Positions 1 to 64,000 of a DNA stretch of 64,000 nucleotides are shown piece after piece. The stretch comes from Chryseobacterium binzhouense (GTDB lineage Bacteria > Bacteroidota > Bacteroidia > Flavobacteriales > Weeksellaceae). A program made the position numbers and the translations under genes. Below the pieces are notes generated by a model. The model had not been told where the DNA came from, did not search any database, and saw only the letters and a list, made by a program, of their open reading frames with translations. The stretch lies in the NCBI RefSeq assembly GCF_007474545.1, contig NZ_VKOG01000007.1:62001-126000 (forward strand), in the 5' to 3' direction. The number at the start of each line of letters is the position of its first letter. Position 1 is the stretch's first letter.

Positions 1-719
1 ATACCTGGCTCAAAATTACGCCTGTAAACGTCAATATCACTCCACTAAAATTTTATGGAAATCAGATTGACACCAATATTGGAATTGATATTTTTTCTGA
101 AACTTTTACCGGAACAAAACCAGAATCTTCACAACCGGTAAAAGCGGTGATGAATTTCAATTCTGTTCCTTTACTTGCCAACGAATTTCTTTTGCAGACG
201 ACCGCCAATATTCCATTTTCAGAAGCTACGAATATTGCTAGAAGAATGTTTCAGAATAAAGAATATGATGTTCGTAATTCTAAAGTTAAAATCACTGATA
301 TTAAGGTCTATAAAGACGAAAACAGAATTATGATAGAAGCAGAGACAGAAGGTTATATAAACGGTACATCTTATATATCCGGAATTCCTGTTTATGATGA
401 GTCAAAGAAAAAAATTGTACTTTCAGAAACAAAATTTAAACTTAAAACAAACAATATTCTTCAAAAAACCGCCACACTTTTATTCAGAGGGAAAATTGTA
501 AAGATGATTGAAGATGAATATGGAATCCCGACAGATGATATTGAAAATTCATCTAAAAAAAGCATTGAAGCAGCCTTTAATAAAGAATATTATAAAGGGT
601 TACAATTGAACGGAAAAGTCTTTAATTTAAAACCTAACCAAATTCTACTGAATGATAATGGCATCACCGCCGTCATAGATACCAAAGCTAATTTAAAACT
701 AACTTTAAAAGCATTCTGA
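1..719 (+). CDS. DUF4403 family protein, C-terminal part (5' end outside window)
   Basis: The reading frame is open from base 3 to the stop at 717-719, so the gene begins before the window; an internal ATG at 147 is not the start. About 238 residues are visible, with no membrane segment. The alternating short strands and a late segment on NTD-ILLNDNGITAVID-like residues resemble the end of Bacteroidota DUF4403 proteins, predicted lipid-binding-like envelope proteins of unknown role. The family is recalled from general resemblance, not from a search. The next gene begins 19 bp downstream, so the two may be cotranscribed. Confidence 0.6.
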   Translation, partial: TWLKITPVNVNITPLKFYGNQIDTNIGIDIFSETFTGTKPESSQPVKAVMNFNSVPLLANEFLLQTTANIPFSEATNIARRMFQNKEYDVRNSKVKITDIKVYKDENRIMIEAETEGYINGTSYISGIPVYDESKKKIVLSETKFKLKTNNILQKTATLLFRGKIVKMIEDEYGIPTDDIENSSKKSIEAAFNKEYYKGLQLNGKVFNLKPNQILLNDNGITAVIDTKANLKLTLKAF

Positions 720-738
720 TACAATAATAACTAATAAC

Positions 739-1249
739 ATGATAAAACATCTTAAAATTATAGAACATCATAAAGCGTCGATAGGAATCAGATTTATAAA
801 TTTCGTAATTGACAGAATTGTAATTTATATATTATTTTTTTTGTTTGGATTATTTTTCTGCAGGATTATTTGAATTTTTCGGCGTAGAATTTTTTATTGA
901 TATTACTTATCAATTAGCATCTTTAAGTAAATTTGAAGACATTCTGATAATGTTGACAACGTATCTTGTATATATTTTTATTATGGAATATTTTACAAAA
1001 GGAAGAACATTAGGAAAATATATTACCGGTAAAAAAGTAATGAGTCTTGATGGGTCAAGCCCAATATTTTATCAGTATCTGATTAGAACACTTTCCAGAA
1101 TTGTGCCCTTTGACGCTCTTTCATTTTTTGGCGTAAACGGGTGGCATGATTCGTGGAGTGACACAAGAGTAATTAACCTTAAAAAATATAACGCTGAATT
1201 ACAGCACAAAAGAGAAATTGATGAAATCGGCAGCAAAGAAATTGCCTGA
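739..1249 (+). pseudogene. RDD family membrane protein, frameshifted at an 8-T run
   Basis: From ATG 739 the frame reads an RDD-type start (MIKHLKIIEHHKASIGIRF, then NFVIDR) and stops at 871-873. The rest of the protein continues one frame over, through a membrane segment and the typical block YFTKGRTLGKYITG to the stop at 1249. The two halves join if one T is removed from the run of eight T at about 835-842, giving one protein of about 169 residues. RDD proteins are small multi-pass membrane proteins of mostly unknown role. The lesion may be a real frameshift, slippage in the T run, or a sequencing error. Both halves look well preserved, which favours a recent change or an error. Confidence 0.75.
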
Positions 1250-1253
1250 AAAA

Positions 1254-1284
1254 TTTGTATCAAATGGAATTTTTGCTATATTTG
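1254..1284 (+). promoter_or_regulatory. Bacteroidota-type promoter of tRNA-Cys
   Basis: TTTG at 1254-1257, then 19 bp, then TATATTTG at 1277-1284. This matches the -33/-7 pattern of the Bacteroidota primary sigma factor. The -7 box ends 13 bp before the mature tRNA. Confidence 0.75.
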
Positions 1285-1297
1285 CACCACTTAAAAC

Positions 1298-1368
1298 GGT
1301 GCTTTGGCCGAGCGGCTAGGCAGTGGTCTGCAACACCATCTACAGCGGTTCGAATCCGCTAGGCACCT
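1298..1368 (+). tRNA. tRNA-Cys (anticodon GCA)
   Basis: A full cloverleaf can be drawn. The acceptor arms GGTGCTT and AGGCACC pair over seven positions with one G-T pair. The anticodon stem GTGGT/ACCAT closes the loop CTGCAAC with anticodon GCA. The T arm is AGCGG-TTCGAAT-CCGCT. The discriminator base is T, as is usual for tRNA-Cys. CCA is not encoded. A consensus promoter lies upstream and a terminator directly downstream. Confidence 0.96.
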
Positions 1369-1370
1369 CA

Positions 1371-1403
1371 AAAGCTTTCTCAACAGGAGAAAGCTTTTTT
1401 TGT
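1371..1403 (+). terminator. Rho-independent terminator after tRNA-Cys
   Basis: The 11-bp arms AAAGCTTTCTC and GAGAAAGCTTT enclose a 5-nt loop and are followed by a T run. Confidence 0.85.
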
Positions 1404-1463
1404 TTTATCAATCTTTTATAGTTATCTTTCTATCTAAATTTTAATTAGCTTCAATAATAAAAA

Positions 1464-1835
1464 ATGGCATCAAAAATAGAACTTAGAGAAAATCTGAATA
1501 TAGAGATTTCTGAATCTGTGACTGCAGAAGAATTGTTTCAAAACACTGTACTTCGTCCTATTATCAAATTACAAAATGATATTTTGCTGACACACTTTTT
1601 TCATTATCTGAAAAATACGAAGATAAACTGGGAATCATTTTCCAGCGAAAAGCGGAATACATTTATCAAAAATAGTTTTCAGAAAGACAATATATTAAAA
1701 AATACATATATCGGAATGGTTATCGGGATGATGAATGTCGAAGAACTGCAGATATATTACACAGAAAATAAAATGTTTAATAAAAGAATCATTAACATGA
1801 TTACTGAAAGACTGAAAAGCCAGATTGTAGAATAG
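1464..1835 (+). CDS. Small conserved hypothetical protein (123 aa)
   Basis: A soluble, mostly helical protein with no signal peptide and no membrane segment. It begins MASKIELRENLNIEI and carries hydrophobic helices around residues 30-50 and 80-95 (TYIGMVIGMM). Small Flavobacteriia proteins of this look are sometimes labelled glyoxalase in databases, but I see no metal-binding pattern that would support that. It stands alone between the tRNA terminator and the convergent tag gene, with 2 bp between the two stop codons. Function unknown. Confidence 0.7.
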   Translation: MASKIELRENLNIEISESVTAEELFQNTVLRPIIKLQNDILLTHFFHYLKNTKINWESFSSEKRNTFIKNSFQKDNILKNTYIGMVIGMMNVEELQIYYTENKMFNKRIINMITERLKSQIVE

Positions 1836-1837
1836 AA

Positions 1838-2389
1838 CTATTCTTTTTTCCACATTGGTTTATGCTGTATAATTTCACGATTTACCCAGCAACTTTCTTC
1901 ATGAGCCCCTTTTAGAAAGCCGATACTCATTAAAAATTCGTTAACGATTTCTCCCCCTGTAAACTTGAATGTTTTTTTGAAAATCTTCATCCATTCCTGT
2001 AAAGTTTTTGGATGATGATGCTCAAGCCATTTTTCAAAAGATCCAAATTCTTTCTGAAGTTCCAGAATGGTTTTGGCATTTTCAATAGCTGCATTTACTT
2101 TGAGCTTATTCCTGATAATTTCACTGTCATTTAAAAGACGCTCCCGATCTTCTTCCGTATAAGACGCAACTTTTTTTATATCGAAATTATCGTAAGCCGC
2201 TCTAAAGCCTTCTTCTTTTTTCAAAATAGTTTCCCAGCTCAGTCCTGCCTGATTGATCTCCATTACAAGCCTTCCGAATAATTCATCATCATCATGAATA
2301 GGAAACCCGTAATGGTTGTCATGATACTTTTTATGCAGCATTTTCCTGCTTTCAGGCTGCATATTTTCAATAGCAGAACAGTAGCTCAT
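1838..2389 (-). CDS. tag: DNA-3-methyladenine glycosylase I
   Basis: A 183-residue HhH-type base-excision glycosylase that removes 3-methyladenine from alkylated DNA. Zinc ligands expected for TAG are visible: Cys4, His23 in YHDNHYG, and His163 and Cys167 near the C-terminus, with the same spacing as H175/C179 in the E. coli enzyme. The core INQAGLSWETIL and FKFTGGEIVNEFL segments also match. A perfect -7 box (TATATTTG, minus strand) lies at 2415-2422. The gene faces away from murF and is probably transcribed alone. Confidence 0.93.
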   Translation of the reverse strand: MSYCSAIENMQPESRKMLHKKYHDNHYGFPIHDDDELFGRLVMEINQAGLSWETILKKEEGFRAAYDNFDIKKVASYTEEDRERLLNDSEIIRNKLKVNAAIENAKTILELQKEFGSFEKWLEHHHPKTLQEWMKIFKKTFKFTGGEIVNEFLMSIGFLKGAHEESCWVNREIIQHKPMWKKE

Positions 2390-2414
2390 TTTAAGAAATA
2401 TTTTAATATTTTCA

Positions 2415-2422
2415 CAAATATA
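2415..2422 (-). promoter_or_regulatory. -7 box for tag
   Basis: TATATTTG on the minus strand, 25 nt before the tag start codon. No clear -33 box at the usual distance. Confidence 0.5.
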
Positions 2423-2463
2423 ATTTGCGTGAACGACAACAGTATGTCAGCAGCGAACTTAAT

Positions 2464-3735
2464 TTATATAAAATCAATTGATTTTTCCAAAGCAATTCCT
2501 CGTGATCCTTTTAATAAAATATTATCTGATACTATTGGATTACTCTTTAAATAACTAACAAGATCATTTGTCGTTAAAAAAGAAAACGAAAAATCATTTA
2601 TTTTTTCAAACTGATGACCAACTGTTATTACCTGATCAAAATCTAATTTTTTTGCAAGATTAAGAATATTTAGATGCTCTGTCTCACTTTGATCGCCCAG
2701 CTCAAGCATATCTCCTATGATAATGGTTTTTGACCCTTCAAACGTATTAAAATTGAGTAAAGACGCAGTCATAGAACTGGGATTAGCATTGTAAGTATCC
2801 AGAACCAATGTTTTATTGCCTTTCTTAACGATTTGTGACCGCATGTTATTTGGAGTGTAATTTTCTAATGCAGATTTTATTTTAGAAATATCAACTCCGA
2901 AGTGAAGTCCTAAACTTGCAGCTGCACATAGATTGGTAAAATTATAATCGCCTGTTAATTGGGTAATAATTTTTATGCCTTTATATTCCAAACCCACAAA
3001 ATGTTCTTCCGAGAAAAAATCAAAATAATAATCTGATTCTTTGTTTCCAAAAGTGATTTTAGAAGGGTAATTTAACGTTTTCTCTGTCTGAATAGGATCT
3101 TTTTCGTTGACTAAAACTACCTGATTATGATTTTTGATGTAATCGTATAATTCAGATTTTCCTTTAATAACTCCTTCAAATCCTCCAAATCCTTCAAGAT
3201 GCGCTTTACCGAAGTTGGTAATGTAACCTATATTCGGTTTAGCGAGACTGCACAAGAATTCAATTTCTTTCTGGTGATTAGCTCCCATCTCAATCACTGC
3301 CATTTCATGTTCTGGTTTTATTGAAAGTAAGGTAAGCGGAACACCAATATGGTTATTTAGATTTCCCTGAGTGTACTGTACATGATATTTTTGAGAAAGA
3401 ACAGCATGAATTAATTCCTTACTCGTGGTTTTGCCATTACTTCCCGTAAGACCTATAATGGGAATATGGATCTGATCGCGGTGATAAACTGCAAGACTCT
3501 GCAGAAAATCTAAAGTAGAATGAACATAAAATATGTTTTTATCTTTATTCTCAAACTCTTTATTCTCAACAATTACAGCTAAAGCTCCGTTTTCAACAGC
3601 TTTTTCAGCAACAGTCGCTGCATCAAAATTTTCACCGGAAAAAGCAAAAAAAACATCATTTTGAGAAACTTTTCTGCTGTCTATTGTTACCTTTTCTGCA
3701 TTTAAATATATAGGATAAAACTGTTCAGGATTCAT
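2464..3735 (-). CDS. murF: UDP-N-acetylmuramoyl-tripeptide--D-alanyl-D-alanine ligase
   Basis: A 423-residue Mur ligase that adds D-Ala-D-Ala to the UDP-MurNAc tripeptide, the last cytoplasmic step of peptidoglycan precursor synthesis. It has the short N-terminal uridine-binding domain (IDSRKVSQNDVFFAF, residues 18-32), the ATP loop GSNGKTT at 98-104, the central EMGANHQKEI segment and the C-terminal domain with NANPSSM. The length is normal for MurF. It lies behind gldJ on the same strand, but a strong terminator separates them. murF next to gldJ is an arrangement I recall from other flavobacteria. Confidence 0.95.
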   Translation of the reverse strand: MNPEQFYPIYLNAEKVTIDSRKVSQNDVFFAFSGENFDAATVAEKAVENGALAVIVENKEFENKDKNIFYVHSTLDFLQSLAVYHRDQIHIPIIGLTGSNGKTTSKELIHAVLSQKYHVQYTQGNLNNHIGVPLTLLSIKPEHEMAVIEMGANHQKEIEFLCSLAKPNIGYITNFGKAHLEGFGGFEGVIKGKSELYDYIKNHNQVVLVNEKDPIQTEKTLNYPSKITFGNKESDYYFDFFSEEHFVGLEYKGIKIITQLTGDYNFTNLCAAASLGLHFGVDISKIKSALENYTPNNMRSQIVKKGNKTLVLDTYNANPSSMTASLLNFNTFEGSKTIIIGDMLELGDQSETEHLNILNLAKKLDFDQVITVGHQFEKINDFSFSFLTTNDLVSYLKSNPIVSDNILLKGSRGIALEKSIDFI

Positions 3736-3812
3736 AAAATTATCATTGGTTATGGGTGAAAGCCTAATACTATTTGAGTTGTGAATCTCAAGCTTAAATT
3801 ATGTTCAAAAAT

Positions 3813-3844
3813 AAAAAACCTCCCGAATATATGGGAGGTTTTTT
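3813..3844 (-). terminator. Bidirectional terminator behind gldJ
   Basis: AAAAAACCTCCC and GGGAGGTTTTTT form a 12-bp stem with an 8-nt loop, with T runs on both strands. It lies 21 bp after the gldJ stop and upstream of murF. Confidence 0.85.
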
Positions 3845-3865
3845 GAAAGTATTTTGATAAATATT

Positions 3866-5455
3866 TTATCTTCTAGTTCTAGATTTGTCGCTTACTCTTG
3901 CATCCTGAGCAACACGGAAACCAATCCATCCATAAGCTGTATTCTGGTTTTTGAATCTTCTCTGACCCGGATCTAGCCAATAAGCTGAATCCTGCCAAGA
4001 ACCACCTTTTACAACTCTTACATCATTAGATATAGCAGAAGTTCTGTCTTTAGTATCTTTCTGCATTACTACTCTACCGTTACCATCAACAATAAATCTT
4101 GTCTTTGGTGAGTTATACATATCATAAGAAGAAGCAGAATCACTTGCATTTCTATAATCCAGAGAAGACATTCTGTCCCCGTCTCTATAATTTCTGTAAT
4201 CTGCAATAGTCTCTCTTTCAAACTGACCTGGTAGCTTTTTGTAAACTAAACGTCCGTCTGCCAAAGTATCATACTGAATAGAACCTTCCTCAACCATTTT
4301 ATATGTTCCGTCACCGTTTCTTACAATTGCCTGAGGCACATTTCCTCTGTAATAGTTGAAGTCACTTGCTTCTGTATCAATGATTGGTCTGTATACATCT
4401 GCAGTCCATTCTGCTACGTTGCCAAACATACCGTAGATCCCTAAGCTGTTTGAAGGGAACTGTCTTACATCTGAAGTATTAGCAGCTCCATCGTTTTTCC
4501 ATCCTGCAGGACCTGAATAATCTCCTCTACCCTGTTTGAAGTTGGCAAGAATTTCTCCTCTTTTATCTCTCAACATTTCTATCTGAGGTTTTTTCTCAAG
4601 ATAGTTGTTGTATTCTCTGTTTTTCTCCATACCCAATGCTGCAAATTCCCATTCAACCTCTGTAGGAAGTCTGAATTTGGTAACCATTGCAGAAGAAGGA
4701 GATCTGTTGGCAGCAAGCAATCTTTGATTGGTAGTCTTAATACCGTTTTTCTGCTGCATTCTTTTCTCATTGATGTACCCTTGCATTTCAGGATCATTCG
4801 ATTTGAATTTATCCATATTAAATGCTGTACCTCCCTGATTATTAGATTCGTTAATATATAAATCTTTTGAAATTACTCCTGCCTGCATCAAAGCTTTTTC
4901 ATTTGCTCTGTCAGTCAGCCATTCGCAGTATCTGTTAGCTTGTGTCCAGGAAACACCTACAACCGGATAATAATCATACTCCGCAGAACGGAAATAAGTT
5001 TCGTTGTAGTCATTTCTGGATAATTTGTTATCCCAAAGAAGGGTATCCGGTAGAGCACCGTTATAAATTTCTTTGTAACTAGGATCACTTGGCGGGAATA
5101 CATACTTCAACCATGTAAGGTATTCGCGGTATTCGTAGTTAGTAATTTCAGTTTCACCCATAAAGAACGAACTTACCTGCATTCTGCGAGGCGAATTGTT
5201 CCAGTCATGCATTACATCATCTTTCACTAATCCCATGGTAAAAGTTCCACCTTCCACATATACCATTCCAGGCCAACCTTTTTGTTTTTGTTGCTTTCCT
5301 GCAAAAAACCAACCCTGTTTCTCGTTTGGTTTCCAACCTGTCTTGCTGACAAATTTTTTAGTACCACCGCCTTTGCTGGTACCCGAACCGCCACAACTGG
5401 TTAATGCAAGTGTAGAACTCAATGCTATTAATGAAAACAACTTTAGTTTTTTCAT
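3866..5455 (-). CDS. gldJ: Gliding motility / T9SS lipoprotein GldJ
   Basis: A 529-residue lipoprotein with a signal peptide and a lipobox (ALTSC, Cys21). The body is a formylglycine-generating-enzyme-like (SUMF1) fold: GMVYVEGGTFTMG at about 63-75, WTQANRYCEWLTDRA in the middle, GNVAEWTADVYR, and the end motif VVKGGSWQDSAYW with GWIGFRVAQ. In Flavobacterium johnsoniae GldJ is needed for gliding and for stability of the GldK-type T9SS ring partners. It is divergent from porU, as in other flavobacteria. Assignment as GldJ rather than GldK rests on length and on the porU-porV neighbourhood. Confidence 0.92.
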   Translation of the reverse strand: MKKLKLFSLIALSSTLALTSCGGSGTSKGGGTKKFVSKTGWKPNEKQGWFFAGKQQKQKGWPGMVYVEGGTFTMGLVKDDVMHDWNNSPRRMQVSSFFMGETEITNYEYREYLTWLKYVFPPSDPSYKEIYNGALPDTLLWDNKLSRNDYNETYFRSAEYDYYPVVGVSWTQANRYCEWLTDRANEKALMQAGVISKDLYINESNNQGGTAFNMDKFKSNDPEMQGYINEKRMQQKNGIKTTNQRLLAANRSPSSAMVTKFRLPTEVEWEFAALGMEKNREYNNYLEKKPQIEMLRDKRGEILANFKQGRGDYSGPAGWKNDGAANTSDVRQFPSNSLGIYGMFGNVAEWTADVYRPIIDTEASDFNYYRGNVPQAIVRNGDGTYKMVEEGSIQYDTLADGRLVYKKLPGQFERETIADYRNYRDGDRMSSLDYRNASDSASSYDMYNSPKTRFIVDGNGRVVMQKDTKDRTSAISNDVRVVKGGSWQDSAYWLDPGQRRFKNQNTAYGWIGFRVAQDARVSDKSRTRR

Positions 5456-5620
5456 AGTCGATATAAATATTATTCAAAGTACAAAGAAAAAATAAATTAT
5501 TCAATAAATCAAATAAAGATTTGATTTTTTTGAAAAATCTTAACAAATTAATTTTATGGTATCGTAAATTAATTATAAAATTTTCATTTATTTTGTAATT
5601 CAGAAATTTCAAAAACAAAC

Positions 5621-8600
5621 ATGAAACTAAAAATAGCGCTTTTATTTGTATTTGCTTTTGTATCAATGGCTTGGGCTCAGCGAGTTTCCATCAGCTGGGA
5701 CGGAGCTAAGATCCAGGATTTTGGTGATACTAAAAAGAATCTTCCGAATTTTAAAAATGAAGGTTTTTCTTTCAGCCAAAATAACATTTTTATTATAAAT
5801 ACACAAAAAGTAGGAGACAAACAGCTTCGTATTTCTAATCTGGCATGGGAAACCGTATCTGTAAGAGACTTATATGATCTTAATAAAGACCTTCTTCAGG
5901 AAAGAGACATTACGGATATCAATTACTATTATTCCGAAGGAGAAAGGTACGCAAGCATTTATGTAAGTTTATTTAAAAATGTAAAAGGAACTATACAAAG
6001 GCTTTCTTCATTCGATATTTCTGAAAACAATTCACCGGCTCCTTTAGCCGCAAGTAAGGTGGGAAGCACGCAGAATCCTTTGGCTACAGGAACTTTTTAC
6101 AAGATAAGAGTTGATAAATCAGGGATTTTCAGAATCACCTCACAATTTTTAAGAGATAATGGCATCAATCCTTCTAATATTAATCCGAAGAACTTCAGAA
6201 TCTATGGAAATGGCGGCATAATGCTTCCAGAATTTAATCAGGATACAAAATATAGCGCATTACAGGAAAATGCCATTCAGGTTGTAGGGGAAGATGATGG
6301 AGTCTGGAATGACGGGGATTATGCACTTTTCTACGCACAAGGACCTAATGGATATAATCTTTATAATAATTCTAACGGGAGTGGTTTCAAAAGAACTGAT
6401 ACCAGAAATGACCAGAGTGAAAATGTAAAGAATATTTATGAGGATTTTTCTTATTATTACATCAATTTCGACAAAGGAGCAGGGAAAAGAGTACAAAATG
6501 TGGATGTAAATTTACCTTCGTCTCCCTTAATTTCCAGATATGATGATTATCAGGTTCTTAATAATGATCAGCGAAATTTATTAAAGGTAGGCAGAATCTG
6601 GGTAGAAGATCTGGCATTTACAACGCCAAAAGCAGTAACATTTAACCTAACCTCCCCAATTCAGGGTGGCGATGTGGTAAGATACAGAACGCAGGTTATA
6701 GGATGGAAATCGCAGCAAAACAGCGTAGAATTTAATATCAATAACCAAAATCCTGCTTCTCCTAGTGTTCCTGCCAATCAGCCGGGTTATGCTTTTGATT
6801 ATTTTCCTTTAAGATATTCCGGTACTATTTCAAATTTGTCTGGAAATACAATTACATTTAACTATACACCTAATATCACTACCAATCCTAATGGAGTTTT
6901 TTATCTTGACTATGTAGAAGTTCAATATAAACAGGATTTAGTCTTTAATGGTTCTCAGATGAGTTTCCGAGATTTCTCTATTGACAGCGGATCAAATTTA
7001 TCATATGGCTTCAGCATTTCCAGTGTCGGAAATATGGAACAGGTTTGGGATGTTACCGATATTACAAATGCCAACAGAAGAGTAAATAAGGCTATCGGAA
7101 GCGGTAATTTTAATTTTGGTTATGCCGCCACAGATCCCAATTTCAATAATGAATTTGTTGCTTTCCGTGCAGACGCTGCATTTTCACCTCAATTTGTTGG
7201 CAGAATCAGCAATCAGAATCTTTCCGCACTTCAAAATATAGATTATCTTATTATTACGACTCCACAAATGATGTCTCAGGCTCAGAGAATCGCCAATTAT
7301 CATCAGCAAAAAAGTAATTTTACTGTTGAGATTGTAGATACTGATAAAATTTACAATGAATTTGGAAGCGGCAGCAGAGATTTGACAGCAATCAGGGATT
7401 TTGTCACTAAACTTAATACTCCGCTGGGAAGTCTGAAATATGTATTGATTCTCGGCGATGGCTCTTATGATTACAAAAACAGAATTTCGGGCAATTCCAA
7501 CATTGTTTCAAGTTATCAGAGCGAAGAGTCGGCAGATTTTGTAAGTTCTTTCGTTACGGATGACTATATTGTAATGACAAAACCTCAGACTTCTCAGTTT
7601 TTGTCAAACAACATTCCGGATTTGCCTGTAGGACGTATACCGGCAGCAAATCCGACGGAAGCAACCAATATGATTGACAAAACATTAGCTTACTACAACT
7701 CATTACCCGGACAATCTACTCCTTTCGGAGAGTGGAGAATGAAGCTTGATTTTGTTGTAGATGATGACAATGATGGTGGAGAACCGTTCCATACGGTGAT
7801 GAACAATACTTTACAAACTACTTTTGAAGTTCCTGCAGATAATACCCTTAAAGAATATAATGTAAGAAAATTATACTTAGATGCATTCGCTGCGCAAAGC
7901 AGTGCTGGAGGACAGCGTTATCCGCAGGTTAACCAGGCAATTTCTAACGATATTGGGAACAGTTTATATTTATTCTATTTTGGACACGGAGGAATCAATG
8001 GATGGGCACAGGAAAGAGTGCTTACCATTAACGAAATTCAGAATTCCAATAATTTTTCTAATGTATACAGCCGCTTCCCATTTGTATCGACAATTACCTG
8101 CGAATTTACACTTTGGGATGAGCCATCTACTTTTTCTGCGGGAGAGCAGTTTATTAAACTGAAACAAGGCGGTCCTGCTGCAATGATTACTTCCAGCCGC
8201 GCAGTAGGTGTAGGATATGGTGTAGATTTCACCAATCTTTATACAAAAGAAATGTTCAGAATGGTAAATGATGATTTTATATCTATAGGAAGTGCTCATC
8301 TAAATGCAAAAAAACTAAGAGTTGATGCCAATCATCTTAAAGTAAATGTATTGGGAGATCCTGCAATGAAATTGAGCAGACCTCAAAGATTGCTTGTTAT
8401 TGATAATATTGAAACACCTGTTCCGGGATTAATCCGAGGTTTGGATTTTGTGAAAGTAACCGGTCATATCAATAATACCAACGGAACAATAAATACTACT
8501 TTTAACGGCAGAGTTGTTATAAATATTTTTGATAAAAGATTAAATAAAAGTACTTTAAATAATGATGGCAGTTTAACTCCTGTTCTTCAGTATACAGAAG

Positions 8601-9514
8601 AAGGAAGCGCTATCGTGAAAGCTTCGGGAACGGCTGTAAACGGTGTTTTTACGGTTGAATTTTATGTTCCTAAAGACATTAATTATGCTGTGGGACAAGG
8701 AAGAATCTTAGGATATGCTGATAATAGATCTTTTGATGTATTCAATAATCAGTTTGTACAGGTTGGAGACATCAATCCGAACGGAATTAATGATAACGAG
8801 CCACCGAAAGTGAAATTATACATGAATAATACTAATTTTGCCAATGGGGGAATTACCGACCAAAACCCAATGCTTTTGGCTTGTATTACTGATGATACAG
8901 GAATAAATTCTACGGGTTCTGGTATTGGTCACGATATTACTGTATATTTGGACGGTCAAATTATCAACACCATTGTTTTGAATGATTTTTACTCTTCCGG
9001 TGAAGGAAACGGCTGTGTAAATCCATCTTTGGCAGATTATCAAAAAGGTAATGTAACCTACCCTTTCAGAAATCTTTCAGTAGGACAGCATCAGCTGACA
9101 TTTAAAGTTTGGGATATAAACAATAATTCGACCACCGAGACGTTAAACTTTGAGGTTAAAGATGAAACAGATCAGCGTTTGATTATCAACCGTCCACTGA
9201 ACTGGCCAAATCCTTTTACCAACAAAACCTACATTCATTTCGAGCATAATTGTGATGATATTCTGGATGTGAATGTTCAAATTTATACGATTACAGGAAA
9301 ATTAGTAAGAACATTAACCAATGTTGTAATCGCAGAACCGTTCCTACAGGGCTTTAGAACGCCACGTCAGGCAATAGAATGGGACGGAAAAGACGATTTT
9401 GGCGATACAGTTGCAAAAGGTACGTATATTTTTAAGATATTTGCAAAAAGTCAAAATCAAGAAAAATGCAAAGGAAGTGCTACAGCTGTAGAAAAAATGG
9501 TACTTTTGAAGTAA
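5621..9514 (+). CDS. porU: Type IX secretion system sortase PorU (gingipain-like C25 peptidase)
   Basis: A 1297-residue secreted protein with a signal peptide (MKLKIALLFVFAFVSMAWA). It has an N-terminal beta-rich part, a central C25 cysteine-peptidase domain and a C-terminal domain resembling a T9SS CTD (from about residue 1190: LNWPNPFTNKTYIHFEH, then a GKLVRTL block). The catalytic pair is intact: His789 in FGHGG and Cys827 in STITCEF. PorU removes the C-terminal sorting domain of T9SS cargo and attaches the cargo to the cell surface. It pairs with porV 56 bp downstream, and the type B cargo candidates lie at 30050-38641. Confidence 0.95.
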   Translation: MKLKIALLFVFAFVSMAWAQRVSISWDGAKIQDFGDTKKNLPNFKNEGFSFSQNNIFIINTQKVGDKQLRISNLAWETVSVRDLYDLNKDLLQERDITDINYYYSEGERYASIYVSLFKNVKGTIQRLSSFDISENNSPAPLAASKVGSTQNPLATGTFYKIRVDKSGIFRITSQFLRDNGINPSNINPKNFRIYGNGGIMLPEFNQDTKYSALQENAIQVVGEDDGVWNDGDYALFYAQGPNGYNLYNNSNGSGFKRTDTRNDQSENVKNIYEDFSYYYINFDKGAGKRVQNVDVNLPSSPLISRYDDYQVLNNDQRNLLKVGRIWVEDLAFTTPKAVTFNLTSPIQGGDVVRYRTQVIGWKSQQNSVEFNINNQNPASPSVPANQPGYAFDYFPLRYSGTISNLSGNTITFNYTPNITTNPNGVFYLDYVEVQYKQDLVFNGSQMSFRDFSIDSGSNLSYGFSISSVGNMEQVWDVTDITNANRRVNKAIGSGNFNFGYAATDPNFNNEFVAFRADAAFSPQFVGRISNQNLSALQNIDYLIITTPQMMSQAQRIANYHQQKSNFTVEIVDTDKIYNEFGSGSRDLTAIRDFVTKLNTPLGSLKYVLILGDGSYDYKNRISGNSNIVSSYQSEESADFVSSFVTDDYIVMTKPQTSQFLSNNIPDLPVGRIPAANPTEATNMIDKTLAYYNSLPGQSTPFGEWRMKLDFVVDDDNDGGEPFHTVMNNTLQTTFEVPADNTLKEYNVRKLYLDAFAAQSSAGGQRYPQVNQAISNDIGNSLYLFYFGHGGINGWAQERVLTINEIQNSNNFSNVYSRFPFVSTITCEFTLWDEPSTFSAGEQFIKLKQGGPAAMITSSRAVGVGYGVDFTNLYTKEMFRMVNDDFISIGSAHLNAKKLRVDANHLKVNVLGDPAMKLSRPQRLLVIDNIETPVPGLIRGLDFVKVTGHINNTNGTINTTFNGRVVINIFDKRLNKSTLNNDGSLTPVLQYTEEGSAIVKASGTAVNGVFTVEFYVPKDINYAVGQGRILGYADNRSFDVFNNQFVQVGDINPNGINDNEPPKVKLYMNNTNFANGGITDQNPMLLACITDDTGINSTGSGIGHDITVYLDGQIINTIVLNDFYSSGEGNGCVNPSLADYQKGNVTYPFRNLSVGQHQLTFKVWDINNNSTTETLNFEVKDETDQRLIINRPLNWPNPFTNKTYIHFEHNCDDILDVNVQIYTITGKLVRTLTNVVIAEPFLQGFRTPRQAIEWDGKDDFGDTVAKGTYIFKIFAKSQNQEKCKGSATAVEKMVLLK

Positions 9515-9570
9515 ATAAATAATTAATTAAGAATATCAATAAAAAACTGATAATATATAAAAGACAACAT

Positions 9571-10734
9571 ATGAATTTAACTACTAAACTGCTTTTAGGG
9601 ATTGGTTTGAGTGCTGGGTTTCTAGGCTATGCACAAGATTTGAGTCAGGTAAGACCTGTGTTAACAGGAGCACCTTTCCTAAGAATTGCACCTGATGCAA
9701 GATCAGGAGGTATGGGAGATCAGGGGGTTGTAACCTCTCCTGATGCTTTTTCACAATTCTGGAATGCTGCAAAATATCCTTTTAGCAGAACAAGTTCTTC
9801 TGTAGGTTTGAACTACACTCCATATATGGGAAAACTTACCAATGATGTGTTTTTATTGTATGGTGCTTTCCACAAATTTTTAGGTCAGGAAGAAAGATCT
9901 ACAATTTCTGCGAGTATCTATTACTTCAATATGGGTGAGGTAGACCTTACTACTTTGGTGGGTAATGATGTAACTTCATTGGGAACTTCAAAACCAAATG
10001 AATTCTCTATTGACGTTGCCTATGGTTTGAAACTATCGGATTCTTACTCAATGGCTGTAACCGGTAGATTCATCCGTTCAGATTTAGCCGGAGGATTCAA
10101 CACAGATACTACTCTGAAACCTGCAAACTCATTTGCAGTAGATGTTTCCGGTTACTATACTTCTCCTAGATTCTCTAGTCTTGGAGGAATGGACGGAAAA
10201 GTGAATGCTGGTTTTTCTATTCAGAACTTAGGTCCTAAATTAGATTATACAGGAGATGAAAACTCAAGATCTTATCTTCCTACCATGGCAAGATTAGGGG
10301 TAGGTTATGATATGTATCTTGATGATATGAACAGAGTAGGAATTTCTGTAGAAGGTTCTAAAATCTTGGTTCCTGGATCAGAATTGGTAGGAACAGATCC
10401 TAACACGAGACAGCCTATTTATGCTGTACCGAATGTAGGGGTAATGTCCGGAATCGGAAAATCATTCAATAATCCGAATTCTATCATGTACAGTGGTGCA
10501 GTGGAATATTCTTATGATAATGCATTTGCACTAAGAGGAGGTTATTTCCACGAAAGTGAGCAGCAGGGAGCAAGACAGTTTGCAACTGCAGGTATTGGTT
10601 TGAAATACCGTTCTTTCGGTCTTGATATTTCTTACTTAATCAACATGTCTAAAATCAATACTGCTTTGGATAACACCTTACGTTTTGGCTTGACATGGAA
10701 TATTGGTGATGAAACATCTAACATAGATAACTAA
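9571..10734 (+). CDS. porV: Type IX secretion system outer membrane channel protein PorV
   Basis: A 387-residue outer membrane beta-barrel of the FadL-like PorV/LptO family, with a signal peptide cleaved near LGYAQ (about residue 21). The PorV start motif GAPFLRIAPDARSGGMGDQGV follows the signal, then FSQFWNAAKYPF. The repeated strand pattern of alternating aromatic and polar residues fits a barrel. PorV collects folded cargo from the translocon and hands it to PorU. It lies directly behind porU and is followed by a terminator. Confidence 0.96.
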   Translation: MNLTTKLLLGIGLSAGFLGYAQDLSQVRPVLTGAPFLRIAPDARSGGMGDQGVVTSPDAFSQFWNAAKYPFSRTSSSVGLNYTPYMGKLTNDVFLLYGAFHKFLGQEERSTISASIYYFNMGEVDLTTLVGNDVTSLGTSKPNEFSIDVAYGLKLSDSYSMAVTGRFIRSDLAGGFNTDTTLKPANSFAVDVSGYYTSPRFSSLGGMDGKVNAGFSIQNLGPKLDYTGDENSRSYLPTMARLGVGYDMYLDDMNRVGISVEGSKILVPGSELVGTDPNTRQPIYAVPNVGVMSGIGKSFNNPNSIMYSGAVEYSYDNAFALRGGYFHESEQQGARQFATAGIGLKYRSFGLDISYLINMSKINTALDNTLRFGLTWNIGDETSNIDN

Positions 10735-10753
10735 AAATATTCCACATATTTGT

Positions 10754-10783
10754 AAAAGCCTCATTTTTCATGAGGCTTTTTTT
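10754..10783 (+). terminator. Terminator after porV
   Basis: AAAAGCCTCA and TGAGGCTTTT form a 10-bp stem with a 7-nt loop, followed by T's. Confidence 0.85.
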
Positions 10784-10873
10784 ATGACCAATAAAACATA
10801 ATTAATTCAGAGTTAACAATGAATGGTTAGTTTTAATCTATCTATAAATTTATCATTTACCTGAAATGTAAAA

Positions 10874-10903
10874 TTGACAATTCACATATTCACCTTATTT
10901 TTG
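10874..10903 (+). promoter_or_regulatory. Promoter of the FUSC gene, predicted leaderless
   Basis: TTG at 10874-10876, 19 bp, then TATTTTTG at 10896-10903. Only 4 nt separate the -7 box from ATG 10908, so transcription probably starts at or next to the start codon. Confidence 0.75.
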
Positions 10904-10907
10904 CAGT

Positions 10908-13169
10908 ATGAACTATTCTTCGGAGCTAAAAAAAATCGTAACCAGCCAATATGTGTATTCTGCCATCAGAATTACACTGGCAACGGTGCTTCCGTGTCTG
11001 GTTCTCTCCTATTTCGGAATTCTTAAAGAATATTTTCTTTTTCCTTTAGGAACAAGTTTCGTTGCGTTGACGGATCAGCCGGGTCCGTTTATAAGACGTA
11101 GAAACTCACTTGCTTTTGCTATATTCTGTTTCGTTTTTGTGGCATCAATTGCTAGCCTAGTCAAAGGTATCATTCCGCTTGTATTGGTGGAAATCATAAC
11201 ATTCGGAATGTTTTTTTCACTGATAGGCGTTTACGGACAGAGATTAGCCGCAGTTGGATCTTTAGCATTAGTCGTTCTGGCAATATTTGTTGACGGACAC
11301 TTAACAGGAGCCAATATTATCAAAAGTCTGCTGATTTTTGCAGCCGGTTGTATTTGGTTTTTATTGATATTTCTTGTTGTCACTACGATACAGCCTTATA
11401 AACTGGCAAGTCAGATGATTGGCGAAAATTATTTACAGCTTGCAGAGTTTCTGAAAATTAAAGCGAATTTTTACCAGAAAAATCCGGATTTTGACAAGCT
11501 GTACTCTCAGGTTATTACAAAACAGATTGAAATTAAGAACCTTCAGGAAGAGACCCGCGAAACTGTTTTTAAAACAAGAACCATCGTCAACGAGTCTACC
11601 ACCATAAGCAGACTCCTTATGCTGATGTTTCTGAATTCTATGGATCTTCACGAAAAACTGATGACCTCAGAAAGTGATTATAAAAAACTTCAGGAAAGTT
11701 TTGAGGAAACAGGCATTCTGGTAAAAATCCATGACTACCTCAACATTCTCTCGGATGAAATTTCTAATATTGGCATTGCACTTCAAAGCAGTACAAGAGC
11801 AAGAGCTATCCACAATATTGATCTTGAATTTCAGGAACTTAACATCCAATATTTTGATCTCAGAAACAGACAGATGACCTCAGAAACTTTGGAAAATTTT
11901 ATGATCCTTCGTCAGATTATGATGAGAATCCATGAAATTACCCGAGAAATACAGGAAATTTATAAGGTTTTTTCTCAAAATGTAAAACTTGCCAAAAGTC
12001 TTTCCACAGGATTAGATTTAAAAAAGTTTCTTCCCAATCAGGAAAAAATTAATTTTAAAGTTCTGAAAAGTAATATTTCGCTCAATTCATCTCATTTTCG
12101 TCATGCAGTCCGGGTAACGGTTGCTTTGCTCTTGGGATATTTGTTTTCATTCATGCCATTTTTACAAATTGGTCATACTTATTGGATCCTGATTACAATC
12201 ATTGCCATCCAGAAACCTGCCTACTCTATTACCAAACAGAGAAATCTCCTAAGATTTTACGGAACGGTTGCAGGAGCGGTCATTGCGTATGGAGTTCTTT
12301 ATTTCATTGAAATCAATGCTGTACTGTTTACCATTCTTCTCGTCAGTATGGTACTCTGTTTTACTTTCCTGAAAGCAAAATATTTCTGGGCAGTACTTTT
12401 TATGACGATCTATATTTTTCTAAGCTTTAATTTTCTGAATCCCGGAAACATTAATATCATTTTTAAAGACAGGATTGTTGATACCGTTATTGCAGGCATC
12501 ATTGCTTTTGGTGTTTCTTATACTATTCTTCCTGTGTGGGAACATACTCAGAATTTAGATTTAATGAAAAAATCTGCGCAAGCCAACCTTACGTATTTTC
12601 ATAGTGTAATGTCTAAATTCCTCAATGATAAATATAGTCTGGAAGAATACAAAGTCCGCAGAAAAAATGCAATCATTTCTTTGGCAAATCTTTCAGATAA
12701 TTTCCAGAGAATGATTTCAGATCCCAAAAATCAGCAGAAAAAACTGGAAGTTGTGCATCAGTTTGTAACAACTTCACATCTGATTACAGCTTACACGGCT
12801 TCACTTTCTCAATATGCAAAAAAAGATCAGGTATACACCGAAATAGATGCCGAAAGCTGGACAAAGAAAATTGAATCTGAAATGAATCAGGTTTCCGTAT
12901 TGCTCAACGGAGAAAAAATAAGTGAAACGCTCAAAATGGAAAGCCGTATTGAGCCGGAAGATTCTTCACTGGAAGATCTGATCCTGAAAAGAAAAAAAGA
13001 AATCATGGAAAATGAATTTTATGACCGTCGTGATCCGGATAAAATTTCCAGATTAACCGAGCTTAAAAACATTCATGACGTGTTGGAACTCATTTATGAT
13101 GTAGCCAAAGAACAAAGAAAAGTGATTGAGAAATACAAAAATGAAGAAACTACTCTTCCACAATCGTGA
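10908..13169 (+). CDS. FUSC family inner membrane protein (YccS/YhfK-like)
   Basis: A 753-residue protein with two hydrophobic blocks of about six membrane segments each (roughly residues 20-155 and 395-545), each followed by a long cytoplasmic helical region. This is the layout of the fusaric acid resistance / aromatic acid efflux superfamily. The second block carries YWILITIIAIQKPAYSITKQRNLLRFYGTVAGA, split here as the typical FUSC core around GTVAGA. Substrate unknown. Its 3' end overlaps the convergent phosphopantetheinyl transferase gene by 20 bp. The promoter position supports this start. Confidence 0.88.
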   Translation: MNYSSELKKIVTSQYVYSAIRITLATVLPCLVLSYFGILKEYFLFPLGTSFVALTDQPGPFIRRRNSLAFAIFCFVFVASIASLVKGIIPLVLVEIITFGMFFSLIGVYGQRLAAVGSLALVVLAIFVDGHLTGANIIKSLLIFAAGCIWFLLIFLVVTTIQPYKLASQMIGENYLQLAEFLKIKANFYQKNPDFDKLYSQVITKQIEIKNLQEETRETVFKTRTIVNESTTISRLLMLMFLNSMDLHEKLMTSESDYKKLQESFEETGILVKIHDYLNILSDEISNIGIALQSSTRARAIHNIDLEFQELNIQYFDLRNRQMTSETLENFMILRQIMMRIHEITREIQEIYKVFSQNVKLAKSLSTGLDLKKFLPNQEKINFKVLKSNISLNSSHFRHAVRVTVALLLGYLFSFMPFLQIGHTYWILITIIAIQKPAYSITKQRNLLRFYGTVAGAVIAYGVLYFIEINAVLFTILLVSMVLCFTFLKAKYFWAVLFMTIYIFLSFNFLNPGNINIIFKDRIVDTVIAGIIAFGVSYTILPVWEHTQNLDLMKKSAQANLTYFHSVMSKFLNDKYSLEEYKVRRKNAIISLANLSDNFQRMISDPKNQQKKLEVVHQFVTTSHLITAYTASLSQYAKKDQVYTEIDAESWTKKIESEMNQVSVLLNGEKISETLKMESRIEPEDSSLEDLILKRKKEIMENEFYDRRDPDKISRLTELKNIHDVLELIYDVAKEQRKVIEKYKNEETTLPQS

Positions 13170-13764
13170 AGCAGTAATCATCAAAAAACTCTACTCTAGC
13201 CTTCAATTCATCAGAAATTTTATCATCGTGCACTCTGCATTTAATGTGATGAAGATGCTTCAGCTCAAAAGGACGTACTTCGTAGTGCTTTTTCAAAGAC
13301 CAGTGTTTAGAATGGTGAATTTTATACATACTTTCCTTTACACTCCAGATAATTGTATAGAAAGTAACTTCATTATCAAACGGAATAAAACCTCTTTCGT
13401 TTTCGTAAGTAAATTTATCTATTACCCTTAAAATTTTAGGATTGAATTTTTCAATATCAATTCCAATTTTATTTTTGGAAACGGCTATGGCTGCATAGGG
13501 GAAAGAGTGCGTGATTGAAATTTCAGCATCTTTCGGAAAGAGAAATGGCTCACGCTCTTTGTACAAGATCTTCGACATGGGCTTAAGACTTTTCAAAAGC
13601 TTCCTCACCATCAGTACTTCCAGCAATTTTTTCGGGTGATAATCTTTTACTTTTTCAGCATTTTCAGGCTCAAGAAGTGCGTTGATATCCAAATTATCGT
13701 TCTCATCGTATTTCCAGACAAGGATGGAAGCGTTATCATCAGAAAAATCTCTGTATAGAGGCAT
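13150..13764 (-). CDS. 4'-phosphopantetheinyl transferase superfamily protein
   Basis: A 204-residue Sfp/HetI-type enzyme that moves phosphopantetheine from CoA onto carrier proteins. The family motifs are present: ISITHS at 82-87, GIDIEKF with Asp103 and Glu105 as metal ligands, and WSVKESMYK with Glu144 and Lys148. No polyketide, peptide synthetase or carrier-protein gene is in the window, so the partner is unknown. It overlaps the end of the FUSC gene tail to tail. Confidence 0.9.
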   Translation of the reverse strand: MPLYRDFSDDNASILVWKYDENDNLDINALLEPENAEKVKDYHPKKLLEVLMVRKLLKSLKPMSKILYKEREPFLFPKDAEISITHSFPYAAIAVSKNKIGIDIEKFNPKILRVIDKFTYENERGFIPFDNEVTFYTIIWSVKESMYKIHHSKHWSLKKHYEVRPFELKHLHHIKCRVHDDKISDELKARVEFFDDYCFTIVEE

Positions 13765-13880
13765 TCAGTAAATTTGTGATAAAATTAATAAAAAAATTAT
13801 TTTCTTTAAAAATAAAATTTCATGTATAATGTCATGTATATGAACTTGATGCAGTGTTTTTTTATCTAAAAGATATGTTG

Positions 13881-13888
13881 TAATTTTG
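13881..13888 (+). promoter_or_regulatory. -7 box for ahcY
   Basis: TAATTTTG, 33 nt before the ahcY ATG; only T-rich sequence at the -33 position. Confidence 0.4.
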
Positions 13889-13921
13889 TTGCTCAATTTA
13901 TAATTTAATCATCATTAAGAT

Positions 13922-15235
13922 ATGAGTACAACAACACAATACATTCCTTACAAAGTGAAGGATATCTCCTTAGCAGAATGGGGAAGAAAAGAAATTACAT
14001 TAGCAGAAGCTGAAATGCCTGGTTTGATGGCGATCCGTGAAGAGTACGGTCCGTCTCAGCCATTAAAGGGAGCCAGAATTGCCGGATGTCTTCACATGAC
14101 GATTCAAACTGCTGTTTTAATTGAAACTTTAGTTGCTTTGGGTGCAGAAGTTACCTGGTCGTCTTGTAACATCTTCTCTACACAGGATCATGCTGCTGCT
14201 GCTATTGCTGCTGCCGGAATCCCTGTTTATGCGTGGAAAGGTCTTAATGAAGAAGAATTTGACTGGTGTATCGAGCAGACTATTTTCTTTGGCGAAGACA
14301 GAAAACCACTGAACATGATTTTGGATGATGGTGGAGATTTAACCAATATGGTTTTTGATAAATATCCTGAACTGACTGCAGGAATCAAAGGTCTTTCTGA
14401 AGAAACAACAACCGGAGTTCACAGATTATACGAAAGAATGAAGAACGGAACTTTGGTAATGCCTGCAATCAATGTAAATGATTCTGTTACAAAATCTAAA
14501 TTTGATAACAAATACGGATGTAAAGAGTCTGCGGTAGATGCAGTAAGAAGAGCTACAGATGTAATGCTTGCCGGAAAAAGAGTTGTTGTTTGCGGATACG
14601 GAGACGTAGGTAAAGGTACTGCTGCATCTTTCAGAGGAGCGGGTTCTATCGTTACGGTGACAGAAATCGACCCAATTTGTGCTTTACAAGCCGCAATGGA
14701 CGGCTACGAAGTAAAAAGATTGGATACCGTTGTTGATAACGCAGATATTATCATTACAACAACGGGTAACTTCAATATTGTAAGAGGAGAACATTTCCTT
14801 AAAATGAAAGACAAAGCAATCGTTTGTAACATCGGTCACTTCGATAATGAAATCGACATGGCTTGGTTAAACGAAAACTATGGTCACACAAAATCTGAAG
14901 TGAAACCACAGGTTGACATCTATAACATTGATGGCAAAGAAGTTATCATTCTTGCTGAAGGTAGATTGGTAAACCTTGGATGTGCTACAGGTCACCCGTC
15001 TTTTGTAATGTCTAACTCTTTTTCTAACCAGACTTTGGCTCAGATCGAACTTTGGAACAATTCTGAAGCGTACGGAAACGAAGTGTATATGCTGCCAAAA
15101 CATTTAGATGAAAAAGTAGCGGCTCTTCACCTTAAAAAATTAAGCGTTGAACTTGAAGTTCTTTCACCTGAACAGGCTGATTATATTGGTGTTAAAGTGG
15201 AAGGTCCTTTCAAGCCAGAATATTACAGATATTAA
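13922..15235 (+). CDS. ahcY: Adenosylhomocysteinase
   Basis: A 437-residue S-adenosylhomocysteine hydrolase, which splits SAH to adenosine and homocysteine and keeps SAM-dependent methylation running. Substrate-site motifs include [33 protein letters not shown] and [14 protein letters not shown]. The NAD loop is [14 protein letters not shown]. The end [16 protein letters not shown] has the C-terminal Lys and Tyr that complete the NAD site of the neighbouring subunit. It is transcribed alone and ends in a terminator. Confidence 0.98.
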
Positions 15236-15265
15236 TAGTTAATAATTAGCAATTAGCAAAAATAG

Positions 15266-15297
15266 AACGCTTCGGAATTTTTCGGAGCGTTTTTTTA
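15266..15297 (+). terminator. Terminator after ahcY
   Basis: AACGCTTCGGA pairs with TCGGAGCGTT (two G-T pairs), followed by seven T's. Confidence 0.8.
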
Positions 15298-15311
15298 TCA
15301 TTATATTTTTT

Positions 15312-15407
15312 AGGAGCTTTATCACGCTATCCGCTATATCTTTTTTGCTGTTCCCTCCGCTCTGCTCCGAAAACAGCAAAAAAGGATGCCGCTTCTATCG
15401 TGGCTAT
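15312..15407. repeat. Palindromic intergenic repeat element
   Basis: The core is a perfect 13-bp inverted pair, CTTTTTTGCTGTT at 15340-15352 and AACAGCAAAAAAG at 15372-15384, nested inside a weaker outer pair (CACG 15323-15326 with CGTG 15399-15402, and AGC with GCT at the ends). It lies between the ahcY terminator and the yiaA-like gene and codes for nothing. It looks like a genome-wide palindromic repeat as found in Chryseobacterium intergenic regions. A related element lies at 26908-26988. Confidence 0.6.
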
Positions 15408-15497
15408 GGAAAATACAGCATGATTTATATATTTATCATATTCTTCAAAGATTAGTGACAAAAACAAGATAAATTACAGACTCTCAATTAAAAATAA

Positions 15498-15505
15498 TAT
15501 ATTTG
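15498..15505 (+). promoter_or_regulatory. -7 box for the yiaA-like gene
   Basis: TATATTTG, 28 nt before ATG 15534. No good -33 box. Confidence 0.45.
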
Positions 15506-15533
15506 GGTCAGTATAAACTAAAAAAAACAGATT

Positions 15534-15926
15534 ATGAAAAAACAAAATGTTTCAGGAGCTTTTGTGGCAGCTTCATGGATTGCTTTGGGAGCAGGAATGG
15601 TGGGCTACATTGTAGGTTTGGTAAGAGCTGAAATGGAGCTGAACGAAAAAGGATATTATTTTACTATCCTTCTTTACGGATTATTTGCCGTAGTTTCTCT
15701 ACAAAAAGCCGTTCGGGACAGAATGGAAAACATCAAAGTTACCGACATCTATTACGGAATTTGCTGGTTTGCAACAATCTCTTCTATCGTTTTGCTGGCT
15801 GTAGGGCTTTGGAATGCAACGATTCTTCCCAGCGAAAAAGGATTTTATGGTTTTGCATATTTACTGGCATTATTCGGAGCAATTGCTGTACAAAAGAATA
15901 CAAGAGATAATATGATGGAAGATTAA
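15534..15926 (+). CDS. yiaA: YiaA-like inner membrane protein (YiaAB two-helix domains)
   Basis: A 130-residue protein with four membrane segments arranged as two copies of a two-helix unit. Each copy has a W-x-ALG-x-G or WNATILPSEKGFYG type segment followed by a conserved QK-x-xRD end (LQKAVRDRMEN at about 57-67 and VQKNTRDNMMED at the C-terminus). This doubling defines the YiaAB family, whose function is not known. It stands alone between a -7 box and a terminator. Confidence 0.85.
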   Translation: MKKQNVSGAFVAASWIALGAGMVGYIVGLVRAEMELNEKGYYFTILLYGLFAVVSLQKAVRDRMENIKVTDIYYGICWFATISSIVLLAVGLWNATILPSEKGFYGFAYLLALFGAIAVQKNTRDNMMED

Positions 15927-15962
15927 ATATATAAACCCATCTGATTGGTGAATACCGTTTAT

Positions 15963-15997
15963 AAAACTGCTTCGTAAATTACGAGGCAGTTTTTGTA
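15963..15997 (+). terminator. Terminator after the yiaA-like gene
   Basis: AAACTGCTTCGT pairs with ACGAGGCAGTTT over 12 bp, followed by T's. Confidence 0.8.
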
Positions 15998-16265
15998 TAA
16001 AAAATCAGAATCAAAAATGATGAAATCACTTTTCTAAATAGGATTTTAAAATTTTCAAAATGGCTTGACTGTACTATTATAAAACGCAAGCTGTCTTTTC
16101 TTTTGATATAGAATTGATAATAACAGTTTCTGCTTGTTGCTTTATCTAAAAACTTTCCGTCGAGTATCATTAGATACATTTACCAAACTTGGCGCATTTC
16201 TTTCCAGCAAATCTTTAATACTGTATTATAAAGCTACTTCAATAAGATCAATAATACTAATTTTA
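15998..16265. other. Non-coding AT-rich stretch
   Basis: The gap from 15927 to 16381 holds the terminator above and the amidohydrolase promoter below. Between them I see no credible gene. A 66-codon minus-strand frame (15979-16179) runs into the terminator and looks like nothing known; it could be an old remnant. Confidence 0.4.
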
Positions 16266-16295
16266 TTGATTGTTAAATTGACATCTATAGTTTTG
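16266..16295 (+). promoter_or_regulatory. Promoter of the amidohydrolase gene
   Basis: TTG at 16266-16268, 19 bp, TAGTTTTG at 16288-16295. This gives a 5' leader of about 80 nt before ATG 16382. Confidence 0.6.
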
Positions 16296-16381
16296 ATATT
16301 TAGTATTTTTTAAATTCTATTTATGTGGCATTTTTATTAAATTTTAATTATATTAGTACTAGTAATAAATAATTTACCACA

Positions 16382-17710
16382 ATGGCATTCAAACTATTAA
16401 TTGTATCATTTTTTATCGCAACAAGTATAACAACTGCTCAAACGAAGCAAATTCTAATCGAGAATGTTAGATTATTGGATCATCAAAACTCTGAATTGAC
16501 TGCTCCAATGAATGTTCTGATTTATGACGGCTTAATTCAAAAAATAAGCAATCAAAATATCAAGGTAAAAAGTGAAGATTTGACAAAAATTAATGGTAGA
16601 GGAAAAACACTGATGCCAGGACTTATAGATGCTCATGTTCATATGGTATTTGGAGCTTTAACTATGGCACAAATGACTTCTTCTGATATATCAGAAGAAA
16701 CCCTGCTTAACAATGTTGCATTATCTTCTCAAAAAATGCTAATGCGTGGATTTACTAGTGTTAGAGACGCAGGAGGTCCTATCTTTCCGTTAAAAGCATC
16801 TATTGATAAAGGTAAAACAGTAGGTCCTCGCATTTGGCCTTCAGGAGCTGTAATCAGCCAGACTGCGGGTCATGGTGATTTCAGAACTTCTAATGAACGA
16901 TCCCGCCGTTTTTTTGGTAAAGCTTCTCGTGCAGAACTTTTAGGTGCTACTTTTATTGCTGATGGACGCGATGATGTGCTAACTGCTACCCGAGAGAATC
17001 TTCGTTTCGGTGCAAGCCAAATTAAATTAATGGCTGGCGGAGGTACTTCTTCAGCCTATGATCCTATTGATGTCACACAATATACTTTGGACGAAATGAA
17101 GGCAGCCGTAGAGGCGGCAGAAGACTGGGGAACTTATGTTATGGTACACGCTTACACTCCAAGAGCTGTAAGACGAGCTGTGGAAGCTGGTGTAAAGTGT
17201 ATTGAGCATGGTCAGATGCTTGATGAAGAAACTTTGAAACTCCTTGCAGAAAAAAAGGTTTGGCTAAGTCTTCAAAATTTAATGGACAATAATGACAATA
17301 TGGATGAGCAGAGAAAGGAGAAACGCAAACCAGTTTTGGAAGGTCAGGATAGAGTGTGGCCACTGGCAAAAAAACTGGGTGTGAAATTGGCATGGGGTAC
17401 AGATTTTCTCTTCGAACCAGAACTTAACACTGATCAAAACAGTTACATATTACGACTTCAGAAATGGTTTTCAAATGCTGAAATTTTAAAGATGGTTACA
17501 CAAGATAACGCTGAGCTTTTACAGCTTTCAGGTTTGCGAAGTCCTTATCCCGGTAAGCTTGGTGTAGTGGAGGAAAAAGCTTTGGCAGATTTGTTACTGG
17601 TTGATGGCAATCCTCTAAAAGACCTATCGTTGATTGCTGATCCTGAAAAGAATTTTCTTCTGATCATCAAGGATGGAAAGATTTATAAAAACATGGTTGG
17701 AACTAAATAA
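16382..17710 (+). CDS. Secreted metal-dependent amidohydrolase family protein
   Basis: A 442-residue amidohydrolase with a signal peptide (MAFKLLIVSFFIATSITTAQ). All residues of the binuclear centre are visible: His85 and His87 in DAHVH, Lys215 (the carboxylated lysine) in IKLMAGGG, His256 in VHAYTP, His276 in CIEHGQ and Asp341 in GTDF. The closest type is the Xaa-Pro/Xaa-Arg dipeptidase and imidazolonepropionase-like group, so a peptide or N-acyl substrate in the periplasm is likely but not shown. An AraC regulator remnant follows at 17776. Confidence 0.88.
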   Translation: MAFKLLIVSFFIATSITTAQTKQILIENVRLLDHQNSELTAPMNVLIYDGLIQKISNQNIKVKSEDLTKINGRGKTLMPGLIDAHVHMVFGALTMAQMTSSDISEETLLNNVALSSQKMLMRGFTSVRDAGGPIFPLKASIDKGKTVGPRIWPSGAVISQTAGHGDFRTSNERSRRFFGKASRAELLGATFIADGRDDVLTATRENLRFGASQIKLMAGGGTSSAYDPIDVTQYTLDEMKAAVEAAEDWGTYVMVHAYTPRAVRRAVEAGVKCIEHGQMLDEETLKLLAEKKVWLSLQNLMDNNDNMDEQRKEKRKPVLEGQDRVWPLAKKLGVKLAWGTDFLFEPELNTDQNSYILRLQKWFSNAEILKMVTQDNAELLQLSGLRSPYPGKLGVVEEKALADLLLVDGNPLKDLSLIADPEKNFLLIIKDGKIYKNMVGTK

Positions 17711-17775
17711 TTGTTATCAAGAAAAATATTTTGAGTTTAATTTGATAAAGTAATTAAAATTAATCATGTACTTAA

Positions 17776-17985
17776 ATAACATTCAACACATATATTAATG
17801 ATCTAAAAATCATATATATTATACATAAATTGTATGAAAATAAGCAATACAGAGAGTTTAAGATTAATTATCTGGCAGAAGAAAGCGGTTTTTCTTCGCC
17901 TAAAGTTTTTGTAACTGCTTTCAAAAAATTAACGGGCGTAACTCCTTCTTATTATATTACGAATTTAAAGAAAGATATGAGCTAA
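17776..17985 (+). pseudogene. AraC-type regulator, C-terminal fragment
   Basis: A 69-codon open stretch without an ATG, preceded by an in-frame stop at 17773-17775. It encodes the second half of an AraC/XylS DNA-binding domain: INYLAEESGFSSPKVFVTAF and then KKLTGVTPSYYITNLKK. Everything upstream of the domain is gone. It is a remnant left beside the amidohydrolase, which an intact copy might once have controlled. Confidence 0.7.
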
Positions 17986-18090
17986 ACCTTTCTACATTTT
18001 AAATGCTGTGTTCCTTGTGTATTAACTTCAAAAATTTGAATATTCGTTATTTATCACACTATGGGTTAACCAGTCGCAAGAAAGATTTCA

Positions 18091-18142
18091 CCAAAAACAC
18101 AATACTTATAAGTTTTATGAATAAATATTGTGTTCGTTGTGG
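18091..18142. repeat. Imperfect inverted repeat between the AraC remnant and purE
   Basis: ACCAAAAACACAATA (from about 18090) pairs imperfectly with TATTGTGTTCGTTGTGG (18125-18142). The T run after the right arm is short. It may be a decayed repeat or a weak terminator for purE. The rest of 17986-18177 shows nothing. Confidence 0.3.
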
Positions 18143-18177
18143 TAAAAAATAATCTTAATTATAAAAATAGTCCGAAG

Positions 18178-18681
18178 TTAAAGATCATACAAATTCGGAT
18201 GTTTCGTTTTAATGTCATCCACAGTTCCTAAAACCTTATCTTTCAAAGAATCCTGATAAATCCGAAGTTTTTCGGCTACATTTTCATTTCCGCTTCCTAA
18301 AATTTTAGCGGCTAAAATACCGGCATTCAAAGCTCCGTTTAAAGCGACTGTTGCTACCGGAATTCCACCAGGCATTTGTAAAATAGATAAAACAGAGTCC
18401 CATCCGTCAATAGAATTGCTGGATAAAATAGGAACCCCAATTACAGGCAAAGTAGTACAACTTGCCACCATTCCCGGAAGATGCGCCGCTCCGCCTGCTC
18501 CTGCGATGATTGCTTTAAGACCTCTTTCTTTGGCTGATTTCGCATAATCAAACATTCTTTCAGGAGTTCTGTGCGCAGAAACTACGGTCAGTTCGTACGG
18601 AATGTCTAAAGATTTCAGAAAATTTGCTGCCTGTTCCATTACCGGTAAGTCGCTCTGACTTCCCATGATGATTCCAATCAT
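18178..18681 (-). CDS. purE: 5-(carboxyamino)imidazole ribonucleotide mutase
   Basis: A 167-residue class I PurE, which converts N5-CAIR to CAIR in purine synthesis. The start MIGIIMGSQSDLPVM carries the GSxSD phosphate-binding motif, and SAHRTPERM and AGAGGAAHLPGM line the active site. It works with PurK, encoded 1.5 kb away on the same strand at 20190. A full -33/-7 promoter precedes it. Confidence 0.97.
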   Translation of the reverse strand: MIGIIMGSQSDLPVMEQAANFLKSLDIPYELTVVSAHRTPERMFDYAKSAKERGLKAIIAGAGGAAHLPGMVASCTTLPVIGVPILSSNSIDGWDSVLSILQMPGGIPVATVALNGALNAGILAAKILGSGNENVAEKLRIYQDSLKDKVLGTVDDIKTKHPNLYDL

Positions 18682-18703
18682 TTTTTTAAATTTATTAGAT
18701 GTT

Positions 18704-18733
18704 CAAAGATAAGAAAATGGACTGATTTACAAA
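18704..18733 (-). promoter_or_regulatory. Promoter of purE
   Basis: On the minus strand TTTG (18730-18733), 18 bp, then TATCTTTG (18704-18711), 22 nt before the purE ATG. Confidence 0.65.
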
Positions 18734-18824
18734 TTACAGTAAATTTTAACTAAAATTGGGTAATATTAACATACAGGTAACCGATACAAAACTGACAATC
18801 ATATTTTATTCATTTTAAAATAAA

Positions 18825-18832
18825 TACCTTTG
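18825..18832 (+). promoter_or_regulatory. -7 box for the DMT permease gene
   Basis: TACCTTTG, 10 nt before the TTG start at 18843. The -33 region is only T-rich. Confidence 0.5.
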
Positions 18833-18842
18833 CAGCTTCACT

Positions 18843-19763
18843 TTGATTCGTTTTACTTTGAAAAATTACAAACTCACTTTAGCGATTTTTACCGTTGCCA
18901 TTGTCTGGGGAACTACTTTTTTGGGCATCAGAGTGGCGGTGGAAACGATCCCGGCATGGTTTGTTGCAGGAATAAGACAGTTTTTGGCAGGAATTATCAT
19001 GCTTATCATTTTACTGTATCAGAAAAAACTAGAATGGATCGGGTGGAAAAACTTTGGCTATCAAATCATTTTTTCAATATTAATGCTGATCGTAGCCAAC
19101 GGTATGACTACGGTAGCTGAAGAAGAAGTTACCAGCAGCCTCACATCTTTGATAAGTGCGTGTTCGCCAATTGTTGTCTTCCTCGGCAGTGTCGCTTTCG
19201 GACTGCAAAAATTCAGCATTCGGGCTTTAATAGGAGTTGCATTAAGTTTTTTCGGAATCCTGTTTATCTTTTGGGACGGAATTTCAGATATGGCAAATCC
19301 TGCCTACAGAATGGGAATTTTTTATCTTATTATTGCCATCGGAGGATGGGCTTCCGGAACCATTTTTACCAAAAAACTTAATATTCAGAGCAAAAATATT
19401 ACACTCAATCTATTTTACCAGTTCATATTTGCAGGAATTATACAGCTCTGCTTTGCTTTCTCGCTAACAGATGATTATCAGTTTGACCAATGGAGTGCAA
19501 AAAGTATTTCGGCTATGATTTATCTGGCGATATTTGGATCAGTAGCTGCTTTTTTTGCATTTCATTATGCATTAACGAGAGTTTCTGCAGTACAGGTTTC
19601 TATTTTATCCTATGTGAATACTATTATTTCCATATTTCTGAGCTGGCTTCTTTTAGGTGAACAAATTTCAGCTAAATTTATTATTGCCGCATTTTTTATT
19701 ATTTTGGGAGTTTTTGTGATCAATTATAATCGTGAAATGTTTAAAAAGAAAAAAATTGAATAG
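18843..19763 (+). CDS. DMT superfamily permease (EamA family)
   Basis: A 306-residue drug/metabolite transporter with about ten membrane segments in two EamA repeats. The first repeat opens with IVWGTTFLGIRVAVETIPAWFVAGIRQ in its typical form (WGTTF and the R-x-x-x-A segment), the second with IGGWASGTIFTK and ends LSWLLLGEQIS. Substrate unknown. It starts with TTG; no ATG lies nearby in frame, and the -7 box just upstream leaves no room for an earlier start. It sits between purE and purK on the opposite strand. Confidence 0.88.
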   Translation: MIRFTLKNYKLTLAIFTVAIVWGTTFLGIRVAVETIPAWFVAGIRQFLAGIIMLIILLYQKKLEWIGWKNFGYQIIFSILMLIVANGMTTVAEEEVTSSLTSLISACSPIVVFLGSVAFGLQKFSIRALIGVALSFFGILFIFWDGISDMANPAYRMGIFYLIIAIGGWASGTIFTKKLNIQSKNITLNLFYQFIFAGIIQLCFAFSLTDDYQFDQWSAKSISAMIYLAIFGSVAAFFAFHYALTRVSAVQVSILSYVNTIISIFLSWLLLGEQISAKFIIAAFFIILGVFVINYNREMFKKKKIE

Positions 19764-19784
19764 CTTTATAAAAACTCAATTGCA

Positions 19785-20144
19785 ATGAAAAAAACATTGA
19801 TTTTCACCCTTTCCGTTATAGTTTTAATTATCATTTCCTTGACTATTTACTGGAATCTTCCGATAGAAATCACCAGAAAATCTGATATTGAAAATGGAAA
19901 TATCATTATTCAGAATATAGAAAACTATAAAAAAACCAGCAGTAAACTCCCTGAAGTAAATGACTGGCAGACTTTAGAAAAAATAGGATTACAGAAAGAT
20001 GAGACCGGAAGACCAATTTACAGGAAAGACAACATGGGAAATTACGAACTCTATTATCCCAATGGCTTCGAAGGTCCTTATCTGATTTATATTTCGCAGG
20101 AAAAAAAATGGTCGGTAGATTATCCTAAAATAGTTGATAAATAA
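19785..20144 (+). CDS. Small membrane-anchored or secreted hypothetical protein (119 aa)
   Basis: One N-terminal hydrophobic segment (residues 4-23) without a clear cleavage site or lipobox, then a polar domain of about 95 residues. That domain has a charged helix around IIIQNIENYKKTSSKLP and a tail with YELYYPNGFEGPYLIY and W-SVDYPK. Secretion pseudopilin-like tails can look similar, but I cannot name a family. It follows the permease gene by 21 bp and is probably cotranscribed. Confidence 0.65.
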   Translation: MKKTLIFTLSVIVLIIISLTIYWNLPIEITRKSDIENGNIIIQNIENYKKTSSKLPEVNDWQTLEKIGLQKDETGRPIYRKDNMGNYELYYPNGFEGPYLIYISQEKKWSVDYPKIVDK

Positions 20145-20168
20145 AAAAGACTGTTCAAAAAACAGTCT
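20144..20168 (-). terminator. Terminator for purK
   Basis: On the minus strand AGACTGTT and AACAGTCT form an 8-bp stem followed by TTTTTT. It lies 21 bp after the purK stop. The plus-strand side lacks a T run. Confidence 0.65.
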
Positions 20169-20189
20169 CTATCAATATATTATAATTCT

Positions 20190-21299
20190 CTAAGCAATGA
20201 CTCTTACCATTGCTTTTACTTTAATCAATTTTTCCATCAGTTCTTCTCTGGAATCTGCCAAAACATTAATGTGTCCCATTTTTCGTCCCGGTTTGGTTTC
20301 TGTTTTTCCATACAGATGAACGTAGGTTTTGGGTAATTGCAACACTTCTTCCATTCCTTCATAAATTACTTTTCCGGAATATCCTTCTGCTCCTACAAGA
20401 TTAAGCATTCCGCTGAATGTAAGAGTATCGGTATCTGCTAAAGGTAAATTTTTCACAACACGATACATCTGCTCAAACTGTGAATTGGCATTTCCTTCCT
20501 GACTTTGATGTCCCGAATTATGAAGCCTCGGAGCAGTTTCATTTACCCAGACTTTTCCTTCTTTATCCAAAAACAATTCAATGGCAAAAAGTCCCGGAGA
20601 ATTGACTGCATTAAGAAATTTCTCAGTTATAGAATTAATCTGATTCTCAACATCTTTACTCAACAATACCGGACAAATATTAAAATCAAGCAAATTTAAT
20701 TTCGGATCTGCCACCATTTCCGTTACCGGGAAAGTCTGGGTTTCTCCGTTTTCGTTTCTGGCAACAATTACCGAAAGTTCTTTATCAATATCCACCAGTT
20801 TTTCAAGAACGGAATCCTGAGTCCAAAGGTTTTTCATATCTTCATTGGTACGGATTACCTGAACTCCTTTTCCGTCATAACCGCCTGTATTCATTTTCTG
20901 TACGAAAGGGAGCGGCATTTTTATCTCGTCAGAGCTTCCATCCATCACTTCAAATTCAGGGCTTGGAATATTATGCTCCTGATAGAATTTTTTCTGAAGT
21001 ATTTTCTGTTGAATTGTTTTAATAATTTTGGAATTGGGAACTACTTTTATTCCTTGATTCTCAAGTTCAGCCAAAGCATCAGCGTTAACATGTTCTATCT
21101 CGATGGTAACTACATCTTTATCTTTTCCAAATTCAAGAACAGTTTCGTAATCATTGAAGTTTCCTTGAGTAAAATATGAAATATTATGACAAGGCGCATC
21201 ATAAGCCGGATCTAATGTATAAAATTCATCGTCGTATTTCAACGCTTCCTGAATCAGCATTCGTCCCAGCTGACCGCCTCCTAAGATTCCTATTTTCAT
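20190..21299 (-). CDS. purK: 5-(carboxyamino)imidazole ribonucleotide synthase
   Basis: A 369-residue ATP-grasp enzyme that carboxylates AIR to N5-CAIR using ATP and bicarbonate, feeding PurE. The N-terminal Rossmann-like start MKIGILGGGQLGRMLI, the ATP-grasp segment PFVQKMNTGGYDGKGVQ, ELFLDKEGKVWVNETAPRLHNSGH and the C-terminal KPGRKMGHINV are all typical. purE and purK are not adjacent here: a plus-strand pair (18843-20144) lies between them. Confidence 0.97.
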   Translation of the reverse strand: MKIGILGGGQLGRMLIQEALKYDDEFYTLDPAYDAPCHNISYFTQGNFNDYETVLEFGKDKDVVTIEIEHVNADALAELENQGIKVVPNSKIIKTIQQKILQKKFYQEHNIPSPEFEVMDGSSDEIKMPLPFVQKMNTGGYDGKGVQVIRTNEDMKNLWTQDSVLEKLVDIDKELSVIVARNENGETQTFPVTEMVADPKLNLLDFNICPVLLSKDVENQINSITEKFLNAVNSPGLFAIELFLDKEGKVWVNETAPRLHNSGHQSQEGNANSQFEQMYRVVKNLPLADTDTLTFSGMLNLVGAEGYSGKVIYEGMEEVLQLPKTYVHLYGKTETKPGRKMGHINVLADSREELMEKLIKVKAMVRVIA

Positions 21300-21343
21300 T
21301 TTTATTATGATTTATTATTAAGTTTATTTAATGATCAAAGAAA

Positions 21344-21904
21344 CTATACTTTGTCAATTTTAAAATATCCGATCTTTGTTATATTCTCCTGGTTTTCTGC
21401 CTCAGGTTTTGTCAAAACAATTGAATATTTTTCTTTCATTTTTTGAGGAAGAATATCGTTTACTTTAAAGATATCATCAATATCAACTCCGTGTTTGTCG
21501 TCAATATGACTTACTGCACCTTCAAAGCCCATCGTTTTATAGAACTGGGTCTTTTTTGCTTTTTTTACAATTTCAGCCATAGAATTTCCTACCATTAAAT
21601 GCTGCTCGTGAAACTCCTGAAAAAAGCCTGCTTTATAACCACCCAGATTGATAAAATACAGTTGGTTTTCTGACACCTGATCAGTCTTTTCAATAATATT
21701 AATCTCAAATCCATCCGCAAACCGCACTTCCTGATAACCGTCGATATGAATATTCCCTTTCGCTTCCTTCCAGAATTCTTTCATGTCCGGAACAAGTTCT
21801 CTAAGGCTTTCTGCAATGCCAAAAAAAACATCGTGCTGCTCAATATTTCTGCCTTGGGGAGTTGCTCCCAAAATCACGTAGAAGAGTTTTAATGAAGTAT
21901 TCAT
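21344..21904 (-). CDS. DUF1543 domain protein
   Basis: A 186-residue soluble protein in two similar halves, each with a pattern of a G-rich strand and a short helix (YFINLGGYKAGFFQEFHEQH in the first half). This matches the DUF1543 family, of unknown function. The frame is open six codons further upstream, but a perfect -7 box (21909-21916) overlaps that stretch and the ATG at 21904 begins MNTSLKLFYVILG, so 21904 is chosen as the start. The mRNA is probably leaderless. Confidence 0.8.
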   Translation of the reverse strand: MNTSLKLFYVILGATPQGRNIEQHDVFFGIAESLRELVPDMKEFWKEAKGNIHIDGYQEVRFADGFEINIIEKTDQVSENQLYFINLGGYKAGFFQEFHEQHLMVGNSMAEIVKKAKKTQFYKTMGFEGAVSHIDDKHGVDIDDIFKVNDILPQKMKEKYSIVLTKPEAENQENITKIGYFKIDKV

Positions 21905-21908
21905 GGTG

Positions 21909-21916
21909 CAAAAATA
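21909..21916 (-). promoter_or_regulatory. -7 box for DUF1543, predicted leaderless
   Basis: TATTTTTG on the minus strand, ending 4 nt before ATG 21904. It decides the start codon of the gene. Confidence 0.6.
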
Positions 21917-21942
21917 CGGCAAAAAATAAACTTTGAAGTTTG

Positions 21943-21974
21943 TTTGTCTGAAAACCTCAATAGTTTTATATTTG
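21943..21974 (+). promoter_or_regulatory. Promoter of the TauE/DUF1634 pair, predicted leaderless
   Basis: TTTG at 21943-21946, 20 bp, TATATTTG at 21967-21974, ending 4 nt before ATG 21979. Confidence 0.7.
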
Positions 21975-21978
21975 TAAC

Positions 21979-22809
21979 ATGTCGGAGATTATCATACTTT
22001 TTCTTGGCGCTATTTCAGCAGGTCTTTTAGGTTCACTTACAGGTTTAGGAGGCGGGGTTATCATCATCCCTTTATTGACACTGGGTTTCGGAGTTCCGAT
22101 GCATTATGCAATTGGCGCATCTCTTATTTCGGTAATCGGAACCTCTTCCGGAGCTGCGGTGGCTTTTGTAAAAGAAGGATTTACCAATATGCGGATCGGA
22201 ATGTTTCTGGAAATAGCCACTACAGCAGGAGCTATCGTAGGAGCTTTGGTTTCCGGAATGCTGAATCCCAATACCATCGGAATTATTTTTGCCAGCATTC
22301 TTTTGCTGACCGTGATATTGAATCTAAAAGGAAAGCCGGATCATCAGGAACCTTTAATCAAAGGAAGTCTTGAAGACCGACTTAAATTATACGGAACTTT
22401 TCCCGATAAAGGAGTTATAAAAAGCTATGCTGCAAGAAATACAATTCCCGGTTTTTTTATGATGATGTTTGCAGGAGCTATGTCCGGACTTTTAGGAATC
22501 GGTTCCGGGGCGTTGAAGGTTTTGGCAATGGACAATATGATGAGACTTCCTTTCAAAGTTTCTACGACAACAAGTAATTTTATGATCGGAGTAACTGCGG
22601 TTGCAAGCTCACTGATCTATTTTCAACGAGGCGAAATCATCCCTGTCATTGTAGCTCCGGTTTTGGTGGGTGTAGTGGTAGGAAGTTTTATAGGATCTAA
22701 AACATTAATGGTTTCCAAAACAAAAAAACTGAAAACATTTTTCGCCATCGTAATTACGATTCTATCGGTATATATGATGTATAACGGGATCAGAAGCAAT
22801 TTCTCATGA
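21979..22809 (+). CDS. Sulfite exporter TauE/SafE family membrane protein
   Basis: A 276-residue protein with about eight membrane segments in two repeats. Each repeat opens with the family's glycine-rich motif (GSLTGLGGGVIIIPLL at about 18-33, and GAMSGLLGIGSGALKV near 160). The family moves sulfite, sulfonates or related anions; the substrate here is unknown. Its stop overlaps the start of the DUF1634 gene by 4 bp, so they are translated together. Confidence 0.92.
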   Translation: MSEIIILFLGAISAGLLGSLTGLGGGVIIIPLLTLGFGVPMHYAIGASLISVIGTSSGAAVAFVKEGFTNMRIGMFLEIATTAGAIVGALVSGMLNPNTIGIIFASILLLTVILNLKGKPDHQEPLIKGSLEDRLKLYGTFPDKGVIKSYAARNTIPGFFMMMFAGAMSGLLGIGSGALKVLAMDNMMRLPFKVSTTTSNFMIGVTAVASSLIYFQRGEIIPVIVAPVLVGVVVGSFIGSKTLMVSKTKKLKTFFAIVITILSVYMMYNGIRSNFS

Positions 22810-23189
22810 GCAAAGATTTTACAGATATAGACCTCAACCGTTCCGTAGGAAATCTTCTTCGTTTAGGAGTTATTTTGTCGGTTACCACTTCTTTAATCGG
22901 TTTTGTAAAGCTTTTTATGGAAGGCTTTAAGATGCCGAGAAAGTACACCATGCTCGATATGGGAAATTCTTCAGAAAAGGTCTGGAGCCATTTTTGGGAA
23001 ACCTTGATGAAAGGTGAGGGAATGGCAATTATACAGCTTGGAATTCTGATGCTGATCTTTACCCCGTTAATGAGGATTATTTTTGCCCTGATTGGATATT
23101 TGAAAGAAAAAGATTATGTATATGTTGTAATTTCCATGATTGTTTTGGCAATTATGGCAATTAGTTTTTTTACAGGATACGCAAGTTAA
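22806..23189 (+). CDS. DUF1634 domain membrane protein
   Basis: A 127-residue protein with three membrane segments (about 18-38, 72-95 and 103-123). DUF1634 proteins are commonly encoded directly after TauE/SafE permeases, and here the ATGA overlap makes the link firm. It is likely a partner subunit of that permease, which is inference from gene order. Confidence 0.88.
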   Translation: MSKDFTDIDLNRSVGNLLRLGVILSVTTSLIGFVKLFMEGFKMPRKYTMLDMGNSSEKVWSHFWETLMKGEGMAIIQLGILMLIFTPLMRIIFALIGYLKEKDYVYVVISMIVLAIMAISFFTGYAS

Positions 23190-23262
23190 AATTTGATTTT
23201 AAAATTTTAATATTCGATATTAAATAATCATAAATCAATCTCTGAGCGCTGTATGTTCAGGT

Positions 23263-23640
23263 CTATGATTCATAAAACTCCAGTGGCAATTCATCAGGAT
23301 CCTGCGTAAAGAAAAATTCTTTTCCGGTAAATTCATCAATACGGATTTCCTCGCATTTTAAGCCTTTACCAATCAATTCTTCTCTTTTATTGTGAATGTT
23401 TTCTACAGAAAATGCCAAATGTCTTAATCCGCAGGCTTCCGGTCTTGAGGGTCGTTTTGGTGGACTGGGAAATGAAAAAAGTTCGATGACATACTCCTCT
23501 CCTATTCCCAAATCTAATTTATAAGACTGTCTTTCTTTGCGATAAACTTCCTGAAGAATATTTAGGCCCAAAGTTTCAGTATAAAACCTTTTAGAAACTT
23601 CGTAATCTGAGCAGATAACAGCGATATGATGGATTTTCAT
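23263..23640 (-). CDS. VOC family protein, YaeR/glyoxalase-like
   Basis: A 125-residue vicinal-oxygen-chelate protein with two beta-alpha-beta-beta-beta units. Metal ligand candidates are His4/His5 (MKIHHIAVICSD), Glu in YVIELFSF, His in LRHLAFSVENI and Glu in DELPLEFYES. This is the SMU1112c/YaeR type rather than classical glyoxalase I; the substrate is unknown. It overlaps the upstream NTF2-like gene by 4 bp. Confidence 0.88.
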   Translation of the reverse strand: MKIHHIAVICSDYEVSKRFYTETLGLNILQEVYRKERQSYKLDLGIGEEYVIELFSFPSPPKRPSRPEACGLRHLAFSVENIHNKREELIGKGLKCEEIRIDEFTGKEFFFTQDPDELPLEFYES

Positions 23641-24089
23641 TTTAAAATTTCTTTGCAGTTTTCTTTTCTTCTGGTATCAATCAAATAATGGATTTTCCAT
23701 GTTCCATTTTGTTTTATCAACTGAAAGCTGTTGGCTCCGCAATGTGAAAAATTGCCTTTAAAGTAAAACGAATATGGCGTGAAAACACTCGCCAAATCAC
23801 CATCAATGCTGATACTTTTAAAAACTATTCTTTCGTCCAGATCATTTTTAGAAAATTTAGAAAATGAGGAAAGAAATTCTCTCACATCATCTGTTTTTAC
23901 ATTCCCATCTTTGGTAATTGTCTGCAGTATCGCTTGATCTGTAAACAAAGCTTTTACTGTTTCAGCATCTGTATTTTTCATTCCTGTAAATAACGAATTG
24001 ATGACTTCTTTCACAGAATGCTCATCAGAAGTCTGTCCAAAGCAGAAACTGCTTACCAGAATAAATATATATAGCATTTTTTTTCTCAT
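23637..24089 (-). CDS. Secreted NTF2-like (SnoaL/DUF4440-type) protein
   Basis: A 150-residue protein with a signal peptide (MRKKMLYIFILVSSFCFGQ) followed by a cone-shaped NTF2-like domain: VKEVINSLFTGMKNTDAETVKALF, a DVREFLSSFSKF helix, and the end HCGANSFQLIKQNGTWKIHYLIDTRR in outline. The frame is open to 24230, but only the ATG at 24089 is followed by a signal peptide, so it is taken as the start. It shares a 4-bp overlap with the VOC gene. Function unknown. Confidence 0.82.
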   Translation of the reverse strand: MRKKMLYIFILVSSFCFGQTSDEHSVKEVINSLFTGMKNTDAETVKALFTDQAILQTITKDGNVKTDDVREFLSSFSKFSKNDLDERIVFKSISIDGDLASVFTPYSFYFKGNFSHCGANSFQLIKQNGTWKIHYLIDTRRKENCKEILK

Positions 24090-24263
24090 ATCAAGGATAT
24101 TTTTTAGGTTACTATTCAAAATAATGTAATTTCTTGAAATAATCATTAAAAGTTTAAAATTAAAAAAATTTGAGAACAGTTTTTGTTTTAATGAATAAAG
24201 TTTAAATCTGATTATTATAAAATCAGCCAAAAATAGCTTAAATTTATCTCTTTATTAAATTAC

Positions 24264-25349
24264 ATGCCGACTGTTTATTATATTCTTGTTATACTGTTGT
24301 TTCTTTTTTCTGCATTTCCCAGAATCCCAAGTCAGCATTGGGTTTTCAGAGTTCCTGATTTTGGAAAAATTCAGGTAACTATTATTACATTTTTGGTTTT
24401 TCTGATGGGTTTTGCGATCAAAAGTTCAATCTCATATTTTTGGTATTTTCAGGGGTTTCTTCTGTTGCTTATTGTCTATCACGGTCTGATTCTCGTCAAA
24501 TACACACCACTTTACCGGGTAAGAAAACATGAGCGTGGAAAAAATTCATCTAAAAAAGTTCATTTTATATCTGCCAATATTTATCAGTTCAATACAGATT
24601 ATCAAAGATTTATTGATCTTATCAACAACTGTAAACCTGAGATGTTTTTAACAATGGAAAGTAACAGCGATTGGGAAAACGCTTTACGGGTTTTGGAGAA
24701 AGATTATCCATATCACCATAAAGTAACGCTGGAAAATACCTACGGAATGCATTTTTATTCCAGAATTAAAATTGAAGAATCTACAACCCACTTTTTCGTT
24801 GCAGATGATATTCCGAGCATTGAAGCACATTTGAAAACTGATGACGGTTTTAGATTCGTATTTTTCGGAATTCATCCGCCACCGCCAAGTCCTACTGAGG
24901 AAGAAACATCTAAGGAAAGAGACGGCGATCTTTTATGTACCGCAAAAAGAGTTATAGAAATTAACAAGCCAGTAATTGTTGTAGGAGATTTTAATAATGT
25001 AGCGTGGTCTAAATCTTCCATTTTATTCAGAAAAACCAGCGAACTGATTGATCCCAGAATTGGTCGTGCTTTTGTATCAACATTTCATGCAAAATATAAA
25101 TTATTCAGATTTCCCATTGATCTGATGTTTCACAGCGAAGATATTTTTATTGAAGAACTAAAAACCTTAGAAAATTTTGGTTCAGATCATCTTCCGGTTT
25201 ATTGTGAATTCTTTATTGATTATAAAAACACTGAACAGGAAGAAAAGATTGAAACAGCCGATCCTGAAGAAAAAAAGGAAGCTGAAGAAATGATTGAAGA
25301 AGGAAAAAACGAAGACGGAGAACGTGAAGCAGTAGTGAAAGAAGATTGA
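24264..25349 (+). CDS. Membrane-anchored endonuclease/exonuclease/phosphatase family protein
   Basis: A 361-residue protein with three N-terminal membrane segments (about 3-20, 34-52 and 56-78) and an EEP-fold catalytic domain. Catalytic motifs are TMESNSDW (metal Glu), GIHPPPPS, VVGDFNNVAWS and GSDHLPVY at the end of the domain. EEP enzymes cleave phosphodiesters in nucleic acids, phospholipids or inositol phosphates; the substrate is not evident. The C-terminal 45 residues are a highly acidic tail rich in Glu and Lys. Confidence 0.88.
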   Translation: MPTVYYILVILLFLFSAFPRIPSQHWVFRVPDFGKIQVTIITFLVFLMGFAIKSSISYFWYFQGFLLLLIVYHGLILVKYTPLYRVRKHERGKNSSKKVHFISANIYQFNTDYQRFIDLINNCKPEMFLTMESNSDWENALRVLEKDYPYHHKVTLENTYGMHFYSRIKIEESTTHFFVADDIPSIEAHLKTDDGFRFVFFGIHPPPPSPTEEETSKERDGDLLCTAKRVIEINKPVIVVGDFNNVAWSKSSILFRKTSELIDPRIGRAFVSTFHAKYKLFRFPIDLMFHSEDIFIEELKTLENFGSDHLPVYCEFFIDYKNTEQEEKIETADPEEKKEAEEMIEEGKNEDGEREAVVKED

Positions 25350-25376
25350 TGAACAATCGTTGTATTCGTTTTTAGT

Positions 25377-26099
25377 TTAATTAAAAGTTTTGCTGGAATC
25401 CTGTAAAAGATGGTTAAGCGTATTCATTTCCTCATCTGAAAGATCTCTCCATTTTCCAACAGGTAAATCTAATTTGATATTCATAATTCTGATACGCTTC
25501 AGTTTTTTTACTTCAAATCCCAGATATTCACACATTCTTCTGATCTGACGGTTTAAGCCCTGTGTCAATACAATACGGAAGGTCATATCATCAATTTTTT
25601 CTACTTCACACTTTTTGGTAACAGTGTCTAAAATAGGAACTCCGTTCCTCATTTTCTCCAGAAATTTAGGATTGATGGGCTTATCAACTCTTACAAGATA
25701 TTCTTTTTCGTGATTATTTCTTGCCCTAAGAATTTTATTAACGATATCTCCATCCGAAGTAAGAAGGATAAGACCTTCACTTGGTTTATCTAACCTCCCA
25801 ATCGGGAAAATTCTTTTCGGATGATTGATATAATCTACAATATTGTTTTTTTCTCTCCTAGTGTCTGTAGTACAAACTATTCCCACAGGTTTGTTGAATG
25901 CAATGTACACATGCTTTTCCTGAGGTTCACGGATAGGTTTCCCGTCAACTTCTACAAGATCTTCGTCTGAAATTTTTGTTCCGAGTTCAGGAATATTACC
26001 ATTAATCTTTATTCTGCCTTCTTCTAAAAGTTTATCCGCAGCTCTTCTTGAGCAATAACCTACTTCTGAAAGATATTTGTTGATACGTGTTTTTTCCAT
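25377..26099 (-). CDS. rluF: Pseudouridine synthase of the RsuA/RluF type
   Basis: A 240-residue protein with an N-terminal S4 RNA-binding domain (residues 1-50, [21 protein letters not shown]) and a pseudouridine synthase domain with catalytic Asp104 in [32 protein letters not shown] is the family's C-terminal motif. It modifies rRNA. I call it RluF-like (23S rRNA) because of its length and the [14 protein letters not shown] tail, but RluB/RsuA cannot be excluded. It follows truB by 45 bp on the same strand. Confidence 0.85.
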
Positions 26100-26144
26100 T
26101 AGAAAAATTGTTTCGTAGAATAATTATTTAAAACTTATCAAAAT

Positions 26145-26843
26145 TTATTCATGACTAAATCTGTAATCATTACTTAAAAACTGATCTGTGGCATCCTCAA
26201 CGGTATAATCCCCGATTTTTGTCCTTCTCAATTGAGTAAGGTAAGCTCCAACATCCAGTTTCTGACCAATATCGTGGGCTAAACTTCTGATATAAGTACC
26301 TTTTGAACAGCCTACCGTAAAACTCACCAGAGGAAAATTGATTTCAACATCTTTTATATAATGAATGGTTGTTTTCCTGGATTTCATCTCTACTTCCTCT
26401 CCTGCTCTTGCCAGATTATACGCTCTTGCGCCATCAATTCTAATGGCAGAAAAGATGGGTGGCTTTTGATCTATTTCGCCTAAAAACTGATCTAAAACAC
26501 TTTTTACATTATCTTCTGTGATATTTGAAATGTCCTGATGAAGAATCTCAGGTTTTTCGGTGTCGTAAGATTCAGTCTGTACACCGATTTTAATTTCTGT
26601 CCAGTATTCTTTAGGTGCGTCCTGAATTTCGGGAATTTTTTTGGTGAATTTACCTGTGCATACAATGAGAAGTCCCGTTGCTCTCGGATCTAAGGTTCCG
26701 GCATGACCTATTTTGAATTTTTTCGGCAGATTAAATTCTCTTTTGAGCTTATATTTCATTTTATTGACCGCCTGAAAAGAAGTCCAATCTAAAGGCTTGT
26801 CTAATAAAAATATGTGTCCTGACTGTAATTCTTCGGCTGTCAT
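26145..26843 (-). CDS. truB: tRNA pseudouridine(55) synthase
   Basis: A 232-residue TruB that makes pseudouridine 55 in the T arm of tRNAs. The catalytic Asp52 lies in GHAGTLDPRATGLLIV; KPPIFSAIRIDGARAYNLAR and CSKGTYIRSLAHDIG are the other core motifs. It is short because it lacks the C-terminal PUA-like domain found in the E. coli enzyme. It belongs to the ftsX-DUF3098-uppP-truB run, though a palindromic repeat separates it from uppP. Confidence 0.96.
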   Translation of the reverse strand: MTAEELQSGHIFLLDKPLDWTSFQAVNKMKYKLKREFNLPKKFKIGHAGTLDPRATGLLIVCTGKFTKKIPEIQDAPKEYWTEIKIGVQTESYDTEKPEILHQDISNITEDNVKSVLDQFLGEIDQKPPIFSAIRIDGARAYNLARAGEEVEMKSRKTTIHYIKDVEINFPLVSFTVGCSKGTYIRSLAHDIGQKLDVGAYLTQLRRTKIGDYTVEDATDQFLSNDYRFSHE

Positions 26844-26907
26844 TTCTATGTTAATATCTTTAGATCTGTACTATTATTGAAGTTCATATATTGATAAGCA
26901 CTACTTT

Positions 26908-26988
26908 GCAGCCGGCTTGAACGGAGCTCTTTTTGCCGAAGAGAAACGAAGGCAAAAAAGCGGGAGTGGAAGACGGAAATTGCTGCCC
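26908..26988. repeat. Palindromic intergenic repeat element
   Basis: The outer arms GCAGC (26908-26912) and GCTGC (26982-26986) enclose an inner pair, CTTTTTGCC (26929-26937) with GGCAAAAAAG (26951-26960). It lies between uppP and truB and codes for nothing. It shares the plan of the element at 15312-15407: a T-rich TTTTTTGC arm mirrored by GCAAAAAA around a variable loop, with GC-rich flanks. Confidence 0.55.
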
Positions 26989-27019
26989 AAATCATTATTA
27001 ATAATTTATTCCGGAAGTA

Positions 27020-27838
27020 TTATTTGAACCAGTAAAAATAAATCAGCAAAGCAATTCCTACAAAAATACGATACCATCCCCAAGGTTTGAAACCGTATTT
27101 GTTTAAAACTCCGATGAACGCTTTGATGGCAATTAATGCCACCACAAATGCTACGATATTACCTACAATAAAGATGGTGATGTGTTCCTGAGATTCTAAA
27201 ATCATTTCGTAACCTTTCATCGGGTTTCCTGTTTCTTTGCCCCAGGTTTTCACAAAAACCGAATATACTGTTACCGCCAACATGGTAGGTACTGCCAGAA
27301 AGAAAGAAAATTCGGCGGCTGCTTTTCTTGATAATCCCTGCGTCATTCCACCAATAATAGAAGCAGCACTTCTGCTGGTTCCCGGCATCATTGCAAGACA
27401 TTGCCAAAAGCCAATCGTCACTGCTTTTTTAATAGAAATTCCTTTTTCGTCATGAATAACAGGATTTTTAAACCATTGATCTGCAAATAACAGGATCACC
27501 CCTCCTAAAACCAAAACTGTGGAAATTGCAATCTGGTTGCCAAGAACAGATTCTATCATATCATCAAAAATATATCCTAAAACCAAAGCCGGAATTACGG
27601 CAAAGCCGAGTTTGTAATAAAACTGCAGATTTTTCAGATCAAAAAACTTTTTCCAATAAGCTACTACCACAGACAGAATGGCACCAAACTGTATGGAAAC
27701 CTGAAACATTTTGAGAAATTCATCTTCTTTCAGCCCTAATAAGCTGGCTGTAAATCCCATGTGAGCAGTAGATGAAATTGGTAAATATTCTGTAAGTCCT
27801 TCTATGATGGCAATAATGATTGCTTTTACTAAATCCAT
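27020..27838 (-). CDS. uppP: Undecaprenyl-diphosphate phosphatase
   Basis: A 272-residue BacA/UppP with about eight membrane segments. It recycles the C55 carrier lipid for wall synthesis and can raise bacitracin resistance. The catalytic motifs are EGLTEYLPISSTAHM (13-27) and MPGTSRSAASIIGG with the catalytic serine and arginine. It lies 95 bp behind the DUF3098 gene. Confidence 0.97.
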   Translation of the reverse strand: MDLVKAIIIAIIEGLTEYLPISSTAHMGFTASLLGLKEDEFLKMFQVSIQFGAILSVVVAYWKKFFDLKNLQFYYKLGFAVIPALVLGYIFDDMIESVLGNQIAISTVLVLGGVILLFADQWFKNPVIHDEKGISIKKAVTIGFWQCLAMMPGTSRSAASIIGGMTQGLSRKAAAEFSFFLAVPTMLAVTVYSVFVKTWGKETGNPMKGYEMILESQEHITIFIVGNIVAFVVALIAIKAFIGVLNKYGFKPWGWYRIFVGIALLIYFYWFK

Positions 27839-27933
27839 TTTTGGTGATTAAATTAAAAGATTAAGAAATTTAGGTATTAAGACACTTGCCTTAAATTCTG
27901 AACTTCTTAATCTCTATAAAAAAAATTATATTT

Positions 27934-28230
27934 CTATTTTCTTTTCAAAATCGCGTAGACTTCTATTCCAAATCCTATGACGATAAGCAGCGGTGCTATT
28001 CTTATTCTTCTGATGGAGAAAATATCATCATTCCAGACATCAGGATTAAACTTACCGTCAACAGTATTGGCATCTGGTCCCATCATCAGCAGAAAACCGG
28101 CTACAATACATGCAATGCCGATCAGCATCCACTTGAAATTATCTTTTCCGAAATAAAAGTTATTTTCCTTCGGTGCTTCCGTCTCGCTTCCAAAGTCTGT
28201 AGCAGAGAATTTATTTGTTTTTTTGCTCAT
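27934..28230 (-). CDS. DUF3098 membrane protein
   Basis: A 98-residue protein with a polar N-terminus of about 30 residues, NFYFGKDNFKWMLIGIACI leading into a first membrane segment, and a second segment near the C-terminus (RIAPLLIVIGFGIEVYAIL). This is the DUF3098 layout. It lies 3 bp behind ftsX, an order common in Bacteroidota, so a link to division or envelope synthesis is likely but unproven. Confidence 0.88.
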   Translation of the reverse strand: MSKKTNKFSATDFGSETEAPKENNFYFGKDNFKWMLIGIACIVAGFLLMMGPDANTVDGKFNPDVWNDDIFSIRRIRIAPLLIVIGFGIEVYAILKRK

Positions 28231-28233
28231 TTT

Positions 28234-29130
28234 TTATGAATAATATAAGTCATCAACATTAGATCTCAGAAACCTCCATGTTGCAATGATTGTACTTAAA
28301 ACCGTAATGAATATTCCTACTCCAAATACTCCCGAAACGAGCCAGATATACTGATTGGTATCCTGTACAAAAGGCGTCTTGATGGTTGTTGTAAAGTAAT
28401 ACCAGATTCCTGACAATGCCATTAATCCAATCACAGCTCCCAATAATCCTAAAATAACAGCTTCTTTAATGAATGGTGTTAAAATAAACCTGCGTTTAGC
28501 TCCTACAAGCTGCATTGTTTTGATAATAAATCTTTTTGAGAAAACTTTAAGACGAATAGAATTATTAATCAGAACAATTGCCAATACTAAAAACAGTACG
28601 CAAAAAGCTAAAATCCACTTTAAAATTTTATTAAGCTTATCATAAATCTGTTGTGAATCTGAATCGTTTTTTACATCGGTGATTCCCGGAACCGCCTTTA
28701 TCTGCTGGAGAACACCTGTAATTTTAATAGAATCATTATATTCCGGTTTCAGTGCAATTTCTACGGAAGCAGGGTAAATATCGTCTTCAAACAATGCTTC
28801 TGTATCAATTCCCAGACTTTTTTTGGCTTCAGCGGTTGCCATTGCTTTTGAAATATACTTGGTACGCTTTACAGATTCCATTTTCTGAATTTGCTGTACT
28901 GCATCAGCTTCCAGCTTAGCTATTTTAGCAGAATCTTTAATATCATAGTTTTCATCAAAGTATGCGTTTACTACAAGCTGTTCTTTAAGGTAATCCGAAT
29001 ATTTCTGTGCATTGATCAGAATAAGTCCCATTAATCCCAGTAAAAACAATACCAGAGCAATACTTACTACTACGGTAATATTGCTGGATCTAAGCCTTCT
29101 CTTATTAAAGTCATCTACCGATTTAGCCAT
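28234..29130 (-). CDS. ftsX: Cell division protein FtsX
   Basis: A 298-residue permease-like protein that with the FtsE ATPase activates wall hydrolases at the septum. It has a first membrane segment at about 20-42, an extracellular domain of some 130 residues, and three C-terminal segments (about 172-195, 220-243 and 268-290). RLKVFSKRFIIKTMQLVGAKRRFILTPF carries the coupling-helix motif MQLVGA. ftsE is not in the window. Confidence 0.93.
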   Translation of the reverse strand: MAKSVDDFNKRRLRSSNITVVVSIALVLFLLGLMGLILINAQKYSDYLKEQLVVNAYFDENYDIKDSAKIAKLEADAVQQIQKMESVKRTKYISKAMATAEAKKSLGIDTEALFEDDIYPASVEIALKPEYNDSIKITGVLQQIKAVPGITDVKNDSDSQQIYDKLNKILKWILAFCVLFLVLAIVLINNSIRLKVFSKRFIIKTMQLVGAKRRFILTPFIKEAVILGLLGAVIGLMALSGIWYYFTTTIKTPFVQDTNQYIWLVSGVFGVGIFITVLSTIIATWRFLRSNVDDLYYS

Positions 29131-29221
29131 TAATATTAAAATTTTTGGCTAAATTAGAAAAAAACTTCCGAAATTTGGGACGAATTAAAGAAAATCATTG
29201 TTAACGAAATCATAAAAAACT

Positions 29222-29992
29222 TTGAGTGTAAAAGCAAAAAAACATCTCGGTCAACACTTTTTGACTGACGAAAATATCGCAAGGAAAATTGTTGAGGGAC
29301 TGAGTTTTGATAATTACAGCAACATCCTTGAAGTGGGTCCGGGAATGGGAGTTCTTACCAAATATCTCATCGAAAAAGAACAGCACCTTTATCTTGCAGA
29401 GATTGATCATGAATCTATTGAATATCTTAAAGACAATTATTCTAAAATCACCGAAAAAAGTTTTGTAGGTGACTTTCTGAAGTATGATTTTTTGGATTCT
29501 CCTCAGGAACAAACTGCAATTATCGGCAACTTTCCATACAATATTTCTTCTCAGATTTTATTCAAAATTATAGATCATTATGAGCTGATTCCCGAAATGG
29601 TAGGGATGTTTCAGAAAGAAGTGGCTGAAAGAACGGCAGCGGTGCCGCGAACGAAAGATTATGGCATTCTGTCAGTTTTGATTCAGGCTTATTATGATGT
29701 GAAATATCTTTTTACAGTACATGAAAATGTATTCAATCCTCCTCCTAAAGTAAAGTCGGGGGTGATTAAACTGACAAGAAATCCCAAAGAAGGACTTACC
29801 GGAAACGAAATTCTTTTTAAACAAATTGTAAAAGCAGGTTTTAACCAAAGAAGAAAAAAACTTTCCAATGCCCTGAAAATTCTTACTATTCCTGATGCTT
29901 TAAAAACTCATGAATTTTTAGATAAAAGAGCTGAAGAACTCAGTGTTTCAGACTTTATTTTGTTTACAAGACTCTGGAAAGACAACATCTAA
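29222..29992 (+). CDS. rsmA: 16S rRNA dimethyladenosine transferase
   Basis: A 256-residue KsgA/RsmA that dimethylates A1518 and A1519 of 16S rRNA. It has KKHLGQHFLTDENIARKIV at the N-terminus, the SAM loop NILEVGPGMGVLT, and the catalytic GNFPYNISSQILF in place of the usual NLPYN. The start is TTG: no ATG or GTG is nearby in frame, and MSVKAKKHLGQHF matches the family's usual beginning. It is divergent from ftsX. Confidence 0.95.
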   Translation: MSVKAKKHLGQHFLTDENIARKIVEGLSFDNYSNILEVGPGMGVLTKYLIEKEQHLYLAEIDHESIEYLKDNYSKITEKSFVGDFLKYDFLDSPQEQTAIIGNFPYNISSQILFKIIDHYELIPEMVGMFQKEVAERTAAVPRTKDYGILSVLIQAYYDVKYLFTVHENVFNPPPKVKSGVIKLTRNPKEGLTGNEILFKQIVKAGFNQRRKKLSNALKILTIPDALKTHEFLDKRAEELSVSDFILFTRLWKDNI

Positions 29993-29997
29993 AAACA

Positions 29998-30031
29998 AAA
30001 AAATGCCTCTCAGATTTGAAAGGCATTTTTT
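29998..30031. terminator. Bidirectional terminator between rsmA and the anchor-L gene
   Basis: AAATGCCT and AGGCATTT form the stem, with T runs on both strands. It serves two convergent genes. Confidence 0.75.
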
Positions 30032-30049
30032 GTTTGTTAAAATTTATTT

Positions 30050-32410
30050 TTATTCTCTGTTTTTCAGCATAATCCATCCTGACCTGTTCATTTGAGTTTT
30101 AGACTTGCTGTACTCAAAGTTGAATTTATACCAGTAGGTTGCAGTAGGTAATTTTTTACCTCCAACGGTTCCGTTCCAGATTGGCGTTTCTTTTGTAAAT
30201 CTGAAAACCTCAACTCCATATCTGTCATAAATAGAACCATTGAAATTTTTGAAGCCCGTTAAAGACGTTAAATCTAAAACATCATTCACACCATCCTGAT
30301 TAGGGGTAATGATATTGTTGATCTGTAAAGTGAAGAATTCAATACTTCCGGCACAGCTTGTGCCTTTGGAACGAACTCTTACTGTGTAGTTTGTATTATC
30401 TAAAAGACCCGTAAAGACATTAGAATCCTGCCACAAAACTCCATCTAAAGAATATTCCAGATTTACAGAAATATTGTTTATGGTAGGGTTTGCTGCAGTT
30501 ACAGTAAGGATATTGTTTTCGTAATTCAGGCTGGTAATATAAGGAGATGCTGCTCCGTGAACTTTAACAGTAAATTCGTTTTCGCAGATTCCATTTTTAA
30601 TAATAACTTTATAAATACCTAATTCTGTAACCGTAATCGTCTGTGTAGTGGCACCTGTGCTCCATAAATAAGAATAATTATCTCCCGCACCCGCGTCTAA
30701 GACTAAACTGTCACCAATACACATCTCAACATCCTGCAAAGTAGTGCTTACTGCAGGAATTACTTCTACCGTAAATCTGGCAGGCTGTAATGATTTACAA
30801 CCTTTTGTTCCGATTGCATAAACTTCAAATGTAGTGGTCTGATAAACAGGAACGGTTTGTGTATTTCCGCTTCCAGTAAAATTTACCCATTCATAAGTAA
30901 CACCGCCTGATGCTGTAAGCGTAACAGTTTCTCCTGCGCAAACCCTTATTCTGTCTGGCAATAATCCTGCAACAGGGGTAACTTCACGGTGTAGCGTAAG
31001 TTCAACCAAAACACTACAGAATCCTCCATCGGAAATAACGACATATAAAATCTGTCCGTCAGCTCCGTTATAGTTGGCTACATTAGTAATGAAAGCATTA
31101 TTTTTTACCTGAGCATCAGCTAAATTTTCGTAAAAATGAAATGTAGCATTGGGCGTTGGACTCATGAGCGGTTTTGCTCCGTTCAAATCAAAGGTGGTAA
31201 TATCCGGTGTACTACAAAGCAGGTACGTTGCATTCTGCCCGAGAGGTGTAGTTCCTCCGTTAATCGTTATAGATGCTTTTCCTGGACACGGATTCCCCGG
31301 AACACTTACTTCAACAGTATATACTCCCGGTTCTATTGCTGTAATTGTATTGGTAGTAGCTCCAGGAATAGGAGTCGTTCCGTAGAACCACTGAAAAGTC
31401 ATAATAGGGTCATTAACAGAAGCCGTCAAGACAGTAGGAACTTTATCACATACATTAATTTCATTAGGTAAAGTTGCCCCTGTATTATCTAATAATTCTA
31501 CCCCGATATTAAATGAGCCGCCCTCTAAAAATACTGCTGTATCATAAGAGGAATCCGCACCAAAAGGTCCGAAATCAGCAACAACCATTTTAAAATGATA
31601 AGCCTGTCCCGGTACTACCGTTGCAGTTGCAGTAAGCGGAATCGTTCTTCCGTAAAAATTAGTTTCAATATTGGCTGTGTTAAAACCTCCAAAATAAGCT
31701 GGGTTTGCTGCTCCGCAAGATCCCGGAATTTCAGGACGAATATTTGTTACACTCACCGGACCTGCTCCACCCGGAAGAACAGCCATGTTAACATAAGGTC
31801 CTCCAGCTACCGGTCTCAATAACAATGCAAAAGCATCTGCATAACTACACGGAAAAGAACCTGTGTACTCTTCAGATGCCAGTAAATAATTAAATTTAAT
31901 CTGAGAAGTTGTAGGTACAAAATCAAATTCAAGTACAGCAGCATTCGTAAGAGTACCAGAGACTCCTATTGCTGCGGCAAGATCAGGATCACTTCCCCCT
32001 GTATTATTATCACTTAATGTTCCGGTTGCGCCTGTATTTCCTGCATTTCTAGCAAAGCCTGTGGATAGGATGATCCCGTCTTTGAAAGGAAAGTTGGTAG
32101 TTCCTCTGTGAAAATAGCCCCAAGATCGGTTGTTGTTGGTAACAGGTAAATTAGGAGTTACTGTTACATTAGAAACATTGGGAACTAAACATGTATTTGT
32201 CCCTGATGATATTAATACATCTTTCACAAGCTGCAACGGAGAAAAATCTGTTTCCGGATAGCCTGGTGCATTTACATCAATAAAAGCCCCTGCTTTTTTT
32301 GACATTGCAGAGAGCGTTTTTTTCTGCTGTTTTCTAGACTCAGGAGTTTGAGAATAGTAATGGTTCGTTGTTATTAGCAATAATGAAAAAATTAGTAAAA
32401 TTCTCCTCAT
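30050..32410 (-). CDS. Choice-of-anchor L protein with T9SS type B sorting domain (copy 1)
   Basis: A 786-residue exported protein with a signal peptide (MRRILLIFSLLLITTNHYYSQ). Residues about 40-300 form a choice-of-anchor L domain (GAFIDVNAPGYPETDFSPLQL; FASEEY-type LLASEEYTGSFPC; MAVLPGGAGPVSVTNI). Ig/PKD-like repeats follow, each with a CxGETVTLTASGG or WSTGATTQTI unit. The last 90 residues are a type B sorting domain: ITPNQDGVNDVLDL, YDRYGVEVF, LPTATYWYKF, GWIMLKNR. Likely a surface or secreted protein exported by the T9SS, which includes the porU/porV products here. Role unknown. Confidence 0.85.
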   Translation of the reverse strand: MRRILLIFSLLLITTNHYYSQTPESRKQQKKTLSAMSKKAGAFIDVNAPGYPETDFSPLQLVKDVLISSGTNTCLVPNVSNVTVTPNLPVTNNNRSWGYFHRGTTNFPFKDGIILSTGFARNAGNTGATGTLSDNNTGGSDPDLAAAIGVSGTLTNAAVLEFDFVPTTSQIKFNYLLASEEYTGSFPCSYADAFALLLRPVAGGPYVNMAVLPGGAGPVSVTNIRPEIPGSCGAANPAYFGGFNTANIETNFYGRTIPLTATATVVPGQAYHFKMVVADFGPFGADSSYDTAVFLEGGSFNIGVELLDNTGATLPNEINVCDKVPTVLTASVNDPIMTFQWFYGTTPIPGATTNTITAIEPGVYTVEVSVPGNPCPGKASITINGGTTPLGQNATYLLCSTPDITTFDLNGAKPLMSPTPNATFHFYENLADAQVKNNAFITNVANYNGADGQILYVVISDGGFCSVLVELTLHREVTPVAGLLPDRIRVCAGETVTLTASGGVTYEWVNFTGSGNTQTVPVYQTTTFEVYAIGTKGCKSLQPARFTVEVIPAVSTTLQDVEMCIGDSLVLDAGAGDNYSYLWSTGATTQTITVTELGIYKVIIKNGICENEFTVKVHGAASPYITSLNYENNILTVTAANPTINNISVNLEYSLDGVLWQDSNVFTGLLDNTNYTVRVRSKGTSCAGSIEFFTLQINNIITPNQDGVNDVLDLTSLTGFKNFNGSIYDRYGVEVFRFTKETPIWNGTVGGKKLPTATYWYKFNFEYSKSKTQMNRSGWIMLKNRE

Positions 32411-32426
32411 AATAATATTGTTTCAT

Positions 32427-32434
32427 CAAATTTA
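32427..32434 (-). promoter_or_regulatory. -7 box for anchor-L copy 1
   Basis: TAAATTTG on the minus strand, 16 nt before ATG 32410. Confidence 0.5.
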
Positions 32435-32481
32435 ATTATTTTTTGACAAAACATCATTAATAACTGTATTTTTTATAAAAA

Positions 32482-32512
32482 AAAAGAGTTATTCATAGTG
32501 AACAACTCTTTT
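32482..32512 (-). terminator. Terminator after anchor-L copy 2
   Basis: AAAAGAGTTATTCA pairs with TGAACAACTCTTTT; on the minus strand it is followed by a long T run, 8 bp after the stop codon. Confidence 0.8.
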
Positions 32513-32519
32513 ATTATAA

Positions 32520-35500
32520 TTAATTTCTGTTTTTTAACAAAATCCATCCTGATTTTAGCTCAAGCTTTTTGCTTGCAGGATTTTCCCATTGTACCCGATA
32601 CCAATAGGTAGCTGTTGGAAGATTTATTCCTTTCAGAGAACCATTCCATCTTGTGTTTGATTTATCCGCTTTAAATAATTCTGCTCCATATCTGTCAAAA
32701 ATAGATGCTGCAAAGTTTTTGTATCCACTTATTCCGCTAAAATCAATGTAATCATTTATTCCGTCGCTATTCGGAGTAATTGCATTGCTGATAACAAACG
32801 TGAAAAACTCTATTGAAGTACTACACTGCGCTCCCTGAACCCTTACCTGAATATTATAACTGATATTCTTCATTACATTATAAAAAATATTAGACTGCTG
32901 CCATGTAACTCCTCCGTCAATTGAGTATTCTAGAATTCCACCGGTAGGATTTGTTGTAGTGAGCGTCAATACCCCATCATTATATACGATATTGCTGAAT
33001 TGAGGTAAGTCCGGATTGATAATCTGTGCCGTAAAAAGTCTGGAACAGGTTCCGTTGCTGATGGTTACAGAATATGAACCAGGCACATTGGTTGTAATAG
33101 TCTGAGTAGTCTGACCTGTACTCCATACATAAGTATACCCTGGTCCTGCTCCTGCATCTAAAGTTCCTGCATCACCCTGACAAACGTATACATCTTTTAA
33201 TGTTGAGACAATTGCCGGAACAACCTCAATAGTTATTGTTGCCGGAGTATTGGAAACACAGCCATTCCCTCCCAAAGCAAAAACCTGATACGTTGTAGTT
33301 ACTGTTGGTGAAACAATCTGTGTGTTACCGGTTCCCGTAAGTCCTACCCAATTATAAGTAAAACCACCGCTTGCCGTTAATGTAACAGATTCACCTGCAC
33401 ATATTTTTGATTTGGATGCTGCAACAATTGCAGTAGGAGGTCCTACGATCACTGTAACAGAAGCGGGATTCGCAGATACACATCCATTAGCACCGATTGC
33501 TGTAACTGTATAAGTTGTAGTTGTTGCAGGTGATACAACCTGAGTATTCCCTGTTCCTGTTAAATTTGACCAAATGTAAGAAACTCCACCAGTCGCAGTG
33601 AGTGTCACTGATTCGCCTGGACAGATTTGCGGAACAGATGCACCAACATTTGCAACCGGAAGCGTTTTATTTTCAGTCACAGTAACTGATGCAGTAAATG
33701 TACAATTTAATCCAGAAGGAGCTGTAACATTAGACACCGTTAATGTATAAGTACCTCCCGCATTCACTACAGGATTAAGAGAATTTCCACCGGAAACTAT
33801 ATTTCCGCCTGTAGTAGTCCACTGAATTGTAGATCCTGTTGGTATAGTAGATCCAGATGCATTGAGTGTAACCTGAGGAAGAGTACATGTAATGGTTTGC
33901 GGAGCTGCAATAGATAAATTGGTAGGCGCTGTCGTTAATAGCTGTAAAGTTACAACATAACTGCAACCACCATTTTTTACCACTACATAGATCGTTTGAT
34001 TTCCTGCACTTTGGAAATTAGTCACATTTCCGATTGTATTCGTATTACCTGAATTAGCATCTGACTGATTTATGTAATATGCAAAAGTTGCCGTTGCAGA
34101 AGTTGTGATATTACTCTGTGCTGATGTTAAGTCATAAGTAATACTTCCCTGCTGATAACATTTTAAAATTGTTGCGTTTTGTACTGTAATTGGCTGTGAT
34201 ACTTCAATGGTAATGGTTGCAGGTGCAGTAGAAACACAACCATTTGCTCCCACGGCCGTTACACTGTAGGTAGTAGTTGTAGCCGGTGTTACTGTTTGTG
34301 TATTTCCTGTTCCAGGAAGTGTTGCCCAATTATAGGTAGCTCCTCCGGTTGCAGTAAGTATTACAGATTCTCCCTGACAGATCAATATTTTACTCGCTGT
34401 AAGACCTGTAGTCGGCGGAGTACTGTTTCCAACCACATTTACCGTACCTGTAGCTGTACAGCTTACATTTCCAGGCTGATAAGTATTGGAAATTGTTAAT
34501 GTATAAGTTCCCGCAGAATTTACTACAGGATTTAGTGTATTAGCTCCGGAAACAATATTACCTCCCCCTGCTGCAGTCCATGAAAATGTAGAACCTGCAG
34601 GAAAAACAGATCCTGAAGCATTGAGCGTAACCTGATTAGTAGTACATGTTAAAACTGCCGGATTTGCAATATTTACAGCAATTTCAGGAGCTTTAACCAG
34701 CTGAAGCTGAGCAACACGTGAACAAAATCCATTTTTCACCAAAACATAAATAGTCTGACCTCCTGCGCTTGAAAAAGTCGTTGGAGAATTGATGGTATTT
34801 GTATTTCCCAGGTTTGCATCAGATTGATTCAGATAATATGAAAATGTTGCTCCCGGAGTTGTGCTTATAGCTGTCTGAGCAGCGGTAAGATTAAAGTTTA
34901 CATTTCCTGCTGCGTAACAGCTTGTAAGTGTAGCGTTCTGAACTGTAGGAGATGTGCCTCCAATGACTGTTATAGTAGCTGTTCCGGGACACGAATTTCC
35001 AGGAATAGTAACCTCAACTTTATAAACTCCCGGTTGAGTGGCGGTATAAGAAGCATTCGTTGCTCCTGGAATTGGATTAGGACCCAAAAACCACTGATAA
35101 GTTGCTCCCGCAATCTGCGTTGAAGCAGTAAATGTTGTTGGTGTATTATCGCAGACATTGATTGAATCAGGAAGCTGCACCCCTGCAGGATCTAAAATTT
35201 TCACACCAATATCAAAAGATCCGGCTTCTAAGAAAACACCGGAGTCATAAGTGGAATCATCATAATCTGCAAGGACCATTTTAAAATGATAAGTCTGACC
35301 CGGAATTACCGTTGCCGTAGCAGTTAATGGAACTGTACGACCATTGAAGTTCGTTTCAATGGCGGCATTATTATACCCTCCAAAATATGCAGCATTTAAA
35401 GCTCCGCAGGAAAGAGGTGCACCACTAAACTGTGTTGCAGGACGAATATTTCTAACACTCACAGGACCCGCACCGCCCGGCAAAACTGCCAGATTGGTAT

Positions 35501-36125
35501 AAGTAGGATCGCCGACTCTCTTTAATAAAAGCGCAAAACCATCAACAAACTGACACGGAAAGTTGCTGTCATACTCTTCAGAAGCAAACAAATATCTGAA
35601 ACTTACCTCTGTGGAAGTAGGTACAAAGTCAAATTCTATATAAGTTGCATCTTCGAGCATATTATTAGGAATATTTAATGCTGTAGCAAGGTCTATATCT
35701 CCCTGTGTTCCTAATGCGTCACCCAACTGTGCTGCCTGAAATGTATTTCCTGCTTTTCTTGCATGCCCAGTGGTAAGAACAATTCCTTTAGCAAAAGGAA
35801 AATTGGTCGTTCCTTTATTAAAAAATCCCCAACTTCTGTTTTGACTGCTTGCCTGAAGATTGGGAGAAACAACAACATTGGAAACATTTGCTGTAGAGCA
35901 ATTGGAGCCACCTGCAATTAAAACATCTGTTACAAGCTGAGTAATACTGTATGAAGACTCCACATAAGCAGGAGTATTAACATCAATAAATGCTCCTGCT
36001 TTCATTGTTTGACTGGAAGCTTTGCTTAACTGCTTAACTGAACGCTGTTGTGAAAGAAAAGCCTGATTACCAATTAGTAAAAAAACGAAAATATAGAGTA
36101 TATTTTTAAATATGTTATTCAACAT
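32520..36125 (-). CDS. Choice-of-anchor L protein with T9SS type B sorting domain (copy 2, expanded)
   Basis: A 1201-residue paralogue of the flanking genes. The start at ATG 36125 (MLNNIFKNILYIFVFLLIG) gives a signal peptide; a TTG 18 bp upstream overlaps the -7 box and is rejected. The N-terminal anchor-L domain spans about residues 40-310 (FASEEYDSNFPC; AVLPGGAGPVSV). The middle is enlarged by repeated Ig-like modules: a QNAT...NQSDAN unit, a TLNASGS...NPVVN unit and a CxGESVxLTAxGG unit occur in that order twice, with a third copy of the last. The C-terminal 90 residues are a type B sorting domain (ITPNSDGINDYIDF, FDRYGAELF, LPTATYWYRV). Confidence 0.85.
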   Translation of the reverse strand: MLNNIFKNILYIFVFLLIGNQAFLSQQRSVKQLSKASSQTMKAGAFIDVNTPAYVESSYSITQLVTDVLIAGGSNCSTANVSNVVVSPNLQASSQNRSWGFFNKGTTNFPFAKGIVLTTGHARKAGNTFQAAQLGDALGTQGDIDLATALNIPNNMLEDATYIEFDFVPTSTEVSFRYLFASEEYDSNFPCQFVDGFALLLKRVGDPTYTNLAVLPGGAGPVSVRNIRPATQFSGAPLSCGALNAAYFGGYNNAAIETNFNGRTVPLTATATVIPGQTYHFKMVLADYDDSTYDSGVFLEAGSFDIGVKILDPAGVQLPDSINVCDNTPTTFTASTQIAGATYQWFLGPNPIPGATNASYTATQPGVYKVEVTIPGNSCPGTATITVIGGTSPTVQNATLTSCYAAGNVNFNLTAAQTAISTTPGATFSYYLNQSDANLGNTNTINSPTTFSSAGGQTIYVLVKNGFCSRVAQLQLVKAPEIAVNIANPAVLTCTTNQVTLNASGSVFPAGSTFSWTAAGGGNIVSGANTLNPVVNSAGTYTLTISNTYQPGNVSCTATGTVNVVGNSTPPTTGLTASKILICQGESVILTATGGATYNWATLPGTGNTQTVTPATTTTYSVTAVGANGCVSTAPATITIEVSQPITVQNATILKCYQQGSITYDLTSAQSNITTSATATFAYYINQSDANSGNTNTIGNVTNFQSAGNQTIYVVVKNGGCSYVVTLQLLTTAPTNLSIAAPQTITCTLPQVTLNASGSTIPTGSTIQWTTTGGNIVSGGNSLNPVVNAGGTYTLTVSNVTAPSGLNCTFTASVTVTENKTLPVANVGASVPQICPGESVTLTATGGVSYIWSNLTGTGNTQVVSPATTTTYTVTAIGANGCVSANPASVTVIVGPPTAIVAASKSKICAGESVTLTASGGFTYNWVGLTGTGNTQIVSPTVTTTYQVFALGGNGCVSNTPATITIEVVPAIVSTLKDVYVCQGDAGTLDAGAGPGYTYVWSTGQTTQTITTNVPGSYSVTISNGTCSRLFTAQIINPDLPQFSNIVYNDGVLTLTTTNPTGGILEYSIDGGVTWQQSNIFYNVMKNISYNIQVRVQGAQCSTSIEFFTFVISNAITPNSDGINDYIDFSGISGYKNFAASIFDRYGAELFKADKSNTRWNGSLKGINLPTATYWYRVQWENPASKKLELKSGWILLKNRN

Positions 36126-36140
36126 TTTAGCTATTTTGAA

Positions 36141-36148
36141 CAAAAATA
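36141..36148 (-). promoter_or_regulatory. -7 box for anchor-L copy 2
   Basis: TATTTTTG on the minus strand, 15 nt before ATG 36125. It overlaps a possible upstream TTG start and so decides the start codon. Confidence 0.55.
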
Positions 36149-36235
36149 CTATTTTTTTAATTAAAATTTAGTTGAAAATCAATTACATTATCGCAATTAT
36201 AAGCTTCAATATAAATTATCTGAAATTATAATATT

Positions 36236-36263
36236 AAAAAAGACCGATATTCTCGGTCTTTTT
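36236..36263. terminator. Terminator after anchor-L copy 3
   Basis: AAAAAGACCGA pairs with TCGGTCTTTTT, with T runs on both strands, 18 bp after the stop of the minus-strand gene. Confidence 0.85.
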
Positions 36264-36280
36264 AATAATTTTTATAAATG

Positions 36281-38641
36281 CTATTCTATATTTTTAAGTA
36301 AAATCCAGCCTGTTTTTACTGTAAGCTGTTTACTGGCAGGATCTTCAAATGTAATCTGATACCAATAAGATGCGGTTGGCAATTTTTTTCCCTGAAAATA
36401 TCCGTCCCAGAAAGGTCTTGTTTTATCAGATTTATAAACTTCTCTTCCGTAACGATCTGAAATAACTACCTGAAATTTATTGTAATCACTTATTCCTCTG
36501 AAATCAATTTTATCATTCACATTATCTCCGTTAGGCGTAATCACATTCTGCATCATAAAAGTAAAGTATTCAAGATAACCTACACAGCTTGTATTTTTTA
36601 CTCTAACTCTTATATAAACAATCGTGTTGCTTGGAATATTATTGAATAAATTTGAATTCTGCCATGTTACCCCATTATCTGCAGAATATTCTAAAACTCC
36701 GCCGCCTAGACTTGAAGCAGTTACAATTAAAGTCCCGTTTTGATTGTAATCTACGTTTACAATTTCCGGAATTGTAGCTAATTTTACTTCTGTAGTAAAT
36801 CTCTTGGTACAAACTCCGTTGGTGATATCTACAAAATACAGTCCCGGACTGTCAGCAACAAGAGTCTGACCTGTTGCTCCGTTACTCCATGTATAAGAAT
36901 AACCTGGTCCTGCACCTGCATCTAAAGTAATCCTGTCACCTGCACAGATGTAGCCTCCTGCTAAATTTGATTTAATTGCAGGGACTACTTCCACTGTAAC
37001 TATTGCAGGCTGTAAAGATTTGCAGCCCTGAGCTCCGATTGCATAGACAGTATATGTTGTCGTTTGCGTTGGAGAAACATTTCTTACAGCTCCCGTTCCG
37101 GAGAATCCTTCCCATTGATAAGTAACGCCTCCAGATGCAGTAAGTGTTGCAGATTCTCCTACACAGATGCTGAGTTTTGTACTCACAAGCTGAGCAACAG
37201 GAGTATCTTCTTTTCTTAATGTTAAAGTAACCAGCCTGCTGCAAAAACCTCCATCAGAAACAACAACATGCAGAACCTGACCATCGTTTGCATTATATAA
37301 TAACAAAGCAGCTTCCGGAATAAAATTATTGTTCTGAAGCTGTGCATCTGCCTGATTGGTATAAAAACGGAATACCGCACCCGTCGCTGTACTGATTAGC
37401 GGCTTTGCATCATTCAGATTAAAACTGCTTACAGCAGGAGTAGCACAAAGCTTCAATGTTGCGTTTTGTGCAGCCGGTGAAGTACCCCCGATAATGGTAA
37501 TCTTTGCTTCTACAGGACATGTAGATCCCGGAAGTGTTACCTGAACTTTATAGACTCCCGGTAATGTCGCTGTATAAGATACATTTGTTGCGCCCGGAAT
37601 AGGAATATCATTTCTCAGCCATTGATATGTAGTTCCAGGAACAGCAGAGGTAAGAGCCGTTAAAACCTGTGGAGTATTATCGCAAACATTAATTGTTTCA
37701 GGCAAAGGATTTCCTGCCCCGTCTACAATACTTAGTCCTATATCAAAAGAGCCTGCCTGTAGAAATACAGCAGAACCGTATATTGAATCTCTTGCATCTG
37801 CCACAACCATTTTGATATGGTATGACTGACCCGGTATCACTGTTGCTTCTGCCGTAAGTGGTGCAGTAATACCATTGTAATTGGTTGCATTAGGAGAAAG
37901 AGATCCGAAATAATTTCCATTAATGGGTCCGCAAGAAAAACTTGATGGTAAAATATTCGTTACAGAAACAGGTCCTGCTCCTCCTGGCAAAACAGCCAGA
38001 TTGGTATAAGTTGAACCTGGCGTATTAGGCTTCAGCAGTAATGCAAAAGCATCATCATACTGCGTAGGCGGACATGGAAATGAACCGGTATATTCCTCAG
38101 AAGCAAAAATATAATTAAACTTCATTTGCGTACTGGAAGGAACAAAATCAAATTCTAAAATGGCTGCATTATTAATGGTGGTAGTAGTTCCAATAGCTGC
38201 AATCAGATCGGGATCACTTCCTCCACCATTCCCGTCACTCAAAACATTTGCCTCAGGATTATTCCCCGCTTTTCTGGCAAAACCTGTTGTAAGAACAATA
38301 CCTTCCTGAAAAGGAAAATTAGACGTTGTTTTATTAAAGTATCCCCAAAATCTGTCATTCATAGTTACAGGATGATTAGGAGAAACTGTTACGTTTGAAA
38401 TATTGGGAGCAGCACAAGTGGAACCGGCACCTACAAGCACATTGGTAACCAATTGAGTAGGAGTAAAAGCACTTTGAGGATAAGAAGCAACATTTACATC
38501 AATTAAATCGCCTGCTTTTGCAGCAGAAGGCTTTGCTTTCTTATCATTAACTGATCTTTTCTGGGCATAAGAAGTAAACCCAATAAGAAAAAGTAGAAAA
38601 AAACTTAATTTAGAGTAATTATTTAATCTATAATTTAACAT
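36281..38641 (-). CDS. Choice-of-anchor L protein with T9SS type B sorting domain (copy 3)
   Basis: A 786-residue paralogue, the same length as copy 1. It has a signal peptide (MLNYRLNNYSKLSFFLLFLIGFTSYAQ), an anchor-L domain (AGDLIDVNVASYPQSAFTPTQL; FASEEYTGSFPCPPTQYDD; LAVLPGGAGPVSVTNI), Ig/PKD-like repeats (TYQWLRNDIPIPGATN; CVGESATLTASGG; YTWSNGATGQT), and a type B sorting domain (ITPNGDNVNDKIDF, SDRYGREVY, LPTASYWYQI, GWILLKN). Its own promoter and terminator bound it. Likely T9SS cargo of unknown role. Confidence 0.85.
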   Translation of the reverse strand: MLNYRLNNYSKLSFFLLFLIGFTSYAQKRSVNDKKAKPSAAKAGDLIDVNVASYPQSAFTPTQLVTNVLVGAGSTCAAPNISNVTVSPNHPVTMNDRFWGYFNKTTSNFPFQEGIVLTTGFARKAGNNPEANVLSDGNGGGSDPDLIAAIGTTTTINNAAILEFDFVPSSTQMKFNYIFASEEYTGSFPCPPTQYDDAFALLLKPNTPGSTYTNLAVLPGGAGPVSVTNILPSSFSCGPINGNYFGSLSPNATNYNGITAPLTAEATVIPGQSYHIKMVVADARDSIYGSAVFLQAGSFDIGLSIVDGAGNPLPETINVCDNTPQVLTALTSAVPGTTYQWLRNDIPIPGATNVSYTATLPGVYKVQVTLPGSTCPVEAKITIIGGTSPAAQNATLKLCATPAVSSFNLNDAKPLISTATGAVFRFYTNQADAQLQNNNFIPEAALLLYNANDGQVLHVVVSDGGFCSRLVTLTLRKEDTPVAQLVSTKLSICVGESATLTASGGVTYQWEGFSGTGAVRNVSPTQTTTYTVYAIGAQGCKSLQPAIVTVEVVPAIKSNLAGGYICAGDRITLDAGAGPGYSYTWSNGATGQTLVADSPGLYFVDITNGVCTKRFTTEVKLATIPEIVNVDYNQNGTLIVTASSLGGGVLEYSADNGVTWQNSNLFNNIPSNTIVYIRVRVKNTSCVGYLEYFTFMMQNVITPNGDNVNDKIDFRGISDYNKFQVVISDRYGREVYKSDKTRPFWDGYFQGKKLPTASYWYQITFEDPASKQLTVKTGWILLKNIE

Positions 38642-38657
38642 TTTGGAATTGTTTGTC

Positions 38658-38665
38658 CAAAAATA
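38658..38665 (-). promoter_or_regulatory. -7 box for anchor-L copy 3
   Basis: TATTTTTG on the minus strand, 16 nt before ATG 38641, the same placing as for copies 1 and 2. Confidence 0.55.
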
Positions 38666-38800
38666 CCAATTTTTTATGACTTAAAATACTCTTATATGCT
38701 AATTATTGATAATCAGATAGTAATTTAATTAAATTTTAACTTAAAAATTTAACCTTTTTTTAATCTCTAAATAAGGAATTTATATTAGAAACAGAGATGA

Positions 38801-39331
38801 TTAATCTTTTTTCATCTCGTCAATTTTATTCTGAAGCTCTGTAATTTTATCTTTCAGAAATTTTATTTCGTTTTTATTACTGCTGACATTACTTTTCAGG
38901 ATTACGTTTTTTGCACGTTCATTATGGTCGTCCTCGTCTTCTTCTTCATTGATCTCTTCAATATCTTCCTGAATATCCTCAATATCCTCGTTAATCTCTT
39001 CAATATCTTCACTAATTTCTTCGATGTCTTCGCTGATTTCCTCAATATCTTCCTGAATGTCTTCAATATCTTCCTGGATATCTTCAATTTTTTCATGGCT
39101 TTTATTTACCGACATCTGGATAAAAATGGCAAGATAAATAGCTTCCAAAGAAACCACCGTAGTAAGTATCAAAAGCATTTTGTCAAACTCAACTATATTG
39201 AGAATGGGAAGTAAAAATGAAATTAAAAAAAACAGAGTATGAGCAATTAAAGAAGGTATTGAGCCTATCCACCAGGTAATTCCGTTGGCTATTTTTTCCA
39301 GCAATTCTATTTTTTCGTGTGACTTTTTCAT
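38801..39331 (-). CDS. Two-helix membrane protein with an acidic seven-heptad coiled coil
   Basis: A 176-residue protein. Two membrane segments (about 26-47 and 52-73) resemble DUF1003 or low-affinity iron permease-like proteins (LLILTTVVSLEAIYLAIFI). Residues 82-130 are seven perfect heptads of the form I-E-D/E-I-Q/S/N-E-D/E, so Ile fills both a and d positions and nearly all other positions are acidic. The heptapeptide KSHEKIE occurs at 3-9 and again at 77-83, before each half. A basic/acidic second helix ends the protein (NEIKFLKDKITELQNKIDEM). It is last in the run rnz-TIGR02757-this gene. Function unknown. Confidence 0.75.
   Translation of the reverse strand: MKKSHEKIELLEKIANGITWWIGSIPSLIAHTLFFLISFLLPILNIVEFDKMLLILTTVVSLEAIYLAIFIQMSVNKSHEKIEDIQEDIEDIQEDIEEISEDIEEISEDIEEINEDIEDIQEDIEEINEEEDEDDHNERAKNVILKSNVSSNKNEIKFLKDKITELQNKIDEMKKD
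38942..39088 (-). repeat. Seven 21-bp in-frame coding repeats
   Basis: The 147 bp encode the seven heptads. Units differ mostly at synonymous or conservative positions, which shows expansion by duplication followed by divergence, with the 7-residue phase kept throughout. Confidence 0.8.
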
Positions 39332-39350
39332 CAGTTCAGTTCGTTTTTGT

Positions 39351-40124
39351 TTACAGTAAATCTTTGGTTACTCCTAATCCAAAAAGTGCAAAATCATATT
39401 TTGAAGGATCTTTATCATCCAGCTTTCTCACAATAATATCAAGTTCTTCTACCGTTTTCCAGTCATTTTGAGTTCTGGAAATCAAACCAAGTTTCCTGGA
39501 GATATTCCCTGTATGAACATCTAAAGGAATGGATAAAAACCGTTGATCTATTTTCTGCCAGATTCCGAAATCTACACCGCGGTTATCTTTTCTTATCATC
39601 CATCTAAGAAACATCATGATCCGTTTGGAAGAAGAATTTTTATAGGGCGAACTTACATGTTTATGCGTTCTGTGTTTTTCTGTTCCCAAAAACTTCTGCC
39701 TGAACCTTTCTATAGAATGCTGGAAATTGGTTTCTTCGTTATTAATCAAAAACAAATCTTCCAGACTTTCATTTTCACTGTAAATTTTTTGAAACTGCCT
39801 GATGAAATAAATAAAATCTTCACCATTAAAAGTTCTGTGGATATTTTTATCCTGTAAAGAGGTCAAATCACTTTCGGTATGGTTCATCACAAAGTCATAA
39901 GGCGAATTTCCCATTATGTCCAACATTTTATCTGCAGACCTTATGATAGATTTTCTATTTCCCCAAGCTATAGTTGCCGCCAGAAAACCTGCAATTTCAA
40001 CATCCTGTTTCAAGCTGAAACGATGCGGAATTTGTACAGGATCATCCTGAATAAAATCCAGATTGTTGTAAAAATCTGCCTTCTCGTTCAGAAAATCTTT
40101 TAATTCTGAAAAATTCATTTCCAT
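39351..40124 (-). CDS. TIGR02757 family (DUF2400) protein
   Basis: A 257-residue soluble protein. DDPVQIPHRFSLKQDVEIAGFL, ATIAWGNRKSIIRSADKML, FLRWMIRKDNRGVDFGIW and LSIPLDVHTGNISRKLGL are characteristic of this Bacteroidota family. Parts of the C-terminal half recall HhH DNA glycosylases, but no catalytic residues can be named. It lies 1 bp behind the ribonuclease Z gene. Function unknown. Confidence 0.88.
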   Translation of the reverse strand: MEMNFSELKDFLNEKADFYNNLDFIQDDPVQIPHRFSLKQDVEIAGFLAATIAWGNRKSIIRSADKMLDIMGNSPYDFVMNHTESDLTSLQDKNIHRTFNGEDFIYFIRQFQKIYSENESLEDLFLINNEETNFQHSIERFRQKFLGTEKHRTHKHVSSPYKNSSSKRIMMFLRWMIRKDNRGVDFGIWQKIDQRFLSIPLDVHTGNISRKLGLISRTQNDWKTVEELDIIVRKLDDKDPSKYDFALFGLGVTKDLL

Positions 40125-40125
40125 A

Positions 40126-41040
40126 TCAAATTTTCACACATTCCAGCGCTTTAGGAAGATACGTATTAGGAAAAATATTTCTTGCTTCATCAGTAAAGAC
40201 CGTTAAGTCACCATAACGATTGGAAAAATGACCTAAAATCAATTTTCCGACCTCAGCTTTTTTAGCAATTGTAGCCGCTTCCAAAGCCGTAGCGTGACCG
40301 GTATAATCTGCCATTTCTTTCAAATCATGAAGAAAAGTAGACTCATGATAAAGAACACTTACATTTTTAATAATAGAAACAACAGACTCTAAATATCTTG
40401 TATCACTGCAAAATGCATAAGAAACCGGCGGTGCAGGATCTGTTGTCAGAATTTCATTTTTCAAAACATATCCGTCGCTTAATACAAAATCTTTTCCTGC
40501 CTTCAGATGATGATAATCACAAGTTTCAATTTCACTGTATTTAGAGACTTCTTCTATATTGATGTGTCTTTCTTTAGGTTTTTCTCTAAATAAATATCCG
40601 TTGCAGTAAATCCTGTGATCCAGCGGTATGGTGTACACTTCTACCCGGTTATCTTCATAAATTTTTTCTGAATAATCCTTATCCAGCTCATGATAAATGA
40701 CCTCAAAGCCTCGGTGGGTTTCAGTGATGGTAAAAATTGTTTCAAGCATTTTTTTTATTCCTTTCGGACCGTAGACATGAAGCGGATTTTCTCTTCCTAA
40801 AAGCCTGAAAGACGCAATGAGTCCCGGCAAACCAAAACAATGATCACCATGAAGATGCGAAATAAAAATATGATTAATCTTTGAAAATCTTGCTTTGGCT
40901 TTTCTAAGCTGCACCTGCGTTCCTTCTCCACAATCAATCAGGAAGCATCGTTCTTCCATTTCCAGAAGTTGTGACGTCGGTGATGTATTCACCGTCGGAA
41001 TAGCAGAATTAAAGCCCAATATCGTTAAATAAGTACTCAA
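40126..41040 (-). CDS. rnz: Ribonuclease Z
   Basis: A 304-residue metallo-beta-lactamase-fold endonuclease that trims tRNA 3' ends. The zinc motif HLHGDH gives His62, His64, Asp66 and His67; further ligands lie in CSDTRY and GHFSNRYGD. The exosite insertion is present (residues about 150-185). A -7 box lies at 41060. First gene of the rnz-TIGR02757-coiled-coil run. Confidence 0.95.
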   Translation of the reverse strand: MSTYLTILGFNSAIPTVNTSPTSQLLEMEERCFLIDCGEGTQVQLRKAKARFSKINHIFISHLHGDHCFGLPGLIASFRLLGRENPLHVYGPKGIKKMLETIFTITETHRGFEVIYHELDKDYSEKIYEDNRVEVYTIPLDHRIYCNGYLFREKPKERHINIEEVSKYSEIETCDYHHLKAGKDFVLSDGYVLKNEILTTDPAPPVSYAFCSDTRYLESVVSIIKNVSVLYHESTFLHDLKEMADYTGHATALEAATIAKKAEVGKLILGHFSNRYGDLTVFTDEARNIFPNTYLPKALECVKI

Positions 41041-41059
41041 ATCAAAAAATTATAGGACG

Positions 41060-41067
41060 CAAATGTA
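41060..41067 (-). promoter_or_regulatory. -7 box for rnz
   Basis: TACATTTG on the minus strand, 19 nt before the rnz ATG. Confidence 0.5.
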
Positions 41068-41184
41068 CGATAAAAGGTTGAGGTTGAAAATCGACCTGAA
41101 ATTAAGACTGTTTCAAATCAATAATTTTTCAGAAAAAAATCTGACAGCTTTTCAACCAGATAAATGTCTTTGTCCGACAAAAAT

Positions 41185-41754
41185 TTATTTATTCAAAAAT
41201 TCCAGAAACAAATCCAGTGCTTTTTTTCTGTGACTAATTTTGTTTTTATCTTCGGGATTCATCTCTGCAAAAGTCTTTTCATATCCTTCCGGAACAAAAA
41301 TAGGATCATATCCGAATCCTTTAAAACCTTTGTTTTCATTCAAAAGATTACCATAAACTCTTCCTTCAAAATATTGAGCCCCATTTTCATCATAATAGCA
41401 CAGAACGGTAATGAAAAAAGCTTTCCTGTTGTCAATATCCTCCATTTCACCCAAAACTTTTTCAATATTTTTAGCAAAATCATGATCTCCTGCATAGCGG
41501 GCAGAAAAAATTCCCGGTCTACCGTCTAAAGCCTCCACAGCCAAACCGCTATCATCTCCCAAACTTGGAATTCCTGTTTTTTCAAAGCAGTACTTTGCTT
41601 TTATTAAAGCATTGGCATGGAAAGAATCACCGTCTTCTACAATTTCTTCATGAATATTGTAATCTCTAAGGCTCTTAACCAAAAATCTGTCTCCCAGAAT
41701 CTGCTGAATTTCTTCTTTCTTGTGAATATTGTGTGTAGCTACTAATAATTCCAT
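41185..41754 (-). CDS. rdgB: Non-canonical purine NTP pyrophosphatase (RdgB/HAM1)
   Basis: A 189-residue house-cleaning enzyme that hydrolyses ITP, dITP and XTP. VATHNIHKKEEI (5-16), PSLGDDSGLAVEALDGRPG with Asp67/Asp68, ARYAGDH, GFGYDPIFVPEGYEKTFAEM and the final SHRKKAL are all diagnostic. It is transcribed alone from a -7 box at 41783. Confidence 0.96.
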   Translation of the reverse strand: MELLVATHNIHKKEEIQQILGDRFLVKSLRDYNIHEEIVEDGDSFHANALIKAKYCFEKTGIPSLGDDSGLAVEALDGRPGIFSARYAGDHDFAKNIEKVLGEMEDIDNRKAFFITVLCYYDENGAQYFEGRVYGNLLNENKGFKGFGYDPIFVPEGYEKTFAEMNPEDKNKISHRKKALDLFLEFLNK

Positions 41755-41782
41755 TCTTGATTGATAATGATATTAAGTCCGG

Positions 41783-41790
41783 CAAATTTA
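41783..41790 (-). promoter_or_regulatory. -7 box for rdgB
   Basis: TAAATTTG on the minus strand, 28 nt before the rdgB ATG. Confidence 0.5.
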
Positions 41791-41848
41791 TAACTTTATT
41801 AGAGTTTTAAGGCTTGAAAGAGGACAATTCTTATTAGTACTTTATTTA

Positions 41849-42125
41849 TTAAATAAAAATTCTACAGGAATATGAAGCCTTTTGCTCTTTATAAGTTGAA
41901 TATTTTTTATCAACCATCAGTTTCAATTCTTTTATCAGAAACCGCAGAGAATGATCAGAATTTGGAGAAATGACTGGTCAGACCGTCCTGATTTTCTTAG
42001 CTGTGAGCAGATAGTATCTTTTCTGTTGGTGTAAGATTTTCAAAAGGTTTTTGTGGAAAATAGTCTGAATCCTGAAATGCAGAAAATAATGAAACTAAAA
42101 AAAAGAGCAGAAATCTATACATCAT
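41849..42125 (-). pseudogene. Decayed gene for a small secreted protein
   Basis: From ATG 42125 (or 42122) a signal peptide MMYRFLLFFLVSLFSAFQ is followed by about 25 residues, and the frame stops at 41997-41999. The next frame continues with a protein-like, Lys-rich helix (NSDHSLRFLIKELKLMVDKKY, split here for length) to a stop at 41849, with one further in-frame stop on the way. The span of 277 bp fits a one-base shift. A perfect -7 box lies upstream. Intact it would be about 90 residues. The family is not recognised. Confidence 0.5.
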
Positions 42126-42138
42126 TTATAATTTGATA

Positions 42139-42146
42139 CAAATATA
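42139..42146 (-). promoter_or_regulatory. -7 box upstream of the decayed secreted-protein gene
   Basis: TATATTTG on the minus strand, 13 nt before ATG 42125. Confidence 0.5.
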
Positions 42147-42216
42147 AATTTTAGCATCCAAAATTTTCATCTGTAACTGGAAATCTTTCTTTTAATCTTA
42201 TAATCTGCATTCTGTA

Positions 42217-42867
42217 TTAAAATGTAATGACAACACCATAGTCATTCATAATCTGATTGATTTTCAACGGATCCCGAATCTGGTTATTCTGAAAGTCCAT
42301 ATATTTAAGATCTTTCAAATTGATGATTTCTTTTGGTACATTTTTAAAATCATTATTGTTCAGATACAAGGATTCTAAATTTTTAATTTTTGAAAAATTT
42401 TTAGGAAGTTTCGTCAGATGATCATTTTCAAGATGTAAAATTTTTAATTTGGGTAATAGTGAAAGTGTCTCTACTGTTTGTTCCAGATTCATATTTTTTT
42501 CTTCATTCAGATACAGCTCTTCCAGATTTTGCAGACTGCGGAAAGATTTGGGAAGATTCTTAAAATTATTTCCGCTGATATCTAATATTTTGAGATTCTG
42601 AAGCTGCGAAATTCCTTCCGGTAAAAAAGTGAGACCGTCGTTTTTCAGGCTCAAATATTCTAAATTTTTAAATTGTGACCAAAAGCCTTCAGGAAAATCA
42701 ATCTTCTGATTGCTCAGATCAAGTTTTCTTACTGTTTCAGGATTTCTTAATGCTTCTTCTATTGAAGTATAGGTCTTTGTTTCCTGAGAAAAGTCCGTGT
42801 TTTGTGAAAAGCTTACATTGAAAAAGCTTAAACACAAAAACATCAATAATAGTGTAGATGTTTTCAT
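42217..42867 (-). CDS. Secreted leucine-rich-repeat protein
   Basis: A 216-residue protein with a signal peptide (MKTSTLLLMFLCLSFFNVSFSQ) and about six leucine-rich repeats of 23 residues from residue 50 on, of the form LPxxhxxLxxLxxLxLxxNxh (for example LEYLSLKNDGLTFLPEGISQ and LKILDISGNNFKNLPKSF). No catalytic domain or T9SS sorting domain is attached. LRR proteins bind other proteins; the partner is unknown. Confidence 0.85.
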   Translation of the reverse strand: MKTSTLLLMFLCLSFFNVSFSQNTDFSQETKTYTSIEEALRNPETVRKLDLSNQKIDFPEGFWSQFKNLEYLSLKNDGLTFLPEGISQLQNLKILDISGNNFKNLPKSFRSLQNLEELYLNEEKNMNLEQTVETLSLLPKLKILHLENDHLTKLPKNFSKIKNLESLYLNNNDFKNVPKEIINLKDLKYMDFQNNQIRDPLKINQIMNDYGVVITF

Positions 42868-42934
42868 TTCGGATATTTTTGTTGTTAAATTAACCAGCCT
42901 TTATTTCTTATTTTACTGACAATTGTAAGTGTAT

Positions 42935-42968
42935 TAATCCGGCAGAGATTTTTTTCTCAGCCGGATTT
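42935..42968. terminator. Stem-loop between the lipoprotein and LRR genes
   Basis: AATCCGGC (42936-42943) pairs with GCCGGATT (42960-42967), with GAGA/TCTC extending the stem inward. T-richness after the stem is poor on the minus strand, so termination is uncertain. Confidence 0.4.
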
Positions 42969-42979
42969 TAAGTTCAAGT

Positions 42980-43636
42980 TTACTTTGTTTCCGGTTTGTA
43001 AGGAAGAGAAGACTTGTGAACAATAATTCTCAACTTTCCGTCTTCACCTTTTCTGAAAACCCATGTTTTGTCTACCATTACCTCATCACCTTCTTTATCG
43101 GTTACCCAGACATTTCCCATGGTAATTGCTACCGAACCGTAAATCTGGATTCCCTCATTATTATTTCCGGCATTGTCGTATCTCGCTTTCACCCATGGTT
43201 TTAAAGCAAAACCTTTATCATTAGGATAATCCGGATCTCCTCCTACAAAATAAGCCAAAGCTCCTTTTTTGTCGTTTCTGAAAGTTTGATCTCCGTACGC
43301 CAAAGTAGGTTTAAAGAAAACTTTACCCTGATCATAGTTGTAAGCATCAGACAATACCTGTTCTGCAAATTTTTTATAATCGCCCCCTTCTTCTTTTATC
43401 TGACCAATCTTCACAAGTGCATCACACCAAGCCTGCTGAGCCGCATTTACCTCATCATAGGTAATAATATCCTGCGCTCCTTCTTCCACATATACCAATC
43501 CCAGTTCATCTATCACTTTCTGCACTTTTTCATTTGTCTGGACAGGCTGACTTGGAGCTTTTTCCGTTACTTTATTACAGGAATACACCGCAGCTGCCAC
43601 CATTAAACTTCCTAAAAATAATTTTGCTTTTTTCAT
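42980..43636 (-). CDS. Lipoprotein with an NTF2-like C-terminal domain
   Basis: A 218-residue lipoprotein with lipobox AVYSC (Cys20). The body has a Trp-rich first half (NAAQQAWCDALVKIGQI) and a C-terminal sheet (QIYGSVAITMGNVWVTDKEG, then VDKTWVFRKGEDGKLRIIVHKS) that resembles NTF2-like or CaMKII-association-type domains. Proteins of this look are sometimes labelled phosphoribosyl-AMP cyclohydrolase in databases; I see no HisI motif and regard that label as wrong. Function unknown. Confidence 0.7.
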   Translation of the reverse strand: MKKAKLFLGSLMVAAAVYSCNKVTEKAPSQPVQTNEKVQKVIDELGLVYVEEGAQDIITYDEVNAAQQAWCDALVKIGQIKEEGGDYKKFAEQVLSDAYNYDQGKVFFKPTLAYGDQTFRNDKKGALAYFVGGDPDYPNDKGFALKPWVKARYDNAGNNNEGIQIYGSVAITMGNVWVTDKEGDEVMVDKTWVFRKGEDGKLRIIVHKSSLPYKPETK

Positions 43637-43805
43637 AATTGTAAGTATTTAAATTGTTAGTATATGTTTTTCGATTTTTTATTGTGCTTTATCTAAGTCT
43701 CGTTGCTTTTTTTATGATAGTAAGATTTTAAAAACAAAATCAAATACTATGCCAATTGATAGTATTACTATTTAATGTAATTATAAAATATTTTTTGGTA
43801 TAAGT

Positions 43806-43836
43806 TTTGCTACACCTGATAATAGTTATAAATTTG
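43806..43836 (+). promoter_or_regulatory. Promoter of the TetR-ABC-HlyD-TolC operon
   Basis: TTTG at 43806-43809, 19 bp, TAAATTTG at 43829-43836, 16 nt before ATG 43853. A perfect Bacteroidota promoter. Confidence 0.75.
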
Positions 43837-43852
43837 CAATATATATTGAAAA

Positions 43853-44530
43853 ATGGAATTTCAGGTTAAATTTAAGGTCAACGAAAAACTATATTTAAAA
43901 GATCCCGAAAACAGTGAGATCGGGAAAGCTATTGTGAAAAATTCTATCGAATTGATTTATGAAACCGGTTTTGAAAGCTTTACCTTCAAAAAACTGGCTC
44001 AAAAGATCAGCTCGACAGAAGCTACTGTTTACAGATACTTCTCTTCTAAGCATAAACTTCTCACCTATATCCTCAACTGGTATTGGTCTTATATAGAATT
44101 TATTTCTAATATTAAACTGCAGGAAATAAAAGATCCTTACCAAAGAATTGAAAAAATGCTTGAGATCATCACTCATAATAATGAAACCGATGATAAGATT
44201 GAAGATTATGACCTTAATAAGCTTCACAGCATTGTGATTGCAGAAAGCAGCAAATCTTATCTTGTAAAAGAAGTAGATGAGATTAATCAGGAAATGGTTT
44301 TCAGCCCGCTAAAAAGCCTTTGCAATTTTTTAGCTGAAGTGATTATTCAGGCAAAACCTGATTTTCAGTTTCCGAAATCTTTTGCAAGCACACTTCTGGA
44401 AACAGCCCATGATCAGCAGTTTTTCAGCGAACATCTTCCTAAACTTACCGATAATCATATTGATAGAATAGATCATAAGCAATATGTTCTAAACTACTTG
44501 AGATTCATCACCTTTAATTTGATAAAATAA
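43853..44530 (+). CDS. TetR/AcrR family transcriptional regulator
   Basis: A 225-residue protein with an N-terminal TetR helix-turn-helix at about residues 24-70 (GKAIVKNSIELIYETGFESF, LAQKISSTEATVYRYFSSKHKLL) and a helical ligand-binding domain. It is the first gene of an export operon (9 bp before the ABC gene) and is likely its autoregulated repressor. The ligand is unknown. No clear palindromic operator was seen at the promoter. Confidence 0.88.
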   Translation: MEFQVKFKVNEKLYLKDPENSEIGKAIVKNSIELIYETGFESFTFKKLAQKISSTEATVYRYFSSKHKLLTYILNWYWSYIEFISNIKLQEIKDPYQRIEKMLEIITHNNETDDKIEDYDLNKLHSIVIAESSKSYLVKEVDEINQEMVFSPLKSLCNFLAEVIIQAKPDFQFPKSFASTLLETAHDQQFFSEHLPKLTDNHIDRIDHKQYVLNYLRFITFNLIK

Positions 44531-44539
44531 TACTGAACG

Positions 44540-46213
44540 ATGGAAACTTCTCCTAAACAGCACGGTTACAATCTTTTTAAGTACGTTACTAAAGAGAAGA
44601 AAGATGTTACCAATATATATTTTTATGCCATTCTGAACGGTTTGGTACAACTTAGTGTTCCGCTTGGGATTCAATCAATTGTGAGTTTTGTAATGGGAGC
44701 CACAATGGCAACATCCATTTATATTCTGATAGGATTTGTAGTTTTGGGAACGTGGCTTGTAGGATATTTCAGGCTGAAAGTAATGCAGATTATAGAAAAA
44801 ATTCAGCAAAAGATTTTTGTTGAATTTTCCATTGCCTTTGCAGAAAAGCTCCCTAAGGTCAATCTTTCAGCCACAAGAAAATATTATCTTCCCGAATTGG
44901 TTAACCGTTTTTTTGATACACAAAACCTCCAGAAAGGAATCTCTAAAATCTTACTTGAAATTCCGACAGCACTAATCCAGATTTTCTTTGGAATTTTACT
45001 GTTGTCTTTCTATCATCCGTGGTTTTTGGTTTTTGGTGCACTAGTTGTGATTTGTGTAATTGTAATCTTTAGGTTTACAATGGAAAGTGGTATCCAATCA
45101 AGTATCGAAGAAAGTGATAAAAAATACGAAGTAGCATCCTGGATTGAAGATATTGCAGCGTCTATCAAAACATTCAAACTCAATTCCAAGACAGAAATTC
45201 ATCTTGCAGGAACCGATGAGAGAGTGGTAAAATATCTTAATGGACGTACAAAACATTTCAGAGTCTTGGTTTTCCAATACAAAACAATTATTGCCTTTAA
45301 GGTCATCATTACATTGGTAATGCTCGCAATTGGAACTTACCTTCTCGTTAATCAACAGCTGAATATTGGTGCTTTCATTGCAACAGAGATTGTAGTTTTG
45401 AGTATCATGATGGCGGTTGAAAAGCTTATCATAAGTCTGGAAAGCTATTATGACGTAATTGCATCACTGGCAAAACTGAATAAAGTAACAGATCTGCCGG
45501 AAGAAAATATGGGAGCCATCAATTTTGAAGAAGAAAATGTCGGTTTTGAAATTGAATTTCGGGATGTAAATTTCGCATTCAACGATTATCAGAAAATTTT
45601 GGAAAATGTTAATTTTAAAATCTCTGAAAATAGCATTAATATCGTTACGGGAGAATTGGGTGCAGGAAAATCGCTACTGCTTAATATGATGACAGGATTT
45701 TATGAGCCAAGTTTCGGAAGTATATTATTTGATAAAATTCCAATTAAAAATATCGACAGAATATCGCTGAGAAATCAGATAGGAATGTATCTTGAAGACA
45801 TGACGATCATTAAGGGAACTGTTTATGAAAACATCATTCTCGGTCACAATGAGACATCTGCCGAACAAATTCTGGATATTTCCGAAGAAATAGGAATTGA
45901 AAACTTCTCAAGCCAGTTCAGCAACGGTTTCTTCACCAACATCAGTGAGACTGATACGGAAATATCATTCAGCTCCAAAAAGAAAATCCTGCTTCTGAGA
46001 GCAGTAGTTGGTGCAAGGAGACTATTAATTCTGGAAGATCCTTTAGACGGAATGAATGATGAATTTAAAATAAAAATGAGAGACTATCTCTTGAAACTGA
46101 AAGAAAACACTACCATCATTATTGTTTCGAAAGATGAAAGTCTCATCAATGATGCTGATCAACATCTACATATAGAAGACGGAACGGTGAAAATTTTATT
46201 TAATAAACATTAA
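44540..46213 (+). CDS. ABC transporter with a degenerate ATPase domain
   Basis: A 557-residue half-transporter: about six membrane helices (residues 25-300) and a C-terminal nucleotide-binding domain. Walker A is intact (GELGAGKS, 371-378), as is the Q loop (RNQIGMYLED). The signature LSGGQ is replaced by ISFSS (475-479), Walker B reads LILED with Asp and Glu swapped (Glu499, Asp500), and the H-loop His is Lys531. There is no C39 peptidase domain. With HlyD and TolC partners downstream it resembles a type I secretion or efflux system. Whether it hydrolyses ATP normally is doubtful. Confidence 0.85.
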   Translation: METSPKQHGYNLFKYVTKEKKDVTNIYFYAILNGLVQLSVPLGIQSIVSFVMGATMATSIYILIGFVVLGTWLVGYFRLKVMQIIEKIQQKIFVEFSIAFAEKLPKVNLSATRKYYLPELVNRFFDTQNLQKGISKILLEIPTALIQIFFGILLLSFYHPWFLVFGALVVICVIVIFRFTMESGIQSSIEESDKKYEVASWIEDIAASIKTFKLNSKTEIHLAGTDERVVKYLNGRTKHFRVLVFQYKTIIAFKVIITLVMLAIGTYLLVNQQLNIGAFIATEIVVLSIMMAVEKLIISLESYYDVIASLAKLNKVTDLPEENMGAINFEEENVGFEIEFRDVNFAFNDYQKILENVNFKISENSINIVTGELGAGKSLLLNMMTGFYEPSFGSILFDKIPIKNIDRISLRNQIGMYLEDMTIIKGTVYENIILGHNETSAEQILDISEEIGIENFSSQFSNGFFTNISETDTEISFSSKKKILLLRAVVGARRLLILEDPLDGMNDEFKIKMRDYLLKLKENTTIIIVSKDESLINDADQHLHIEDGTVKILFNKH

Positions 46214-46217
46214 GACA

Positions 46218-47534
46218 ATGAAACTGCAATCAGTAGATAAAATATATCTTATCAATAAAGAATCCCGAGTGAAAAGATGGTTTCTTTTCATCCTTCTTGG
46301 CGGTATTATCGTTTTATTTTTACCTTGGACGCAAAATATCCAGGTTAAAGGAAATGTAAGCACGCTTTATCAGGAACAGCGTCCGCAGCAAATGAACTCA
46401 CCAATTCCTGGAAGAATCATCAAATGGTATGTAAAAAACGGTGATTATGTAAAAAAAGGAGATACCATTCTTCAGCTTTCCGAAGTAAAAGAAGATTATC
46501 TGGATCCGCTCTTGGTTAAACGAACCGAGCAGCAGGTAGAGGCAAAAAAAGGAGTAAGAGATTATTACGAAGCCAAAGTAGGAACTACAAACAGTCAGAT
46601 TGACGCACTGAACTCTGCAAGAGATCTGAAACTGAGCCAGCTTAAAGTAAAAATAAGCCAGCTGAACAACAAATTAGAAGGTGAAGAAGCGGAATTACAG
46701 GCTGCAAGAAATGAGCTTCGAATGTCTGCTGACCAATATGACCGACAGAAAAAAATGTATGATGAAGGCTTGGTTTCACTCACACAGTTCCAGCAAAGAA
46801 GTGTTTCTTACCAAAATGCTTTGGCAAAGAAAACATCCATTGAAAATAAACTCGCTCAAACAAGACAGGAAATTGTAAACGTAAGCATTGAGCAGAATGC
46901 AACTATTCAGGATTATAATGAGAAACTAAGCAAAACGGAAGGTGACAGATTCCAGAGTATGGGACAAATTGAAGGCAGTGACGGCGATATTGCCAAACTT
47001 GAGAATCAGGTTGCCAATTACAGAGCAAGACAAGGTCTGTATTTCGTAATTGCTTCGCAGGATGGTCAGGTTGTACAGATCAATAAAGCTGGAATCGGTG
47101 AAATCCTTAAAGACGGTGAAAGTATAGGAGTAATTGTTCCTGAAAATGTAGATTATGCAGTAGAAATTTACATTAAACCCGTTGATTTGCCTTTGGTAAA
47201 AGAAGGACAGCGTGTGATGTGTATCTTTGATGGTTTTCCGGCAATTGTATTTTCGGGATGGCCCAACTCAAGCTACGGAACTTTTGCAGGGAAAGTAATT
47301 GCTGTAGAAAGCAACATCAGTACAAATGGTTTGTTTAAAGCACTTGTCATTCAGGATAAAGATGAAAAACAATGGCCGCCAAAAATTAAGATAGGAACCG
47401 GTGTTCAGGGAATTGCTATTTTAAATGATGTGCCGATCTGGTACGAATTGTGGCGAAACATCAACGGGTTCCCGCCTGATTATTACGAAGTGAACACAAC
47501 TGATAAATCTGCAGGAAATGAAAAAAGTAAATAA
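46218..47534 (+). CDS. HlyD family periplasmic adaptor
   Basis: A 438-residue membrane fusion protein with one N-terminal membrane segment (about 22-38), two half lipoyl motifs (MNSPIPGRIIKWYVKNGDYV near 65 and VIASQDGQVVQINKAGIGE near 280), and a long alpha-helical hairpin between them (about 95-265) with many Gln, Lys and Glu. It bridges the ABC protein and the TolC-like channel. It lies 4 bp behind the ABC gene and overlaps the TolC gene by 17 bp. Confidence 0.92.
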   Translation: MKLQSVDKIYLINKESRVKRWFLFILLGGIIVLFLPWTQNIQVKGNVSTLYQEQRPQQMNSPIPGRIIKWYVKNGDYVKKGDTILQLSEVKEDYLDPLLVKRTEQQVEAKKGVRDYYEAKVGTTNSQIDALNSARDLKLSQLKVKISQLNNKLEGEEAELQAARNELRMSADQYDRQKKMYDEGLVSLTQFQQRSVSYQNALAKKTSIENKLAQTRQEIVNVSIEQNATIQDYNEKLSKTEGDRFQSMGQIEGSDGDIAKLENQVANYRARQGLYFVIASQDGQVVQINKAGIGEILKDGESIGVIVPENVDYAVEIYIKPVDLPLVKEGQRVMCIFDGFPAIVFSGWPNSSYGTFAGKVIAVESNISTNGLFKALVIQDKDEKQWPPKIKIGTGVQGIAILNDVPIWYELWRNINGFPPDYYEVNTTDKSAGNEKSK

Positions 47535-48924
47535 ATTATTTCCAGCTTTTCTAATTCTGTTTTCTATCCAGTTTTCTTTTGCGCAGGATTCTCTGAAACT
47601 GTCGCATCAGGAGTTTATGAATATTGTTAAAAATTACCATCCGTTAGCTTTCAAATATCAGCTTCAAAACAGGATTGCCAGAGAAGAGATTACCAGCGCC
47701 AGAGGAAATTTCGATCCTGTAATTGCTGGAAAACTGGGCGAAAAAAATATTGACGGGACAAGATATTATTCCCAGAGAAATATTGAACTTGGTATTCCCA
47801 CATGGTACGGGATAGACATTACAGGAAGCTACAATTATCTGGAAGGTCAAAAACTCAACAGCAGCGAAACACCGGGCGGGTTATACCAGTTCGGAATTAC
47901 AGTTCCGTTAGCCAAAAATCTTTTGTATGACCGAAGAAGAGCCATGCTGGATCAGGCGAAATTCGGGTTGAGAATGACAGAAGCAGAACAGACGGTACTT
48001 ACCAACGAACTTCTTTTAGATGCAGAAAATACGTTCTGGGAATGGGTAAAAAATTATGAAATATATAAGCTGCAAAAATCTGCCGTTCAGATCAATAGAA
48101 AACGTCTGGATCTAACAAAAAAAACATACGAGTTTGGCGAAAGACCGGCAATTGATACTGTTGAAGCCGCATCTCAGCTGCAGAGTTTTGAACTTCAGGA
48201 ACGGGATGCTTTTTTGAACTTTGTAAAAAGTACCCAAGATTTGCAGATGTTTCTCTGGAAAGAAAATCAGGAATTCTATGAAATTTCACAGCTCATTTTC
48301 CCATCATCAAGTCTGGATGAGCATTCAGGGTACAATGATTATGAGTTCCTGGTAGAAAACGTAAAATCCAGACAGGTGGAAAATCATGCGTCATTGGAGT
48401 ATTATTTTCAGAAACAAAACATTCTGGAAAGTGAACGGCGACTGAAATGGCAGAGCTTTCTTCCTAAAATAGATTTTACCTACAATTTTTTTAACAAAGA
48501 AAATTACAGACCAGATTATCTTCCTTTTTTTGATAATAATTTTCAATACGGACTAAAACTGGAAATTCCTGTTTTCATGCGTCAGGCAAGAGCCGATTAC
48601 CAGATTGCCAAACTGAAAATTTCGCAAAACCAACAGGATTCGCAGCTGAAATTTCGAGAAATTAATACAAAAATTGAAACTTACAGAAACGAAGTAAGCA
48701 ATTATTTTACCCAGATTGATATTTCATCCCAGAACCTCAACAATTATGAGCGACTATTAAACGCTGAGGAAACAAGGTTCAGCAACGGTGAAAGTTCCTT
48801 ATTTCTCATCAACTCAAGGGAAAACAAATTATTGGAAGCCCGTGAAAAAAACCTGGATCTGAAAGCCAAATTTCTAAAAAGCTATAACAAACTAAAATGG
48901 CTTAACGAGAATTTTTTAAGATAA
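47518..48924 (+). CDS. TolC family outer membrane channel
   Basis: A 468-residue outer membrane efflux protein with a signal peptide (MKKVNKLFPAFLILFSIQFSFAQ), two OEP repeats rich in helical coiled coil (about 25-230 and 265-460), and short barrel-like segments (WYGIDITGSYNYLEG; FQYGLKLEIPVFM). It completes the ABC-HlyD-TolC system encoded upstream, with which it is translationally coupled. Confidence 0.92.
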   Translation: MKKVNKLFPAFLILFSIQFSFAQDSLKLSHQEFMNIVKNYHPLAFKYQLQNRIAREEITSARGNFDPVIAGKLGEKNIDGTRYYSQRNIELGIPTWYGIDITGSYNYLEGQKLNSSETPGGLYQFGITVPLAKNLLYDRRRAMLDQAKFGLRMTEAEQTVLTNELLLDAENTFWEWVKNYEIYKLQKSAVQINRKRLDLTKKTYEFGERPAIDTVEAASQLQSFELQERDAFLNFVKSTQDLQMFLWKENQEFYEISQLIFPSSSLDEHSGYNDYEFLVENVKSRQVENHASLEYYFQKQNILESERRLKWQSFLPKIDFTYNFFNKENYRPDYLPFFDNNFQYGLKLEIPVFMRQARADYQIAKLKISQNQQDSQLKFREINTKIETYRNEVSNYFTQIDISSQNLNNYERLLNAEETRFSNGESSLFLINSRENKLLEAREKNLDLKAKFLKSYNKLKWLNENFLR

Positions 48925-48944
48925 ATTTCTAATAATATTAAACT

Positions 48945-48983
48945 AAAAGGCTTTAGCATTTCAATTTTCGCTAGAGCCTTTTG
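48945..48983 (+). terminator. Terminator of the export operon
   Basis: AAAAGGCTTTAGC pairs with GCTAGAGCCTTTT with one G-T pair. The T tail is short. Confidence 0.65.
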
Positions 48984-49018
48984 CTATTTTAAAATCTAAA
49001 TGATTTGTTGTTTTAAAA

Positions 49019-49873
49019 TTATTGATTCACCATTTTCTCTTGAATAAATTTTATTGATTTTTCTACAGCTGTATTAAGATCTGCAGGTAATTCTCTACTT
49101 TTCCATGGTTCTGAAGCCCCAAAGGTATGATTGGCATTTTCAATTAAAAACAATTCGGAATTGGGATTTAAAAACCGGAGATGTTCAGCATTTTTTGCAC
49201 TTACGCTGTCATCTTTTGTTCCATGAATGATCAGAAAATGTGCTTTTGCTGTTTCGGCAGCTCTTTCCACATCAAAACAGAGTTTATTGGTTTGAAAATC
49301 TTCAAAAAACTGGTAATAATGAGGCATTTGCTGTTTTGTTCTTCCGTTTTCAACATAGTAGACACCATTTTCTTTCCAGTTTTCGAGTGCTTCGTCTTTT
49401 GGGAAACGTGCAAGAGAATCAACGCTTGCCAATGTAATCAGACCATTTATTCTGGTGTCTTCAGAAGTTTTCACTAAAGAAATTCCACCACCCCTACTGT
49501 GACCTATGAGAATAATTTTCTCGGGATTTACCTGAGGTTCTTTGACAAAATGATCTAAAACAAAACTTAAATCTGAAAGCTCTTTAGAATAATTATTGTT
49601 ACCAAAGGCTTCAAGATCTTCAAAATTTTCGGGATTCTGAACGGTGGTTCCGTTGTGCGAAAAATTAAATTTCACAAAGTAAAAACCTGCTTCAGCAAAT
49701 TTTTCAGCCATCAGATCCCATGCTCCCCAATCTTTGTAGCCTTTATATCCATGAACAAAAATGATCAGCGGCAACTGATGATCAACTTTTGGATAAAATG
49801 CATCCGCCAGAAAATCTTTTGTTTCAGGATTTGAAAGTATATTATTTTTACTGATAATAATTTCCATACTCAT
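49019..49873 (-). CDS. Alpha/beta hydrolase (dienelactone hydrolase-like)
   Basis: A 284-residue cytoplasmic serine hydrolase. The oxyanion-hole motif is FVHGYKGYKDWGAWD, the nucleophile Ser lies in IGHSRGGGISL, the acid Asp in IHGTKDDSVSA and the His in ENANHTFGASEPW. Substrate unknown; esterase or peptidase activity is plausible. It lies between the export operon and the polyamine cluster and converges with the former. Confidence 0.88.
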   Translation of the reverse strand: MSMEIIISKNNILSNPETKDFLADAFYPKVDHQLPLIIFVHGYKGYKDWGAWDLMAEKFAEAGFYFVKFNFSHNGTTVQNPENFEDLEAFGNNNYSKELSDLSFVLDHFVKEPQVNPEKIILIGHSRGGGISLVKTSEDTRINGLITLASVDSLARFPKDEALENWKENGVYYVENGRTKQQMPHYYQFFEDFQTNKLCFDVERAAETAKAHFLIIHGTKDDSVSAKNAEHLRFLNPNSELFLIENANHTFGASEPWKSRELPADLNTAVEKSIKFIQEKMVNQ

Positions 49874-49919
49874 CTTTTTTGAATGTATGTAAATTTAGTA
49901 AAAATAAAACTTCATGCTG

Positions 49920-51476
49920 TCAGTTGGTCGTCATATCTGTCTTCCATTTGTACCAGTCATCAAGAAAATAGTCCAAAACTACAGGATTATCTATGGTATT
50001 GATCTTTGTGGAAACAATGCTGATGTCTTTAGGAAGTTCAAATGAATTGATAAAAACATTTTCGGTAAGAAATTTCAGATTCTCGGGAATTTTGCGATGT
50101 TTTTTTTCGTTAAAATCAGTATTTTTTGCAATAGTATACCCCCAATATCCAAAAGAAGGCACGTAAACCTGATAGGTTTTGGTATAATTAAAAATAGAAC
50201 TCACCGTATTTTTAATACAGCTGAAAGCCGTGTTAGAATAATACACTTCTCCGGACTGCGTTACAAAAACTCCGTCTGCTTTCAGATTTCTTTTGGCAAG
50301 ACCAAAAAACTGTTTGCTGTAAAGTTTTGCAATGGCATCAACAGAAGGATCAGGTAAATCTGCAATGATGACATCATATTCCTTAATATTGTTTTTCAGA
50401 AAAGTAAAAGCGTCATCAGCAACCAGATTTACTTTAGGATTCAGAGAAGCTTTATCATTTATTTTTAGAAGATGTTTATTTTTTTTTGACAAATCGAACA
50501 TCATCTGATCTATATCTACCACATCAACACTCTTCACAGTAGGGTGCTTCAGAACTTCCCGACTCGCCAGATTTTCACCGCCTCCAAGAATTAAAATATT
50601 TTCAGGATTATCATGAATCAGTAACGGAACGTGAACCAGCATTTCATGATAACGGTATTCATCTTTAGAGCTGAACTGTATTGAGCGGTTTAAAAAAAGC
50701 TTTACATCATCATTATTTTTTGTAATGACAATTTTCTGGTACGGTGTCTGAATGTTTTCTACAATCGGACTTTTATATATTTTTTCTTCCCATACTTTAA
50801 GCATTGATCCTGTAGTGACGACCATTACAATAAGAAAAGCCAAAACGAAAATTCCGAAATAAAAAGTTTTGTTTCTTTTCTTTAATAATTTCTGACTCAG
50901 CCAAAGCCCCAATACAATATTCACAATCCCAAAAAGAAGTGATGAATAAAACAGACCTACAAAAGGAAGCAGAATAAAAGGAAAAATAAGGGTGGCAATA
51001 AGCCCACCAATATAATCCAGCGACAAAAAATTGGAAAGATTATCCTTATATTCTTCACTTTCATTCATAAAGGTAAGAAGCGGCACCTCCATTCCCGTAA
51101 TTAATCCGATAAAAAACATGATCACCAGACAAAAAGCCTGTAATACTCCCGGACTTACATTCACAAAAAGAAAATAAAGAAGAGGAACTGAAATTCCGCC
51201 TATTAAACCCAAAATGACTTCAATAAAAACAAAAAAATCCAATGGCTTTTCTTTGAAAAATTTTGATAAATAAGCCCCAATTCCCATTGAAAACATATAA
51301 ACACCTATGAGAATAGAAAACTGCATTACCCCATTACCAAGGAAGTACGTTGCAGTAGCACTGATGAGCAGCTCGTAAATAATTGAGCATAATCCTGCAA
51401 CAAAAACTGAAAAAGCTAAAATTTTTATTTTCGGTTTCAAAATAATCTTTATATTTGATTTTAAACTTATTTCCAA
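49920..51476 (-). CDS. Membrane-bound spermidine synthase-like protein
   Basis: A 518-residue fusion of seven to eight N-terminal membrane segments (to about residue 215) with a SpeE-type aminopropyltransferase domain. The domain shows YQKIVITKNNDDVKLFLN, the SAM-site ILILGGGENLASREV, VDVVDIDQMM, and the catalytic segment YDVIIADLPDPS. It would transfer aminopropyl from decarboxylated SAM to a diamine. The start is uncertain: TTG 51476 is the furthest upstream candidate and TTG 51440 is an alternative; no ATG fits. It is divergent from the lipoprotein gene starting at 51479. The AdoMet decarboxylase that would feed it lies at 53798. Confidence 0.88.
   Translation of the reverse strand: MEISLKSNIKIILKPKIKILAFSVFVAGLCSIIYELLISATATYFLGNGVMQFSILIGVYMFSMGIGAYLSKFFKEKPLDFFVFIEVILGLIGGISVPLLYFLFVNVSPGVLQAFCLVIMFFIGLITGMEVPLLTFMNESEEYKDNLSNFLSLDYIGGLIATLIFPFILLPFVGLFYSSLLFGIVNIVLGLWLSQKLLKKRNKTFYFGIFVLAFLIVMVVTTGSMLKVWEEKIYKSPIVENIQTPYQKIVITKNNDDVKLFLNRSIQFSSKDEYRYHEMLVHVPLLIHDNPENILILGGGENLASREVLKHPTVKSVDVVDIDQMMFDLSKKNKHLLKINDKASLNPKVNLVADDAFTFLKNNIKEYDVIIADLPDPSVDAIAKLYSKQFFGLAKRNLKADGVFVTQSGEVYYSNTAFSCIKNTVSSIFNYTKTYQVYVPSFGYWGYTIAKNTDFNEKKHRKIPENLKFLTENVFINSFELPKDISIVSTKINTIDNPVVLDYFLDDWYKWKTDMTTN
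51450..51457 (+). promoter_or_regulatory. -7 box for the YgiB-like lipoprotein gene, inside the divergent synthase gene
   Basis: TATATTTG, 21 nt before ATG 51479. It lies within the first codons of the opposite-strand synthase gene. A weaker minus-strand box, CATATTTG (51474-51481), overlaps the synthase TTG start. Confidence 0.5.
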
Positions 51477-51478
51477 AT

Positions 51479-52042
51479 ATGAAGAAAAATTCTTTTACTA
51501 TTTCTATATTTTGTAAAAAAAATATTCTCTTCCCGGTAATGGCATTCAGCCTGCTTAGTTTACAAAGCTGCGGCGGAGACGGGAGTCCCAGAATTAAAGA
51601 CGGTGAATCGGTTACCATTAAAGAATCATCCAAAGGAACAGTTACCGAGGTTGAAGAAGTAAAACCCGGTGATGATTTTAAAATTATTGATGAAAAAATC
51701 ATTGACGATAAAACGAAATCTACCGCAATAGTACATTATCTCAACGGAAAAACAGACACCCTGTCTCTTCAGAAACTGAAAAGTGAGTCACAATCCGGCA
51801 ACCACACTCATTCAGCACTCAGAGGAGTATTAATGTATTCGCTTGCTTCTGCATTCTTCAGCAGAAATCTCGCCAACACAACTCCCAATTCAAGCTATTA
51901 CAAAAGTGCAGATGCATATAACAAATCTACCGGTCTGAAAAATGATATGGTAAAAACAGCAACCTCCCGCAGAGTAATGACTCCGGGAAGAGCATCCAGA
52001 GGATACGGCGCAGGAAAATCTTTCAGATCTTATGGAGGATAA
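51479..52042 (+). CDS. YgiB/DUF1190-like lipoprotein with a C-terminal Gly-Gly tail
   Basis: A 187-residue lipoprotein with an extended signal region and lipobox SLQSC (Cys31). After an acidic, beta-like segment (residues 40-100) comes a weakly hydrophobic stretch (LRGVLMYSLASAFFSRNLA), a Tyr/Ser-rich segment (SSYYKSADAYNKSTGLKND) and a basic Arg/Gly/Ser tail ending SFRSYGG. This plan, down to the final Gly-Gly, is like E. coli YgiB (DUF1190) as I recall it. The stop overlaps the ligase start by 11 bp, as ygiB and ygiC are neighbours in E. coli. The ATG at 51479 is preferred over one at 51455, which overlaps the -7 box. Confidence 0.75.
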   Translation: MKKNSFTISIFCKKNILFPVMAFSLLSLQSCGGDGSPRIKDGESVTIKESSKGTVTEVEEVKPGDDFKIIDEKIIDDKTKSTAIVHYLNGKTDTLSLQKLKSESQSGNHTHSALRGVLMYSLASAFFSRNLANTTPNSSYYKSADAYNKSTGLKNDMVKTATSRRVMTPGRASRGYGAGKSFRSYGG

Positions 52043-53180
52043 CAGGTTTCAGGAAATAAAAAAGATCCGCAAAAAAGATATGCCGGTTCAGCTGCAGTGG
52101 TTTGCAGATGAAGATTATCTGTTTGAAGAAGTATTGGGTCTTCATACTTCTGAGGTCAGCAAATTTACCTTCATCGCACAGGAAGCGTATTCAGTTTTTG
52201 AAAAAGCGACTGATAAAATCATTCGGGACAGAAATCTCCATCTTTTGGATATCCCGCAGTTTTTCCATGGAATCATTGAAAAAACATGGAATGACAGAAA
52301 AAAGCATCCTCTTTTGTACGGAAGATTTGACATCAATGGCGGAATTGATGAAAGAAACGCAAAAGTTATCGAATTCAATGCAGACACCTGCTCAACTCTC
52401 CCTGAAACCATTTTATGGCAAAAACTTCAGCTGGAACATATCAAATCTCCGATGGGGCAGTTGAATAGACTGGAGCGCGATCTTGAAAGCACACTTTCAG
52501 ATCTTAAGAAAAATATCCCGTACGAAAAACCCTATTTTTTGGCATCTTCATTTGGTCACAAAGAAGACAGGCTCAACTGTGATATGGTTCTGAACGCTGC
52601 GTATAAAGCAGGTTATGATGTTTTTTATACTGATTTGGAAAAAGTAACATTTTCTGACGAAGGCATTTTCTTTGAAATTGGCGGAGAGTTTCAGCCTGTA
52701 GATGTCTGGTTTAAAATGGTTCCGTGGGACTGGATGTTCAACGAAGAACCTGAACTCGCAAAGCTGCTTATCGAAATTATTGAAAAAGATCTGGCAATTA
52801 TTCTTAATCCTCCATACACCGCTGTATGGCAGAATAAATTATTTCTGAATTACATTACCCAGCATTTCCCCAATACTTTTATTGCAGAAACTTACGACAG
52901 TTCTTCCTTTCTTGCAGGAAAAGACTATGTAGAAAAACCTGTTTACGGAAGAATGGGAGAAAATGTAAAAATTGTGCATAAAAACATTCAGTCTGAAGGA
53001 GATTTTGCAGGACAGAAAAAAATCTATCAGCGATATTATCCTTTAGATAAGGATCGGGAAAACTACTATTATCAGGCAGGCATTTTTTATACTTTCCAGC
53101 CATCTGCCATTAATTTCAGAGCAGAAAACAGAGAAATCATTACCAATAATTGTGAATTTGTATCACATTATATCATTTAA
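52032..53180 (+). CDS. YgiC/glutathionylspermidine synthase-like ATP-grasp ligase
   Basis: A 382-residue enzyme of the glutathionylspermidine synthase C-terminal family. The substrate/ATP motifs are visible: GRFDINGG (97-104), then KVIEFNADTCSTLPET (111-126) with Glu114, Asn116 and Asp118, VWFKMVPWDWMF (225-236), ILNPPYTAVWQNKLFL (257-272) and EKPVYGRMGENV (301-312). The family forms amide bonds between a carboxylate and an amine such as spermidine. The N-terminal amidase domain of full GspS is absent, as in YgiC. It overlaps the YgiB-like gene by 11 bp, which points to that lipoprotein as its substrate (inference). Confidence 0.9.
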   Translation: MEDNRFQEIKKIRKKDMPVQLQWFADEDYLFEEVLGLHTSEVSKFTFIAQEAYSVFEKATDKIIRDRNLHLLDIPQFFHGIIEKTWNDRKKHPLLYGRFDINGGIDERNAKVIEFNADTCSTLPETILWQKLQLEHIKSPMGQLNRLERDLESTLSDLKKNIPYEKPYFLASSFGHKEDRLNCDMVLNAAYKAGYDVFYTDLEKVTFSDEGIFFEIGGEFQPVDVWFKMVPWDWMFNEEPELAKLLIEIIEKDLAIILNPPYTAVWQNKLFLNYITQHFPNTFIAETYDSSSFLAGKDYVEKPVYGRMGENVKIVHKNIQSEGDFAGQKKIYQRYYPLDKDRENYYYQAGIFYTFQPSAINFRAENREIITNNCEFVSHYII

Positions 53181-53190
53181 AATTAAAAAC

Positions 53191-53796
53191 ATGAAAAATA
53201 TATTCTTAATACTTTTTGCAGCCTTTGCATTGTGTTCCTGCGGAAAAGGAAGTGTAGATCTTGCTATTGATAATCCTACCGATCATTCAATAATTGTAAA
53301 AGTAGACACCCTTACAGTAGAAGTTCCCGCAAAAGAAGTGGTATGGGTAGAAATGGGAAAAGGTGAACATCTTATAACCTTGGAAGACAATACTAAAACA
53401 AAATACAATTTTACCCAGAATGCCTATTTTCTTAATCCGACCAGAAATGAATATCTGAAAACTGAAGAATTCTATGGAAGTCCTTCTTTTCAGAACAGTT
53501 ATGCGCATAAACTTCCCAATAAAAAAATAGAATTTTACGGAATGCCGCTTGAAGGAAATTTCGATGTGGTAAAAGACCTTATCAATCCTATCTCATGGGA
53601 TTACGGACCGAGAGAAGAGCTGCCGGAAATGCTTGAAATGGAAGAACAATATGAGGTTATGGTCAAATTATATGACCTGAATGAGTTTGCCAACTTAATT
53701 ACCAGAGCGTCTGAAGAAGCACAACTCAACAGCGAAGATTCAATATCTTCCGACAGCATCAATGCAGCGCCGCCCGTAAGCCAATCTACCAACTAA
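53191..53796 (+). CDS. Lipoprotein of unknown family in the polyamine cluster
   Basis: A 201-residue lipoprotein: MKNIFLILFAAFALCSC gives a signal peptide with Cys17 as the lipid site. The frame is open from 53152, but only the ATG at 53191 leads into a signal peptide. The first half looks beta-rich (VDLAIDNPTDHSIIVKVDTL, then an EVVWVEMGKGEH turn), and the C-terminus is acidic and Ser/Pro-rich. No known family is recognised. It is packed between the ligase (10 bp) and the AdoMet decarboxylase gene (1 bp), so it is very likely part of the same pathway. Confidence 0.8.
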   Translation: MKNIFLILFAAFALCSCGKGSVDLAIDNPTDHSIIVKVDTLTVEVPAKEVVWVEMGKGEHLITLEDNTKTKYNFTQNAYFLNPTRNEYLKTEEFYGSPSFQNSYAHKLPNKKIEFYGMPLEGNFDVVKDLINPISWDYGPREELPEMLEMEEQYEVMVKLYDLNEFANLITRASEEAQLNSEDSISSDSINAAPPVSQSTN

Positions 53797-53797
53797 T

Positions 53798-54181
53798 ATG
53801 ATTTCAGATTATCATACCATCGGCTACCATACGATTTGGGATATTTACGGATGTAATATTCAGAAGTCATCTTTTGTTCCGGAAATAAAAATAATTCTCA
53901 ACAAAGTTGTTGAAGAGTTAAAGTTGGGGAAAGTGCAGGAAGCATATAAACAGTTTCAGCCATTTGGTGCAACAGGCTTTATCTTGTTGGAAGAAAGCCA
54001 CATCAGCATTCATACATGGCCAGAAAAAGAGTTTGCTGCAATAGATGTATTTTCCTGTAAGCCTTTTGATACGGAAAAAATTAATTCTATTTTAAAAGAT
54101 TTTTTTGAAACTGACGAGATCAATACGAAGGTCATTACAAGAGGTGAACTTACCAGGATGAAAACTGCAAGTCCGAACTGA
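53798..54181 (+). CDS. speD: S-adenosylmethionine decarboxylase proenzyme-like protein
   Basis: A 127-residue class 1b AdoMet decarboxylase. The self-cleavage site is Glu66-Ser67 in LEESHISIHTWPEKEFAAID; Ser67 would become the pyruvoyl group, with His72 and Cys87 at the +5 and +20 positions as in the Thermotoga enzyme (Ser63, His68, Cys83). It makes the aminopropyl donor used by the synthase encoded at 49920-51476. Last gene of the lipoprotein-ligase-lipoprotein-speD run. Confidence 0.92.
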   Translation: MISDYHTIGYHTIWDIYGCNIQKSSFVPEIKIILNKVVEELKLGKVQEAYKQFQPFGATGFILLEESHISIHTWPEKEFAAIDVFSCKPFDTEKINSILKDFFETDEINTKVITRGELTRMKTASPN

Positions 54182-54207
54182 TTACCGATTTATAAAAATT
54201 AAAACAT

Positions 54208-54238
54208 AAATCACCTGAATGCGGGTGATTTTTTTATT
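54208..54238 (+). terminator. Terminator of the polyamine operon
   Basis: AATCACC pairs with GGTGATT, followed by seven T's. Confidence 0.8.
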
Positions 54239-54251
54239 AGTTATGTCAAAA

Positions 54252-54268
54252 TGGCAGATTGAAAGCCA
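54252..54268 (+). promoter_or_regulatory. Possible regulatory site of htpG (inverted repeat, sigma-54-like spacing)
   Basis: TGGCAGATTGAAAGCCA reads as an inverted repeat (TGGC/GCCA) and also has GG and GC exactly 10 nt apart, as in -24/-12 promoters, but the usual TTGC of the -12 box is AAGC. It lies 46 nt before the htpG ATG. It may be a heat-shock operator or a sigma-54 promoter. Confidence 0.3.
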
Positions 54269-54314
54269 TGGTATTTTTTTTGAGAAACATAAGAAAATTT
54301 AAAATCAAATAATT

Positions 54315-56201
54315 ATGACTAAAGGAAATATTAATGTTTCAGTGGAAAACATTTTTCCGTTGATTAAGAAATTTCTTTACAGCGATCACGAAATATTTTT
54401 AAGAGAATTAATTTCCAATGCAACAGATGCAACTCTTAAATTGAAACATCTAACCTCAATTGGTGAAGCAAAGGTAGAGTACGGAAATCCTAAAATTGAA
54501 GTGAAGATTGATAAAGAAAACAAAAAACTTCATATCATTGATCAGGGAATCGGGATGACCGGCGAAGAAGTGGAAAAATACATCAATCAGGTAGCTTTTT
54601 CGGGTGCTGAAGAATTTTTAGAAAAATACAAAGATTCTGCTAAAGATTCAGGAATTATCGGGCATTTCGGACTTGGTTTTTATTCTGCATTTATGGTGGC
54701 AGAAAAAGTAGAAATCATTTCTAAATCTTATAAAGACGAACCGGCTGTACACTGGGTTTGTGACGGAAGTCCTGAGTTTACTTTAGAAGAGACAACTGCA
54801 AAAACTGACAGAGGAACAGAAATTATTCTTCATATTGCTGAAGATTCTACCGAATTTTTAGAAGAATTCAGAATCCGTGAATTACTGACCAAATACAACA
54901 AATTCATGCCTGTTCCAATTAAATTCGGAACAAAAAAAGAAACGCTTCCTTTACCTGAAGGAGCAGCAGAAGATGCGGTTGCAGAAACTGTTGACGTTGA
55001 TAATATTATTAACAATCCTACTCCGGCGTGGACAAATGCTCCAAGTGAATTAAAAGACGAAGACTACAAATCGTTTTACCATGAGCTGTATCCTATGCAG
55101 TTTGAAGAGCCTTTATTTAATATTCACCTGAATGTAGATTATCCTTTCAATCTCACAGGTATTTTATATTTCCCAAAACTCAGCAATAATCTGAATATTG
55201 AAAAAGACAAAATTCAGCTTTATCAGAATCAGGTTTTTGTAACGGATGAGGTAAAAGGCATTGTTCCTGACTTTTTGATGCTGCTTCGCGGAGTTATAGA
55301 TTCTCCGGATATCCCGTTGAATGTTTCCAGATCTTATCTTCAGGCAGATGGTGCGGTAAAGAAAATTTCTTCTTACATCACCAAAAAAGTTGCCGACAAA
55401 ATGGTTTCATTGATTAATGAAAACCGCGAAGATTACGAGAAAAAATGGAATGACATTAAGATCGTTATTGAATACGGAATGATTTCTGAAGAAAAATTCT
55501 TCGAAAAATCAGACAAATTTGCATTATATCCTACCAGCGAAGGCAAATATTTCCTCTGGAACGAACTGGAAGAAAAAATAAAACCGATACAAACCGACAA
55601 AGACGGCAATCTGGTAATTTTATATTCTACCAATGCAGACGAGCAGCATTCTTACATTCAGTCGGCTAAAGATAAAGGCTATGAAGTACTGTTATTAGAC
55701 TCTCCTATTGTTCCTCATCTTATTCAAAAACTGGAAACATCTAAAGAGAAGATCCAGTTTGCAAGAGTGGATGCAGACCACATCAATAATCTGATTAAAA
55801 AAGATGAGCCTGTTATCTCAAAACTCAACGAAACAGAGAAAGAATCTTTAAAGAAAACGGTTGAAGAATCTATCAATGATAAAAAATTCACCGTACAGCT
55901 TGAAGATTTAGACAGTACAGATGCTCCTTTCACTATTACCCAGCCTGAGTTTATGCGCAGAATGAAAGACATGCAGGCGACAGGAGGCGGCGGAATGTTC
56001 GGAATGGGAGGTTTTCCTGAAATGTACAATTTGGTGGTAAACTCCAACAGTGAGTTTGCTTCAAAAATTTTAGCAAACGAAAATGCTGAAGAAAAGAATA
56101 ATCAGATAAAATACGCTTTGGATCTCGCAAAATTATCGCAGAATTTGCTGAAAGGTAAAGAACTTACGGATTTTATCCAGAGAAGTTATAAGCAGCTATA
56201 A
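54315..56201 (+). CDS. htpG: Molecular chaperone HtpG (Hsp90)
   Basis: A 628-residue bacterial Hsp90 with the full N-terminal ATPase domain (LRELISNATDATLKLKHL, IIDQGIGMTGEEV, GHFGLGFYSAFMVA), middle domain (IPLNVSRSYLQAD) and C-terminal dimerisation domain. A Gly/Met-rich insert GGGGMFGMGGFPEMY lies near residue 560. Cytoplasmic chaperone for stress and client maturation. It has its own terminator and no operon partner. Confidence 0.98.
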   Translation: MTKGNINVSVENIFPLIKKFLYSDHEIFLRELISNATDATLKLKHLTSIGEAKVEYGNPKIEVKIDKENKKLHIIDQGIGMTGEEVEKYINQVAFSGAEEFLEKYKDSAKDSGIIGHFGLGFYSAFMVAEKVEIISKSYKDEPAVHWVCDGSPEFTLEETTAKTDRGTEIILHIAEDSTEFLEEFRIRELLTKYNKFMPVPIKFGTKKETLPLPEGAAEDAVAETVDVDNIINNPTPAWTNAPSELKDEDYKSFYHELYPMQFEEPLFNIHLNVDYPFNLTGILYFPKLSNNLNIEKDKIQLYQNQVFVTDEVKGIVPDFLMLLRGVIDSPDIPLNVSRSYLQADGAVKKISSYITKKVADKMVSLINENREDYEKKWNDIKIVIEYGMISEEKFFEKSDKFALYPTSEGKYFLWNELEEKIKPIQTDKDGNLVILYSTNADEQHSYIQSAKDKGYEVLLLDSPIVPHLIQKLETSKEKIQFARVDADHINNLIKKDEPVISKLNETEKESLKKTVEESINDKKFTVQLEDLDSTDAPFTITQPEFMRRMKDMQATGGGGMFGMGGFPEMYNLVVNSNSEFASKILANENAEEKNNQIKYALDLAKLSQNLLKGKELTDFIQRSYKQL

Positions 56202-56223
56202 AAACTATACACTTATAATCAGC

Positions 56224-56256
56224 AAGAGCCTCGACTTTGTCGAGGCTCTTTTTTTA
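56224..56256 (+). terminator. Terminator after htpG
   Basis: AAGAGCCTCGAC pairs with GTCGAGGCTCTT over 12 bp with a 3-nt loop, followed by seven T's. Confidence 0.9.
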
Positions 56257-56526
56257 ATATTCAGATTACATTACTTATAAATCCACATGAGAACAGGTTT
56301 ACTCTGTTTTTGCAGAAGCGCATCAATTTCCTTCATGGCGTTATTGGAAACTGTAGGACAGCCCCATCCTTCCGGTGAGCCGCTTGGAAAATTTCTTCAT
56401 CGCTCATCAATTCCCAGGAATGGAACACGATAAATCTTTTCAGCGCATTGCTGTTTGAATCTTCCATGCCGTGCATCAGATATTTTACATGAATACCCCA
56501 ATCGCTGTAGCCTCTTCCCGACAACT

Positions 56527-56534
56527 TATATTTA
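56527..56534. repeat. Target site duplication, left copy
   Basis: TATATTTA, identical to 57178-57185, directly flanking the insertion element. Confidence 0.9.
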
Positions 56535-57177
56535 ACCTGAGTTCGGGATAAGAAAAGTGAATAAAATTTTCATAAAATAGCAATAATTCGTATATTTAAG
56601 TTTCTGACATTCAAATATTTAAACGAATTACTGCTATGGATTTGAAAGACCAAATTACAAATATTTTTGTACAAATTGATGATTTTTGTAAGGAGTTTGA
56701 GGTTTTATGGCTTCAAATTACATCTGGTATGCAATGAAAAAGGGGAACTTTTATCCTTCTATGTAACGAAAGGAAATGTTGACGACAGAGATCTTAAGCA
56801 CATTAAGAGTATGACCATGCAGCTTTTTGGAAAATTATTTGCAGATAAAGGATACCTTTCAAAAGCCCTTTGGGAGGTGCTTTTTGCAGATGGAATTCAA
56901 CTATTTACAAAACTTAGAAAGAATATGAAAAATCATATTATGAAAATGGAAGACAAGATTTTGCTTAGAAAAAGAGCCATCATTGAGACTATAAATGATG
57001 AATTAAAAAACCATTGTCAAGTAGAACATACCAGACATCGAAGTGTTAATAATTTTATGATCAACATTTTGGGAGCACTAACTGCTTATTGCTTCTTTCC
57101 CAAAAAACCGTCACTCAATTTAAAAAAAGTAAATGACGGTCAATTATTTTTAAACTTCGCTTAAACCGAACTCAGGT
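56535..57177 (+). mobile_element. IS982-family element, internally deleted (643 bp)
   Basis: Terminal inverted repeats begin ACCTGAGTTCGG at both ends (12 identical bp, then TAAG after two mismatches). The element is flanked by the perfect 8-bp duplication TATATTTA. The transposase inside lacks its central part, so the element is about two thirds of the roughly 1 kb usual for IS982 and cannot move on its own. Family assignment rests on the transposase C-terminus and is from memory. Confidence 0.85.
56636..57164 (+). pseudogene. IS982-type transposase, central deletion
   Basis: ATG 56636 starts MDLKDQITNIFVQIDDFCKEF, the typical N-terminus. After about 22 codons the sequence jumps, in another frame, to FYGFKLHLVCNEKGEL (from about 56701) and runs to the stop at 57164 with LFADKGYLSKALW, KILLRKRAIIETINDELKN and HRSVNNFMINILGALTAYCF. 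The lost part, roughly 110 codons, includes the first catalytic Asp. Not functional. Confidence 0.85.
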
Positions 57178-57185
57178 TATATTTA
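57178..57185. repeat. Target site duplication, right copy
   Basis: TATATTTA, identical to 56527-56534. Confidence 0.9.
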
Positions 57186-57583
57186 CCTAAAGAGGAAAGG
57201 TGGCTGCCATCTTCATTGCTGAATTTGGGTTGGTCTTTTGACTCGTCTTTGCTCCATGAGTTTATTCCGCAGCCGTGACCAACAAGATAATTTCCCAGCG
57301 TTTTCTGGCTTTTAAAATCCCACACTATAAACCTGTTGACTCCCGAATGGAGGCTCATATCAATCAGGATGCAGATTTCAGTGCTTAGTTTTTTAGACTT
57401 AGCAAATTCCAAAGCCTCATTTGCTTTGTTTGTTGTTTTAACTAAATCAATACTTGGTTTTTCCAGTTCTGCAATACTGGCGTCTTCAAAAACTATTTTT
57501 TTCTGAGTATTGATAAGCTGATCTTTTGTGCATGATAAAAGCACTAAAGAAAATATGATAATAAAATATGACTTTAAGATCAT

Positions 57584-58288
57584 CTATTTGTAATGTAAAA
57601 ATATTCCATAATCAGAAGGTGTCCAAAATGCGGCTTTTTGTTCGGCGGCTTTCAGTGCGTCATTTGCCCAGGTATTGCAGGTGTTCAGAAAACTGTACCT
57701 GCCTTTAGCATCATAAAAGGCATCATTATCACCGTAGACAGCATTCGTAGGAATAAGAATATAATTTCCCAGATCGTCTTTATCAAATTTAGCATCCACA
57801 AAATCAATTAGTTTCCTGTACTGACTTCGGCTGACCATTATTTTTTTGCAATCAGCAGCTTCCGTCATATTTCGATAAAAAGAACAGTGCATTGCAGATT
57901 CGCTCATCCAAAAAGCAGCCTTGAAAGCTGTTGAAAATTTCAGATCTGCCCAGGTCGGCGTGTCCAAGTAAAAGCCTTTGTCACCCCACCCTATTCCCAC
58001 AAACTGATAATCTGTCTTTTCAGATTTTGTATCCGAAAAAGGAATTTTGGAACTCCAGTCATGAATATCATTTTTTACAGGCATCACAATATCGGTATGC
58101 ACACCGTTTGTATAAATATAAATCGGAATTTCTTTAGTTTCTCCATCATCTTTCTCCGAAACTTCAATAAACGGCAGCAAATATCCTAACAGTGCGTAGA
58201 TGAGGATAATTCCGATTAAAATACCAGTAACTTTCAGCAGGACAATTACAACCGACTTTATACTCAAATTTTTAATGTACATAAACAA
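57584..58288 (-). CDS. DUF2459 (TIGR02117) family protein
   Basis: A 234-residue protein with one N-terminal membrane segment (about 14-36) and a soluble domain with IYIYTNGVHTDIVMPVKND, FVGIGWGDKGFYLDTPTWADL and NTCNTWANDALKAA, the Cys and His motifs of the family. The fold recalls NlpC/P60-like cysteine peptidases, but the activity is not established. It precedes the broken L,D-transpeptidase gene without a gap, so the pair probably served one envelope task. Confidence 0.85.
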   Translation of the reverse strand: MFMYIKNLSIKSVVIVLLKVTGILIGIILIYALLGYLLPFIEVSEKDDGETKEIPIYIYTNGVHTDIVMPVKNDIHDWSSKIPFSDTKSEKTDYQFVGIGWGDKGFYLDTPTWADLKFSTAFKAAFWMSESAMHCSFYRNMTEAADCKKIMVSRSQYRKLIDFVDAKFDKDDLGNYILIPTNAVYGDNDAFYDAKGRYSFLNTCNTWANDALKAAEQKAAFWTPSDYGIFLHYK

Positions 58289-58367
58289 AATTTAATTTTA
58301 TTTTTTGCTAAAAGTATTTATTTTAATTGAGAAATTGATTAAATTTAGTTATCAAACATTCACAAAT

Positions 58368-58448
58368 ATGCATAAAAAACCAAAATCTCAGAAAAGGTTT
58401 AAAATCAGAGTAAAAACAGCTCCCAAAAGATCGCAGAAAAAACGCTGA
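58368..58448 (+). CDS. Possible 26-residue basic peptide
   Basis: ATG 58368 to TGA 58446-58448 encodes a peptide with 13 Lys or Arg out of 26 residues (starting MHKKPKSQKRFKIRVK and ending PKRSQKKR) and no acidic residue. The composition is like that of very small ribosomal or RNA-binding proteins. It lies alone in the 353-bp gap between DUF2459 and DUF456; the rest of that gap shows nothing clear. No firm promoter or RBS. It could be chance. Confidence 0.35.
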   Translation: MHKKPKSQKRFKIRVKTAPKRSQKKR

Positions 58449-58641
58449 CTTTAATTTTTTAATACAAACCTATTCCTGATTTCTCCGGATCTTTTCGGAG
58501 ATCAACAAATACCATCGTCTCTTATCACTCATTTTTTAGGGAATTTAATTTCCTGAAAATAATTAATGTTTCGTTATTAACTCCTATTTTGAAACCGTAG
58601 CATACTTTTTGTGAAACAACCTTGATTTTATTTTTACATTT

Positions 58642-59133
58642 ATGGATCATTCATTAATTACTTTATTCAGCATTATTCTTTTAATATTAGGAATTTTGGG
58701 TACATTCTTACCAATTTTACCCGGATTGGTACTGAGTCTTGCCGGTCTTTTAATCTACAAATACGGAACAGATTCCGATCTCTCCATGATTTATATCTGG
58801 GCATTTGTTATTTTAACTCTTGCTTCAGCGGTTCTTAATTATGTTATTCCGGCAAAAACAAACAGGAAATATGGCGGCACACGTTGGGGAAGCATAGGAT
58901 CTGTGATAGGAACTATTGTAGGAATGTTTTTACCGATTCCGCTGGGTTTTCTATTTGGAATGTTTGCGGGAGTTTTTGTAGGTGAATTATTGCATGACAG
59001 TAAAGATCTTACCAAAGCCTGGAAATCTACTAAAGGAGCTTTTATAGGTTTTCTTTACGGAACAGGATTCAATCTTGTAGTTGGGATTGCCATGTTATTG
59101 GTAGTTTTGCTTGACGTTTTTAATATTTTATAA
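58642..59133 (+). CDS. DUF456 membrane protein
   Basis: A 163-residue protein with about four to five membrane segments and glycine-rich repeats typical of DUF456: ILGILGTFLPILPGLVLSLAG near the start, KYGGTRWGSIGSVIGTIVGMF and FGMFAGVFVGELLHDSKDL in the middle, and AFIGFLYGTGFNLVVGI at the end. Function unknown. It is 3 bp before the next gene and probably cotranscribed. Confidence 0.88.
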   Translation: MDHSLITLFSIILLILGILGTFLPILPGLVLSLAGLLIYKYGTDSDLSMIYIWAFVILTLASAVLNYVIPAKTNRKYGGTRWGSIGSVIGTIVGMFLPIPLGFLFGMFAGVFVGELLHDSKDLTKAWKSTKGAFIGFLYGTGFNLVVGIAMLLVVLLDVFNIL

Positions 59134-59136
59134 GTT

Positions 59137-59622
59137 ATGAAAGAAAAAGAACTCTTATTATTTGCGATTATCCTATTGGTAAACTGCAGCTCTCAAAAAA
59201 GTGTTTCTCAAAGATCTGCAGCATCAGAAAAATCTTCTACGGAAGGTCAAAATATTATTTATTTAAAGGAAGGTGAAAATAAATTTCTGAAAGAATATCA
59301 GATGAATGTAACTTTCAGGGGAATTTCTGAAGACAGCCGTTGTCCGCAGGGAACACAATGTATCTGGTCGGGAGTTGCTGTTGCAGATATAGAACTGATG
59401 AGCACAACGAGCCGTCCTGTAATGGTAAGACTTTCCACGCAGGAGGTTGCAGGAAAAGACTATCATAAATCGCATTATTTTAACGGATATAAAATATCGC
59501 TGATGAAACTCACGCCCTATCCAACGGAAAAAAGTAATGTAAAATCGTTACCCGGACAATACAAAATAGGGATTTCTCTTACTAAAGATCCGGAAATACG
59601 AGATACAACTACCACGAGATAG
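59137..59622 (+). CDS. Small lipoprotein of unknown function (161 aa)
   Basis: Lipobox LLVNC (Cys17) follows a short signal. The mature protein has a Ser-rich linker and a beta domain with two cysteines in DSRCPQGTQCIWSGVA, a pattern common in small Bacteroidota lipoproteins of unknown role. The C-terminal strands (GYKISLMKLTPYP; PGQYKIGISLTKD) complete the domain. Its 3' end overlaps ung tail to tail by 14 bp. Confidence 0.8.
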   Translation: MKEKELLLFAIILLVNCSSQKSVSQRSAASEKSSTEGQNIIYLKEGENKFLKEYQMNVTFRGISEDSRCPQGTQCIWSGVAVADIELMSTTSRPVMVRLSTQEVAGKDYHKSHYFNGYKISLMKLTPYPTEKSNVKSLPGQYKIGISLTKDPEIRDTTTTR

Positions 59623-60250
59623 ATTTCTTTCCTTTTGAAATTAAATATTCATTGATTTTTGAAAAAGGTTGACTCCCGAAAAATCCTCTGTGAACAGAAA
59701 ACGGAGAAGGATGTGCAGACTTTAATATAAAATGTTTAGCTGGATCTATCAGTTCGGCTTTTTTTTGTGCAAAAGCGCCCCATAAAACGAAAACTACATT
59801 TTCTTTTTTATCTGAAATTTCTTTAATAATAAAATCTGTGAATTTTTCCCAGCCTAAATCTTTATGTGAATTGGGAGAATGTGCACGAACCGTTAAAGTA
59901 GCATTCAGCAATAAAACGCCCTGTTTTCCCCAATCATCCAGCTCTTTTGAAGTTCTTTCAATTCCCAGATCATTTTTCAGTTCAGTAAAAATATTTTTAA
60001 GCGATGGCGGCGCTGTTACCTGTTCGGAAACCGAAAAACATAAACCATTTGCCTGAAAATCATTATGATAAGGATCCTGACCAATGATAACCACCTCAAT
60101 ATCTTCAAATGGTGTGATTTCCAATGCTCTGAAAATCTGATTTTTTGGCGGAAAAACTTTTGTTGTGGCGTATTCCTGTTTTACTTTTTCCCAAAGATTG
60201 GTAAAATATTCTGTGTTTTTTATCGGGGCTAAAATTTCTGTCCAGGTCAT
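59609..60250 (-). CDS. ung: Uracil-DNA glycosylase (family 1)
   Basis: A 213-residue enzyme that removes uracil from DNA. The water-activating motif GQDPYHNDFQANGLCFSV holds Asp59; the Leu-loop HPSPFSVHRGFFGS holds the catalytic His180. VLLLNATLTVRAHSPNSH is also typical. It is last of three tightly packed minus-strand genes (GNAT, membrane protein, ung). Confidence 0.98.
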   Translation of the reverse strand: MTWTEILAPIKNTEYFTNLWEKVKQEYATTKVFPPKNQIFRALEITPFEDIEVVIIGQDPYHNDFQANGLCFSVSEQVTAPPSLKNIFTELKNDLGIERTSKELDDWGKQGVLLLNATLTVRAHSPNSHKDLGWEKFTDFIIKEISDKKENVVFVLWGAFAQKKAELIDPAKHFILKSAHPSPFSVHRGFFGSQPFSKINEYLISKGKKSISW

Positions 60251-60253
60251 TGT

Positions 60254-60925
60254 TTAATATTTATTAATTGCTTTTATATTCTCAACATAGTTATATTCTA
60301 AAATCCCTTCAGAAAGAGTCAGCTCAATCAGTTGATTATCTGAAATTTTTTCATAAAGTTCTTTATCAATATCCAGTCGCTCATCTTTGTCAAATTCAGT
60401 TTTAATAAATATCTCATAAGATGTACCTCCTTTTGAGCCTTTATTAATATATTTTTTATTGATTTCAATTCTCTCTTTTTTATCGCTCGAAATAGAAAAT
60501 CTATAATTAATATAAATACTTAAAGATGGTATCAATAATAAAAAAAACAAACAAAGACCCAGAATATTATTTCTTTTTAATTTATCATCATTAAAGGTGT
60601 AGTAAAATGAAAGAATATAAACTGTTAAAACGCTAAAAATAAGACTTACGAAAGCAGATCTCCAAAACAATTCATAGCCTCCGATGGTATTTTCAAAATA
60701 TCTGCCAAATATCAAAATAATAAATAGGGGTATTAAAGGTATCCATTCAAAATTTTTATCTGTTCTTTTTCCTAATTTTTTATTATTGAACTTTAGAATT
60801 AAATCTGATAAATTGTACGACAATAAAACAAAAAATGGTAGAGAAATAAACATATATCCAAAATCCTGTACTGAAAAAAGGAGAATGAGAATACTTATTA
60901 GAATTGCAATAATATTTTTCGACAT
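60254..60925 (-). CDS. Membrane protein of unknown function (223 aa)
   Basis: About five membrane segments in the first 135 residues, then a polar C-terminal domain of about 85 residues with many charged residues (RIEINKKYINKGSKGGTSYE; DERLDIDKELYEKISD). No family is recognised. It lies directly after the GNAT gene and 3 bp before ung. Confidence 0.7.
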   Translation of the reverse strand: MSKNIIAILISILILLFSVQDFGYMFISLPFFVLLSYNLSDLILKFNNKKLGKRTDKNFEWIPLIPLFIILIFGRYFENTIGGYELFWRSAFVSLIFSVLTVYILSFYYTFNDDKLKRNNILGLCLFFLLLIPSLSIYINYRFSISSDKKERIEINKKYINKGSKGGTSYEIFIKTEFDKDERLDIDKELYEKISDNQLIELTLSEGILEYNYVENIKAINKY

Positions 60926-61453
60926 TTAAAGTGAATAATTATCAATTATTTTCTTCCTCAAACTAAAAACCAAATTATCCGGAAAACCTTCATCAGTTCT
61001 GCCTTTTTGTAAAACAAAGTCATGTTTCGAGAGAAGTCCTTTTGAATTTTCGTTAAACATATTGGTAAAAGCTAAAATCTCCTTCAAATTTAATTCATTA
61101 AAACCAAAATCTAAAACCGCAGACAAAGCTTCAGACATAATTCCTTTTCGGTGATAATCGGGCAATAATTCGTAACCGACTTCTGCTTCAGTCCGGTCTT
61201 CGGAAAATCTGTACAGACAAATGGTTCCTAAAAGATTTTGTTGGTTTTTATAAGTAATTCCGAAGTAAAAAGTTTCATTATTCTGAACTCTTTTTTTAAT
61301 GGTCAAAATAAAATCCAGCGCATCGTAATTTGTCTTTGGCGAAACTCTTTGTACAAACCGATTGACCATTTCATTGCTTCTGATCTTTAAAATATCTTCA
61401 ACATGGCTTTCGTTAATGGGTTTTAAACTTAGTCTTTCTGTTTCTAATTTCAT
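60926..61453 (-). CDS. GNAT family N-acetyltransferase (RimJ/RimL type)
   Basis: A 175-residue protein with the GNAT fold: LETERLSLKPINESHVEDIL at the N-terminus, VGYELLPDYHRKGIMSEALSAV as motif A (acetyl-CoA loop), and ILAFTNMFNENSKGLLSKHDF as motif B. Substrate unknown. The frame includes a TTG codon before the ATG at 61453; the ATG is chosen because the -7 box ends 4 nt upstream of it. Confidence 0.88.
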   Translation of the reverse strand: MKLETERLSLKPINESHVEDILKIRSNEMVNRFVQRVSPKTNYDALDFILTIKKRVQNNETFYFGITYKNQQNLLGTICLYRFSEDRTEAEVGYELLPDYHRKGIMSEALSAVLDFGFNELNLKEILAFTNMFNENSKGLLSKHDFVLQKGRTDEGFPDNLVFSLRKKIIDNYSL

Positions 61454-61457
61454 CAAT

Positions 61458-61465
61458 CAAATATA
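61458..61465 (-). promoter_or_regulatory. -7 box for the GNAT operon, predicted leaderless
   Basis: TATATTTG on the minus strand, ending 4 nt before ATG 61453. Confidence 0.6.
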
Positions 61466-61629
61466 CAGATATTACGGTTACTTTAAATTTATTTCGTCTT
61501 TCTGAGTTTAAAAACGACCCTAATAATTTTCATAAGAATTTCAGAATATTTTTTGATTTTAATACTCATATTAACAAAATTTGAATTTTTAATTATCAAA
61601 TTAACTCATTTTCAAATTTTCAAATTAAT

Positions 61630-61637
61630 TATCTTTG
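61630..61637 (+). promoter_or_regulatory. -7 box for mutS2, predicted leaderless
   Basis: TATCTTTG, ending 4 nt before the GTG start at 61642. An ATG at 61640 is in another frame. The box supports GTG as the true start. Confidence 0.6.
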
Positions 61638-61641
61638 CAAT

Positions 61642-63789
61642 GTGTATATAGATAAAGAAGATTTAGACGAATTGGAATTTCCGCAATTGCTCGCGGAAAT
61701 TTCTCCCTTTGCATATTCTCCGAAAACAAGAGAAGAAATCCTTCAGCTCCGTCCGATGAAAATAGATGAGGCTGAGCTGTCCCTGAAAAAAACTTCAGAA
61801 TATCTTTCAAGCTTTGAAAGCTCCAACGCCATTCCGTTTAGTGAATACGAAGATATTGAAAGTGAGCTAAAATTGATGCTGATCGAAAATTACCGATTAG
61901 AAAACGCTGCTTTCATCAAAATAAAAACACTTACGGAGCAAATCGGAAAACTGCAGAAATTTTTCCCGACAATGCCGGAAACATTTCCTACTTTGATGCA
62001 GAATGTTTCTGTGCTGGAATTTAAAAAGGAAATTATTGATAAGATTGATAAAGTATTCAACCGTTTCGGAGAAGTAAAAAGTGAGGCATCCCCTATTCTG
62101 AAAGGACTGAGAACGGAGATTCAGCATGCTAAAAAAGCGATTACCGAGAATTTCAACAGAGCTTTATTCAATTACGGTCAAAGTGAGTTTTTAGATGATA
62201 TCCGGGAAACGATTATTGACGATCAAAGAGTTCTGGCTGTAAAATCGGGATTCAAGAAAAGAGTTCAGGGAAGGGTTTTAGGACTTTCAAAAACCGGTTC
62301 CATTACTTATATTCAGCCTGAAAGCGTAGTGAAGCATTATTTTAAACTTCGCGAAAGTCAGGAAGAAGAAAAAAAAGAAATTGATAAAATTTTAAGACAG
62401 CTTACAGCGGAATTAGCAGAATTTCAACCTCAGCTTTGGAGATATCAGCAATACATTTTTGATCTTGATTTAACTAGAGCCAAAGCAAAATTTGCCAATC
62501 TTATCAACGGAATTTTACCCAAAATAAACCGCCATAAAACATTAAGGTTAAAAGATGCTTTCCACCCATTATTGTTTCTAAGAAATAAAGCGGAAAATAA
62601 AGTGATTTTCCCTCAATCGTTAACGTTCACCGAGCATAACAGAATTATTTGTATCTCGGGACCGAATGCGGGCGGAAAATCAATCACCCTGAAAACTGTT
62701 GGATTGCTCCAGTTAATGATTCAGAGCGGCATTCTGGTTCCCGTACATCCGAAGTCGGAAATGTTTTTCTTCGACAAAATCATGACGGACATTGGTGATA
62801 ATCAATCTATCGAAAATCATCTTTCCACCTATTCGTCACGATTAAAAAAGATGGGAGGAATCATCCGTGAAGCTGATGCCGAAACCCTTTTATTGATTGA
62901 TGAATTTGGTACAGGTTCAGATCCTGAATTGGGTGGTGCTTTGGCAGAAAGCTTTCTGGAATTTTTCTATGATAAAAAAAGTTTTGCCATCATCACAACC
63001 CATTACACCAACATTAAACTGGTTGTAGAACAGCTTCCGAATGCTCAAAATGCGGCAATGCTGTTCAATGAAGAAACTCTGGAACCTATGTATAAGCTGG
63101 AAGTAGGACAAGCCGGAAGTTCATTTACCTTTGAAGTGGCAGAGAAAAATAAAATCCCAAGATTTATCATTCATTCTGCCAAGAAAAAAGTGGAACATGA
63201 TATTGTGAATTTAGATAAAACCATTGTAAAACTTCAACAGGAAAAATACGAGGTCGAAAAGCTGAAGACTGATCTTGCTGAAAGAAAGGAATCTGTAGAA
63301 GACAAGCGTGACAATCTGCAAAAGCTGAATGACCAGCTTCAGCAAAAGCTGTTCAACTTTCAGAAACTGTATGAAGAAGAGCATCGTAAATTACAGTTTG
63401 GCAATAAGATAGAATCTTTTATTGACAGCTATGTAAAAGGAAAATCCAGAAAAGATGTGGTAAAAGATTTTGTGAAAATTCTGGAACAGGAAAAATTCAG
63501 AAAAATCGGTGCGGATAAAGACGAATCTAAAAGGCTTCAAGTTGTTAAAAGAAAAATTACCCAACAGCTGAAAAAAGAAGATGTGATTGAAAAAATTACT
63601 GAAACCAACGAAAAGCTTGAGGAAAAACGTAAAACCGATCGCTCTGTCTGGATGAAGATAGGTCAGCGTGTGAGAATAACCGGAAGTACCAGTGTGGGAA
63701 CGATTGAAAAAATATCTAAAAATAAAGTAGTTGTAAATTACGGCACTTTTAAAACGACGATTGACGGAGACGAATTAGAAAGAATTTAA
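61642..63789 (+). CDS. mutS2: MutS2-type DNA-binding ATPase without Smr domain
   Basis: A 715-residue MutS2: core and clamp helices (1-320), the ATPase with Walker A GPNAGGKS (340-347), Walker B LLLIDEFGTGSDPELGGALAES, and the His-loop IITTHYTNIK. A long coiled coil follows (about 515-650). The C-terminus is a small KOW-like beta domain (VWMKIGQRVRITGSTSVGTI). No LDLRG-type Smr nuclease domain is present, so endonuclease activity by Smr is not expected. MutS2 acts on branched DNA or stalled ribosomes rather than in mismatch repair. GTG start. Confidence 0.9.
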   Translation: MYIDKEDLDELEFPQLLAEISPFAYSPKTREEILQLRPMKIDEAELSLKKTSEYLSSFESSNAIPFSEYEDIESELKLMLIENYRLENAAFIKIKTLTEQIGKLQKFFPTMPETFPTLMQNVSVLEFKKEIIDKIDKVFNRFGEVKSEASPILKGLRTEIQHAKKAITENFNRALFNYGQSEFLDDIRETIIDDQRVLAVKSGFKKRVQGRVLGLSKTGSITYIQPESVVKHYFKLRESQEEEKKEIDKILRQLTAELAEFQPQLWRYQQYIFDLDLTRAKAKFANLINGILPKINRHKTLRLKDAFHPLLFLRNKAENKVIFPQSLTFTEHNRIICISGPNAGGKSITLKTVGLLQLMIQSGILVPVHPKSEMFFFDKIMTDIGDNQSIENHLSTYSSRLKKMGGIIREADAETLLLIDEFGTGSDPELGGALAESFLEFFYDKKSFAIITTHYTNIKLVVEQLPNAQNAAMLFNEETLEPMYKLEVGQAGSSFTFEVAEKNKIPRFIIHSAKKKVEHDIVNLDKTIVKLQQEKYEVEKLKTDLAERKESVEDKRDNLQKLNDQLQQKLFNFQKLYEEEHRKLQFGNKIESFIDSYVKGKSRKDVVKDFVKILEQEKFRKIGADKDESKRLQVVKRKITQQLKKEDVIEKITETNEKLEEKRKTDRSVWMKIGQRVRITGSTSVGTIEKISKNKVVVNYGTFKTTIDGDELERI

Positions 63790-63885
63790 TTACATAAAAA
63801 AATTTGCAAATCTAGATTGGAAAACATGAACTCTAGCATACATTAAAAGCATTCGACTTGTTAATAATGTAGTATTTCAAAAAAT

Positions 63886-63926
63886 AAAGGCAAAGCTTAA
63901 AAGTTAATTTAGCTTTGCCTTTTTAT
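63886..63926. terminator. Terminator between mutS2 and the last gene
   Basis: AAAGGCAAAGCT pairs with AGCTTTGCCTTT over 12 bp, with T's on the plus strand. It sits between convergent genes. Confidence 0.75.
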
Positions 63927-63943
63927 ATTAAAATTTAGAACTG

Positions 63944-64000
63944 CTACAAATCTCCGCCGTGGCTGTCAAGCTGACCTTCCCATTTTGAAACGGCTGAAGT
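63944..64000 (-). CDS. C-terminus of an unidentified protein (gene continues beyond the window)
   Basis: The minus strand is open from the window edge to TAG at 63944-63946 and encodes TSAVSKWEGQLDSHGGDL. The terminator just beyond supports a real gene end. Eighteen residues are too few to name the protein. Confidence 0.5.
   Translation of the reverse strand, partial: TSAVSKWEGQLDSHGGDL

Follow-up and report, generated by a model that had tools for sequence, protein, structure and literature searches.

A lipoprotein, an ATP-grasp ligase and a membrane synthase in Chryseobacterium binzhouense: a candidate system for C-terminal polyamine modification of envelope proteins

Several described systems share parts with the locus analysed here. 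Closest are the YgiB-YgiC and YjfM-YjfC pairs of E. coli, in which a ligase gene homologous to ours directly follows, as in our locus, the gene of a partner protein ending in Gly-Gly. RefSeq names YgiC and YjfC peptide--spermidine ligases, a naming that follows Pederick et al. 2023, known to us via the papers that cite it, and YgiC is said to have no GspS activity in the accessible part of PMC12506659, which cites Sui et al. 2012. A second group comprises the mSpeE/SpeD/DUF350/DUF4178 clusters, which, in the accessible part of PMC11237479, share with our locus a membrane spermidine-synthase-like protein (mSpeE) of family NF002956, usually SpeD, and a lipoprotein or small transmembrane partner. 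The same text connects the membrane synthases with polyamine sensing or, with reference to Li et al. 2019, with 'aminopropylation of other substrates'. GspSA has the PF03738 ATP-grasp domain in common with our ligase. Finally, eukaryotic SUMO-spermidine and ubiquitin-spermidine carry a spermidine amide at a protein C-terminal Gly-Gly, as we propose for the lipoprotein described below, although these conjugates are unrelated to it, are made by E1/E2 enzymes and are not membrane proteins; SUMO, which ends in LGG, is joined to lysines and also to spermidine (accessible part of PMC12270671). Compared with the E. coli pairs, our locus adds SpeD and mSpeE, has no DUF350 neighbour, and its lipoprotein has no DUF1190 match. 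Compared with the second group, it has no DUF350, DUF4178 or amine-oxidase-like protein but does have a ligase, and its partner protein has Gly-Gly rather than Lys at the end.

The window, a stretch of 64,000 nucleotides from contig NZ_VKOG01000007.1, had been read from sequence alone as containing a cluster of five neighbouring genes. The genes are real, and their placement was right for all but one start codon. They encode mSpeE (49920..51440, minus strand) and, on the plus strand, the lipoprotein LP1 (51479..52042), an ATP-grasp GspS-like amide ligase that we propose to be a peptide-polyamine ligase (52032..53180), a second lipoprotein, LP2 (53191..53796), and SpeD (53798..54181). The 11-bp overlap, 10-bp gap and 1-bp gap between the last four genes were exact on re-checking. 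The tight packing stands, but divergent starts only 2 bp apart are doubtful in view of the mSpeE and LP1 starts in relatives and of the alignment: the mSpeE ATG lies 51 bp from LP1 in six relatives (L033-L038) and 43 bp in L092, and in L039 the gap is 12 with the called LP1 frame beginning early. In the window the longest mSpeE frame extends to TTG 51476, and homology makes TTG 51440, which leaves a 38-bp gap, the more likely start. A script pattern search gave weak evidence of a promoter, TATATTTG (51450..51457, plus strand), positioned 21 bp ahead of the LP1 start, which fits the Bacteroidota -7 consensus TAnnTTTG; upstream of LP1 in relatives, TATATTTG recurs in L031 and TATGTTTG is found in L032, L035 and L039.

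A gene-neighbourhood search found mSpeE, LP1, the ligase and SpeD together in 13 loci (hereafter window-type loci), with LP2 in 10 of the 13, so the gene set does occur in relatives. These loci span Weeksellaceae, Flavobacteriaceae and a third family (f5), and the four genes recur together more than expected by chance. Seven loci (L033-L039) have the SpeD-LP2 pair in inverted orientation with unchanged gene content. By tblastn at E <= 1e-3 with long and short DUF350 and DUF4178 queries, whose labels were verified by Pfam, neither domain was detected in the 13 loci. Among 392 Bacteroidota genomes, nine have a strong LP1 match and all nine also have the ligase, as does G096 with a weak LP1 match; in G249 some 1.4 Mb separate LP1 from the ligase, assuming a circular contig. 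No LP1 relatives were found on plasmids by tblastn, nor were nucleotide relatives of the cluster found on plasmids or phages. SpeD is present in 28/28 mSpeE genomes and in one of the 22 other genomes tested.

In mSpeE, seven hydrophobic segments precede a SpdSyn domain (PF01564, 164 bits). The protein exceeds the NF002956 cut-off (536.5 bits against 472) over residues 18-511, a span that covers the transmembrane segments, and stays below that of the SpeE equivalog TIGR00417 (178 bits against 249.55). Alignment shows that the Tyr-His, Asp-x-x-Asp and Gln residues, which we take to be the functional residues of SpdSyn, are retained, a result that does not separate putrescine from a protein as acceptor. 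The catalytic domain is predicted, on hydropathy and charges only, to point away from the cytosol. SpeD is a class 1b AdoMet decarboxylase that passes the TIGR03330 cut-off (100.5 bits against 75.65) and is the single PF02675 match in the genome (100 bits; E <= 0.001), and since it passes the AdoMet decarboxylase cut-off, a pyruvoyl ornithine or arginine decarboxylase, the ornithine group of which has four diagnostic residues according to PMC10407285, is unlikely. Its Ser67, His72 and Cys87, already recognised in the sequence-only reading, align with S63, H68 and C83 of the T. maritima enzyme (accessible part of PMC10407285). That reading was correct about the domains and the SpeD motif of the polyamine enzymes, but we find no support for mSpeE as a maker of free spermidine, against which speak its predicted extracytoplasmic domain and the partners of its relatives in 24 other sample loci, described below.

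The ligase matches PF03738 (GSP_synth) with 223 bits against a cut-off of 29.3 and is homologous to E. coli YjfC (E 1e-23) and YgiC (2e-19) at 23-24% identity; this homology and the Gly-Gly partner bear out the earlier view that it is the same kind of ligase as the ygiC product. With 382 aa it corresponds to the synthetase part only, without the amidase half of GspSA, and it scores 81.8 bits against a cut-off of 882 for NF007801, the bifunctional glutathionylspermidine synthetase/amidase. It aligns with YjfC (7uk6), YgiC (7uk8) and GspS (3o98). Its polar residues R98, D100, E114, N116, K269, K302, R307 and R363, conserved with the E. coli enzymes, are invariant across 17 sequences and presumably have the catalytic roles known from GspS. 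LP1 has a lipobox ending in LQSC, with the Cys at residue 31, and a tail rich in R, S, G and aromatic residues that ends in KSFRSYGG, its last two codons (52034..52039, plus strand) encoding the proposed acyl site of the ligase. This Gly-Gly is conserved in all 13 window-type loci, the last residue is G or S in 6/6 members of the wider LP1 family, and YgiB and YjfM, which adjoin YgiC and YjfC, likewise end in Gly-Gly. The LP1 Gly-Gly is where a YgiC/YjfC-type ligase would act, just as the target of GspS is the terminal Gly of glutathione, whose carboxylate it joins to spermidine. LP1 had been called YgiB-like, which holds for architecture and tail but not for DUF1190 membership, since no Pfam or NCBIfam DUF1190 profile matched it at E <= 0.1 (control YgiB, 187 bits). 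The body of LP2, unlike its C-terminus, is conserved among the eight sequences aligned. In all 20 further Bacteroidota loci with a YgiC-like or A-like ligase the partner ends in G, S or A, two of these partners having been located by the tail motif. Among the matches listed on plasmids (11 ligase loci in 50 matches of 158 records), a partner with such an end was found in eight and none in the other three, and the partners of L163 and L166 came from a filter demanding a G, S, A or K end. A Gly end is not universal, because the common Chryseobacterium-type ligases pair with SS-ended proteins. Distant PF03738 loci in which no such partner was seen (L073, L075, L076) and loci whose ligase frame was missed by BLAST (L074, L077-L082) lie outside the ending count.

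A different ending accompanies mSpeE when no ligase is present. In the Bacteroidota sample, all 24 mSpeE loci without the ligase, five of them held out, have a membrane protein or lipoprotein that ends in Lys, and so do 7/7 such plasmid loci among the matches listed; no ligase match was found in these 31 loci. Conversely, when the window-type loci were scanned for hydrophobic frames bearing the Lys endings known elsewhere, such a partner turned up in 0/13. G166 holds both systems at separate sites, each with its own ending. The Lys-ended proteins fall into 12 sequence families by single linkage. Against a background of 15.9% terminal Lys in 681 called frames of at least 200 aa, the naive odds over these 12 families are about 3e-10, a figure that must be read with the facts that the loci are not independent, that the families were partly picked by their ending and that three had over-long starts. 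Some Lys-type loci, including plasmid ones, were recognised through the Lys ending itself; the partners in L134, L136, L141, L142, L144, L147, L153 and L154 were chosen with it in mind, and those in L143 and L145 came from complete small-frame lists when the pattern was already known. Of the five held-out proteins, four come from a single family seen earlier. The plasmid sample consists of seven of the eight rows with at least 95% coverage among 50 matches listed of 76 records, many of the listed mSpeE-like matches belonging to other families. A position rule, which takes a frame whose end lies immediately before DUF350 or mSpeE, gave a Lys-ended frame in 24 of the 29 loci scored, with two further loci unscored and a list that also took in chance frames. 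The L154 partner, one of two Lys-ended hydrophobic frames there, is on the opposite strand from mSpeE, about 3 kb away, and in L141 and L172 the Lys tail follows a hydrophobic segment at the end of a longer protein, which is DUF4178-like in L172 and occupies the DUF4178 position in L141 with no similarity detected. A Lys end alone is common, since other proteins of window-type loci sometimes have one (LP2 of L033, mSpeE in seven loci, SpeD in five). SpeD is absent from five of the 24 Lys-type loci; in four of these five genomes (G005, G066, G087, G336) it forms one frame with soluble SpeE and may therefore serve free spermidine. Among the 197 genomes of the class of G336, full-length mSpeE matches were found in G212, G184, G066 and G336 and in none additional. 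In the mSpeE phylogeny, one starred clade takes in the rows linked to a ligase together with two Lys-tail rows; monophyly of the Gly-Gly type is weak (78/46). In the open-licence PMC literature covered, no description of the Lys ending was seen; subscription papers may hold part of this, the Gly-Gly ending above all.

Together, these comparisons suggest that LP1 probably carries a C-terminal polyamine tip with an aminopropyl part. The cytosolic ligase would activate the carboxylate of the last Gly in LP1 and attach an amine to it in amide linkage, a reaction that GspS performs on glutathione and that YgiC and YjfC reportedly perform on peptides. SpeD would make decarboxylated AdoMet, from which mSpeE would supply the aminopropyl part, either to the free amine before ligation or, as we prefer, to the ligated diamine with LP1 in the membrane, an order that we put forward tentatively. 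LP1 would then display the cationic tip, either in the periplasm or on the surface, with LP2 as an accessory; the change in surface charge expected in the sequence-only reading may follow. Because the ligase is ATP-dependent, it would act before LP1 export, which is awkward for the proposal. A C-terminal Lys plus an aminopropyl group is a spermidine skeleton, and the Lys-ended partners in the 24 other sample loci point to a protein as the acceptor of mSpeE. It is conceivable, though short of an even chance in our judgement, that NF002956 membrane synthases are in general protein-modifying enzymes that use decarboxylated AdoMet to aminopropylate the terminal amine of a membrane-protein tail, probably outside the cytosol. 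In most clusters this amine would be that of an encoded Lys, whose side chain would become spermidine-like, and in the window type that of a ligase-added diamine on a C-terminal Gly. Two routes would thus lead to the same tip, and the Gly-Gly protein and ligase would have replaced the Lys-ended protein when the two systems merged.

The sequence-only reading had proposed another order: mSpeE would first convert putrescine to free spermidine or a comparable triamine, which the ligase would afterwards couple to LP1. The joining of an amine to the lipoprotein by an amide bond agrees with the ligase homology and the conserved Gly-Gly, but the supply of free spermidine by mSpeE, which we regard as doubtful, does not fare as well. 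The E. coli ligases do carry spermidine in their name, the SpdSyn residues are retained, and mSpeE with SpeD would be the spermidine source of this genome, because they are its sole profile matches (mSpeE for the SpeE type) and no NspC exceeds its cut-off. Yet the 31 other mSpeE loci examined, plasmid ones among the matches listed, all have Lys-ended partners, and the catalytic domain is predicted to be extracytoplasmic. Moreover, the membrane-SpeE fusions of Li and co-workers reportedly could not replace SpeE. We consider it improbable that the aminopropyl acceptor of mSpeE is a membrane lipid or some other small molecule, with the ligase and LP1 no more than co-regulated with the synthase. 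Its transmembrane domain could bind lipid, and five f9 and f10 genomes (G072, G190, G249, G355, G367) hold LP1 and ligase but lack SpeD and any hit of the mSpeE profile, a profile that picks up soluble SpeE as well, so the LP1-ligase pair as such needs no aminopropylation; NspC, another spermidine route, occurs in G190, G249 and G355. This explanation leaves unaccounted for, however, why Gly-Gly replaces Lys where the ligase adjoins mSpeE. Just as improbable is that the Lys and Gly-Gly ends stay unmodified, serving protein-protein contacts or membrane binding while the enzymes act elsewhere: the cationic R/S/G-rich tails could indeed bind anionic lipid or LPS as such, but across 12 families of Lys-ended proteins the last residue tracks which enzyme is there, the ligase or mSpeE by itself. 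Least credible is that LP1 is coupled like ubiquitin, its Gly-Gly being joined not to a polyamine but to amines in the envelope or in other proteins, for despite the Gly-Gly tail, the ATP-grasp chemistry and the lysine coupling of SUMO (accessible part of PMC12270671), the enzyme is of the GspS type with relatives named for spermidine, and no E1/E2-like partner was noticed at the loci.

In summary, for the membrane SpeE proteins found with SpeD and DUF350, the accessible part of PMC11237479 offers two possible roles, in polyamine sensing or in aminopropylating other substrates. The ending rule described here, Lys without the ligase and Gly-Gly with it, names concrete candidate acceptors. If the proposal is true, envelope proteins of bacteria would gain a further modification, a polyamine at the C-terminus whose chemistry is close to that of deoxyhypusine and of the SUMO-spermidine conjugate, and the YgiB/YgiC and YjfM/YjfC pairs of E. 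coli would have a likely physiological substrate.

The five genes at 49920..54181 of the window lie as the sequence-only reading had described them: a membrane spermidine-synthase-like gene (mSpeE) on the minus strand, followed on the plus strand by a lipoprotein gene (LP1), a GspS-like ATP-grasp ligase (PF03738), a second lipoprotein gene (LP2) and AdoMet decarboxylase (SpeD), with an alpha/beta hydrolase and htpG as flanking genes. The overlap and gaps that it gave are correct throughout except at the mSpeE start, which in six relatives is an ATG 51 bp from LP1 and in one is 43 bp away; by alignment, the matching codon in the window is the TTG at 51440. Lipobox-like cysteines, judged by eye, occur in both LP1 and LP2. 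Upstream of the cluster, at 44540-48924, are frames named by eye as ABC-transporter-, HlyD- and TolC-like, the second and third of which have counterparts of equal length and ending in Chryseobacterium echinoideorum (locus L031). A DDE transposase-like frame also adjoins a YkuD_2 (L,D-transpeptidase-like) gene (56667-57164, 57161-57583); the YkuD_2 match covers profile positions 9-91 of 169 only, and the gene looks cut short at the transposase-like frame. In C. echinoideorum (L031) the frame that adjoins htpG is 220 aa long.

Scanning of GTDB contigs with the ligase returned nine loci, in C. echinoideorum, Flavobacterium sp., Cellulophaga, Maribacter and Winogradskyella, which together with the window and the loci of genomes G406, G064 and G158 make 13 window-type loci. 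All 13 carry mSpeE, LP1, the ligase and SpeD, so that the gene set, on whose presence in relatives the earlier proposal depended, is indeed found there. LP2 is present in 10 of the 13 and missing in G064, G158 and G406. SpeD and LP2 lie on the opposite strand in seven, which indicates that content is conserved while order varies. By tblastn, DUF350, DUF4178 and an amine-oxidase-like gene occur in none of the 13. Among the 198 genomes of the family to which the window belongs, 47 have a ligase match, strong in the window genome and G406 and at 26-30% identity among the matches listed in the other 45; this second type is located after small lipoproteins, and SpeD is absent from G095 and G277, the two genomes of the window's genus with this type that were searched. 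Such Chryseobacterium-type loci (L083-L099) often have two small lipoproteins ahead of a YgiC-like ligase, the first mostly with an ITVQ/ITVK/VTIQ-like end and the second ending in RASS, SASS or SVSS, and both appear conserved up to near the last residue.

Profile searches of 392 Bacteroidota genomes found PF03738 in 33 and LP1 strongly (E <= 6e-48) in nine and weakly in four. All nine strong-LP1 genomes and the weak G096 carry a ligase about 30% or more identical to that of the window; the other three weak-LP1 genomes (G176, G266, G342) have no PF03738 match, and their LP1 matches probably arose by chance. The ligase and LP1 of G249 share a contig but lie ~1.4 Mb apart, if the contig is circular, suggesting that their link is more than positional. 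Of the 392 genomes, 27 have a full-length mSpeE match (over 380 bits), and four of the 27 also have an A-type ligase, in one (G166) at a separate locus. Among 50 genomes chosen for a SpeD search, SpeD is present in 28/28 with mSpeE (the 27 and G406) versus 1/22 without, the exception being G096, which has a soluble SpeE. There, SpeE and SpeD lie ~11 kb from the ligase (L107) on the same contig, and a 515-aa protein ending in GRGGG stands beside that ligase in LP1's place. Counting against a tight SpeD-mSpeE link, SpeD is in one frame with soluble SpeE and away from mSpeE in G005, G066, G087 and G336, and ~0.2 Mb from mSpeE in G323.

The C-terminal endings of the membrane proteins or lipoproteins beside these enzymes, the proposed acceptors, differ with the presence of the ligase. 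LP1 ends in S(Y/F/H)GG in 13/13 window-type loci; elsewhere in its family the endings are GFGG (four), SSGS and FSG (one each). E. coli YgiB and YjfM end in SRSMGG and ARGHWGG. With the distant PF03738 loci L073-L082 left out of the count, partners in 20 further Bacteroidota ligase loci end in SS (15), GA, HA, HA, GS and GGG, those of L089 and L094 being located solely by the tail motif. Eleven plasmid ligase loci gave partners in eight (seven GG, one GS) and none in L159, L162 and L168. The last residue of the ligase partners found is thus a small one, most often Gly for window-type and proteobacterial loci, and an RGG(F/Y/L)G-like stretch frequently precedes it.

The 31 mSpeE loci of the other kind, with a ligase match in none, comprise 24 from the 392-genome sample (23 ligase-free genomes and the second locus of G166) and seven on plasmids (Ensifer, Gemmatirosa, Burkholderia, Tritonibacter, two Novosphingobium, Alteromonas). 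A membrane protein or lipoprotein with C-terminal Lys is present in 24/24 and 7/7, with endings such as RYYHK, RFYHK, SYHHK, GPSHK, FRHGK, LRGGK and GGFGK, although recognition of some was guided by the Lys ending itself. Single-linkage clustering groups these 31 proteins into 12 families. Five loci fetched after the Lys prediction was recorded (G184, G066, G311, G336, G005) all conformed, four being relatives of a family already seen. The partner is fused to its neighbour in L141 (7195-8589, in the DUF4178 position) and L172 (4760-5464, DUF4178-like), where the Lys-ended tail and hydrophobic segment form the C-terminus of a longer protein. A scan of the 13 window-type loci found no Lys-ended partner-type protein; terminal Lys occurs there in LP2 of L033, in mSpeE of seven loci and in SpeD of five. 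Where ligase and mSpeE stand together the partner matches the ligase (Gly-Gly), and where they occupy separate loci, for example in G166, the two loci keep their respective endings. Lys-type loci mostly carry SpeD (19/24 in the sample, 6/7 on plasmids), DUF4178 and DUF350 (Pfam-confirmed). Common too is an amine-oxidase-like FAD protein (PF01593, 28.5 bits, cut-off 19.8; L133:7299-8888, homologues in L134-L142, L144, L146, L153, L154, L156 and L157) with a Tat-like signal judged by eye, apparently joined by a lipobox in L141 and L156.

GspS-type enzymes form an amide on a C-terminal Gly, and a Lys side chain, four methylenes and an amine, becomes a spermidine skeleton with one aminopropyl group. 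A putrescine amide on Gly would, after one aminopropyl transfer, present the same end. Because the two routes converge, we tentatively prefer that mSpeE acts, in either cluster type, on an amine already attached to the protein; that free spermidine is made first seems somewhat less likely. Spermidine conjugation to the Gly-Gly end of SUMO is known (PMC12270671). SpeD and the mSpeE profile each have a single match in the window genome, which also encodes a deoxyhypusine-synthase-family protein and a short arginine-decarboxylase-like protein far under the speA cut-off, with no agmatine deiminase match and no NspC above cut-off (4/40 genomes searched pass); putrescine-type amines are thus plausible there.

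The 31 mSpeE sequences compared for topology have seven hydrophobic segments, and positive residues on the N-terminal-side loops (10.9 versus 0.8 on average, 31/31) predict the N-terminus in and the SpdSyn domain out. The catalytic domain would then share a side with the lipoprotein tails, and decarboxylated AdoMet would have to cross, perhaps via the transmembrane domain. In a tree of 32 mSpeE rows one change between endings suffices. A starred clade (100/100) unites the nine ligase-linked rows with those of L132 and Ensifer, both Lys-tailed; the most economical interpretation is therefore that Lys gave way to Gly-Gly, though support for the Gly-Gly branch itself is weak (78/46) and the tree is rooted only at its midpoint.

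RefSeq names YgiC and YjfC peptide--spermidine ligases, a naming that reportedly goes back to Pederick et al. 2023, as cited by other papers. Two papers state that YgiC lacks GspS activity (PMC12506659, citing Sui et al. 2012) and describe the gene groups mSpeE/DUF350/lipoprotein and ligase/DUF1190/DUF350 (PMC11237479). The open-licence PMC literature searched gave no description of a flavobacterial gene set that joins mSpeE and SpeD to an LP1-type protein and a GspS-like ligase, nor of the ending rule.

The PF01593 protein beside mSpeE could convert an aminopropyl tip to an aldehyde by oxidation, outside the cytosol. The sequence-only reading, a spermidine-like amine joined by an amide to the lipoprotein, was right about the gene cluster and in part about its meaning; the endings make the polyamine-tip reading sharper and testable.
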